A DNA stretch of 34,496 bases, taken from IMG/VR virus record IMGVR_UViG_3300042546_000350, positions 1 to 34,496 of that record, one strand, 5' to 3'. Under the pieces are notes generated by a model. That model was not told where the DNA came from, made no database searches, and saw only the letters and a program-made list of their open reading frames with translations. How positions within the stretch are numbered: position 1 is the stretch's first letter; each line of letters begins with the position of its first letter. The DNA comes from a virus. Both the position numbers and the translations under genes were made by a program. Below, in pieces: positions 1 through 34,496 of the stretch.

Positions 1-127
1 ATCTTATCAATATTATCTTGTATATCCTTATCCATCAATTTCAATCGTTTTAACTTTTCCATTTGAATAATCAAAAGGCTCTCTAAATGTTATAATAGCT
101 TGTGAATCATTTTCTTTATATTCTAAA
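1..127. repeat. Terminal direct repeat, left copy
   Basis: These 127 bases are identical to 34370-34496. The exact match and the value 127, a common maximum k-mer length in short-read assembly, suggest the overlap of a circular contig rather than a biological terminal repeat. Joining the ends gives a 34,369 bp circle and makes the genes at the seam (tail protein at 28-1767 and the small gene at 34180-34404) continuous with their neighbours. Confidence 0.95.
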
Positions 128-1767
128 GATAGAATTTCACATCGTTTACCATCAATTAGTACCCAGTTATTAGTTAACAAATTTACAAATAATTCTTCAT
201 TCATTAAACATTTAACATTTTCTTTTATTTTATAACCGTTTAATTGAATTTGGTTAATATAATGGTATTTAGTCCAAAGTCCTTTAGCTCCTACATAATC
301 TAAGTAGTTTGCAGGTTGTTTACCATTAACTGTATAAAGTAACTTTGTTATACCGTAAAACTGATTTGAAATAGTCAATACACCAACTCTAGTGTTAATT
401 TGATTAGCATAAGAAGTATTTGCAATTTTATCAACCAGCTTGAATAAATCTATACATCTTTTTTCAAACCAATTAAACTTAGTTTTTCTACTACCCTGTG
501 AAAAGTTAATTGAACGGTCATTAAGTCCTTTTACGCAAATAATATCACGATTTGCATCACTTACATTTAATGGTTCTGTAGACTGCTCATTATCTACATT
601 ATCATAGTTATCTAGTGTAAATTGGTCCGCATAATCAGGTTGTAAATGTATATAATATCTTCGCCACGAATCAAATGTATTAAATTCATATTCATCCTGT
701 CTAGTGTCTTGAAGTGTTAAAGATGGAAGCAATGCCGTAGTAGTTGTGTTTTTCCAATAGTCGATACGTTCTAATCTTACAACGCCATTAATTACTTTAC
801 ATTTTGCATTAAATGTTTTTTCCATTTCTTCAATCAATGCCCATAAAGTAGGTGTTGAATCTTGACCAGTTGGATAACCTTTTGTAAAAGCAAAGTTTAA
901 ATCATTTTGTATATAATCAAATACACTTTTAAAACCTTTTCTTTTACCTTTAACTAATGGAACAGGTAAAATAGTCAATCCATCAATTGAATCTAATAAA
1001 GTAGATTGAAAACCATAACCATAATAAGCACATGATTGAGCTAATAAATCTTTAACTTTGCATCCCTTAAAGTTTCTTACTTTTGGAAATATTAACTCTC
1101 TAAGTTGGTCCAATAGCTTCTTTAAAGCAATAATTAACGCTATAACATAGGCTATTTGTAAAGTTAGTTTTATAATAGCTAACGCAATTGCACCAACATT
1201 AACAACAACACCAGCCCCGACACTTGGAATGAGTGAACTTGTTGATTCAGCTGTTAATTCTGCTGTTTTACGTATTTCTTCAATTATTGTTTTACTCATA
1301 ACAAAAACAGAAATTGAAACAGTTACACCTAACTCAACTTGATTTTGGGGAATGATTATATACGGGATATCAAAAATATTATAACTTACACCTTTAACTT
1401 TAAATAAATCAAAACTTGTATCTCGTGCTAATTGATAAAAATTATCATATGCTTTACGTTTTTTAATCTTTACAGTTACATCCCTTTCACGATATTTAGC
1501 ACCATCAATTAAATCAATATAGTATTTTAATACCGTTCCATTATTCATATGAATATCATAAGGTATGCCTTCAAATACTCCTTTTTGAGTGATCCAATTT
1601 TGTATAATTTCTTTACCCTCATTTGGCAATATAACTGAATCAACATTTAGGCTTAATTCTCTATCTCCTTTATCGTTTACTGATACATTGTCGCTCCATG
1701 TACTTTTAAAACCTATCTCATGTATATTTCTAGGTGAAATTTCTATACCGTTTAAATAATGCTTCAT
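28..1767 (-). CDS. Tail protein following the tape measure (distal tail/baseplate candidate)
   Basis: A 579-residue protein. Its ATG overlaps the tape-measure stop by 4 nt (ATGA), so the two are probably translationally coupled. The gene directly after a siphophage tape measure normally encodes a distal-tail or tail-tip component, and the role is inferred from that position. A hydrophobic, alanine/isoleucine-rich stretch at about residues 180-225 could be a membrane-active segment. The rest is mixed alpha/beta with many Tyr and Asn residues. I recognise no catalytic motif. Its last codons overlap the next gene (start at 35 here, 34404 in the right-hand copy) by 8 nt, which shows that the tail operon runs across the contig ends. 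Confidence 0.7.
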   Translation of the reverse strand: MKHYLNGIEISPRNIHEIGFKSTWSDNVSVNDKGDRELSLNVDSVILPNEGKEIIQNWITQKGVFEGIPYDIHMNNGTVLKYYIDLIDGAKYRERDVTVKIKKRKAYDNFYQLARDTSFDLFKVKGVSYNIFDIPYIIIPQNQVELGVTVSISVFVMSKTIIEEIRKTAELTAESTSSLIPSVGAGVVVNVGAIALAIIKLTLQIAYVIALIIALKKLLDQLRELIFPKVRNFKGCKVKDLLAQSCAYYGYGFQSTLLDSIDGLTILPVPLVKGKRKGFKSVFDYIQNDLNFAFTKGYPTGQDSTPTLWALIEEMEKTFNAKCKVINGVVRLERIDYWKNTTTTALLPSLTLQDTRQDEYEFNTFDSWRRYYIHLQPDYADQFTLDNYDNVDNEQSTEPLNVSDANRDIICVKGLNDRSINFSQGSRKTKFNWFEKRCIDLFKLVDKIANTSYANQINTRVGVLTISNQFYGITKLLYTVNGKQPANYLDYVGAKGLWTKYHYINQIQLNGYKIKENVKCLMNEELFVNLLTNNWVLIDGKRCEILSLEYKENDSQAIITFREPFDYSNGKVKTIEIDG

Positions 1768-4490
1768 ACTATGTATCTATTTCGTTTAACTGTATTACCT
1801 TGTTTTGTTGTTTGTACTATTTCCATAGCACCTTGTACAATTTGCCCTAATTCAATGTTCGTTTCAGGTTTTTGTCTAATAACTTGCTTTAATTCTTGAA
1901 TCTCATTTAATAAAGGTTTTAAATCAAATGAATTACCAGCTTTATCTTGTTTTAAAGCGACTATTTTACCACTTCTTACATTTGCTATTGTTTCAGCTAC
2001 TTCATCGTTTTTAAGTCCTCCTAACATTGCATTCTGTTCTTTGGTCATAACTCGCTCATTAGGATGTAAAATTGCATGAAAACCGCCCTTACCATCTACA
2101 CCGTTACCATTTGCTCCAGTATCTTCTGTACCTACTAAGAATGATGGCATAGATGAAATAAATTGACGTAGTAAAGTCATATCTGTAATAGTTTTTAATA
2201 ATGGATTCTTTTCACCTTTATCGACATTACTAGCGTACGCACTAAATGCACTTTCTGCAAATTTTAAACGTTCTTGACGTTTCATTTCTTCAGCTTTTTT
2301 CTTATTAGCTTCAACTATTGCTTGTTGTTCTAATGCTAAAGACTGTTGAGCCTGAATAGTTCCATTTTTAGCAAGTTCAGTATAAAGGTTATATGCTTCT
2401 TGACGTTTAGCCATTTCTTTATCTAGTAACTCAACTCTTTTTTGGCTCATTTTAATTTCAGCTTCTATAATAGGCTTCATTAAATTGATAAATTCCGACT
2501 TAGTAACATTTGCTATTTTTTGTTGTCTTAATTTAGCAAGTTCTAATTCTAAATCGGTTGTTTCTTTACCATACTTTTTAGCTAAAATAATCTTTTGCTC
2601 TAACATATCAATTTGATTTTGACGTGTCATTTTTGCTATTTGCTTATCGTTAGCATTTGAGTTAAGTAAATTAGTTTCACGTACTTTATTTATACGCTCT
2701 AAGTTTTCAACTGCTCTATTATAATCTAAATTATCTAACTCATCTAATTGGTCAGATAATACTTTCATGTGTTCTTTACGCTTTTTTTCTTGTTCTTTAT
2801 AAAAGTCATCTTCTAGCTTTAAAATATCAGCTATCATGTTAGTTTCAATTTCTTTGATTAAAACAGCTTTTTGTTTTTCATTACCTAATTCTTTTTTAAT
2901 ATCTTCAATACGTCTTGTTTCACGTATGTAAATAATCATTTGCTCTTTACCTAAAGATTCTAACATTCTTGCTATTCGTTCGTCTTCTATTTCACGAGTA
3001 TAATCTTTAATTTCTTGTAGCTTTTCTTTAGTCTGTTTAGTATCAATTCCAAAACCTAAACCACTTTTTTTAGTTTCAGCATCTGCAATATTTAACCCGT
3101 ATGTTTCAAGTCTTATTTGTGCTTGTTTTTTCTCTTCTGTTAATACCTCTAATTCAGATTTAGCACGTTCTAATTCTTGACCTAGTGGAAATGTACCAAA
3201 TGATACATCTTGATACTGTTTTTCAAATTGTATCTTTTGTGCTGATAATTCATTAATCCGCTTTTTTGTTTCGTATATTGTACGGTCTAAATTAGCTTGT
3301 TTAATTAAGTTATTTGTTATTCTTTCTTCATTTTGTGAAATCTTAAACTCTTGACGTTTATAATCTAAGTAATTTTTTACCGATAGATTTAATTGGTCTT
3401 GGAATGCTTTCTCATCACTTAAATTCTTTAATGTTGTACCATATTGGTCATTTATCTTTTTAATCAATTCAGCACGTTCTTTACTACCAGCATTAGTTTG
3501 TTTTAATGTAGAAATAACTCCAACATATTGAGCGGATTCTTCAGCTACATATCTAATACCTTTTTGAGTTGCTTCATTTTGTCTTTTCTTTACTTCTAAA
3601 TAGCTTTCAGTTTCTTTTTTATGTGCAAATGTATTACTTATAAATTCTACCATTTTAGCACCAAATAAAGTAAGCAAAGTTACACCTACACTTAAAGCAG
3701 TACCAACACTAAAAACACTACCAGCAACTTGTTTTAATATACTTTGAGTAGGTTGTCCAGTCGCTTGTAATTCAACATTAGCTTGCTTTAACTTACTTAT
3801 TTCATCAAAAAAGATAGGTAAGTTGTTGGAAATAGCCATAAATCCAGTACCGATTGAATTACCGAATGCTGGCATCTCTCTAGTCAATTGATTTATTGAA
3901 TTTGATAAAGTACCATTCGCCATTGCATAATTACCTACATTACGTTGGTGCATTCCCATTGTAGCATCTACTTTTTTTAATGCTTTATCATAATAACCCA
4001 CTCTTTTTTCAAGTGTAGCTAACTTAACATCTTCTTTAGTAGATAAATTATTAAACGCTTCTTTTCTTATTGCTAAATCTCTATATTCATCCCTTGTACG
4101 TTTCAATTTGTCGTTAAAACGCATATAAATAGAATCTAGTCTAGTTTTAGCTTTGATTTCTTTCTCAACCTCCGCATTTTCCATTTTCTGAGTTCTTAAC
4201 TTTTGTTGTTTAAGTTTTTCCTCAGCAATTGCATTTTGTTGATTTGCTTTGTCTAATGCTAGCTTTTCTTTAAACAAACGGTTACTTTCTGCTATTGCTT
4301 CTTTTTGAGCGTTAACACTTGCAGTATCGTTAAGTTTTTTTGTACTTAAAATAGATTTAGTTAATGTAGCTGTTTCTTTTAATGACTTATTAAACTCATC
4401 ATTAACTATATTCGCTCTTTCAAATTCAGCTATTAAACCATCGAGTATCTTACCCTCGATTATGTCGCTTTTCTTAATTGGTTGTGGCAT
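1764..4490 (-). CDS. Tape measure protein
   Basis: A 908-residue, mostly helical protein and the largest in the window. It has long Lys/Glu/Gln-rich coiled-coil regions (about 5-190 and 380-740), a hydrophobic membrane-like segment at about 253-285, and a C-terminal part with HAILHPNERVMTKEQ, a sequence style common at the ends of tape measures in Bacteroidota phages. Tape measures set tail length; at about 1.5 angstrom per residue this would give a tail near 135 nm, so a siphovirus (inference from the known scaling). The start overlaps the preceding gene by 17 nt and the stop overlaps the next by 4 nt. Confidence 0.9.
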   Translation of the reverse strand: MPQPIKKSDIIEGKILDGLIAEFERANIVNDEFNKSLKETATLTKSILSTKKLNDTASVNAQKEAIAESNRLFKEKLALDKANQQNAIAEEKLKQQKLRTQKMENAEVEKEIKAKTRLDSIYMRFNDKLKRTRDEYRDLAIRKEAFNNLSTKEDVKLATLEKRVGYYDKALKKVDATMGMHQRNVGNYAMANGTLSNSINQLTREMPAFGNSIGTGFMAISNNLPIFFDEISKLKQANVELQATGQPTQSILKQVAGSVFSVGTALSVGVTLLTLFGAKMVEFISNTFAHKKETESYLEVKKRQNEATQKGIRYVAEESAQYVGVISTLKQTNAGSKERAELIKKINDQYGTTLKNLSDEKAFQDQLNLSVKNYLDYKRQEFKISQNEERITNNLIKQANLDRTIYETKKRINELSAQKIQFEKQYQDVSFGTFPLGQELERAKSELEVLTEEKKQAQIRLETYGLNIADAETKKSGLGFGIDTKQTKEKLQEIKDYTREIEDERIARMLESLGKEQMIIYIRETRRIEDIKKELGNEKQKAVLIKEIETNMIADILKLEDDFYKEQEKKRKEHMKVLSDQLDELDNLDYNRAVENLERINKVRETNLLNSNANDKQIAKMTRQNQIDMLEQKIILAKKYGKETTDLELELAKLRQQKIANVTKSEFINLMKPIIEAEIKMSQKRVELLDKEMAKRQEAYNLYTELAKNGTIQAQQSLALEQQAIVEANKKKAEEMKRQERLKFAESAFSAYASNVDKGEKNPLLKTITDMTLLRQFISSMPSFLVGTEDTGANGNGVDGKGGFHAILHPNERVMTKEQNAMLGGLKNDEVAETIANVRSGKIVALKQDKAGNSFDLKPLLNEIQELKQVIRQKPETNIELGQIVQGAMEIVQTTKQGNTVKRNRYIV

Positions 4491-4974
4491 TCTCTTTCGT
4501 GTAAATATTAATCATTCTAAAGTATTCATCTACTGTAATAGTGTATATTGTATGGCTCGTTTTAAAGTGCCTATTAATATAAATTATCACATCTTTTACA
4601 TCAATGTTTTCGCCTTTACTAACTATCATTTGTTGTAATTTAGCTTCTAATTGATTTATTTTATTTAATACTTGCCTTTTTTCACTTATTATAAAATCTA
4701 GTTCAGATTGTGCCTTTTCGACTTGAATATTCATTAAATTAATAAACGCTTCATTTAAACCAAATTCATGTAAGTATTCATCTTGTAATTTAGTCCAAAC
4801 CTCAACATCTTTTAAATCATTTCCTTTTGTTCCTTTTCGTACATTCTCAATATTACCCTCATGGCATAAAATCCACTTATTTAATGGCATTTCATTAATT
4901 GACTGATAGTATTCTTTGTATGTATTCGATGTATTTCGTTTTAATAATTTCTTGAAGTAACTTAATATTTTCAT
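4474..4974 (-). CDS. Pre-tape-measure tail protein with a PL-x-KW domain
   Basis: A 166-residue protein immediately before the tape measure, the usual place of tail assembly chaperones. Residues 20-65 (YYQSINEMPLNKWIL, then G at 40) resemble the small protein at 13635-13820 (LLKQILQLPLRKWVI and a following G), so the two may be paralogues. The middle (about 80-120) is a predicted coiled coil. The ATG at 4974 lies 80 nt inside the preceding gene. A start at Met29 (4890) would remove the overlap, but the similarity to the paralogue extends upstream of Met29 and favours the longer form. Function unknown; a chaperone role is inferred from position only. Confidence 0.65.
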   Translation of the reverse strand: MKILSYFKKLLKRNTSNTYKEYYQSINEMPLNKWILCHEGNIENVRKGTKGNDLKDVEVWTKLQDEYLHEFGLNEAFINLMNIQVEKAQSELDFIISEKRQVLNKINQLEAKLQQMIVSKGENIDVKDVIIYINRHFKTSHTIYTITVDEYFRMINIYTKENATTN

Positions 4975-5347
4975 CTGTTAACGTTGTTATGTAATCACCG
5001 TATTTAGTGTATAAATTATCTTTGCCTTTCTTACCATCTCCAGTTATGTAAAGTAGTGCATCTGTTATTTCTACTTCCATAGAGTTAAAGAAATATCCAG
5101 TATCTTCTAAAGTGAAGTGGTCGCCTTGTTGCTTTTTACCTTTTGTTATTTTTTCAGTAGCATAAGAATAAGTCCCTATTATTTCGCCTTTACCATCAAC
5201 ACCTTTATCTTTTAACTGTTTATTCTTAACTAAGTCTAAGATAAATTCTTTAGTATTAGCATCAAATGACTTATACCACGCATCTAACTCACGCAATAAC
5301 TTCGCTTTTTTGTAATATTGATATAATATAGTATCATTTAACGACAT
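4895..5347 (-). CDS. Head-tail/tail completion protein candidate
   Basis: A 150-residue protein, first gene of the tail operon after the terminator at 5570-5596. The segment FTLEDTGYFFNSMEV (about 78-92), followed by a short beta stretch and a helical C-terminus with LTDENIKLLQEII, resembles the small gp10-like morphogenesis proteins found between head and tail genes in Bacteroidota phages. That is family resemblance from memory, not a search. Its last 80 nt overlap the next gene in another frame (+1 relative). A -7-like box (TAATTTTG) ends 4 nt before the ATG and another lies about 40 nt further upstream. Confidence 0.6.
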   Translation of the reverse strand: MSLNDTILYQYYKKAKLLRELDAWYKSFDANTKEFILDLVKNKQLKDKGVDGKGEIIGTYSYATEKITKGKKQQGDHFTLEDTGYFFNSMEVEITDALLYITGDGKKGKDNLYTKYGDYITTLTDENIKLLQEIIKTKYIEYIQRILSVN

Positions 5348-5351
5348 ACTA

Positions 5352-5399
5352 CAAAATTAAACAATTAAACGTAAATATGTTTAGATTTTAACAAATATA
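5352..5399 (-). promoter_or_regulatory. Tail operon promoter candidates
   Basis: Two Bacteroidota -7 boxes read towards the tail operon: TATATTTG at 5399-5392 and TAATTTTG at 5359-5352, the latter only 4 nt before the ATG at 5347. No convincing TTTG -33 element is seen. Position just downstream of a strong terminator supports a new transcription start here. Confidence 0.45.
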
Positions 5400-5420
5400 A
5401 AAAAGTATTGATTTAGTAAG

Positions 5421-5428
5421 TATATTTG
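5421..5428 (+). promoter_or_regulatory. -7 box for the plus-strand 41-codon gene
   Basis: TATATTTG matches the Bacteroidota -7 consensus TAnnTTTG and ends 8 nt before the ATG at 5437, so the message would be nearly leaderless. No clear -33 element. Confidence 0.4.
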
Positions 5429-5436
5429 AAATAAAA

Positions 5437-5562
5437 ATGATAAAAATAATATTTGATGAAAATAACGGTATTACTGTTCAAATAGAAAATAATACTAAAC
5501 TTATAAAAGATGACATTATAAGAATAATTAAAGAAGTTGCCAAGTTGAAAACAATCGACTAA
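5437..5562 (+). CDS. 41-residue plus-strand miniprotein, unknown
   Basis: A 41-codon ORF (MIKIIFDENNG... ending LKTID) with a -7 box in front and a terminator hairpin 8 nt after its stop, so it forms a complete transcription unit against the direction of the surrounding late genes. Predicted as a beta hairpin followed by an amphipathic Lys/Ile-rich helix. Only this gene and the portal appear to be on the plus strand. I recognise no family. Its reality rests on the compact promoter-ORF-terminator arrangement. Confidence 0.5.
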   Translation: MIKIIFDENNGITVQIENNTKLIKDDIIRIIKEVAKLKTID

Positions 5563-5569
5563 AAAGAAA

Positions 5570-5596
5570 GGCTAGTAATTAACACTAGCCTTTTTT
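5570..5596. terminator. Bidirectional rho-independent terminator
   Basis: A perfect 7-bp stem GGCTAGT/ACTAGCC (5570-5576 and 5584-5590) with T6 on the plus side (5591-5596) and an A-rich flank (5561-5569) that gives a U-rich tail on the minus side. It closes the head operon (minus; the 52-residue gene stops inside it) and the 41-codon plus-strand gene. Confidence 0.85.
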
Positions 5597-5730
5597 GTTT
5601 TCTTAATCTTACCGTTTTTCTTTTCCCAACATTCTTTTAAATAACTTTCTTCAATATGAGGAAATAATGCCTTAAAAGAATCCCACGACAAACTTAAATG
5701 CTCATCGTGGAAATCAATTTTATATCTCAT
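5572..5730 (-). CDS. 52-residue protein coupled to the major tail protein gene
   Basis: A 52-codon ORF (MRYKIDFHDE... ending KASVNY). Its ATG shares one base with the stop of the upstream gene (TAATG), a typical reinitiation junction in this genome, and its stop lies in the terminator that ends the operon. The Lys-rich C-terminus follows an acidic, aromatic N-terminal half. Its place after the major tail protein is where small tail assembly factors are often found, but I recognise no family. Confidence 0.6.
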   Translation of the reverse strand: MRYKIDFHDEHLSLSWDSFKALFPHIEESYLKECWEKKNGKIKKTKKASVNY

Positions 5731-6626
5731 TATATAGTAACTTGTACACTACCCTCATAACCTGAAGCTGGTAACACTTTAATCGTTACTTTATCAGCAG
5801 TAGTTTGTGAAGTGTATGTTAATGTATATTCGCCATCAACAGTAGTAGACTCAGCAACTGTTAAAGATACAGATGCAGCATCAGTATCATTATAAGCTGA
5901 GAAATCAGCAGTAACCAACCCTACTATTGGTAAGTCAGCTAAACCACTACCATAATCAGAAGCAATAGTAACAACAGTTGATGTAGCACCACTTGAAACC
6001 TCAGTTAAGTTAGCATCTACTAAACCTAATAAAGTGTTAGGATTAACACCTAAATCAGAAGTAGATAAAATCCAATAACGAGAAATTTTCAATAAAATAT
6101 CAAAGTCAAATTGAACTTGAATTTTTGAAACGTTATCATCAGTTGAATCCATGAAGATAGCATCCCATCCACCAATCTCAACTGGGTAAAGTAAATTACC
6201 ATCTTTAATACCTCTTAAATTACCATCGATATCATATAAATACACTCCGTATTTCTCACATGATACACCTTGTAATTTAGATGCAAACATTGAACCAGCT
6301 TCGTAAATAGTCGCTTTAAAAGACTTAATACCATCAGCTAATTTGAATTTACTACCATCTTTAGCAGTTTCAAATCTACTTTCAGCAGTTGGCAACTCAA
6401 CATCTTTTAAGTCGTTAACTGGGTAGAATCTTTTAGATGGGTCTAAGTGTTTAACTTTAGCATCCATATCAATAGCCACAGATAGGTCAATAGAATTTCT
6501 AGTACCATCATTCGCTAATATTGGAACAATTAACATTCCAGTTGTTTTTTTGAACCCTTTTATACAAGTTACTAAACCTGTATTGTTCATTCCTGTACCA
6601 CAAAGGCACGCATCATTAATTGCCAT
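5730..6626 (-). CDS. Major tail protein candidate with Ig-like C-terminus
   Basis: A 298-residue protein. The N-terminal two thirds (about 1-195) begins MAINDACLCGTGMNNTG and looks like the cysteine-containing start of tail structural proteins in Bacteroidota phages. The C-terminal about 100 residues are Thr/Ser/Val-rich with alternating hydrophobics, as in an Ig-like (BIG_2-type) surface domain, which many major tail proteins carry. It follows a tail-terminator candidate and lies between capsid and tape-measure genes, which fits the tail-tube subunit. It could instead be another abundant structural protein. Confidence 0.65.
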   Translation of the reverse strand: MAINDACLCGTGMNNTGLVTCIKGFKKTTGMLIVPILANDGTRNSIDLSVAIDMDAKVKHLDPSKRFYPVNDLKDVELPTAESRFETAKDGSKFKLADGIKSFKATIYEAGSMFASKLQGVSCEKYGVYLYDIDGNLRGIKDGNLLYPVEIGGWDAIFMDSTDDNVSKIQVQFDFDILLKISRYWILSTSDLGVNPNTLLGLVDANLTEVSSGATSTVVTIASDYGSGLADLPIVGLVTADFSAYNDTDAASVSLTVAESTTVDGEYTLTYTSQTTADKVTIKVLPASGYEGSVQVTI

Positions 6627-6637
6627 TTTTTATAATT

Positions 6638-7342
6638 TTAACATTTACAATTACCACTTTTATTTATCGGTAGTGTTATTCTTAATTCAACACCGCTTAA
6701 ATTTTCATCTAAGATATTTTCAAAACTTCCTTTCTCATCTTCATTACCAAATCGTGTAATAGGTCTAGTTCTACAACTTCCGTAATTTTCAAATAATACA
6801 TTTGAGTTAATAACACGTAAAAACTCATCTTTTAAAGCTATCATAGGACTTACAACCTTTTGTCTATAATCAACATTGTCGAACTGCTCAGGATTATTGT
6901 CATCTAAGAAAAACACTCTAATATCTGAACGTCTTTCGATGTTGCTAGTTTGGTCGTATTCCTCTTCACCTATGTTTTCAACTAACCATATAATAGGTAG
7001 TTTTAAACGTGAATCATAACCTTTTTGCAAGTATTCGTTATTAGCTGAAATATGTGTACCAAATAACCAAATAGGACTCTTAACATCTAATATTTGACGT
7101 TTTACTATGTCATTTGCTCCTGTTGGTTTAGTTAAAGATATGTAGCCGTTGCTATCAATCTCAATAACTTTCCATTGCTTATTGCTTGAATCAGTCATGT
7201 ATTGACCTACTCTAACCCATTTATTATTGCAAACCTCTATTTTCTGAGTAGTACCTACAACTGAAATAACTCTTAATACCTTTACTTTCGTATTGATATT
7301 GTCGAATATTTCATCTTTTACTATGTCGTATATATCTCTCAT
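6638..7342 (-). CDS. Tail terminator/neck protein candidate
   Basis: A 234-residue protein (MRDIYDIVKDEIF...) with a beta-rich first half and a second half containing ERRSDIRVFFLDD, followed by a Cys pair near the end (GNCKC). Proteins of this size between a connector and the major tail protein usually cap the tail tube; assignment is by gene order. Its ATG overlaps the upstream stop by one base (TAATG). Confidence 0.55.
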   Translation of the reverse strand: MRDIYDIVKDEIFDNINTKVKVLRVISVVGTTQKIEVCNNKWVRVGQYMTDSSNKQWKVIEIDSNGYISLTKPTGANDIVKRQILDVKSPIWLFGTHISANNEYLQKGYDSRLKLPIIWLVENIGEEEYDQTSNIERRSDIRVFFLDDNNPEQFDNVDYRQKVVSPMIALKDEFLRVINSNVLFENYGSCRTRPITRFGNEDEKGSFENILDENLSGVELRITLPINKSGNCKC

Positions 7343-7842
7343 TAAAAGAAGTATTCATATTTAATTGGTTGCCCATTGAATGTAGGGTAATCAACACTAT
7401 TATCTAAGATATAACATTGAATTGCTTTGTATGTGTCTACTGCTTCGTTAACCCTTGTAGTAATACTCGCATTTTTACCCATTACAGTACTATTCTCATT
7501 CTTTGCCTTAGTACCACCTATACTAGTTTGATTTACTACCATATCGGACGTAATATGGTAAAATATAAACCCTAGTAACATTTCTTTGATACCGTTTGAA
7601 GTAGATACAGTAGAATTGTAATCTCTGATGAATGAATTAAATATGTTTTCATAAATAGTTGTATGTGGAACATTATTCACGTCTAAATCAGCTATGAATA
7701 AAGCGTATAATTCAGCACCTAACATATTAGATAAATAATACTTTTCATACTTTTCAATATAACTATCAATTTTATCAATGTTATATTGGTTAAGATTTAA
7801 AGCGTATTTACCTACAAACTCACTATTTACTACTATTCCCAT
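7342..7842 (-). CDS. Head-tail connector (gp6-like adaptor) candidate
   Basis: A 166-residue, mainly helical protein containing an acidic YIEKYEKYYLSNMLG segment (about 28-42), a loop with DYNSTVSTSNGIKEMLLGFIFY (about 74-95), and a C-terminal helix ending in PTFNGQPIKYEYFF. The helical composition, length and position after the capsid gene match DUF6712-like/gp6-like adaptor proteins that dock on the portal (family recalled, not searched). One-base TAATG overlaps on both sides. Confidence 0.6.
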   Translation of the reverse strand: MGIVVNSEFVGKYALNLNQYNIDKIDSYIEKYEKYYLSNMLGAELYALFIADLDVNNVPHTTIYENIFNSFIRDYNSTVSTSNGIKEMLLGFIFYHITSDMVVNQTSIGGTKAKNENSTVMGKNASITTRVNEAVDTYKAIQCYILDNSVDYPTFNGQPIKYEYFF

Positions 7843-8018
7843 TATTTAATATATCCTAATCGTTTAAACAACTTAGCTAAGTCAAAGTGAAGATTAACTT
7901 TCAAACCAGCATTTAAATGTTTTGATTTACCAGTACATTCAAATTCTAATTCGCCATCGAATTGCTCTAATTCAACACTTACTTTTACTTCGCTTTCATT
8001 AACTACTTTCTTTGCCAT
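7842..8018 (-). CDS. 58-residue protein after the capsid gene
   Basis: Short, charged protein (MAKKVVNESEVKVSVELEQF...). I chose the ATG at 8018 because the frame extends further upstream only through a TTG. It lies between capsid and connector genes and ends in a one-base overlap with the connector ATG. Function unknown; a small head accessory protein is possible. Confidence 0.6.
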   Translation of the reverse strand: MAKKVVNESEVKVSVELEQFDGELEFECTGKSKHLNAGLKVNLHFDLAKLFKRLGYIK

Positions 8019-8063
8019 AATTGGTAGAATTAAGGGAGTATATTTCAACTCCCTATATTATTA

Positions 8064-9338
8064 CTATGCAGTTTCTAAAGCCGCTTTATCAGTTGAGAAA
8101 GTACCTTTAACGAAAGCTGTTCTATCGTTGTTTTTAACAACCATTGCACCTCTATACTCAGCGATGATAGTTCTAAGGTTTTTAGTCCAGTCATTACCAT
8201 CAATACCCATTTGTACAGATAAAGTACCTAAATCATACAATGTAGCTAAATTGAAAGCACCTACTAAATAAGTTCCTGCAGTTACCAAAGTAGTTTTGAT
8301 AATTGGAATACCATCTAAAGACAATTGACCTGCAATCATTTGTAAACGGTCAACATAACGCTTATCAGTAGCACTAACTTTAATTACTAATAATTTAGCA
8401 ATATCAGTAGGATGACATAAGATAGCAGTAGGCTCAGGTTGGTCAGCGATAGCAATTTGATTAATTGCAACAACCAATACATCAGCTTCATTTGCGTTGT
8501 CAATAGCCAAAGCGAAATCGCCAGCAGAAAATGCAGTAGCAGTAGTTCTAACACCATTCATATTTGGAGCAGTACCATTTCCAGAATAAGCAGTTAACTC
8601 AATATCTTTATTTAGCTCTCTTAACAATTCGTTGTTAATTTCTGATTCGATAAAATCAATATCGTCTAACATTTCAGTAGATACTTTGATGAACGCAGTA
8701 CGTTTAACAACTGATTGAGATGCAACAACTAAGTTGAAGTCAATTTGGTTTTTAGTATCACCCTCAGCAGTTCCACCAGCAGAACCCTCTTTACCTGATT
8801 GATAAACCCAAGAAATAATGTTTGAAGTTGCACGACCTCTTGACACTAAATCCATCAATCTTACTCTACGAGAAGCGATAGTATTTAATCCTGCGATACG
8901 TTGCTCAACTGGAACATTACCCCCTGATACGTTAGAACTTTCTAACATTGTGCCAACTGTTTTAACCTCCATAGATACCCAAGGAGCAGAAGGTGAGTCT
9001 TTCAATCCTTTAATTGAATCAACATTAGATTTTAACGCTTCTTTAATAGAAGATTCTTTAACAACTGAATTAGACTCTTTAGAAGCCTTGATTTGTAAAC
9101 CAATTTCTTTTAACGCTTCATTAAGGTTTTTCATTTGCTCCATTTGAGAATCTCTCAAATCGTTAACCATTTTCTCAATAGCTTCTTTGTCAGCTTTTGT
9201 AGATACTAACTCTTCAATTTCTTTTGATACGTTAGCGTTAAATTCGTTATATAAACCAGCCATATCCTCAGCAGATTTAGTAGCGAATACTTCGTTTGTA
9301 ATTCCTTTAGTTTGTAGGAATAATTCAAATTTGTTCAT
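8064..9338 (-). CDS. Major capsid protein, HK97 fold
   Basis: A 424-residue protein with the layout of HK97 gp5-type capsid precursors: an N-terminal coiled-coil delta domain (about 1-100, rich in Lys/Glu, probably a built-in scaffold), then the capsid domain with segments such as RRVRLMDLVSRGRATS, a glycine-rich E-loop-like stretch (KEGSAGGTAEGDTKN, about 183-197), IKVSTEMLDDIDFIESEI (about 219-236) and a C-terminal beta strand region. The prohead protease gene one base upstream would remove the delta domain. Strong call from domain style and neighbours. Confidence 0.92.
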   Translation of the reverse strand: MNKFELFLQTKGITNEVFATKSAEDMAGLYNEFNANVSKEIEELVSTKADKEAIEKMVNDLRDSQMEQMKNLNEALKEIGLQIKASKESNSVVKESSIKEALKSNVDSIKGLKDSPSAPWVSMEVKTVGTMLESSNVSGGNVPVEQRIAGLNTIASRRVRLMDLVSRGRATSNIISWVYQSGKEGSAGGTAEGDTKNQIDFNLVVASQSVVKRTAFIKVSTEMLDDIDFIESEINNELLRELNKDIELTAYSGNGTAPNMNGVRTTATAFSAGDFALAIDNANEADVLVVAINQIAIADQPEPTAILCHPTDIAKLLVIKVSATDKRYVDRLQMIAGQLSLDGIPIIKTTLVTAGTYLVGAFNLATLYDLGTLSVQMGIDGNDWTKNLRTIIAEYRGAMVVKNNDRTAFVKGTFSTDKAALETA

Positions 9339-9339
9339 C

Positions 9340-10110
9340 TTACTTTTTTAATAGATTAATAAAAAATTGTTTTTGTTCTTCCTGAGTATCTTTTGATGGC
9401 TCATTGTTTGATGTGTTATTGTCAACGGCATCAATATTTTTAACAGTTGGAGTTAGCGAGTTTGAACCTTGCCATAATACACAACTATATTCTTTTAATT
9501 TAGCTTCTTTTACTACCCAAAAGTAACCCATCTTATCAGCAGTTTCAGGATTACCCAACATTGGATATACTTCATTCCATAATTTATAGGCTTCAACTTC
9601 TTGTGGTTGATTAACTGCAATTTGTAAATTAACGTATTGCATACCTACTGAGTGTTGATTTACTTCATTATTCTTGTAAGCATCATATACTTGACAATTA
9701 TAATCTTCAATCAATTCTGTTTCACCTATTACGCAAATAGTCTTACCATCTTTGTTAACTCCTAAATCAGTCCAATTAACATTAACTTCTTTAACAGATT
9801 TAACTTTACCTACTTTTGAATTAAATGAATGCTCATGATTATCAAAGTGAAATATCTTATCTTGATTCTCTTTAATTGATTTAGTGAAACATCCTTTAAC
9901 GTGTACATCACCATGAGAATCTAACCAATAATATGTATTAGCAATAACTTTTACAACATTATCTTGTTCGTCATCTTCTAAAAGAACCTTAGTAACGTTT
10001 TCATTATCTTCTTTAATAATGTGGTTATTTACTACGTCTGAATGTTTATAAGCACTCTTTTTGATATTAATAGCTTCTTGCTTGTTTTTTAATATTTCTT
10101 CTAAAGTCAT
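9340..10110 (-). CDS. HK97-family prohead maturation protease
   Basis: A 256-residue protein with family U35/S78 features: DSHGDVHVKGCFTKSI (about 64-79), the histidine motif HFDNHEH (88-94) and the serine motif QHSVGM (152-157, Ser154), then a Trp/Glu-rich strand segment. It cleaves the capsid delta domain and probably scaffold during head maturation. The acidic C-terminal tail (about 228-256) is typical. Its ATG overlaps a 29-codon upstream ORF by 4 nt (ATGA) and its stop is one base from the capsid ATG. Confidence 0.9.
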   Translation of the reverse strand: MTLEEILKNKQEAINIKKSAYKHSDVVNNHIIKEDNENVTKVLLEDDEQDNVVKVIANTYYWLDSHGDVHVKGCFTKSIKENQDKIFHFDNHEHSFNSKVGKVKSVKEVNVNWTDLGVNKDGKTICVIGETELIEDYNCQVYDAYKNNEVNQHSVGMQYVNLQIAVNQPQEVEAYKLWNEVYPMLGNPETADKMGYFWVVKEAKLKEYSCVLWQGSNSLTPTVKNIDAVDNNTSNNEPSKDTQEEQKQFFINLLKK

Positions 10111-10196
10111 TTCTTAACTATTTCATTAGTATTAACTTGTTTTAGCTTATCTTTTTTTAGCTTCTTAATATCTTGTAATGTAACTTCTTTTTTCAT
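10107..10196 (-). CDS. 29-residue Lys-rich leader gene of the head operon
   Basis: ORF MKKEVTLQDIKK... of 29 codons. It ends in an ATGA overlap with the prohead protease start and is preceded at 18 nt by the -7 box TAATTTTG. The Lys-rich helix with no hydrophobic core suggests either a very small basic protein or a translated leader that couples translation to the protease. No family recognised. Confidence 0.5.
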   Translation of the reverse strand: MKKEVTLQDIKKLKKDKLKQVNTNEIVKK

Positions 10197-10214
10197 AGAA
10201 TGTTAATCTTTTAA

Positions 10215-10222
10215 CAAAATTA
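10215..10222 (-). promoter_or_regulatory. Head operon promoter (-7 box)
   Basis: Minus-strand TAATTTTG fits TAnnTTTG. Its last G is 19 nt from the A of the ATG at 10196. It mirrors the portal promoter 22 nt away. Confidence 0.6.
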
Positions 10223-10244
10223 ATCATTTTTATATAATAATACT

Positions 10245-10252
10245 TAAATTTG
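10245..10252 (+). promoter_or_regulatory. Portal gene promoter (-7 box)
   Basis: Plus-strand TAAATTTG fits TAnnTTTG. Its last G is 19 nt from the A of the portal ATG at 10271, the same distance as for the divergent head promoter. Confidence 0.6.
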
Positions 10253-10270
10253 TTAAAAAAATATTATTTC

Positions 10271-11503
10271 ATGGCATTTACACCGATACAATACATTGCA
10301 AGTCGTTTACGTCACTTTAGAGGTAAAGATACTTACACCCAAACACCAGTTTTTACACAATCGCAAATTTTTAACGGTAAAACTCCTTTATGGGTATCTG
10401 TTGACGATAAAGAAGCTGAAGTATTTAACACTACCCCTGAATTGTATAGTGTTATTATGAAGAAAGCTACTATGTACAGTAACGGTATATTTAAGCATTA
10501 TAAGACTGTTGGCGGTAAAGTAGTTGAAGTTGAAAATAGCGAGTATTTAAAGCTATTAGAAAAACCAAATGCTTTGCAAGGTCGCAATGAATGGATGATG
10601 GATGAATTGATACAAACCTCTGTATATGGTTGTTCATTCGGTTATAAGCTACAAGGTTATAGAGGTGCTACACCATCGGCATTATACAACTTACCAGCTA
10701 ATAGAATGAAAATAATTCCAACTGGTAAAATATACCAACAAAGCAAATTAGAAGATATTATTAAAGAATATCAATTAACTAATTATAGCGGTCATGTTGA
10801 AACGTTTGAAACTAACCAAGTTTTATATTCTCGTATTCAAAACCCTGAGAATCCAATTCTAGGTAAAAGTCCTTTACACGCTTTACAAATGCCTATATCA
10901 AATATTAGAGGTGCATACGGTTACAGAAACGTTTTAATTAATGAGCGTGGTGCAATTGGTATGATTTCAAACGATTCTAAAGATAGTGAGGGTGGAGTAC
11001 CTTTGAGTAATGCAGAACGTGAAAAGATAGAAAAGCAATTTGTACAAGACTACGGTATTCAACAAAATAAGAATAAAGTGTTAATTAGTTCATCTAACTT
11101 GAAATGGACTCCTTTTAGTTATCCTACTAAAGATTTAATGCTATTTGAAGAGATTACAAGCGATTTAAGAGCAATTATTGACTTGTACGGTATGAATGAG
11201 TATTTATTTAGTAAAGATAAAGGTAGTACATTCGCTAACTTGTTAGAGGGTAAAAGAATGGCTTATCAAGACTGTATTATTCCATACGCTGAGGATTTCA
11301 CATATAAACTCACTAATTTCTTAGGATTAGACGTTAAAGGCGAATGGATAGCATTAGATTATAGTCATGTCGAAGCGTTACAACAAAATAATAAAGCAAT
11401 TGCAGAAACTAATAAATTAAAAGCTGAAGCATACAATAGTTTATTAGGTAGTGGAAACTTTAACGATAAAGAATTAAGAGAATTATTAGGATTAACTTTG
11501 TAA
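10271..11503 (+). CDS. Portal protein, HK97 family, on the opposite strand
   Basis: A 410-residue portal starting MAFTPIQYIASRLRHF. I used the ATG at 10271 because the upstream extension starts only at TTG (10250), inside the -7 box. Portal hallmarks: a KATMYSNGIFKHYK-type N-terminal segment, LLEKPNALQGRNEWM (about 95-109, the LxxPNpxxs-type motif of HK97 portals), YNLPANRMKII, and a C-terminal helical crown with DLRAIIDLYGMNEYLF. It forms the dodecameric DNA entry ring that docks the terminase. It lies between the terminase and protease genes as expected but is transcribed opposite to both, from its own promoter and with its own terminator. Confidence 0.93.
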   Translation: MAFTPIQYIASRLRHFRGKDTYTQTPVFTQSQIFNGKTPLWVSVDDKEAEVFNTTPELYSVIMKKATMYSNGIFKHYKTVGGKVVEVENSEYLKLLEKPNALQGRNEWMMDELIQTSVYGCSFGYKLQGYRGATPSALYNLPANRMKIIPTGKIYQQSKLEDIIKEYQLTNYSGHVETFETNQVLYSRIQNPENPILGKSPLHALQMPISNIRGAYGYRNVLINERGAIGMISNDSKDSEGGVPLSNAEREKIEKQFVQDYGIQQNKNKVLISSSNLKWTPFSYPTKDLMLFEEITSDLRAIIDLYGMNEYLFSKDKGSTFANLLEGKRMAYQDCIIPYAEDFTYKLTNFLGLDVKGEWIALDYSHVEALQQNNKAIAETNKLKAEAYNSLLGSGNFNDKELRELLGLTL

Positions 11504-11522
11504 ACGACTACTACTACAAAGT

Positions 11523-11553
11523 AAAAAGGCTACCTAATTTAGATAGCCTTTTT
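11523..11553. terminator. Bidirectional terminator between portal and terminase operons
   Basis: A perfect 10-bp stem AAAAAGGCTA/TAGCCTTTTT (11523-11532, 11544-11553) with an 11-nt loop and U-tracts in both directions. It separates convergent portal (+) and terminase (-) transcription. Confidence 0.85.
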
Positions 11554-11763
11554 TTATAAACAAAGTACAATCTTATTATTATACATTGATTCTATAACGC
11601 TTTTAAATCCGTGCCTATGTAATGCAACTATTAATAGTTCATCATTGTATCTTTTAACACCTTTTACACTTATTGTAGGTTTTGGATATACTAATATATT
11701 ATTTTCTATAATAAAGTCGTTATAACCTAGCTTTATTAAAGCGCCTTGTAATTTTTTAATCAT
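11554..11763 (-). CDS. 69-residue protein after the large terminase
   Basis: Starts MIKKLQGALIKLGYNDF and ends NNKIVLCL. I chose the ATG at 11763, giving an 8-nt overlap with the terminase stop; an upstream in-frame start would overlap terminase by about 90 nt. Mixed helix and strand, no recognised domain. The last gene of the terminase operon, its stop adjoins the terminator. Confidence 0.55.
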   Translation of the reverse strand: MIKKLQGALIKLGYNDFIIENNILVYPKPTISVKGVKRYNDELLIVALHRHGFKSVIESMYNNKIVLCL

Positions 11764-13153
11764 TGAATGAATCTTTATAAAATGAACGTGCCATGGAAGA
11801 CAATCCGTGTACACTATCGGGGGCATCATCATTTTTAGATGAGCCATCCATTAAGTACGTTGTAAATTGTCTAAAAAAGTTATGATATTCTGAGCCTACT
11901 ACACTATTGTTAAGAAATACACAATTATCCTTAATCCATCCCGAACCTTGGAATATACGTGTCTGTTTGTTTTGTGTGCTATGTACGTTAAGCAATTTAG
12001 TTTCATTAACGTTAGGCTCTAACATATGCTTGTATAATGCACCAGCACCATTTGACTCAATACGGCAAAATTCAGGATTATATTTATTAAGTAATAAAGC
12101 TGTTTTCTGAACGTTAACTTGTGCTTCTTCATTTGTGAATACACAATCAACAATGTATAGTTTTTTATTAATTATAGCACCTATTAAGCATGAATGATAA
12201 TCACCACCTTTAGACGTTGCTACGTCAATATAAGCTAAAAAGTGTTCTACTTTTGATAGGTCAATACTATCCGTTAAATTTAAAGTATCTTTTGAGAATA
12301 ATATTCCCTCTTTAGGTATTGGATTTTGTAAATATTGAGTACCAAATACCCAAGGATTAATACGTTTTAGTTCTTCTAATTCTGCTATTGTGTGTTTAAA
12401 TTCCCAAAGTGCAGTACCATCATCTTTAATACATGGTAAACTAATAACCTCCCATTCATCAGGTTCTTTGTCAATTAAGTAACCACATAAATCTAATTCG
12501 TTTAGACGTTGCATAATTACAATTATAGGAGTATTTCGTGAGTTTACCCTATTCCTAATTGTAGTATCGAATTTTTGATTTACTTTATTTCTTAACGTTT
12601 CAGAGTCTGCATCATCAGGTTTAATAGGGTCATCTATTATTATAGCACCACCAAACTTAAAATCGTAAAAGTCATCTTCATCATCTACGTTACCAGCTCC
12701 AAAACCTGTTACCTGACCACTAGAAGAACGTGCCAAAACTCCACCACCTTGTGTAGTGTACCATTTATTTTTAGCTCTTGAATCAGCTTTAATTTTAACG
12801 TATGGAAATAACTCTTGATATTCATCTGAACTAATTAAGTCTTTTACCTCCTCTGAGTTATCAAGTGCTAATTGGTCTGAATATGATAAATGAATAAACT
12901 TAGCTTTTGGATTAATAGCAAGTGAATGAGCTATAAAGTTTTTAACTGCTAATTCTGTTTTACCGTATCTAGGAGCTATGTTAATTATTAAACGTTTACA
13001 ATTACCTTTCTGAACACGTTCTAAGGCATCTATAATTATCTTATGATGTTCACCTAATATAAATTTACGTTTTTGACGTTCCTTAAAAAAGTATTTAGTA
13101 AATAATTCAAATGATGAATACAACTCAGCTCTTATAACGTCTTTAGTAGTCAT
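11756..13153 (-). CDS. terL: Terminase large subunit
   Basis: A 465-residue ATPase-nuclease that packages DNA. ATPase half: Walker A-like APRYGKTE (about 60-67), Walker B IIIDDP (171-176), and a coupling-type segment IVIMQRLNELDLCGYL (211-226). Nuclease half, RNase H fold: YIDVATSKGGDYHS with Asp310 and Asp318, RIESNGAG with Glu366, and DAPDSVHG with Asp443/446. Length and motif order fit Terminase_6-type enzymes. It overlaps the small subunit by 11 nt. Mechanism (cos or pac) cannot be told from the sequence alone. Confidence 0.95.
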   Translation of the reverse strand: MTTKDVIRAELYSSFELFTKYFFKERQKRKFILGEHHKIIIDALERVQKGNCKRLIINIAPRYGKTELAVKNFIAHSLAINPKAKFIHLSYSDQLALDNSEEVKDLISSDEYQELFPYVKIKADSRAKNKWYTTQGGGVLARSSSGQVTGFGAGNVDDEDDFYDFKFGGAIIIDDPIKPDDADSETLRNKVNQKFDTTIRNRVNSRNTPIIVIMQRLNELDLCGYLIDKEPDEWEVISLPCIKDDGTALWEFKHTIAELEELKRINPWVFGTQYLQNPIPKEGILFSKDTLNLTDSIDLSKVEHFLAYIDVATSKGGDYHSCLIGAIINKKLYIVDCVFTNEEAQVNVQKTALLLNKYNPEFCRIESNGAGALYKHMLEPNVNETKLLNVHSTQNKQTRIFQGSGWIKDNCVFLNNSVVGSEYHNFFRQFTTYLMDGSSKNDDAPDSVHGLSSMARSFYKDSFND

Positions 13154-13634
13154 TTCTAAGTTTATCAGCTATTTCTTTTATTTGCTCAGGACTTAACTCA
13201 GTTTCGTTTTTATTATGGTTAATATTAACTGATTCTGTTTGTTCTTTAAGTCCTTGAATACGTGCAATTATATTAGCATTATACATTCCAACTGTTGCAC
13301 CTATTAATTGATTTGTATCAATAGTTTTTTCAATATCTGCAATGACCCTCAAAAAGTCATCATTACAAGTCTTTTTAAATTCTCTTAACCAATTATCAGA
13401 ACAACCTATATAAAGGAAAAAAGCATCTCTTGTATAAGGTCTAGGAGTAGGTATTTCCTTTTCTATATATCCTTTATCTGTTTTAGTTGATTCTGTTTTA
13501 ATTATAGGATTATCATCACACCATTGAAAGTATTCAAATGCACTTTCTAGAAGTAATTCAGGAGTTTCAAATAACTTATCTCTACCGTGTTTACTTCTTA
13601 GTTTCCAAAATTGATTTCCTTTTTGTGCTGACAT
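13143..13634 (-). CDS. Terminase small subunit
   Basis: A 163-residue protein with GNQFWKLRSKHGRDKLF at residues 6-22 and ESAFEYFQWCDDNP (about 30-43), followed by a helix-turn-helix-like region, RDAFFLYIGCSDNWLREFK. This is the style of DNA-packaging small subunits in Bacteroidota phages. It sits just before the large subunit and overlaps it. It recognises the packaging start on viral DNA and stimulates the motor. Adjacent without gap to the small gene upstream. Confidence 0.85.
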   Translation of the reverse strand: MSAQKGNQFWKLRSKHGRDKLFETPELLLESAFEYFQWCDDNPIIKTESTKTDKGYIEKEIPTPRPYTRDAFFLYIGCSDNWLREFKKTCNDDFLRVIADIEKTIDTNQLIGATVGMYNANIIARIQGLKEQTESVNINHNKNETELSPEQIKEIADKLRNDY

Positions 13635-13820
13635 TTATTTCTTAGTCTTAAATTCTTTGTAATTCTGTATAATATGTAAATAGAGTTCTTTCGTATATTC
13701 TGATTCATCATATAACAACATACATGACTTTTTAATATCTTCAAAAGTTCCGTATTTCGTTATTACCCATTTACGTAATGGTAATTGAAGTATTTGCTTT
13801 AAAAGTTCTCTATTCTCCAT
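13635..13820 (-). CDS. 61-residue PL-x-KW protein heading the terminase operon
   Basis: Begins MENRELLKQILQLPLRKWV. I chose the ATG at 13820; the frame extends two codons to a TTG inside the -7 box. Residues 5-45 resemble part of the pre-tape-measure protein at 4474-4974 (PL.KW, G at +7, acidic E/D..K spacing), suggesting a shared small helical domain. Function unknown; position with terminase genes suggests a packaging or head role. Confidence 0.6.
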   Translation of the reverse strand: MENRELLKQILQLPLRKWVITKYGTFEDIKKSCMLLYDESEYTKELYLHIIQNYKEFKTKK

Positions 13821-13823
13821 ACG

Positions 13824-13831
13824 CAAATATA
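13824..13831 (-). promoter_or_regulatory. Terminase operon promoter (-7 box)
   Basis: Minus-strand TATATTTG, only 3 nt before the ATG at 13820. If used, transcription would start at or near the start codon (leaderless message). Confidence 0.45.
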
Positions 13832-13846
13832 ATAATCTTTTTTAAT

Positions 13847-14017
13847 TTAATATTTTTTTTGCATTATTTTAAATAAGTCTGAACTACCTAAACAATAAGA
13901 CTTTTTTGAAAGTTTAATTAAATCCTCTTTTGCTTGTTCATTTAACTTATGTTTCAATACTAATTCATCAATGTATTCGTGTATTGATTTAGCGTTTATT
14001 TCTTTAACTTTTTTCAT
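13847..14017 (-). CDS. 56-residue hypothetical protein
   Basis: ORF MKKVKEINAKSIHEYIDE... ending IMQKKY, Lys-rich and helical. Its start overlaps the upstream 44-codon gene by 14 nt, so the pair looks translationally coupled. No family recognised. Confidence 0.5.
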   Translation of the reverse strand: MKKVKEINAKSIHEYIDELVLKHKLNEQAKEDLIKLSKKSYCLGSSDLFKIMQKKY

Positions 14018-14138
14018 GCTTTTCTTTTAAATATATTTCAATCATTTTTTCAATACTTAAATTTACATACTTTTCACCGTGTAATTGAAACCATCTAAAG
14101 AATCTATATAGTTGGTTTGCTTCTTTGTCATTTTTCAT
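14004..14138 (-). CDS. 44-residue hypothetical protein
   Basis: ORF MKNDKEANQLYRFFRWFQL... ending LKEKHEKS, basic and aromatic. It overlaps the next gene by 14 nt. An A-rich leader precedes the ATG. Unknown function. Confidence 0.5.
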   Translation of the reverse strand: MKNDKEANQLYRFFRWFQLHGEKYVNLSIEKMIEIYLKEKHEKS

Positions 14139-14154
14139 GTTAACTTTTTTTAAT

Positions 14155-14187
14155 TTTCTTTACACGTTTTATTTTGATGTAAAGTTT
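14155..14187. other. Short intergenic hairpin
   Basis: Between the resolvase gene (ends 14210) and the 44-codon gene (starts 14138), CTTTACA and TGTAAAG form a 7-bp stem around a 13-nt loop. A T-rich run follows on the plus strand, but no plus-strand gene precedes it; on the minus strand it is only weakly terminator-like. Possibly an attenuator between early and packaging genes. Confidence 0.3.
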
Positions 14188-14209
14188 TTTATCTTTTGTT
14201 TATACGTTT

Positions 14210-14527
14210 CTATTTTATTTCAAATTTAATATATTCAAGTCCTTTTTTAACAATTACTTTTTTAACATTCAATTCATATATTTGTCGGTCATCAAAGTTA
14301 TATTTTTTAACTAAACAATCTATAAAAGGCTTTAAACCGTTATCTATATCATTTAATTTGGAACTTAAACCAAACTCAATATTTATAGTATAAGTTTCTT
14401 TGTTTAATTTTAAGTTGGGTAATATGCTTAATACTTCATCTATGTACTTATTATACTTTGGAGTTTTAAATCTTCTACCTTGAAATGCTTGATTAACTGA
14501 TAATGCTTTTATATCTAATTTAATCAT
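14210..14527 (-). CDS. RusA-like Holliday junction resolvase
   Basis: A 105-residue protein. Residues 58-86 carry the RusA acidic pattern: Asp60 and Asp62 in LNDIDNGLKP, Asp70 in FIDCL, then Asp79/Asp80 in NFDDRQIYEL. RusA family enzymes are small dimeric nucleases of about 120 residues that cut four-way junctions; in phages they resolve recombination intermediates before packaging. It overlaps the upstream gene by 8 nt. Confidence 0.85.
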   Translation of the reverse strand: MIKLDIKALSVNQAFQGRRFKTPKYNKYIDEVLSILPNLKLNKETYTINIEFGLSSKLNDIDNGLKPFIDCLVKKYNFDDRQIYELNVKKVIVKKGLEYIKFEIK

Positions 14528-14774
14528 CTATTCTAAAGTTTTCGTTTATTATCTCTATTCCAAAATCAACACATAATACCTCAGTTTCACAAATTAGGCT
14601 TTCCATTTCGTCGTGCGAATATAACTTACAACTTATTTCAGTATCTAAATTAGCATTACTTTTTAAAATAGAATCTAAGTCATCTATTCCGTTTTTATAT
14701 CCAATACTTACCCACTCGCTAAATAGTTTATGCAGTAGTGTTTTATACTTTGTTATTTGTTTTGGTGTTGCCAT
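14520..14774 (-). CDS. 84-residue acidic hypothetical protein
   Basis: Starts MATPKQITKYKTLLHKLF and ends INENFRIDD; helical and acidic, with two Cys near the C-terminal half. It lies between the resolvase gene and a 101-residue gene, one base after the latter's stop. No recognised domain. Confidence 0.6.
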   Translation of the reverse strand: MATPKQITKYKTLLHKLFSEWVSIGYKNGIDDLDSILKSNANLDTEISCKLYSHDEMESLICETEVLCVDFGIEIINENFRIDD

Positions 14775-14775
14775 C

Positions 14776-15081
14776 TTATTTGCTTATTATGTTTCTAACT
14801 TCTTCGCCAAGTTTTTGTCTTACTTTGTATTTTAGACCTCTTAAATGTTCTTCATTTTGTTGTAAATGTTGTCTGCATCTTCTTATAGTTTCTGGACTTG
14901 TTAACTCTCCGTTTTCTAAAGCTATTAATATTCCTTTAGCATCATTTAATTCTAATTTTCCATAAGAACTTTCAAAATCTGCTTTCCATATTTGAGAAAT
15001 CAATAATCTATCGCAATCCCTTGCATTTGTATCGTTTTCTAAAATACTTTTTACTCTTTGTTTTACTTCGTTGTTAATCAT
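14776..15081 (-). CDS. 101-residue phage protein with TSPETIRRCRQ motif
   Basis: A helical protein whose second half (GELTSPETIRRCRQHLQQ, about 58-75, then LRGLKYKVRQKLGEEV) looks like a recurrent small phage protein with a possible DNA-binding helix pair. I remember this motif from many phage genomes without assigned function. ATGA overlap (4 nt) with the gene before it. Confidence 0.65.
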   Translation of the reverse strand: MINNEVKQRVKSILENDTNARDCDRLLISQIWKADFESSYGKLELNDAKGILIALENGELTSPETIRRCRQHLQQNEEHLRGLKYKVRQKLGEEVRNIISK

Positions 15082-15368
15082 AATAATTCTATTAAGTTTT
15101 TGTTTTCTTGTTTTGCTTCTTCTAATTGTTTATCTACTCTCATTAATGCTATTTGATAGCTTGATATTAATGTTTCGTTACTTCTAACTATCTTCTCTAA
15201 CTCTATAATGCAATTTAAAGCGTTTTTAATATCTTCTAATGAACTTTCTAGTAATTTAGTATAATTACCTTGTTTATCTTTTTGATATGCCGTTAAATGC
15301 AATATTTTTAAAGTAGCTTGTAAACTTCGTAAATTTACAATATTTAAGTTAATTTCTATTTGTGTCAT
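15078..15368 (-). CDS. 96-residue coiled-coil protein
   Basis: Starts MTQIEINLNIVNLRSLQ and ends QENKNLIELL. From about residue 40 to the end it has heptad-like Leu/Ile spacing with Lys/Glu, a likely coiled coil. Its ATG overlaps the helicase stop by one base (TGATG). May be a helicase partner by position; no direct evidence. Confidence 0.55.
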   Translation of the reverse strand: MTQIEINLNIVNLRSLQATLKILHLTAYQKDKQGNYTKLLESSLEDIKNALNCIIELEKIVRSNETLISSYQIALMRVDKQLEEAKQENKNLIELL

Positions 15369-16402
15369 CAGAAAGGTGCATCATCAGGTTTAACATACTT
15401 CAAAGGTTTATCGAAATCATTATTTGGATTTATATTTTTATTCGAGTAAAATTCATTTATTTTAATTTCGTTTTCTTTTTTTAGTTGATATTCTCGTTCT
15501 TTATACATTTCTGATTGTATTTTAACATCAATCATATTTGGTCTTTTTATAACATCAATACCATTTATTTTAAATCCTAAACCAAAATTATAATCACACA
15601 TAATTGGTAACCCAGTCTTAGTTGGTTTACCTCCAGTATCAGTATCTTTTATTTTTACTATATCAACCATTGTATAATTCCACATTGTTTGACTACCAAT
15701 TAACCTATGTATCACTATAAAGTCATCAGCTTTATTTGAAAATGCTTTACCTCCCTCAATATCACTTTTTAATGGTGGCATAACTTCAAACTCCCAATCA
15801 TGACCTTTTGGATATGTTGCACCTCTTCTACCACTTGCAGAACTTGGATGTGTATTTATGAATAATGTTTTTCCAGTTTTAGTGAAATGTTTTAAGTCAT
15901 TTAATACATCATAATTATTTTGGTAACTCATTGGAAAACTTAAAGCATTGAATGGGTCAATTAAATAATTGTCTGTATTAGAATTGTTAAATGTATCTAA
16001 TAATTCATTAGGGGTGTATCTTCTTGAATTATCTACAAACTTAAAAAAGTGTTCAATCTTAATTAATGCCCTTTGAATTTCTTTATATGTTAAATCCATA
16101 AAAGGCTTTCTAGAATACATTTGAACTAAATCCCTCAATACCTTACCATGATAATTTTCATCCATAAACAAAGTAAAAGTTAATTCATGATTTGTTGCTA
16201 ATGCTAAAAAGTACCATTCCATCCAATACGATTTACCTACGTTATCATGACCTAAAATCATATTCAATTGGTTTTTTTTCCATACTAAATTATTATCTAA
16301 ATCACAACCTAACTTTAAACCAAAAGGAATTTTGCCATCAACATAATCATACAAGTATTGAAGAGTTGAACCTGATTGAATAATATTATTTGACTGTTCC
16401 AT
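15368..16402 (-). CDS. DnaB/RecA-fold replicative helicase-like ATPase
   Basis: A 344-residue protein. The ATG at 16402 is used because the longer form starts at TTG. RecA core, numbered from three residues earlier: Walker A GHDNVGKS (about 54-61), Walker B YLIDPFN (149-155), sensor-type NTHPSS (186-191), and GGKAFSNKADDFIVIHR (220-236), which matches the DnaB-family loop before the arginine finger. There is no primase or DnaB N-terminal domain, as in compact phage helicases. The C-terminal tail ends DDAPF, similar to an SSB-type acidic tip. It overlaps the replication protein gene upstream by 17 nt. Confidence 0.8.
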   Translation of the reverse strand: MEQSNNIIQSGSTLQYLYDYVDGKIPFGLKLGCDLDNNLVWKKNQLNMILGHDNVGKSYWMEWYFLALATNHELTFTLFMDENYHGKVLRDLVQMYSRKPFMDLTYKEIQRALIKIEHFFKFVDNSRRYTPNELLDTFNNSNTDNYLIDPFNALSFPMSYQNNYDVLNDLKHFTKTGKTLFINTHPSSASGRRGATYPKGHDWEFEVMPPLKSDIEGGKAFSNKADDFIVIHRLIGSQTMWNYTMVDIVKIKDTDTGGKPTKTGLPIMCDYNFGLGFKINGIDVIKRPNMIDVKIQSEMYKEREYQLKKENEIKINEFYSNKNINPNNDFDKPLKYVKPDDAPF

Positions 16403-17075
16403 ATTTTTCAATTAATTCTTTAATATGGTTTACTCTTGCGTCTTCTGATTTATTCTTAATAATTTCTTCTTGATTCATGTATTTTTCAAAATTATCAATT
16501 CTTAAAAAATGGTCTGGAGTAATCTTATTATTTTCTAAAACCCATTTATTATTGCACATATTTTTAAATGCATTATTTAATTGGTCTAAACTATAATTAG
16601 TCTTTATAATCTTCTTAAAGTTATTTTCAGTAGTTTTTGACAAAACAGAAAAATTACCTTTTTTAAATCCATTCACTTCTTTTTGGCTATTGAACCACAA
16701 AAGGAATTTACTCACTCTCTCATCAAAAGATATATGTTCTTTTTCTTCTTTTACTTTCTCTTCTTCTTTCTCTTCCTTACCGTTAGTCGGCATGGTAGTC
16801 ATAGGGGTAGTCATAGGGGTAGTCATAGGGGTAGAGCCTAACTCTTCTTTAGTTGCTCTTAACCAACCTTTTACACTTGTTTCAATTTGGTGTCTTTGAC
16901 TTTCGTAACATAGATTTACTATAAAATTTAATTCAACAGGGTCTTCATTTAAAAACTGCTTATTAATAATAGCAGTTAGAAAATCAAGTTTATCTTTATC
17001 ATTTGTCAATTCGTTTAATACATCGAAATAGCTTCGTAAAAAATTAAACGCTCTTCGTTTCGTTTTCTTAATCAT
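16386..17075 (-). CDS. DUF6291-like phage replication protein with PMTT repeat linker
   Basis: A 229-residue protein. The N-terminal about 65 residues (AFNFLRSYFDVLNELTND, FLNEDPVELNF) match the DUF6291-type domain seen in phage replication proteins. A linker has a PMTT repeat (about 85-96) followed by a highly charged Lys/Glu stretch. The C-terminal part resembles the DnaD/helicase-loader style (NNFKKIIKTNYSLDQL..., TPDHFLRIDNFEKYM). A strong Shine-Dalgarno (AGGAGG, 6 nt before the ATG at 17075) selects this start over the TTG at 17081. It precedes the helicase gene, consistent with a helicase loader. Confidence 0.75.
   Translation of the reverse strand: MIKKTKRRAFNFLRSYFDVLNELTNDKDKLDFLTAIINKQFLNEDPVELNFIVNLCYESQRHQIETSVKGWLRATKEELGSTPMTTPMTTPMTTMPTNGKEEKEEEKVKEEKEHISFDERVSKFLLWFNSQKEVNGFKKGNFSVLSKTTENNFKKIIKTNYSLDQLNNAFKNMCNNKWVLENNKITPDHFLRIDNFEKYMNQEEIIKNKSEDARVNHIKELIEKYGTVK
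16794..16835. repeat. 12-bp in-frame tandem repeat
   Basis: Three perfect copies of GGTAGTCATAGG (16794-16829) plus a partial fourth. They encode the PMTT linker repeats of the replication protein; copy-number changes would keep the reading frame. Confidence 0.9.
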
Positions 17076-17382
17076 TTTCAACCTCCTCTCTCACGTAAAA
17101 GCAATTATTAAAACCTTTTAAATCTCCAGTTAAACACAACATAGCATCTTTTGAATTTAACCATTCTTTACCTCCAAAAACAGAAATAAATCTAATCAAT
17201 GAGTTTTCTGCAATTAATGCTTCTTTTTTAGTTTTATAGGTTTTCAATATTATAAACTCATCAAAATTTTTAATTAATTTATGTTTTGAAACTCTATTTT
17301 CTACATTAGAACTACATCCAATATAAATTGGTTTTTTATCTTTAATTAAGATATAAACAGAAAAATTTTTTATTGTTTTCAT
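17068..17382 (-). CDS. GIY-YIG nuclease
   Basis: A 104-residue single-domain nuclease: VYILI (9-13), YIGCS (20-24), Arg30, His34, and Glu59 in LIAENSLIRF, the order of the GIY-YIG catalytic core. The family includes homing endonucleases and UvrC-like repair enzymes. With no DNA-binding domain attached, it may be a small free-standing homing-type enzyme or a phage repair nuclease. It overlaps its neighbours by 4 and 8 nt, so it is embedded in the operon. Confidence 0.85.
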   Translation of the reverse strand: MKTIKNFSVYILIKDKKPIYIGCSSNVENRVSKHKLIKNFDEFIILKTYKTKKEALIAENSLIRFISVFGGKEWLNSKDAMLCLTGDLKGFNNCFYVREEVEND

Positions 17383-17603
17383 AGCTGACCTAATAAAGAA
17401 ATTTGTTTTTTTAACTCTTTTGATAATTTTATAGCAGTTTGTTTACTGATACAAATATGATGTTGATTAGTTATTAAATCATCATCTTCAAAATCTCTAA
17501 TTAAAATAAATACTTCATCATAATCATTTGCGTAAAGTTGTAAAGCAACTTCAAATGTTTCACTTCTTTCTGTTCCACCGAACAATAATTTTGTATTTTC
17601 CAT
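17379..17603 (-). CDS. 74-residue conserved-looking phage protein
   Basis: Starts MENTKLLFGGTERSETFEVALQLYAND; ends SKELKKQISLLGQL. The pattern of a strand-rich first half and a TAIKLSKELKKQI helix is familiar from replication regions of Bacteroidota phages, without known function. First gene after the structured intergenic region at 17640-17751; ATGA overlap with the GIY-YIG gene. Confidence 0.6.
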   Translation of the reverse strand: MENTKLLFGGTERSETFEVALQLYANDYDEVFILIRDFEDDDLITNQHHICISKQTAIKLSKELKKQISLLGQL

Positions 17604-17639
17604 ATGTACTACGTATTTTATTTAAAAACACGCAAAAAT

Positions 17640-17751
17640 TAAATTAAAAAAGCCAAGCTAATAGGTGCGTGAGATAACCTATTAAGCCTGACTTATTTGT
17701 TGTTGTTATAAAATTTCTTTGGAAGTTCTCACGCTTCGTTATGCAAATATA
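17640..17751 (-). ncRNA. Structured leader or small RNA candidate
   Basis: The 158-bp gap between the helicase-methyltransferase and the 74-residue gene holds a -7 box (TATATTTG, 17751-17744), then, in transcript order, GCGTGAGA (17734-17727), a hairpin with arms 17687-17677 and 17666-17657, and a U6 run (17651-17646). The hairpin loop carries TCTCACGC (17674-17667), fully complementary to the upstream GCGTGAGA, so a pseudoknot or an alternative fold is possible. It reads either as a short RNA with its own terminator or as an attenuator for the downstream operon. Inferred from complementarity only. Confidence 0.5.
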
Positions 17752-17761
17752 GTAATATTAT

Positions 17762-19942
17762 TTAGAATAAAGTTAATGTACTATTTTTTTCTGCAATACA
17801 ATCTGAATGATTCTTAGCATTAATTTTAAAGTAAGATTCTTTTAACTCAATTGATATACTTTTACGATTCATTTTTAATGCACAAAAACCCTCGCTACCA
17901 ATACCACCAAAAGGACTTAATACAGTTTCACCCTCATTTGAGTATAAATGTAATATTCTTTCAATTGTATCTAACTGCAAAGGGCATATATGTTTTTCGT
18001 CATTTCCATCACGTCCAGAACGATATTGTAAAGTTCTTGAATAATCGATATCATACCAAACTGGAGAAGCGTATTTTTGCCATAAATCAACAGGCAAATA
18101 ATCACTTTTACTTTGGTCTTTATCTTGGTGAGTAATTGGAATTAAATTTTCTCCTTCATTTCTAAAAAATAAAATATAGTCAGGAATACCTACTCTAGTC
18201 ATTGAACTATCTTTTTTAATAGTTTTATGTAATAAACCTAGCGCCTTAGTACGTTGCATTTCAGTTACTGGATTTTTCCAAATAGTAGCACGTGAATGAT
18301 AAATAAATCCTTGTTCTTGAAACCATTGAGTTATCATTCCTGAAAAGTCACGTAATCCAATATATCCCTCTTTACCTTTTTGTATTGGTAAGTCCATGCA
18401 GTGAATAGCGCAAATACGACCATCCTTAAGAACTCTTTTTAATTCAGGAATAAGGTATTTAAAATGTTGTTCAAACTGTTTATAGTCGCTTACATTCCCC
18501 ATATCCTCTTCTTTATCTGAGTAAACATACAATTCAGCAAATGGAGGTGAAAAAACAACTATATCAGCTTTATTGTCTTCGATCTTTTTAATCTCTGCAA
18601 CACAATCACCATTTAATAAATGATAGTTTTCTGTTTTAATTTCTTTATTGTTAATCATAACTTTACTTTTATTTGCTTTATAATTTTGTTCTGCTGAATA
18701 TTTAGCCATTTCTTTTATCATTTCAAAATGTCTTTCTTGTTTCTCTAAAATTGTTGATCTAACATTAATTTGAGATTCAGGTATTAAAATATGAACTGTA
18801 ACTTTTTCTTTTTGACCAAACCTATAACAACGTCTAACTGCTTGATAAAATGCCTCAAACTTGAAATCATAACTCATAAAAATCATTTGATTGCAGTTTT
18901 GATAATTCATACCGAATGATGCGATAGATGTTTTTGTAATTAAAGTTTTAAATTCATTATTTGCAAATCCATTTAAATACTTTGCTTTATATTCAGGTTT
19001 ATCGGAACCTTGTACATTTATAGCATTATCTAATTTTTTGGCTATTAAATCTGTTTCTGTATTTTTTAATCCCCAAATTAACCATTGTTTATCATTTTGA
19101 TTAACTAATTCAATTGTTTTTTCAATTCTTAAATCAAATGAACGATTTAAATCTTTATGTAAGTCAGTAGCACTTACTGCAACATCACCAAATAAAGTAT
19201 TTGTATTATTTTCAACTGGAATAATATGCTCTATAAATTCAATTTCAGGTAAATCATAACCATCATTATTAAACCCTAGTGTTTTTGGATTATCACAAGC
19301 CATCGACCATGTAGATACATATTTCCAGAATGGGTCTTTTGCGTGTTTTCTTAATCTCCATTTACTTGTTTCTCCTCCATCATGTACAAAGTACATAGCT
19401 AACATTTCAAGATAAGACATAGCACCTAAAAATTGGCTATGATTACCTAACTCCATATGGTCATTTGGTGAAGGTGTAGCAGTACAAGCTAACTTATAAG
19501 GTGTTCCTTTAAAACTATCAATAATTAATTGGCTCGTTTTACCTGAATTATTTTTAAGAATTGAACTTTCATCTAATACTACTCCGATATATTTTGAAGT
19601 GTCAATATTAGATAACTGGTCATAATTTAAAACTTCAATATTTAAGTTGCTTATTCCAAACTTTGAAAACTCTTTTTTAGTTTGCTCAACAACTGCTAAT
19701 GAAGTAAGTACTAATACATTTCCCTTTGTTTGTTTAACAACTTGTGATGCCCATTCTAATTGCATTAAAGTTTTACCTAAACCACAATCAAAAAATAAAG
19801 CAAATCTACCTTTACTTAAAGCCGTTTTAACTGCATACTTTTGAAAATCAAATAGGTTTTCATTTAATTCATTTTCATCAATATCAAATCCACTTGATAT
19901 GAATGTTTTTTTCTTAGTTTCTAAAAATTCCTTGTATTGCAT
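17762..19942 (-). CDS. SNF2-like helicase fused to a beta-class DNA methyltransferase
   Basis: A 726-residue two-domain protein. The helicase domain (about 30-400) has motif Q-like FDFQKYAV, motif I DCGLGKT (52-58), motif II LDESS (123-127), motif III TATPSP (154-159), and motif VI QAVRRCYRFGQ (367-377). The methyltransferase domain (about 438-726) has motif IV SPPF (465-468) before motif I LSPFGGIGSEG (675-685) and ISIEL, the permuted order of beta-class N6-adenine/N4-cytosine enzymes. It may modify phage DNA against host restriction, with the helicase moving along or opening DNA. No restriction nuclease motif was seen. A possible near-consensus -7 box lies in the short spacer upstream. Confidence 0.88.
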   Translation of the reverse strand: MQYKEFLETKKKTFISSGFDIDENELNENLFDFQKYAVKTALSKGRFALFFDCGLGKTLMQLEWASQVVKQTKGNVLVLTSLAVVEQTKKEFSKFGISNLNIEVLNYDQLSNIDTSKYIGVVLDESSILKNNSGKTSQLIIDSFKGTPYKLACTATPSPNDHMELGNHSQFLGAMSYLEMLAMYFVHDGGETSKWRLRKHAKDPFWKYVSTWSMACDNPKTLGFNNDGYDLPEIEFIEHIIPVENNTNTLFGDVAVSATDLHKDLNRSFDLRIEKTIELVNQNDKQWLIWGLKNTETDLIAKKLDNAINVQGSDKPEYKAKYLNGFANNEFKTLITKTSIASFGMNYQNCNQMIFMSYDFKFEAFYQAVRRCYRFGQKEKVTVHILIPESQINVRSTILEKQERHFEMIKEMAKYSAEQNYKANKSKVMINNKEIKTENYHLLNGDCVAEIKKIEDNKADIVVFSPPFAELYVYSDKEEDMGNVSDYKQFEQHFKYLIPELKRVLKDGRICAIHCMDLPIQKGKEGYIGLRDFSGMITQWFQEQGFIYHSRATIWKNPVTEMQRTKALGLLHKTIKKDSSMTRVGIPDYILFFRNEGENLIPITHQDKDQSKSDYLPVDLWQKYASPVWYDIDYSRTLQYRSGRDGNDEKHICPLQLDTIERILHLYSNEGETVLSPFGGIGSEGFCALKMNRKSISIELKESYFKINAKNHSDCIAEKNSTLTLF

Positions 19943-19980
19943 ATTTCTATTTTTTTGTAAATGTAAATAAATTAAATTAA

Positions 19981-20358
19981 TTACAAACTATTTTTAAGAT
20001 TATTTACTTCACTTTTTAATTTTTCTAAGTATAGAATAAAATCCATTGCTTCTTGTTTTGCGTGTTCTATCCAATCTAATGTACTTAAATCGGTTCTATC
20101 TAATGTTGTATTGTATTTCTTTATTCCAACCTCTGAACGTTGTTTAAACTGGTTAATAATACTTTCAACTATTGAATCTTTAATATAAGTTTCGCTTGTT
20201 TCTTCATGTAGTTCAAACTGTTCATAATCCCATGTTGTACCGTAGTAACCAATTTTATAGGTTATAATGCTACTTTCTATAACTGTTCCAACAAATGATT
20301 CTTTATTTTGTTTAGTTACTTTTACCTTAATAGGCATCGTTTTTGAAATTGCTATCAT
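19981..20358 (-). CDS. MazG-like nucleotide pyrophosphohydrolase candidate
   Basis: A 125-residue protein. The N-terminal 50 residues look like a small beta barrel (VKVTKQNKESFVGTVIESS). The C-terminal half has NQFKQRSEVGIKKYNTTLD and WIEHAKQEAMDFILYLEKLK, the QRs..G..KY...HA..E.mD...Yle pattern of a widespread phage protein related to the all-alpha NTP pyrophosphohydrolases. Likely in nucleotide metabolism, but the catalytic set is not certain. ATGA overlap with the gene before it. Confidence 0.65.
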   Translation of the reverse strand: MIAISKTMPIKVKVTKQNKESFVGTVIESSIITYKIGYYGTTWDYEQFELHEETSETYIKDSIVESIINQFKQRSEVGIKKYNTTLDRTDLSTLDWIEHAKQEAMDFILYLEKLKSEVNNLKNSL

Positions 20359-20546
20359 AATTTATTTATTTCGTTTTTTACTTCATTCCAATACGCTATA
20401 TTTTCGCCAGTATGGTCTTCTATGTTTTCTATAACTTCATCACAACATATTAATGCACATTGTTTAGCTTGCTCCCATGTAATATTCATATCTTTAGTAT
20501 TATAAAATGAATAAAATAGAATCACTGCTTTTTCTTGTGGTTTCAT
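20355..20546 (-). CDS. 63-residue phage hypothetical protein
   Basis: MKPQEKAVILFYSF... ending AYWNEVKNEINKL; all-helical, with a Cys-rich ALICCDEVIENI segment. This short pattern (A..A...C.E.I......YW..V..EI) recurs in phages of this group as a protein of unknown function. 4-nt overlaps on both sides. Confidence 0.6.
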   Translation of the reverse strand: MKPQEKAVILFYSFYNTKDMNITWEQAKQCALICCDEVIENIEDHTGENIAYWNEVKNEINKL

Positions 20547-20830
20547 TTGTCTTCTGTTATTATTAAATGATCTATAAAAAATTGTTTTAGTGCTATGTAC
20601 ATTTCACTTTGTTGGTCAATCGCTTCCACCGAAGCAGAACCTATTAAAACGTTATCAGTGTTTCTGAATTTCTTCATTAATGTTCTAGCATTGTTTACCA
20701 TATGTTTGTCAAATATATCACGTCTAATATTTGTATTATCAATTAGGTCTTCAAGTACATCGCTTATAAAAGGTAACAGTATTGACGTTGCAACTAGTTT
20801 TTGATTTAAACTTAGATTTTTATTATTCAT
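20543..20830 (-). CDS. 95-residue helical hypothetical protein
   Basis: MNNKNLSLNQKLVATSILLPF... ending DHLIITEDK. Hydrophobic patches are mixed with charged residues; no clear membrane segment or motif. It overlaps the HNH gene upstream by 8 nt and the next gene by 4 nt. Confidence 0.55.
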   Translation of the reverse strand: MNNKNLSLNQKLVATSILLPFISDVLEDLIDNTNIRRDIFDKHMVNNARTLMKKFRNTDNVLIGSASVEAIDQQSEMYIALKQFFIDHLIITEDK

Positions 20831-21356
20831 TTTGTATTTCTTTTAATTTATTAATATATGCTAAATGTGCCTCTTCTTCAGTTTTAAATAATCCAATATG
20901 AATATTTTTTTTATTTATTTGAATTCTTGAAATCCATTTTTTACATTGTATATGATATATAACACCTGTGTATTTTGATGTTTTAATTTTTAATAATTTA
21001 CCTTTAGAACAATTTTCTCTATGAGTTATTAATTGTAAATTTTTTAAACAATTATTTAATTTATTATTATCAATATGGTCAACAACTAATTTTTCATTAT
21101 TACTTGGTATATAATTAAGAAATGTAATTGCAACTAATTTATGAATATTAATAGTTTTAGATTTAAAATTTAAAGATAGTCCTACTGAATAATAACCACT
21201 TGAATCTATTCCAGGTTTTAAAATTTTTGAATTACTATTTCTAACAGTTCCATTTCCAGCAATCCATTTTTTTGGTAAACTTTTAACGTTTCCTAAATTA
21301 CTAACTTGATATAAACCCTCATAACCAGGTATATCTTTAAATACTTCTTTTTGCAT
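20823..21356 (-). CDS. NUMOD4-HNH-AP2 homing-type endonuclease (copy 1)
   Basis: A 177-residue protein: NUMOD4 (FKDIPGYEGLYQVSNLGNVKS, about 5-25, of which IPGYEGLYQVSNLG is diagnostic), an HNH core with VVDHIDNNKLNNCLKNL followed by THREN, and a C-terminal AP2-like DNA-binding segment (KYTGVIYHIQCKKWISRI, HIGLFKTEEEAHLAY). Such stand-alone endonucleases are selfish elements common in phages. It is paralogous to the gene at 22819-23310. Its ATG lies in a GTTATGC context at the end of a 100-nt structured leader. Confidence 0.88.
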   Translation of the reverse strand: MQKEVFKDIPGYEGLYQVSNLGNVKSLPKKWIAGNGTVRNSNSKILKPGIDSSGYYSVGLSLNFKSKTINIHKLVAITFLNYIPSNNEKLVVDHIDNNKLNNCLKNLQLITHRENCSKGKLLKIKTSKYTGVIYHIQCKKWISRIQINKKNIHIGLFKTEEEAHLAYINKLKEIQNE

Positions 21357-21460
21357 AACTTTGCGTTTAAATAATTGCGTTTAAAAATGAATAGGGAAAT
21401 CGTAAACGCTTCGACTTATCAATAGGCTAATTACCTCCTATCTATCCCTATACAAATATA
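21357..21460 (-). promoter_or_regulatory. Promoter and structured leader upstream of the HNH gene
   Basis: A -7 box TATATTTG (21460-21453) is followed by a roughly 90-nt untranslated stretch with several complementary segments: ATAGGGA near its start with TCCCTAT about 50 nt later, ATAGG/CCTAT within GATAGGAGGTAATTAGCCTAT, and two AAACGCAA copies just before the ATG. It contains GGAGG far from any start codon. Possible regulatory RNA leader; no known riboswitch recognised. Confidence 0.45.
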
Positions 21461-21466
21461 CAAAAA

Positions 21467-21700
21467 TTATTTTAGTTTATAATATTGTATAACTTGTTCT
21501 TTGTTTTCAAACTTGATTACTTCAAATTTGTTTAATTCGTAGTTGAATTTTACCGTAGATAAATCGTTTAATGTCCTTTCAATTTCACATTCAATACAGA
21601 CTTTACAAGTTCCTTTGTCTGCTTTTAATTGATACTTTCTATTGTCTATATCAAATTTATCTAAGGTTAGTAATTCTTTACAGTTAAAGCATTTCTTCAT
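21467..21700 (-). CDS. 77-residue zinc-finger-like protein
   Basis: Starts MKKCFNCKELLTLDKF and contains KVCIEC, giving a CxxC...CxxC pair set (Cys4/7 and about 35/38), plausibly one zinc site. The rest is Lys/Glu-rich. One-base TAATG overlap with the 44-codon gene upstream. Unknown role. Confidence 0.6.
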   Translation of the reverse strand: MKKCFNCKELLTLDKFDIDNRKYQLKADKGTCKVCIECEIERTLNDLSTVKFNYELNKFEVIKFENKEQVIQYYKLK

Positions 21701-21834
21701 TAGTCGTTTTCTTCGTTAACATACCAACCACAACACTTTTTACTTACTGCAAATGCTTTAAAATCCTTTCTAAAGAATCTTTGCTTTCTAATCATTGCTT
21801 TTGACCAGTCTTTAATTATTATCCTTTTTCGCAT
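21700..21834 (-). CDS. 44-residue basic protein
   Basis: ORF MRKRIIIKDWSKAMIRKQ... ending VNEENDD-like acidic tail (last residues EEND). Strongly basic N-terminal half with a CC pair (KKCCGW). It overlaps its upstream neighbour by 23 nt and the downstream ATG by one base, which supports it as a real operon gene. Unknown function. Confidence 0.5.
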   Translation of the reverse strand: MRKRIIIKDWSKAMIRKQRFFRKDFKAFAVSKKCCGWYVNEEND

Positions 21835-22048
21835 CTCTAACAAAATTAAAATAACGTTCTTCTTTTTCAAGATCTTCTACCGTATCAGAAACATTAACTT
21901 TTGAATTAATAAAGCTATCGTTTTTAGGCTTTAAATAATCATCTGTTAACTGCTTCATTTCACGCTTTACGCTTATTGTTTCTACAACCATCCAAGCTAT
22001 TACCGTTGCTAGTGCAATTATTGTTACTGCTAATAAATACATTTTCAT
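21812..22048 (-). CDS. 78-residue single-pass membrane protein
   Basis: Residues 4-25 (LLAVTIIALATVIAWMVVE) form one membrane segment at the N-terminus, followed by a basic turn and an acidic soluble tail of about 50 residues. Probably inner-membrane anchored. ATGA overlap with the upstream gene. No family recognised; a host take-over or exclusion role is possible but unsupported. Confidence 0.6.
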   Translation of the reverse strand: MKMYLLAVTIIALATVIAWMVVETISVKREMKQLTDDYLKPKNDSFINSKVNVSDTVEDLEKEERYFNFVRDAKKDNN

Positions 22049-22290
22049 TTTACTTGTTTTAAAAATTCTTTTACTTTGTTTAAATTCTCTTTTTTAAAGT
22101 CTATATGCCTATTCAACCATAAATTCAAAGATGTGTTACACATATTAAATTCGTTTATTAGCATTTTAGAGATTATTCTACGACCTTTCTCACCTTTAGC
22201 GACATATTGACTTTCTAATAAATAAATACTTTCTCTAATAGCTTTATTCTCGTTTCTTGTTTCTTCGCTTATTCCACCGTTTTTTGTCAT
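22045..22290 (-). CDS. 81-residue helical protein, possible DNA-binding
   Basis: MTKNGGISEETRNENKAIRE... with RRIISKMLINEFNMCNTSLNLWLN, which could be a helix-turn-helix, then a Lys-rich C-terminal helix. Starts in a TAATG overlap and ends in an ATGA overlap. Function uncertain. Confidence 0.55.
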   Translation of the reverse strand: MTKNGGISEETRNENKAIRESIYLLESQYVAKGEKGRRIISKMLINEFNMCNTSLNLWLNRHIDFKKENLNKVKEFLKQVK

Positions 22291-22460
22291 TACTTACTAT
22301 GTTTTATTTTCATTAATCTATCGTACAAACTACTATTAAAATTACCTGACTGCTCCCACCATAACTGAGCAACTGATTTAGTAACTCCATTGTTTTTAGG
22401 AATGTAAACGTTTTCACTCCAATCTGCTTTTTTTACTGTTTTAGTTTTAAATAGTTTCAT
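22290..22460 (-). CDS. 56-residue hypothetical protein
   Basis: ORF MKLFKTKTVKKADWSENVY... ending LMKIKHSK with a central SVAQLWWEQSGN. It starts just after the stop of the DnaA-like gene and its stop shares one base with the next ATG (TAATG). The two-Trp motif is distinctive but I do not recognise the family. Confidence 0.55.
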   Translation of the reverse strand: MKLFKTKTVKKADWSENVYIPKNNGVTKSVAQLWWEQSGNFNSSLYDRLMKIKHSK

Positions 22461-22463
22461 GAT

Positions 22464-22826
22464 CTAAAATTTAGTTCCGTTAATAAATGTATTTTTTAAG
22501 TCGGTGTTTAGTTCATACGTAACCTCTGTAAAGTATTTATCGTTATAGCCTTTATAGTTGTCAATGCTTCTTACTGCGTGTAATACAGTGGCATGATTTT
22601 TACCACCACAAATATCGCCTATTTCTTGAAGTGTTAATTTAGTATTCTTTTTTAAATACCAACAAATTAATTGACGTTTAAATACCAATTCTTTTTTTCG
22701 GTTAACTACACAAATACTATATTTTTCGATTAACTCTTTAACTCTTGCTAATGCTTGACTAGTGTATTTTGCATCATCTGTAAGCATCATTATTCTGTAA
22801 TTCGCTGGTAACATAAATTTATACAT
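22464..22826 (-). CDS. Protein with DnaA domain IV-like DNA-binding module
   Basis: A 120-residue protein. Residues about 50-90 carry RQLICWYLKKNTKLTLQEIG and GGKNHATVLHAV, close to the DnaA domain IV signature (GGRDHSTVLHA) that reads DnaA boxes through a helix-turn-helix. The AAA+ domain of DnaA is absent. It may bind host- or phage-encoded DnaA boxes to start phage replication or divert host initiation. The gene overlaps the HNH endonuclease gene by 8 nt. Confidence 0.85.
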   Translation of the reverse strand: MYKFMLPANYRIMMLTDDAKYTSQALARVKELIEKYSICVVNRKKELVFKRQLICWYLKKNTKLTLQEIGDICGGKNHATVLHAVRSIDNYKGYNDKYFTEVTYELNTDLKNTFINGTKF

Positions 22827-23310
22827 TTTCTATTTCTTTTAATTTATTTTGGTACGCTATACTTGCCTCTAATTCTGTTTTATAACCTCCTAAATGATAT
22901 CTTTTTCCATCTATTAAAATTCTAGATATCCATTTATTATTCCATTTATCAAAACAAACTCCTTTATATTGACTAACATAGTTTGTTCTATTTCTTCGTG
23001 AATTTTCTCTATTAGTTATTAATCTAAGGTTTTCAACTCTATTATCTGTTTTAATTTCGTTTATATGGTCTACAACTAAAGTATATTTATTAGGTACATG
23101 ATTTAAAAAAGCCATTGCTACTAATTTATGAACATCAAAAGATTTACCTTTAGAATCTTTATTTAGTTTAACAATATAATAACCATGAATATTTAAATGT
23201 ATTCTTTTTATTATTTCTTTATTAAACCACAAACTTTTAACTCTACCTAAATTGCTAACCTGGTATGTTGTTTCATAACCAGGTATAGCTTTCCAAATTT
23301 CATTATACAT
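22819..23310 (-). CDS. NUMOD4-HNH-AP2 homing-type endonuclease (copy 2)
   Basis: A 163-residue protein: NUMOD4 (IWKAIPGYETTYQVSNLG), HNH core (VVDHINEIKTDNRVENL, TNREN), then AP2-like SQYKGVCFDKWNNKW and YHLGGYKTELEASIAY. Paralogue of 20823-21356 with the same three-part layout. It is wedged between two small genes with 8-nt overlaps on both sides, so it has been absorbed into the operon without breaking its neighbours. Confidence 0.88.
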   Translation of the reverse strand: MYNEIWKAIPGYETTYQVSNLGRVKSLWFNKEIIKRIHLNIHGYYIVKLNKDSKGKSFDVHKLVAMAFLNHVPNKYTLVVDHINEIKTDNRVENLRLITNRENSRRNRTNYVSQYKGVCFDKWNNKWISRILIDGKRYHLGGYKTELEASIAYQNKLKEIENV

Positions 23311-23488
23311 CTTTACTTTCTTTTAGTTCTTTTAAATCTTTGATAAATTCTTTTGTCGCTATTATTAAGGCTCTATATTTTAATCTAGTTTCTGATTCTG
23401 AAATATGAGTACAATTCTTTATTTCATTCTCATAAGTTTTAATTCGTTTTTCGTATTGGTTAATTAACCAGTCTTCGTTAAATCTCAT
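23303..23488 (-). CDS. 61-residue coiled-coil hypothetical protein
   Basis: MRFNEDWLINQYEKRIKTYENEI... ending LKELKESKDV; almost entirely charged helix. Overlaps the upstream gene by 11 nt and the HNH gene by 8 nt. Unknown. Confidence 0.55.
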   Translation of the reverse strand: MRFNEDWLINQYEKRIKTYENEIKNCTHISESETRLKYRALIIATKEFIKDLKELKESKDV

Positions 23489-23687
23489 AATATGGCTTTA
23501 TTTGTTCTACAATCATCTGTACTAATTCATCTAAATCCCTTTCTAATAATGAAATAATGTTTTGGTCACTACCATCTAAATAAATAGCGAATATTTCAAC
23601 GTGGTCAATATCTCCGTAGTTGCTTTGTTCTACTTCAAACTCAATTTCTAATTCTACTTCTTTAAAATTTACTGTTCTGTTTTGCAT
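23478..23687 (-). CDS. 69-residue acidic hypothetical protein
   Basis: MQNRTVNFKEVELEIEFEVEQ... ending QIKPYYEI. Beta-rich first half (alternating Val/Glu) and acidic helix at the end. This type is common in phage early regions. No defined role. Confidence 0.55.
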   Translation of the reverse strand: MQNRTVNFKEVELEIEFEVEQSNYGDIDHVEIFAIYLDGSDQNIISLLERDLDELVQMIVEQIKPYYEI

Positions 23688-23742
23688 AATTTCTAATTTT
23701 TAGTTTTGTTAAATGTGCGTTACAGTCGCACCCCTGGTCTTT

Positions 23743-23931
23743 TTATTTAAAGATTAAAATATCTCTTACACTAACTAGTGTTTTTATACCTCCTATTGGA
23801 GTATAAGGTGTATTTTCATTAGGCAAATAACCTAATTTATCACCTAATACAGCTACGTATAAATTAGCATTACCTCCTAATCCGTACCCTACTTGTACTT
23901 TTCCTAATTTTATGTATTTAATTGCTTTCAT
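23743..23931 (-). CDS. 62-residue hypothetical protein
   Basis: MKAIKYIKLGKVQVGYGLGG... with Gly/Pro-rich centre (LPNENTPYTPIGG) and hydrophobic end. First gene after the terminator at 24033-24067, with a -7 box about 40 nt upstream. Unknown. Confidence 0.55.
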   Translation of the reverse strand: MKAIKYIKLGKVQVGYGLGGNANLYVAVLGDKLGYLPNENTPYTPIGGIKTLVSVRDILIFK

Positions 23932-23971
23932 AATTTCTAAATTTTAGTGTTTTTATTTCCTTTTGTTGAAA

Positions 23972-23979
23972 CAAAGATA
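23972..23979 (-). promoter_or_regulatory. -7 box for the 23931 operon
   Basis: Minus-strand TATCTTTG, fitting TAnnTTTG, between a terminator and the next operon's first ATG (about 40 nt downstream). No clear -33 element. Confidence 0.45.
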
Positions 23980-24032
23980 TGTATTTAATTTTATTTAATT
24001 ACATGAAATAGTAAATTATTTTCAGTTTATTG

Positions 24033-24067
24033 CAAAAAAAAAGTCTAACTAATTGATAGCTAGACTT
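24033..24067 (-). terminator. Terminator after the SSB-like gene
   Basis: Stem AAGTCTA/TAGACTT (24041-24047 and 24061-24067) followed on the minus strand by a run of about eight U (24042-24034). Confidence 0.75.
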
Positions 24068-24089
24068 AAAAATATTAAATTATTTTTTG

Positions 24090-24377
24090 TTAAAATGGTA
24101 AACTATCATCTTTTTTATGATCATTAACCAAGTTTTCAACTTCCTTTTCAGCTACTTTGATAACGTTATTAGTCCAAACGACTTTACCATTAGCGATATA
24201 CTGTTTAGGTTCTTTAGCTTCTCTTTGCTCTTTAGATTGAGAATAAGCTACTGAAACATTATTGCCGTGCTTTGACTCATCATTGATGAATACTTGCGTG
24301 TTAAGGTATTTACCCTCTACTAATTTAGACTTATCAATCTTTGACAAATCAATACTTAAATTTAAAATTGCACTCAT
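24090..24377 (-). CDS. Single-stranded DNA-binding-like protein
   Basis: A 95-residue protein: an early LSIDLSKIDKSKL stretch, a strand segment YLNTQVFIND, NVSVAYSQSKEQREAKEP, and an acidic C-terminal tip DDSLPF like the DDDIPF tail of SSB proteins that recruits partner enzymes. Too short for a full bacterial SSB but similar to compact phage SSB-like proteins. It is the last gene of the recombination operon with the Rad52-like gene, which supports a role on ssDNA. Confidence 0.7.
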   Translation of the reverse strand: MSAILNLSIDLSKIDKSKLVEGKYLNTQVFINDESKHGNNVSVAYSQSKEQREAKEPKQYIANGKVVWTNNVIKVAEKEVENLVNDHKKDDSLPF

Positions 24378-24382
24378 GTTAC

Positions 24383-24598
24383 TTATTTATTATTTAATTT
24401 ATATTCTCTTTCTTTTAACTTCTTATAACTCTTTACACTTTCACTTTTTAATTTAGTCCATAATTCATCGTGTGAGTAATCAACACCCTCAACTTCTACT
24501 TTAACTATCTCAAAGTTTAGTTTATTTTCTTCATTTATACTATTGTAGTATTCCTCTTTGCATCGAAAATGAATCCATGCTTCGCTACTTGCTCCCAT
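24383..24598 (-). CDS. 71-residue protein between Rad52-like and SSB-like genes
   Basis: MGASSEAWIHFRCKEEYYN... followed by a Lys/Glu-rich helix ending YKLNNK. No recognised domain; operon position suggests recombination or replication. Confidence 0.55.
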   Translation of the reverse strand: MGASSEAWIHFRCKEEYYNSINEENKLNFEIVKVEVEGVDYSHDELWTKLKSESVKSYKKLKEREYKLNNK

Positions 24599-24600
24599 AA

Positions 24601-25128
24601 TTATTTTTGATAAGTTCCGTATTGAAATCTAACTATTCCATTATTATCTTTTACACCTAAGTAAGATATTTTACCGCTTTCGGTAAATTGTGTAAACCAT
24701 TTCCACTCCTTTAGTTTAAAGTTAAAAGTAGGTTTTCCAGTTGCTTTATCAAACTCGCTATCATTTAACTTAACTTGAATCAATGGGTAATCGTATAACT
24801 CCCTGCCAATACCCCAATTAAAACAAGCACGTTTAAAACTATCTGATGCCTGACCTTTCTCTTTTTCGGTATTGCTTTCTGTTCCAGTATCTTCTTTACT
24901 TATCCATTGATTAGTCTTTTCATCCCATATAGAAACAATACAGTTAGCATTATCTCTTGTATGTTCACGTTTCCAACCTAATGCACCACAAACATCGTCT
25001 AAGCGTTGCATATCAACCCTAGCGTCTTTATAAGCTAATATTGTAGCAAATCCACCTTTGTTAATTGACTGTACTCTAAAATCAATATTTTCAATTGGAA
25101 TCGGTTTTTGTAAATCTTTAATATTCAT
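24601..25128 (-). CDS. Rad52/Rad22-family single-strand annealing protein
   Basis: A 175-residue protein. The signature GQASDSFKRACFNWGIGREL (92-111) followed by YDYP is characteristic of phage Rad52-like annealing proteins, and VCGALGWKREH (47-57) and IVSIWDE (64-70) fit the conserved core. It anneals complementary single strands for phage recombination and repair and would work with the SSB-like and RusA-like proteins. It ends two bases before the 71-residue gene. Confidence 0.88.
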   Translation of the reverse strand: MNIKDLQKPIPIENIDFRVQSINKGGFATILAYKDARVDMQRLDDVCGALGWKREHTRDNANCIVSIWDEKTNQWISKEDTGTESNTEKEKGQASDSFKRACFNWGIGRELYDYPLIQVKLNDSEFDKATGKPTFNFKLKEWKWFTQFTESGKISYLGVKDNNGIVRFQYGTYQK

Positions 25129-25132
25129 ATCT

Positions 25133-25315
25133 CTATTTTTTTAAACCAGTTATTTGTTGGAAATCTTCATCGTCTAGGTATTTAATGCAGTCTAATGCAA
25201 TTTTAATAAGTAAATCGTTTACTTTTACCTTAGATGGCTTTAGCTTGTTTTTAAAAGCTATTTCTTCACCGATATTATAAATGTTATCGGGTAATTCTAC
25301 TTGTACTTTTGCCAT
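25133..25315 (-). CDS. 60-residue protein, possible ribbon-helix-helix
   Basis: MAKVQVELPDNIYNIGEEIAF... The start (one strand VQVELP then helices, NDLLIKIALDCIKYL) is like a small MetJ/Arc-type regulator but too weak to assign. First gene of the recombination operon, 21 nt after a -7 box. Confidence 0.55.
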   Translation of the reverse strand: MAKVQVELPDNIYNIGEEIAFKNKLKPSKVKVNDLLIKIALDCIKYLDDEDFQQITGLKK

Positions 25316-25336
25316 ATTTCTATTATTTAATTTTTA

Positions 25337-25344
25337 CAAATATA
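25337..25344 (-). promoter_or_regulatory. -7 box for the recombination operon
   Basis: Minus-strand TATATTTG with 21 nt between its last G and the ATG at 25315. The same 21-nt spacing is found for the lysis operon and the cassette-array promoters. Confidence 0.55.
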
Positions 25345-25388
25345 GTAATAATTCTTGTTATATAATTATTATAGGACAATTTTCTACT

Positions 25389-25423
25389 AAAAAAGTGTTA
25401 ACTAGTTTATAATTAACACTTTT
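25389..25423 (-). terminator. Terminator closing the cassette array
   Basis: An 11-bp stem AAAAGTGTTAA/TTAACACTTTT (25423-25413 and 25401-25391 in transcript order) with a U6 run. It isolates the array from the recombination operon downstream. Confidence 0.8.
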
Positions 25424-25448
25424 AAATTGATGGTAGACTTATCAGCTA

Positions 25449-25460
25449 GTTAGCGGTAAT
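25449..25460 (-). repeat. Terminal R''-like box of cassette E
   Basis: Minus-strand ATTACCGCTAAC, 18 nt after the cassette E stop and identical to the 12 bases that end cassette D (26277-26266). It matches the start of cassette E (GTTACAGG) at only 6 of 8 positions, and no clear attC hairpin follows, so the last site looks degenerate or cut off. Confidence 0.55.
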
Positions 25461-25478
25461 AGGGGTGAAGTGCTTCGA

Positions 25479-26150
25479 TTAAACATTTTCGTTAGAAAAA
25501 GAATTTAAAAAACCTCCCCACTGTTCCGCAATAGCATCTGCAATCCCTTGAAATGTTTTGCTTCGTAAAGTTCTTAAATGTTCGGGTGATTTTGCTTGTT
25601 GTAAGCAATCATAAATCCAAGTAGCTTGTCGTTTTGTTTTGCCAGTCTTTTTATCCACCCACTCTTTAAACTCACCTTTTTCAACCACGTTTGTATGTTT
25701 TAATTTTGGTAAGTTTTTCAACCATAAACAAGTGCTTTTACTCGCTTTCTCTCCAAAATGATATGGATGCACAATTTGGTCAGGCTTTCTAATTTGGCTA
25801 CTAATTACGCTTACAGGGTTTTCAATTGCAATATGTTTTATTGGTGCATCCATTAATCTCTTTACAAAATCCAAAGCATCATTTTGGTTCTTCATTCTCA
25901 CTTCATTTATGCTTCCATCTTTATTGTACATTGCCCAAGCACCTGCAACTGATAAGTATGTACAAGGTGGGTGAGCAATCATTAAATCCCATCCTTTATC
26001 AATTACTTCAAATACATCTTGCTGGTAGTGCCATTCAGGATGCCCACCGCTACAAGGAAGCAAATCACAACTATACGCTTCGTGTCCTAACTTTCTAAAT
26101 GCTTTTGTTATTGCTTGACTTTCTTCACAAGCTACTAATATTCTTGCCAT
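25479..26150 (-). CDS. Cytosine methyltransferase-like protein (cassette E)
   Basis: A 223-residue protein. It has LVACEESQ (5-12) at the AdoMet-binding position, AHPPCTYLSVAGAW (59-72) with the Pro-Cys of a C5-methylase motif IV, and AIENPV (108-113) like motif VI; the tail has SKSTCLWLKNLP. This short type occurs in phages and bacteria as a divergent C5-cytosine methylase without a long target-recognition domain. Catalysis is plausible but unproven. It lies last in the cassette array and starts about 60 nt after attC_D. Its base composition looks less AT-rich than phage core genes. Confidence 0.75.
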   Translation of the reverse strand: MARILVACEESQAITKAFRKLGHEAYSCDLLPCSGGHPEWHYQQDVFEVIDKGWDLMIAHPPCTYLSVAGAWAMYNKDGSINEVRMKNQNDALDFVKRLMDAPIKHIAIENPVSVISSQIRKPDQIVHPYHFGEKASKSTCLWLKNLPKLKHTNVVEKGEFKEWVDKKTGKTKRQATWIYDCLQQAKSPEHLRTLRSKTFQGIADAIAEQWGGFLNSFSNENV

Positions 26151-26216
26151 CGCTCTTTTTTTAAATTCTTTTTAGTTTGTACTTCTAATTAAGTTTTGTG
26201 GTAGAAATCCCTACTA

Positions 26217-26273
26217 CCTGTAACACGGGTTTTGCGCCATTAAAACGGACGCAAAGCCCGATACCGTTAGCGG
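26217..26273 (-). repeat. attC-like site D/E
   Basis: A 57-bp site. Minus-strand order: CCGCTAAC (26273-26266), stem CGGGCTTTGCG (26260-26250), a 13-nt loop, CGCAAAACCCG (26236-26226), then GTTACAGG (26224-26217). The stem is 11 bp with one G-T type pair. Size and layout match short attC sites. Confidence 0.7.
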
Positions 26274-26278
26274 TAATG

Positions 26279-26452
26279 CTAACAAAATGCACAGCACCAA
26301 TAATCTTTTGGATACCAATGTCTGTTTTTAGTTTTGCAGTCAGGACATACTTCTAAAGCACTACCGCTAACATTATGTAAAAGCAATTTAAGACGTTCTA
26401 ATTCCTTTTCTGCTTTTATAATCTCTTGTTCTACTAATTCTTTTTTTGTCAT
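26279..26452 (-). CDS. 57-residue coiled-coil/zinc-ribbon ORF crossing a cassette junction
   Basis: ORF MTKKELVEQEIIKAEKELE... The N-terminal 27 residues are a charged helix. The rest holds CPDC (36-39) and CCAFC (53-57), a likely four-cysteine zinc ribbon. The start codon lies in the loop of attC-like site C/D, and the predicted G/TT crossover (26371/26370) falls within codon 28, so the first third is contributed by cassette C's attC. No in-frame Met or usual start lies downstream of the junction. It is either a chimeric gene formed by recombination or only the zinc-ribbon half is native to cassette D. Confidence 0.5.
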   Translation of the reverse strand: MTKKELVEQEIIKAEKELERLKLLLHNVSGSALEVCPDCKTKNRHWYPKDYWCCAFC

Positions 26453-26495
26453 ATCATTAAATTTAAACTGCTTTTACATAAAAACCGTTAGTGGC
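26364..26495 (-). repeat. attC-like site C/D
   Basis: A 132-bp site bounded by GCCACTAAC (26495-26487) and GTTAGCGG (26371-26364). Two 19-nt arms (26481-26463 and 26391-26373) pair with a single mismatch. The loop holds the start codon of the next ORF. Confidence 0.75.
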
Positions 26496-26500
26496 AAGCG

Positions 26501-26776
26501 CTACGATACTGCTCCTAATTCAGACATCGTTACATCAAACTCATCATTCGAGTTCCACCAACCTTCCCAAAGTTTTTGACCTGTTTTTATGTCTTTTACC
26601 ACATAATTCCAATAGCCACCAAGTATCTGCACTTTATCATTTTGGTATTGTGGCATTGAATAACTCATCTGCCCCATATCATTTCCCTCAATGGTGTCAA
26701 AAACTTTAAAACCTCTGCTTTCAATGTGTTTTCCTGTAACATATCCAGCACTATCTTTATGTATATTCATTTTCAT
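26501..26776 (-). CDS. 91-residue hypothetical protein (cassette C)
   Basis: MKMNIHKDSAGYVTGKHIES... ending TMSELGAVS. An alternative ATG lies two codons in (26770). Rich in Tyr, Trp and Gly (LGGYWNYVVKDI, LWEGWWN), giving a small beta-sheet protein appearance. No domain recognised. It is bounded by the matching signatures GTTAGTGGC (start) and GCCACTAAC (end), the cassette logic. No separate promoter was seen, so it probably depends on the array promoter. Confidence 0.6.
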   Translation of the reverse strand: MKMNIHKDSAGYVTGKHIESRGFKVFDTIEGNDMGQMSYSMPQYQNDKVQILGGYWNYVVKDIKTGQKLWEGWWNSNDEFDVTMSELGAVS

Positions 26777-26792
26777 TTAACTTACCGCACCA

Positions 26793-26899
26793 GCCACTAA
26801 CAGCGGTTTGGTGCTATTATTTTGCCTATTAAATTTATCTAAAACTTGAAATGTCTGCAAGGCAAAATAACAGACACCAAGCCGCAAAACGTTAGCAGA
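26793..26899 (-). repeat. attC-like site B/C
   Basis: A 107-bp site bounded by TCTGCTAAC (26899-26891) and GTTAGTGGC (26801-26793). The arms 26885-26860 (26 nt) and 26827-26803 (25 nt) pair almost fully, with one unpaired T in the longer arm, like the extrahelical bases that set strand choice in attC sites. The strongest hairpin of the set. Confidence 0.85.
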
Positions 26900-26902
26900 A
26901 AC

Positions 26903-27121
26903 TTAAAGTCCTAATAACTTTTTAATATTAGTTTCTGCGTTTTCATATATACTATAAAGTTGTTTATATAAACCATCATCGTTACACTTAGTCATTTCGA
27001 TAGCAATATTTTTTCTGTATTCGCACCATTCATTTAAATTATTAATAAATGATTTATTCATTACCATTACTGAAGCCTTTTGTATTTTTTCAAAGGATTC
27101 TAATCTACTTAAATTTGACAT
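26903..27121 (-). CDS. 72-residue helical hypothetical protein (cassette B)
   Basis: MSNLSRLESFEKIQKASVMV... ending NAETNIKKLLGL; all-helical with NEWCEYRKNIAIEM in the middle. The stop is 4 nt before the R''-like box, a typical tight cassette layout. Unknown function; small helical cassette proteins are often toxins, antitoxins or regulators, but nothing here shows which. Confidence 0.6.
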   Translation of the reverse strand: MSNLSRLESFEKIQKASVMVMNKSFINNLNEWCEYRKNIAIEMTKCNDDGLYKQLYSIYENAETNIKKLLGL

Positions 27122-27150
27122 ATATTTTATTATTAATTATTAAAAAAGCA

Positions 27151-27231
27151 TCTGCTAACAGGTGTTTGGCAAAACGGCTTGACAAGTACGCTCCTGTTAG
27201 CCGTTTCGTCAAGCGCCAAAACGTTATGCAC
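27151..27231 (-). repeat. attC-like site A/B
   Basis: An 81-bp site bounded by GTGCATAAC (27231-27223) and GTTAGCAGA (27159-27151). The arms pair in two blocks, GCCAAAAC with GTTTGGC (one extra A) and GTCAAGC with GCTTGAC, with a 6-nt unpaired spacer on one side. An alternative inner pairing AAACGGCT/AGCCGTTT exists. Confidence 0.8.
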
Positions 27232-27233
27232 AA

Positions 27234-27506
27234 TTATAACGAGCCTTTCGTTTTCCAATTTGATGGTGATTGATTTATACCCCTAATAAAATCTTCTGGT
27301 GAACCACCATCTGTTCCAGTTGGGTCTGTAAATCTTATTCCACCACTTGATACTATAATATCTGAAACCCACATTTCATCATTGTCTTTAATTTCATTCA
27401 CATTAAAGTTTTGTGGATGAAATACACCAGATAATGCAATCACTTCAATTCCATTTTCTAATTTAGCTTTTCTAACCAAATATTTTCCTCTTAAAATTCT
27501 TTCCAT
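27234..27506 (-). CDS. 90-residue hypothetical protein (cassette A)
   Basis: MERILRGKYLVRKAKLENG... ending PSNWKTKGSL. I chose the ATG at 27506; the frame also runs back through attC site 0 to an ATG at 27623, but those 39 residues are attC sequence. A beta-rich middle (ENGIEVIALSGVF, WVSDIIVSSGGIRF) is followed by a polar end. The stop is 3 nt before the R''-like box. No known domain. First gene of the array and so nearest its promoter. Confidence 0.6.
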   Translation of the reverse strand: MERILRGKYLVRKAKLENGIEVIALSGVFHPQNFNVNEIKDNDEMWVSDIIVSSGGIRFTDPTGTDGGSPEDFIRGINQSPSNWKTKGSL

Positions 27507-27514
27507 AAATAACT

Positions 27515-27641
27515 GTGCATAACAAAGTGTATAAGCAATAGCCGTTAGGCGTTTCAAACTATTGCAGTTGTTAATATTTAAGTTTCTACTTATAATCAAG
27601 GTCTGTGTTCGGCTACTACTCATACACCCAACCGTTAGTAT
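27515..27641 (-). repeat. attC-like site 0 (array head)
   Basis: About 127 bp from ATACTAAC (27641-27634) to GTTATGCAC (27523-27515). The arms GTGTATGAGTAGTAGCCG (27627-27610) and CGGCTATTGCTTATACAC (27544-27527) pair at about 14 of 18 positions with mismatches in the middle. It comes directly after an 8-codon ORF, at the place an attI or a first attC would occupy. Confidence 0.7.
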
Positions 27642-27668
27642 TCATAAATGTATCTTAAATTCTTTCAT
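27642..27668 (-). CDS. 8-codon ORF in front of the array
   Basis: Encodes MKEFKIHL and then stops 1 nt before attC-like site 0. Its ATG is 21 nt from the -7 box, the same spacing as for two phage operons, so it may be the 5' stub of a phage gene interrupted by the array. It is also analogous in placement to the short ORF in attI1 that aids cassette translation. Confidence 0.45.
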   Translation of the reverse strand: MKEFKIHL

Positions 27669-27689
27669 ATTTCTTATTATTAGTTTTGA

Positions 27690-27720
27690 CAAATGTAACT
27701 AATTTTATTTAATTACAAAA
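27690..27720 (-). promoter_or_regulatory. Cassette array promoter
   Basis: Minus-strand TTTTG (27720-27716), 18-nt spacer, TACATTTG (27697-27690): the best full match in the window to the Bacteroidota -33/-7 pattern. It drives the array in the sense direction of all cassettes. Confidence 0.7.
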
Positions 27721-27729
27721 TATATTTAA

Positions 27730-27757
27730 TAAAAAAAGTGTAAATTTCTTTACACTC
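27730..27757 (-). terminator. Terminator of the lysis operon
   Basis: Stem AGTGTAAA/TTTACACT (27756-27749 and 27744-27737 in transcript order) with a 4-nt loop and a U7 run (27737-27731). It lies 45 nt after the M15 peptidase stop. Confidence 0.85.
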
Positions 27758-27801
27758 TTAAAACTAAAATAGAAAATATGCTATGTAAAGATAGTTATTA
27801 T

Positions 27802-28206
27802 TTACGGTTTAAAAAATCTATTTCCTGATTTTGGTGGATTTATTTGAAAGTGTACCCAAGTTTTAGTTGCGTTAAAATCTTCCATGTATAAACCTATTTC
27901 CTCCATAAGTTTAATATTCTCTAATATCCACTTTTTTAACTTACCATCACCATCAGCAAAGTCAACAGCACGACCAAATAAATGATTTGATTTCATTGGA
28001 ACTTTAGGAGGGTAAATTCCTTTCCTTGCGTATATATCTAAATGATGTTTTTTTGTTCTTAAACCGCTTGTAACTATCATAGGTTTACCGTATTCTTTAC
28101 GTACAATATTAACCTTTAAAAATAATTCGTTTAAGTTAGCTTGTACATCTTTATCTAAGTCCTCAAATTTAGCTTGATTACTTAACAGTTCTTTAATTGT
28201 TATCAT
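27802..28206 (-). CDS. Endolysin, M15-family peptidase
   Basis: A 134-residue protein with the zinc-peptidase pattern of the VanX/Ply M15 family: SGLR (47-50), SNHLFGRAVDFAD (73-85, His75 and Asp82), and WVHFQ (117-121, His119). It cuts D-Ala-containing or L-Ala-D-Glu cross-bridges of peptidoglycan at lysis. There is no signal peptide, so release depends on a holin. It is overlapped by 14 nt by the 25-codon membrane peptide gene upstream. Confidence 0.92.
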   Translation of the reverse strand: MITIKELLSNQAKFEDLDKDVQANLNELFLKVNIVRKEYGKPMIVTSGLRTKKHHLDIYARKGIYPPKVPMKSNHLFGRAVDFADGDGKLKKWILENIKLMEEIGLYMEDFNATKTWVHFQINPPKSGNRFFKP

Positions 28207-28270
28207 TATCTATTTGTTTAAGTATTATTACAGTGGTTAAAATTAAAAACACTGCGATAAATTCAACCAT
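28193..28270 (-). CDS. 25-residue membrane peptide, lysis region
   Basis: ORF MVEFIAVFLILTTVIILKQI... of 25 codons. It is one hydrophobic helix (residues 3-18) with a short charged tail. It has a TAATG overlap with the holin-like gene before it and a 14-nt overlap with the endolysin gene after it. The position suggests a small holin, antiholin or leak peptide. It is too short for domain comparison. Confidence 0.55.
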   Translation of the reverse strand: MVEFIAVFLILTTVIILKQIDNDNN

Positions 28271-28476
28271 TATTTCAAAGTTTTTTGACCATGATACACC
28301 GCTTGACCACCAAGTAAAACTGAAGCCGTTTGTAAAGCGATTTTAATCAAAGGTCTTGAATCTACAATTCCACTTTCAGCAATTGACAAAGAAGCGATTG
28401 ATAAAGCTGTTGCTATACGTCCTGCAATTTTGTGCTTTCTCGGAGTTGGCTTTGGGAAATTTTCAATTATTTTCAT
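28270..28476 (-). CDS. Holin candidate
   Basis: A 68-residue protein: a basic start (MKIIENFPKPTPRKHKIAG), then two weakly hydrophobic helices (IATALSIASLSIAESG and IALQTASVLLGG) and a basic end. Size, charge layout and position in front of the endolysin fit a class II holin. The helices are less hydrophobic than usual, so the assignment is tentative. Confidence 0.55.
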   Translation of the reverse strand: MKIIENFPKPTPRKHKIAGRIATALSIASLSIAESGIVDSRPLIKIALQTASVLLGGQAVYHGQKTLK

Positions 28477-28490
28477 AGTTATAATTTAAT

Positions 28491-28832
28491 CTATTTTTTT
28501 TTTATTTCGTCCGCAAGTAATTTGAAGTATTCAGCACTTGTTTTAATAGTGTTATCCATATGAACGAATCTTTCCTCAAAGCGTTTGAACTTCTCCTCGA
28601 ATAATTTTTCAAGTTGCGTGAACCCATGATTTTGATTGTCTTTCAATTGGTCCACTTCTGCTTCTATTTTAATAACCTTTTCATGATTTTGGTTTTCTTT
28701 TAATTGTCTTACTTCTGCTTTCAAAGTTATCGTTTCATCATTTGTTTTTTTTACTTGCACAAACAATCTTATAACTGAAGCAGAAATCAATCCACCTATT
28801 ATTCCAAAAATCCAAGTACTTAATTCATTCAT
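28491..28832 (-). CDS. N-anchored coiled-coil membrane protein of the lysis operon
   Basis: A 113-residue protein with a membrane segment at about 6-25 (TWIFGIIGGLISASVIRLF) and a long coiled coil carrying a duplicated EVxQLKxNQNH block (about 40-70). The layout is like i-spanins or like the phage holin-associated proteins of Gram-negative hosts. No lipoprotein o-spanin was seen beside it. First gene after the terminator at 28865-28896. Confidence 0.6.
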   Translation of the reverse strand: MNELSTWIFGIIGGLISASVIRLFVQVKKTNDETITLKAEVRQLKENQNHEKVIKIEAEVDQLKDNQNHGFTQLEKLFEEKFKRFEERFVHMDNTIKTSAEYFKLLADEIKKK

Positions 28833-28853
28833 CCTTTTAACTCGCTTATCCTA

Positions 28854-28861
28854 CAAATGTA
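28854..28861 (-). promoter_or_regulatory. Lysis operon promoter (-7 box)
   Basis: Minus-strand TACATTTG with 21 nt to the ATG at 28832. A possible TTTG -33 element lies 15 nt upstream in the preceding terminator, a shorter spacing than in the array promoter. Confidence 0.5.
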
Positions 28862-28864
28862 AAC

Positions 28865-28896
28865 AAAAAAGCCAAACAAATTAATACTTGGCTTTT
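28865..28896 (-). terminator. Tail operon terminator
   Basis: Stem AAAAGCCAA/TTGGCTTTT (28896-28888 and 28875-28867) followed by a U-run on the minus strand (28870-28865). It ends the long tail operon that began near 5347. Confidence 0.85.
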
Positions 28897-28901
28897 GTCA
28901 G

Positions 28902-29078
28902 TTATTTACTTTTTATCATTTCAATAAAGCTATCGTATATCGCTTTCTCAGAAGTTGTAAGTTCTGAATAAATGATTTCCTTTTGTGATTCTGGCATTAT
29001 ACCTTCACCGTATTGAGCTAATGCTCTTTTATAAGGTGCTGTTGTTTCTTGAACTACTATTTGTTGTAAATTATTCAT
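28902..29078 (-). CDS. 58-residue protein after the tail spike
   Basis: ORF MNNLQQIVVQETTAPYKRAL... ending FIEMIKSK, with a Pro-Tyr turn and a helix containing SELTTSEKAIYDSF. It begins 7 nt after the spike stop and is the last gene of the tail operon. Small proteins here can be spike chaperones, but there is no direct evidence. Confidence 0.55.
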   Translation of the reverse strand: MNNLQQIVVQETTAPYKRALAQYGEGIMPESQKEIIYSELTTSEKAIYDSFIEMIKSK

Positions 29079-29085
29079 AATTGTT

Positions 29086-30693
29086 TTAGTTTACTGTTAT
29101 ATTTCCTTGATTATCTTCTGTATTTGTTTGTCCTTGTGTAATGTTTGCATTAACAGGTGTTGTTGCTCCTTTAAATGTACTTCTAATATACTTAACTGTT
29201 TTTGCCGTTGCTGAATTTATACAATTAGCTGAAGCATTTGCAACTTGCAAAGTACAATTAATTAATTCAGCAGTTGTACCAGCAGTTAAAAAAGCATGAC
29301 CTCCAGCATTGTTCCATGAACATTTTGAATAAACATTTGTAAAAGTTCCTCCATCAGAAGTAAAAGGCACACCTACTGTTGATTCTGCATAACCATTTGA
29401 AGCAATTGTATCTGAGAAACCTACAAACGCATAACCAGCAGTTGAATAAGTTGAAAAACCATTTATTACAATTGACGATGCAAAAACTCTTAAAGCCCAT
29501 GAACCCGTTGAAACAGCCACTAAATTAGAATGCAAACCACTTGAACCAGTAATTAAAATTCCATTACCAGCCGAAGAAATACCAGTACAATCTGTTGCTC
29601 CCCCTCCTCCTTGTAATTGAATTCCAGAGCTTGAACCAATACCAATACATTTGTGCATAAACCCGCCATAAATACCTACGCTAGAAGTTGACTCACCATG
29701 ACAATTATACAATCTTCCATTTGAAAGAGAACAATCAATTCCTCTTCCACTTACGGAATATGATTTTGAGTTTTGGATATAACCACCATTTAGAAATATA
29801 CCAGTTGAGCTTCCAGTAGCTCGGCACACTATCCCATCAATTATACCACCACCAAACGTTGAACAACCATAACCCGCTGTTGTTCTAATTACAAAACCAT
29901 TACAAGTTGTTATTCCCGTTGTTGTTCTAAAACCAATAAATGAAGTATCAACACCAGTTGCGTTAATAGTTAAATTGGATATTGTTCTACTACCTAAAGT
30001 ATTTGAAAAAGCATATAATGAAGCAGTATTATTACTTATATTATATGTATATCCATTTCCATTAATATTAACATTGTCTTTTAATGAAATAGATACATTT
30101 CCAGTTTCTGTATAGTTTGCGAAAAATTCAATAGTATCACCATTTACTGCTGAAGCCATAGCTAGAGTAAGAGTTGCATAATAAGTATATTGACCACTTA
30201 TATTTGATATTCCAAAAATACCATAAAGTGCTGATGGTGTTTGCCATGAACCATCACCACGTAAAAAAGTAGATGAATTTGCTGTTCCACTTCCCAATCG
30301 TGCAGTTGGAACAGTTCCACTAGTTAAATTAGAAGCACTTAGATTAGTTAAATCAGTATAATTTAGATTATTCTCAAACAACCAAGTATTAATGTCGGTT
30401 TTAGTTAATTTACCAGTTATTAATTCTTCACCAGCACTACCCATAGATAAAACACCGTTATTAGCTAAAACTGTTACACCAACACCAGCTACTATTGTTG
30501 TTTGACCTAATCCTTTTTGATATATGTATATTTGTGTACCTATTGGAAATGCAACACTAGAATTAGGCGGTACAGTTAAATCATTAGCACTTCCGACATC
30601 CATAATTAATAGTTTACTACTATCTACTTTTGTTAGCGTAGTGCTTGCAGTATATGTAACTATATTAGTTTCTATTGGGCTTAAAATCTTCAT
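29086..30693 (-). CDS. Tail spike/fibre with right-handed beta-helix
   Basis: A 535-residue protein. The N-terminus (1-110) is beta-rich with TQIYIYQKGLGQTTIVAG. A connector NLTSGTVPTARLGSGT...FLRGDGSWQTP (about 123-155) is a recurrent phage fibre motif. From about 160 there are successive short turns of Gly/Ser/Thr/Asn-rich strands (NVNINGNGYTYNIS, GIFLNGGYIQNSKSYS, GIYGGFMHKCIGIG), the pattern of a pectate-lyase-like beta-helix. Probably the receptor-binding protein, perhaps with polysaccharide depolymerase activity. Its composition is less AT-rich, in line with exchange between phages. Confidence 0.8.
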   Translation of the reverse strand: MKILSPIETNIVTYTASTTLTKVDSSKLLIMDVGSANDLTVPPNSSVAFPIGTQIYIYQKGLGQTTIVAGVGVTVLANNGVLSMGSAGEELITGKLTKTDINTWLFENNLNYTDLTNLSASNLTSGTVPTARLGSGTANSSTFLRGDGSWQTPSALYGIFGISNISGQYTYYATLTLAMASAVNGDTIEFFANYTETGNVSISLKDNVNINGNGYTYNISNNTASLYAFSNTLGSRTISNLTINATGVDTSFIGFRTTTGITTCNGFVIRTTAGYGCSTFGGGIIDGIVCRATGSSTGIFLNGGYIQNSKSYSVSGRGIDCSLSNGRLYNCHGESTSSVGIYGGFMHKCIGIGSSSGIQLQGGGGATDCTGISSAGNGILITGSSGLHSNLVAVSTGSWALRVFASSIVINGFSTYSTAGYAFVGFSDTIASNGYAESTVGVPFTSDGGTFTNVYSKCSWNNAGGHAFLTAGTTAELINCTLQVANASANCINSATAKTVKYIRSTFKGATTPVNANITQGQTNTEDNQGNITVN

Positions 30694-30697
30694 AATA

Positions 30698-30705
30698 CAA
30701 ATTTA
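30698..30705 (-). promoter_or_regulatory. -7 box in front of the tail spike gene
   Basis: Minus-strand TAAATTTG, 4 nt before the ATG at 30693. It could give a leaderless spike message; no -33 element is seen, so it may be chance in AT-rich DNA. Confidence 0.3.
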
Positions 30706-30730
30706 ATTATTTTTGTTAATATTCTAACAT

Positions 30731-31594
30731 TTAAAAGTAAGAACGTGAATTTTTTATTTTGTCGCTGAATGTAGCAGTTAAACTAGCCTTTCTAACTCCG
30801 TCATTATATTTAATTTCGGGACTTTCAGACAATATAACTGGCAAATCTAAATAGTTATAGCTTGGATTTAAAGCGTTAAAATCAGAAATGTATAATTCAT
30901 TCTCACTTAATAAAAATAAATCAACTATTCTATCTATATAGCCGTTATATTTTAAAGGTACAGTAGTCAAAGTGTATTTATTCAAATTTTCACGTGTTAC
31001 TTTCTTCATTTCACGATTTGAGTAAATAATATTGTCTATTTCTGTTTGTGGCTGTCTATCCCCGAAATAACCCTTAAACCTAAATGTATCTACTACATTA
31101 GTATTAGTGAAATCTATTCCCTCAATACTTTGATTAGAGTTAAATAATGCTTTTAATCTTACTGTTTTATCAACTACAAAATTACTATATTCAAATAGCT
31201 TGTATTCTCCCCAAAATATATTCCCACTAACTCCAGCAATAGTGTAATCAATATCAATTGAATAACAACCTATACCATCATTTGAAAACACATCGAACCA
31301 ATCTAATGTGATGTATTGTGAAAAAACATCATTTACAAAACTTTGTGGGTTTGGCTGTGTAGCTATTAACACACCATCTTTTTTAAGATTAAATGTGCAT
31401 GAATCAGAATTAGAAAATAGCTTTATCCATGCGCTTGTATGGTCGTTTTCCCAGCTTTTGCCACTATCACTACAACATACCAAATAAGGCTCGCATTCAC
31501 AATCATCCTGAACAACTAAAGGAGTCCATTTATATATAGCTGAAGGTAGGCTAACTTTTTCGACTTCAATATACGTTCTGTTTTCTAATTCCAT
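30731..31594 (-). CDS. Tail-tip structural protein
   Basis: A 287-residue protein. I use the ATG at 31594 (TGATG overlap with the preceding stop) rather than the GTG one codon upstream. It has a Cys-rich segment near residues 32-48 (DDCECEPYLVCCSDSG), then beta-rich regions and FNALNPSYNYLDLPVILSE near the end. It resembles a tail protein frequently found before the fibres in Bacteroidota phages. Function by position only. Confidence 0.6.
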   Translation of the reverse strand: MELENRTYIEVEKVSLPSAIYKWTPLVVQDDCECEPYLVCCSDSGKSWENDHTSAWIKLFSNSDSCTFNLKKDGVLIATQPNPQSFVNDVFSQYITLDWFDVFSNDGIGCYSIDIDYTIAGVSGNIFWGEYKLFEYSNFVVDKTVRLKALFNSNQSIEGIDFTNTNVVDTFRFKGYFGDRQPQTEIDNIIYSNREMKKVTRENLNKYTLTTVPLKYNGYIDRIVDLFLLSENELYISDFNALNPSYNYLDLPVILSESPEIKYNDGVRKASLTATFSDKIKNSRSYF

Positions 31595-31968
31595 CACACT
31601 CCGACAATTACTACTCTAACATTTCCTATTGGATTCTGATTAAATATAATCTTTACGCTATTAGTAGTGAAAGGCTTAACCTCTGCTATTATTTGACTAA
31701 AAGAATCCCCAACATCGTATATCTGAACTAATACACATAATGTATTTAAGTTGTGAGTTACAACATTATCTTGCCCTTCTGTTACTGGTGTAAATTCAGA
31801 AGTATATTGTTTCGTCAACAAGTTTCTTAATTGACCAGCGGTAATCCTGAATGTTGAATATGTACCTGCACTTCCCTCAGTGCCTGAAATGTATTTACTT
31901 ATCCAAAATAGATCTTTATTATCTATTGAACTTGCAGAAAATAAATTTTGTTCTTTTAATTTACTCAT
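31594..31968 (-). CDS. Small tail or fibre-associated protein
   Basis: A 124-residue protein (MSKLKEQNLFSASSIDNKDLFWISKYI...). The segment TFRITAGQLRNLL is like fibre attachment regions. The second half (VVTHNLNTLCVLVQIYD, VKIIFNQNP, VRVVIVGV) is a beta sandwich of the type seen at fibre ends. Overlaps the next ATG by one base. Confidence 0.55.
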   Translation of the reverse strand: MSKLKEQNLFSASSIDNKDLFWISKYISGTEGSAGTYSTFRITAGQLRNLLTKQYTSEFTPVTEGQDNVVTHNLNTLCVLVQIYDVGDSFSQIIAEVKPFTTNSVKIIFNQNPIGNVRVVIVGV

Positions 31969-31979
31969 TTTATTATATA

Positions 31980-34190
31980 TTAATCAGGTTGTGCGTATGT
32001 ATTATCATCAAATTGTACCAAACTATCATTATCAAATTCAAACCCAATAGCACTTACACCGTCTAAAAAAACTTTAGATGTTATTTTTGATTTATCATCT
32101 AATTTATCAACATCTAGTAAACAACTTATTTCAACCTCATATGTACCAGTTGTTTTAGTTGCATAACTTCCTGATATTGGTTTTAATGGATTATTTATAT
32201 CGTTATCAAATGGTACGATAGTAGAAAGTATGTAACGAGGTGAACCCTCAAAAGATTCTACTGTAATCATTCCCCATGAATCATCTTCGACATAACCACT
32301 AAATGTGTGTACTGCTTTAATAGTCATTATTTCGCCACTAAATAAGCTAGTTGTTAACGTACCATCTTGACGATATAATTCAATAGTTGATACTATTTGC
32401 GGTGTTGTATCATAATCAGAAATAGGCACTTCAATTTCTTTGTAGTAGCTTACTTCATTTTCTAAAGATATTTTAGCATATACTTTCCAATCGCCAGCAA
32501 TATAATTTAACCATTTATTATTCTGATTAGGATAGAATTCACTCGATGCCGTTAATAATGTTTGCCAGTATTCCCATCTATTTATAAATGGATAGTATAA
32601 CGATAGCTTATCTGTACCTAAATCTAATGAAATATAAGCTAATTTTTTAGCACTTGTACTAGGTAGGTTATTACTAACTGAAACTGAAGTGTTAATTAAG
32701 TATTGACCACTCCCATTTATTGTATAACCTCCGAAATCAAAGAATAAACTTTCTAGATCAAAATCTTCTAAAGTAACTGAGTTTTTCGCTATAATAGATA
32801 TTCTTAAACCATCATAAATAGTATTAGTTGGTAAATCAAATACACTATATAACGCTAAATCATCTTCTGTATTCGTTTTATCTATTGTTTGTAACGTTGC
32901 ATTAGTAGTGTTTAAATCATGTCGCATTAACGTACATAAATCAGTAGTTAACGGTACGCTAGTAGCAAATGATTTAGTCAGTTGATTATTGAATATTAAA
33001 TGGTTAACAGTTCCAGCATTTACCCAAATTTGAAATAATCTATCCGCACTATCAAAACTTTCAATTAAGTCGCTAAATCCAGTTAATGGTGTAAATGTTA
33101 ATACTATTGTTTTAACCGTTCCTAACGTTGTAATACTTACTATTTGAATAGTATATAATCCACCATTACTTGTATAAGTTCCAACTGCTAAAGGTACATA
33201 AGCATTCAACATTAACGATAAAGCAACTTGGTTGCTTACTTTATTTTTGTAGTAGTTTTCGTCTATAGATACATAACCAGCACCAATGTATAAATTAGTT
33301 GCACTTGTATCAATCGCAATAGTTTTAGTGTTCGCACTTGCATAGTCTAATTCTGTAAATGGAGCAGTTAAAGTTGAGTTAATTACTCCTACGTTAAACG
33401 CTTCACCAAAATACCCCGTATTTGCATTATCTGAATAATCAGATTGATATACATGGCTTATTTCATCAGTTTTAGAATACAACTTATATCTAACGGCTAA
33501 CTTTAAGCATTCGCCTAATTCATAGCTTAATTCATCTCTAAAAGGTACAATAAACGTTATAGTAACCTCATATTTTCTTTTTTGAATTGGTGAACCTGAT
33601 TCTGTACCTATAAATTCAATAGTTGAACTTATTAAGTATTCGCCTGATTGATTACCAATTATAGAAGCATTTAATGGAGTAGCTAAAGCAAGTGTATTAA
33701 TACCGCTAAATTTCAATCTAGTTTCTTCACCATCAATTAACGAGTTAAAAGTCGGAGTACTACTATTTAAAATATGGTTAAAATTAACCTCTAAATCTGA
33801 ATGATAACGTGCTACTGAAATAGTAGTTAAATATAGTGTTTCATCAAAAAAACCACCAACACCCGCAGTAGTTTTAATTACTTGGTCTGAAATGTAAGTT
33901 ATTGCACTTGTTGTACTTGTATGAATAGCCATAGTTGACCTCAAATACAAAGTATATGTTATTGAATCACCAACTCTAAAACCTAAATCTAAAAATGATT
34001 TACTACCTTGTAACTGTATTTCATTTTGGATAAAATCATAACGAATAGGATTCTCATCATCTTCAATAAAATCAATTGAACTATATAAATCGGTCTTAAA
34101 CGTTATTTTATCACCAGCATTAGCACGATAAAAAGTATTTGTATTGCCAAAAATATCAGTATAACGATGATTTGTAAATTTAACGCTCAT
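31980..34190 (-). CDS. Large tail-tip/baseplate protein
   Basis: A 736-residue protein of mostly short beta strands with many Thr, Ser, Tyr and Asn residues (MSVKFTNHRYTDIFGNTN...). It contains several Ig/FN3-like stretches, for example VSTIELYRQDGTLTTSLFSGEIMTIKAVH in the last quarter. No enzyme motif found. Size and place between tail-tip and fibre genes fit a central baseplate or tail-tip protein. It overlaps the preceding small gene by 11 nt. Confidence 0.65.
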   Translation of the reverse strand: MSVKFTNHRYTDIFGNTNTFYRANAGDKITFKTDLYSSIDFIEDDENPIRYDFIQNEIQLQGSKSFLDLGFRVGDSITYTLYLRSTMAIHTSTTSAITYISDQVIKTTAGVGGFFDETLYLTTISVARYHSDLEVNFNHILNSSTPTFNSLIDGEETRLKFSGINTLALATPLNASIIGNQSGEYLISSTIEFIGTESGSPIQKRKYEVTITFIVPFRDELSYELGECLKLAVRYKLYSKTDEISHVYQSDYSDNANTGYFGEAFNVGVINSTLTAPFTELDYASANTKTIAIDTSATNLYIGAGYVSIDENYYKNKVSNQVALSLMLNAYVPLAVGTYTSNGGLYTIQIVSITTLGTVKTIVLTFTPLTGFSDLIESFDSADRLFQIWVNAGTVNHLIFNNQLTKSFATSVPLTTDLCTLMRHDLNTTNATLQTIDKTNTEDDLALYSVFDLPTNTIYDGLRISIIAKNSVTLEDFDLESLFFDFGGYTINGSGQYLINTSVSVSNNLPSTSAKKLAYISLDLGTDKLSLYYPFINRWEYWQTLLTASSEFYPNQNNKWLNYIAGDWKVYAKISLENEVSYYKEIEVPISDYDTTPQIVSTIELYRQDGTLTTSLFSGEIMTIKAVHTFSGYVEDDSWGMITVESFEGSPRYILSTIVPFDNDINNPLKPISGSYATKTTGTYEVEISCLLDVDKLDDKSKITSKVFLDGVSAIGFEFDNDSLVQFDDNTYAQPD

Positions 34191-34404
34191 ACTTTGATTT
34201 TATTTGTTCAACATATTTTTCATCAATTATACCAGTTTTTAACATTTCAAATAGTTTATTCATTTCAAAATGTTTATCTGATATTTCGCTCCTTTGCTCT
34301 CTTGTCAATTTAGAATAAGTTTTGTTATACTCATTAACATTATTTTGAAGTCCTTTTTTTAGTTCTTCTATCTTATCAATATTATCTTGTATATCCTTAT
34401 CCAT
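34180..34404 (-). CDS. 74-residue coiled-coil protein at the seam
   Basis: Begins MDKDIQDNIDKIEELKK. I chose the ATG at 34404, which overlaps the last 8 nt of the upstream tail gene (its stop is at 34397 in this copy, 28 in the left copy). Nearly all charged helix. A small chaperone-like or linker protein in the tail operon. The first 35 bases of the window repeat its 5' end. Confidence 0.6.
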   Translation of the reverse strand: MDKDIQDNIDKIEELKKGLQNNVNEYNKTYSKLTREQRSEISDKHFEMNKLFEMLKTGIIDEKYVEQIKSKYER

Positions 34405-34496
34405 CAATTTCAATCGTTTTAACTTTTCCATTTGAATAATCAAAAGGCTCTCTAAATGTTATAATAGCTTGTGAATCATTTTCTTTATATTCTAAA
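34370..34496. repeat. Terminal direct repeat, right copy
   Basis: Exact copy of bases 1-127. Bases 34397-34496 duplicate the 3' end of the tail gene annotated at 28-1767 and do not form a separate gene. Confidence 0.95.

Follow-up and report, generated by a model that had tools for sequence, protein, structure and literature searches.

An integrase-less array of integron-like cassettes in a Bacteroidota phage and related oriented arrays in Bacteroidota chromosomes

How does a phage genome come to carry a promoter-driven row of integron-like gene cassettes with no integrase beside them, and what would move them? The question is raised by positions 25449-27645, on the minus strand, of virus record IMGVR_UViG_3300042546_000350, which we analyzed over its full 34,496 nt (34.5 kb; hereafter the window). 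The genes of the window (major head protein, portal, terminase, primase, and helicase among them) are those of a phage related to Flavobacterium columnare phages, and nearly all lie on the minus strand, the portal gene (10250-11503) being on the plus strand. The array is flanked by an M15-peptidase endolysin (27802-28206) on one side and an Erf/Rad52-like annealing gene (24601-25128) on the other. One near-identical phage, L004, has a different endolysin-like gene at this place, a lysozyme-like one (534-965). Along the minus strand, the locus reads as a terminator-like hairpin with a T run between the endolysin and the array promoter (27724-27762; −10.1 kcal/mol, z −4.3), then TTTG-N18-TACATTTG (27690-27720), which by consensus is a promoter of Bacteroidota type, then five site-plus-gene units, the closing R'' box of cassette E (ATTACCGCTAAC, 25449-25460) with no hairpin after it, and a second terminator-like hairpin with a T run (25383-25425; −12.3 kcal/mol, z −4.5). 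Promoter and second terminator are both kept in two related phages, L003 and L004, and the sequence of this region predicts an array transcribed from its own promoter and bounded by its own terminators. An Rfam search of the array region returned no matches.

Five hairpins dividing the minus strand into five one-gene units had been proposed in the initial annotation, and this division is borne out by R1, a covariance model built from 19 aligned sites of phages and two Bacteroidota MAGs, which recovers all five window sites, three of them in its training set. All five share one orientation, between an AAC (R'') and a GTT (R') box. Site 1 (27512-27645; R1 20.1 bits, outside the training set) travels with gene A (27234-27506), which encodes 90 aa with no assigned function and has 97% amino acid identity in L316 and L317. 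This site folds no better as DNA than dinucleotide shuffles (z −0.3), and its support comes from its complementary arms, its R1 score, and its recurrence with gene A in L316 and L317. The other four hairpins fold better than their shuffles as DNA (z −2.5 to −4.9). They are site 2 (27148-27234; 52.1 bits, training set; z −2.5), followed by the 72-aa gene B (26903-27121), for which no relatives were found, viral contigs included; site 3 (26790-26902; 67.5 bits, training set; z −4.9), followed by gene C (26501-26776), whose 91-aa product has no assigned function and 78% amino acid identity in L319, a viral contig of 121 kb; site 4 (26360-26498; 32.2 bits, outside the training set; z −3.0), whose loop contains the start of gene D (26279-26452), a 57-aa protein with a zinc-ribbon-like CPDC...CCAFC motif; and site 5, of a short-loop type (26213-26277; 69.2 bits, training set; z −4.1), followed by gene E (25479-26150), a DNA methyltransferase of 223 aa (PHROG 757, E 3e-64).

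The ends of these units carry much of the argument. As first described, units A to D each open with a private GTTAnnnnn signature of 9-10 nt (GTTATGCACA, GTTAGCAGA, GTTAGTGGC, and GTTAGCGGTA) and close with its reverse complement, and this holds for all four neighboring pairs of the window. The ends of unit E match at 11 of 14 positions, and the identity of ends often extends over 14 nt except for a single G-to-A difference that is constant. Because what R1 leans on is the TAAC and GTTA letters and not the variable positions after them, these matches are an independent check on the sites. At variable positions 5-10, the four adjacent pairs agree at 6/6, 5/6, 5/6, and 6/6 positions; unrelated pairs reach at least 5/6 in 4.6% of cases, so four such pairs in a row would be expected with a probability of about 4e-6. 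Across all arrays, 25 of 27 neighbors lying no more than 1.5 kb apart agree in at least 4 of the 6 variable positions, compared with approximately 15% of unrelated pairs.

What kind of site this is can be read from the alignment. Its stem comprises ten pairs, all ten of which covary, and 97% of cells pair, against 80% after shuffling and at most 53% when slid. The common form is TAAC-GTTTT-stem-T-GTTA. One box is separated from the stem by about 5 nt and the other by 1 nt, with a C.A or C-G position standing in for a clear extrahelical base. None of the R' boxes of the window (GTTATGC, GTTAGCA, GTTAGTG, GTTAGCG, and GTTACAG) fits GTTRRRY, and R1 missed every class 1 integron attC site on which it was tried. 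The original designation of the locus as a CALIN therefore stands in part: it is an integrase-less, attC-like array, but its R boxes, its unequal spacers, and the failure of R1 on class 1 attC set it apart from arrays of canonical attC.

If the array were nonetheless an ordinary CALIN of a canonical integron, the standard IntI of the host could mobilize it, as in published virulent phages. Such CALINs, clusters of attC without an integrase, have been reported by Qi et al. 2023 (PMC9892861), who include Polaribacter phage P12002L and describe recombination by IntI1 of 5 out of 6 phage attC sites with attI1, one of them from P12002L; this same phage also has three R1 sites. The departures of box, spacer, and model match just described all speak against this origin, as does the recombinase that co-occurs with such sites in chromosomes, which lacks the IntI insertion. 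Moreover, canonical integrons were reported to be very rare in Bacteroidetes by an open-access survey. We regard an ordinary CALIN as unlikely.

That the units move is best seen in related phages. L003 and L004 are 98% and 94.5% identical to the window on the Erf side and 89% and 95% identical on the promoter side, and between these near-identical flanks, with the same promoter and terminator, their cassettes differ from those of the window. The methyltransferase unit of L004 has ends as in unit E and a different gene inside. Unit E recurs at 92.5% identity in L111 (4875-5713, against window 25449-26277), a 65-kb contig otherwise unrelated to the window within the 10.7 kb read, and L316 and L317 (62 kb), likewise unrelated phages, contain unit A with its preceding hairpin at 94% identity, which ends at the next AAC box. 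The expected gain, loss, or swapping of modules at the GTT/AAC points was thus realized in five phages (L003, L004, L111, L316, and L317). In array-bearing phages, the common stretches mostly start at the box with the 5-nt spacer and run through the hairpin into the following gene, so the phage unit is a hairpin and then a gene; the hairpin had initially been assigned to the gene before it, and comparison of shared cassettes reverses that assignment. Each mobile unit is therefore one hairpin plus one gene with matched ends of 9-14 nt, and these sequence comparisons indicate that whole units are exchanged between phages at R boxes, mainly the one adjoining the longer spacer. Cassettes A and E break at opposite boxes, however, cassette E being the exception, which counts against the site-specific explanation that we prefer.

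Other details of these units suggest additional events. Some cassettes have common ends and different inner genes (L004 1720-2740 and window 25449-26226; also L163, L164, and L168) and look as if genes had been replaced inside a cassette shell. In the hairpin before unit E, the arms differ between L111 and the window, each remaining complementary and both hairpins having the same loop (CGTTTTAATGG), as if arms had been swapped or the break had occurred at the other box.

Could homologous recombination alone produce such exchanges? Erf/Rad52-like annealing at short conserved hairpins and R boxes would shuffle modules without a site-specific recombinase, and the single-strand annealing gene adjoining the array, together with the near-identity of some hairpins between phages (95-98% over 60 nt), fits this proposal. 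Annealing does not predict private matched ends for each cassette, uniform orientation, or a recombinase at host arrays, and most hairpins of the window have only their structure in common, their sequences being different. We find annealing as the sole agent distinctly improbable.

The site family extends well beyond phages. R1 sites occur in at least 38 of 198 Bacteroidota genomes, and in 20 regions picked by sites alone they form arrays in single orientation of up to 14 sites. A tyrosine recombinase homolog lies in 7 of these 20 regions (L222, L224, L225, L227, L230, L231, and L232, that in L224 being a fragment), mostly at the same end of the array. Taken from the other direction, 13 of 16 regions picked by close recombinase homologs alone contain sites, 12 of the 13 in the same layout, and two of the three regions with no sites are cut by a contig end. 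A plasmid of Chryseobacterium sp. SNU WT5 offers a named example, its enzyme being annotated as a site-specific tyrosine recombinase/integron integrase. We had entertained a recombinase gene convergent with the array, which gene orientation ruled out; the recombinase lies upstream of the cassette genes and is co-directional with them. Against TIGR02249 (integron integrase), the host recombinases fall below the cut-off with a split match, and the 43-residue IntI insertion, described as essential for integron function, is missing in all 8 that were aligned. Bacteroidota chromosomes thus hold oriented arrays of this site family beside an IntI-like recombinase that lacks the IntI insertion, and the neighborhood of the two suggests that the enzyme acts on the sites. 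Beside some chromosomal arrays no recombinase was present within the 20 kb read, which weighs against this.

These host arrays also bear on a more deflationary account, in which the hairpins are dispersed repeats, whether REP/MITE-like elements or terminators, with a chance position beside phage genes or a purely transcriptional role. Many genomes do have single R1 matches only, and terminators are common in phages. The initial annotation would have been undone had the hairpins proved to be ordinary dispersed repeats of host genomes; what host genomes hold is oriented arrays beside a recombinase. Matched ends, fixed array orientation, exchange breakpoints, and recombinase adjacency already contradict dispersed repeats, and we give them very little credence.

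If phage and host arrays are built from the same sites, are their cassettes interchangeable? The direction of their genes argues that they are not simply so. Of 37 intervals between sites in phages, 35 have their longest ORF on the same strand as the R1 site, and of 59 such intervals in chromosomes, 53 have it on the opposite strand. This split in polarity (35:2 against 6:53) has p 1e-17 counted per cassette and 1e-9 counted per locus, with related loci not fully independent. Since phages and hosts agree in the side of the hairpin on which the break falls, host cassettes would be gene-then-site and phage cassettes site-then-gene; the host side of this breakpoint comparison is one locus pair, L276 and L288, which share the first hairpin beside the recombinase and were the only useful pair from an all-against-all comparison of chromosomal loci. 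With gene polarity opposite in phage and host arrays, simple filling of the phage array from an array of its host is unlikely. One MAG array, L175 (JAAFIQ010000028.1, 140-1904), has phage-type polarity, unlike the other chromosomal arrays, and may be a prophage or a misbinned phage contig.

In phages, where the site precedes the gene, some genes begin inside their own hairpin. Gene D does so, its ATG lying in the loop of site 4 and its frame crossing the GTTA box as V-S, and zinc-ribbon genes in L003 and L004 likewise start in their own hairpin loops and read through the box. We considered these zinc-ribbon ORFs as chimeras of two cassettes and dropped that idea, the hairpin and its following gene being one unit. 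Methyltransferase ORFs with an ATG in the hairpin loop are seen in L168 (7667-8495), L019 (909-1660), and L152 (378-1230), with frames that cross the box as LLPAV or VSG. ORFs starting inside hairpins number 22 of 75, not far above the 20% for random GTTA positions, and because the bare count is near the random level, we have relied on clear in-hairpin starts.

Where, then, would the enzyme come from? Neither the window nor any of 11 further virus records with arrays, some of them fragmentary, was found to encode a tyrosine recombinase, and a search of viral contigs found four distant homologs of the host recombinase and no close ones. With none encoded in these phage records, the enzyme is probably supplied in trans by the host. 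We consider it likely that the locus belongs to an integron-like system specific to Bacteroidota, as a cassette array carried by a phage without an integrase and moved in trans by a host recombinase, an explanation favored by the matched ends, the stem covariation, the exchange at boxes, the neighborhood of sites and recombinase found from both directions, and the polarity split. During infection, the host recombinase may work in trans on phage sites folded as single-stranded DNA, excising or joining cassettes. Small accessory genes could then pass between co-infecting phages, for example, DNA methyltransferases that would act against host restriction. Since site polarity fixes orientation, phage and host cassettes would constitute two largely separate pools. 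With some reserve, we lean toward a wider proposition, that Bacteroidota have an overlooked integron-like system of their own, with a distinct attC family and a recombinase without the IntI domain, and that phages keep a mirror-image pool, with the site 5' of the gene and often containing its start codon, borrowing the host recombinase to trade genes.

If this is true, a whole phylum has platforms for cassette trading that the integrase definition of IntegronFinder, which needs the IntI-specific domain, would miss, and phages use them in trans, one step sufficing to swap an anti-restriction or other accessory gene. The reversed polarity would then amount to a natural experiment on the influence of strand choice on cassette pools. 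The origin of integron recombination would become open to testing through an enzyme that lacks a supposedly essential domain and is paired with sites having no clear extrahelical base.

Set beside known systems, the resemblance to canonical integrons is considerable: hairpin sites with AAC/GTT crossover triplets and uniform orientation, cassette ends complementary to their own start, and a tyrosine recombinase beside the host arrays. The differences are that the R boxes are GTTAnnnnn and not GTTRRRY, that the spacers are unequal, and that the host recombinase lacks the IntI insertion and is transcribed the same way as the cassettes. In Treponema integrons (PMC3607928), too, the recombinase gene precedes the cassette genes and is read in the same direction, but these integrons have bona fide IntI and attC and belong to another phylum. 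Smyshlyaev et al. 2021 (PMC8138268), in the portion available, describe an integron-like, IntI-related subgroup of tyrosine recombinases in which the insertion is not fully conserved, and that portion gives no sites or cassette arrays for members without it. In the open-access journal papers searched, we came across no account of the Bacteroidota sites as a family, of their association with a recombinase, or of the polarity reversal. The closest published relatives are the phage CALINs of PMC9892861, which are likewise integrase-less, attC-like clusters of small genes and DNA methyltransferases, P12002L carrying sites of the R1 family itself; a host system, a distinct site family, reversed polarity, and exchange between near-identical phages are not described in the accessible text of that study. 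Canonical arrays and CALINs differ in layout as well, since here the phage hairpin precedes its own gene and the host arrays keep the order of gene and then attC. Phage CALINs are a kind already published, and the present array is a distinct variant of them.
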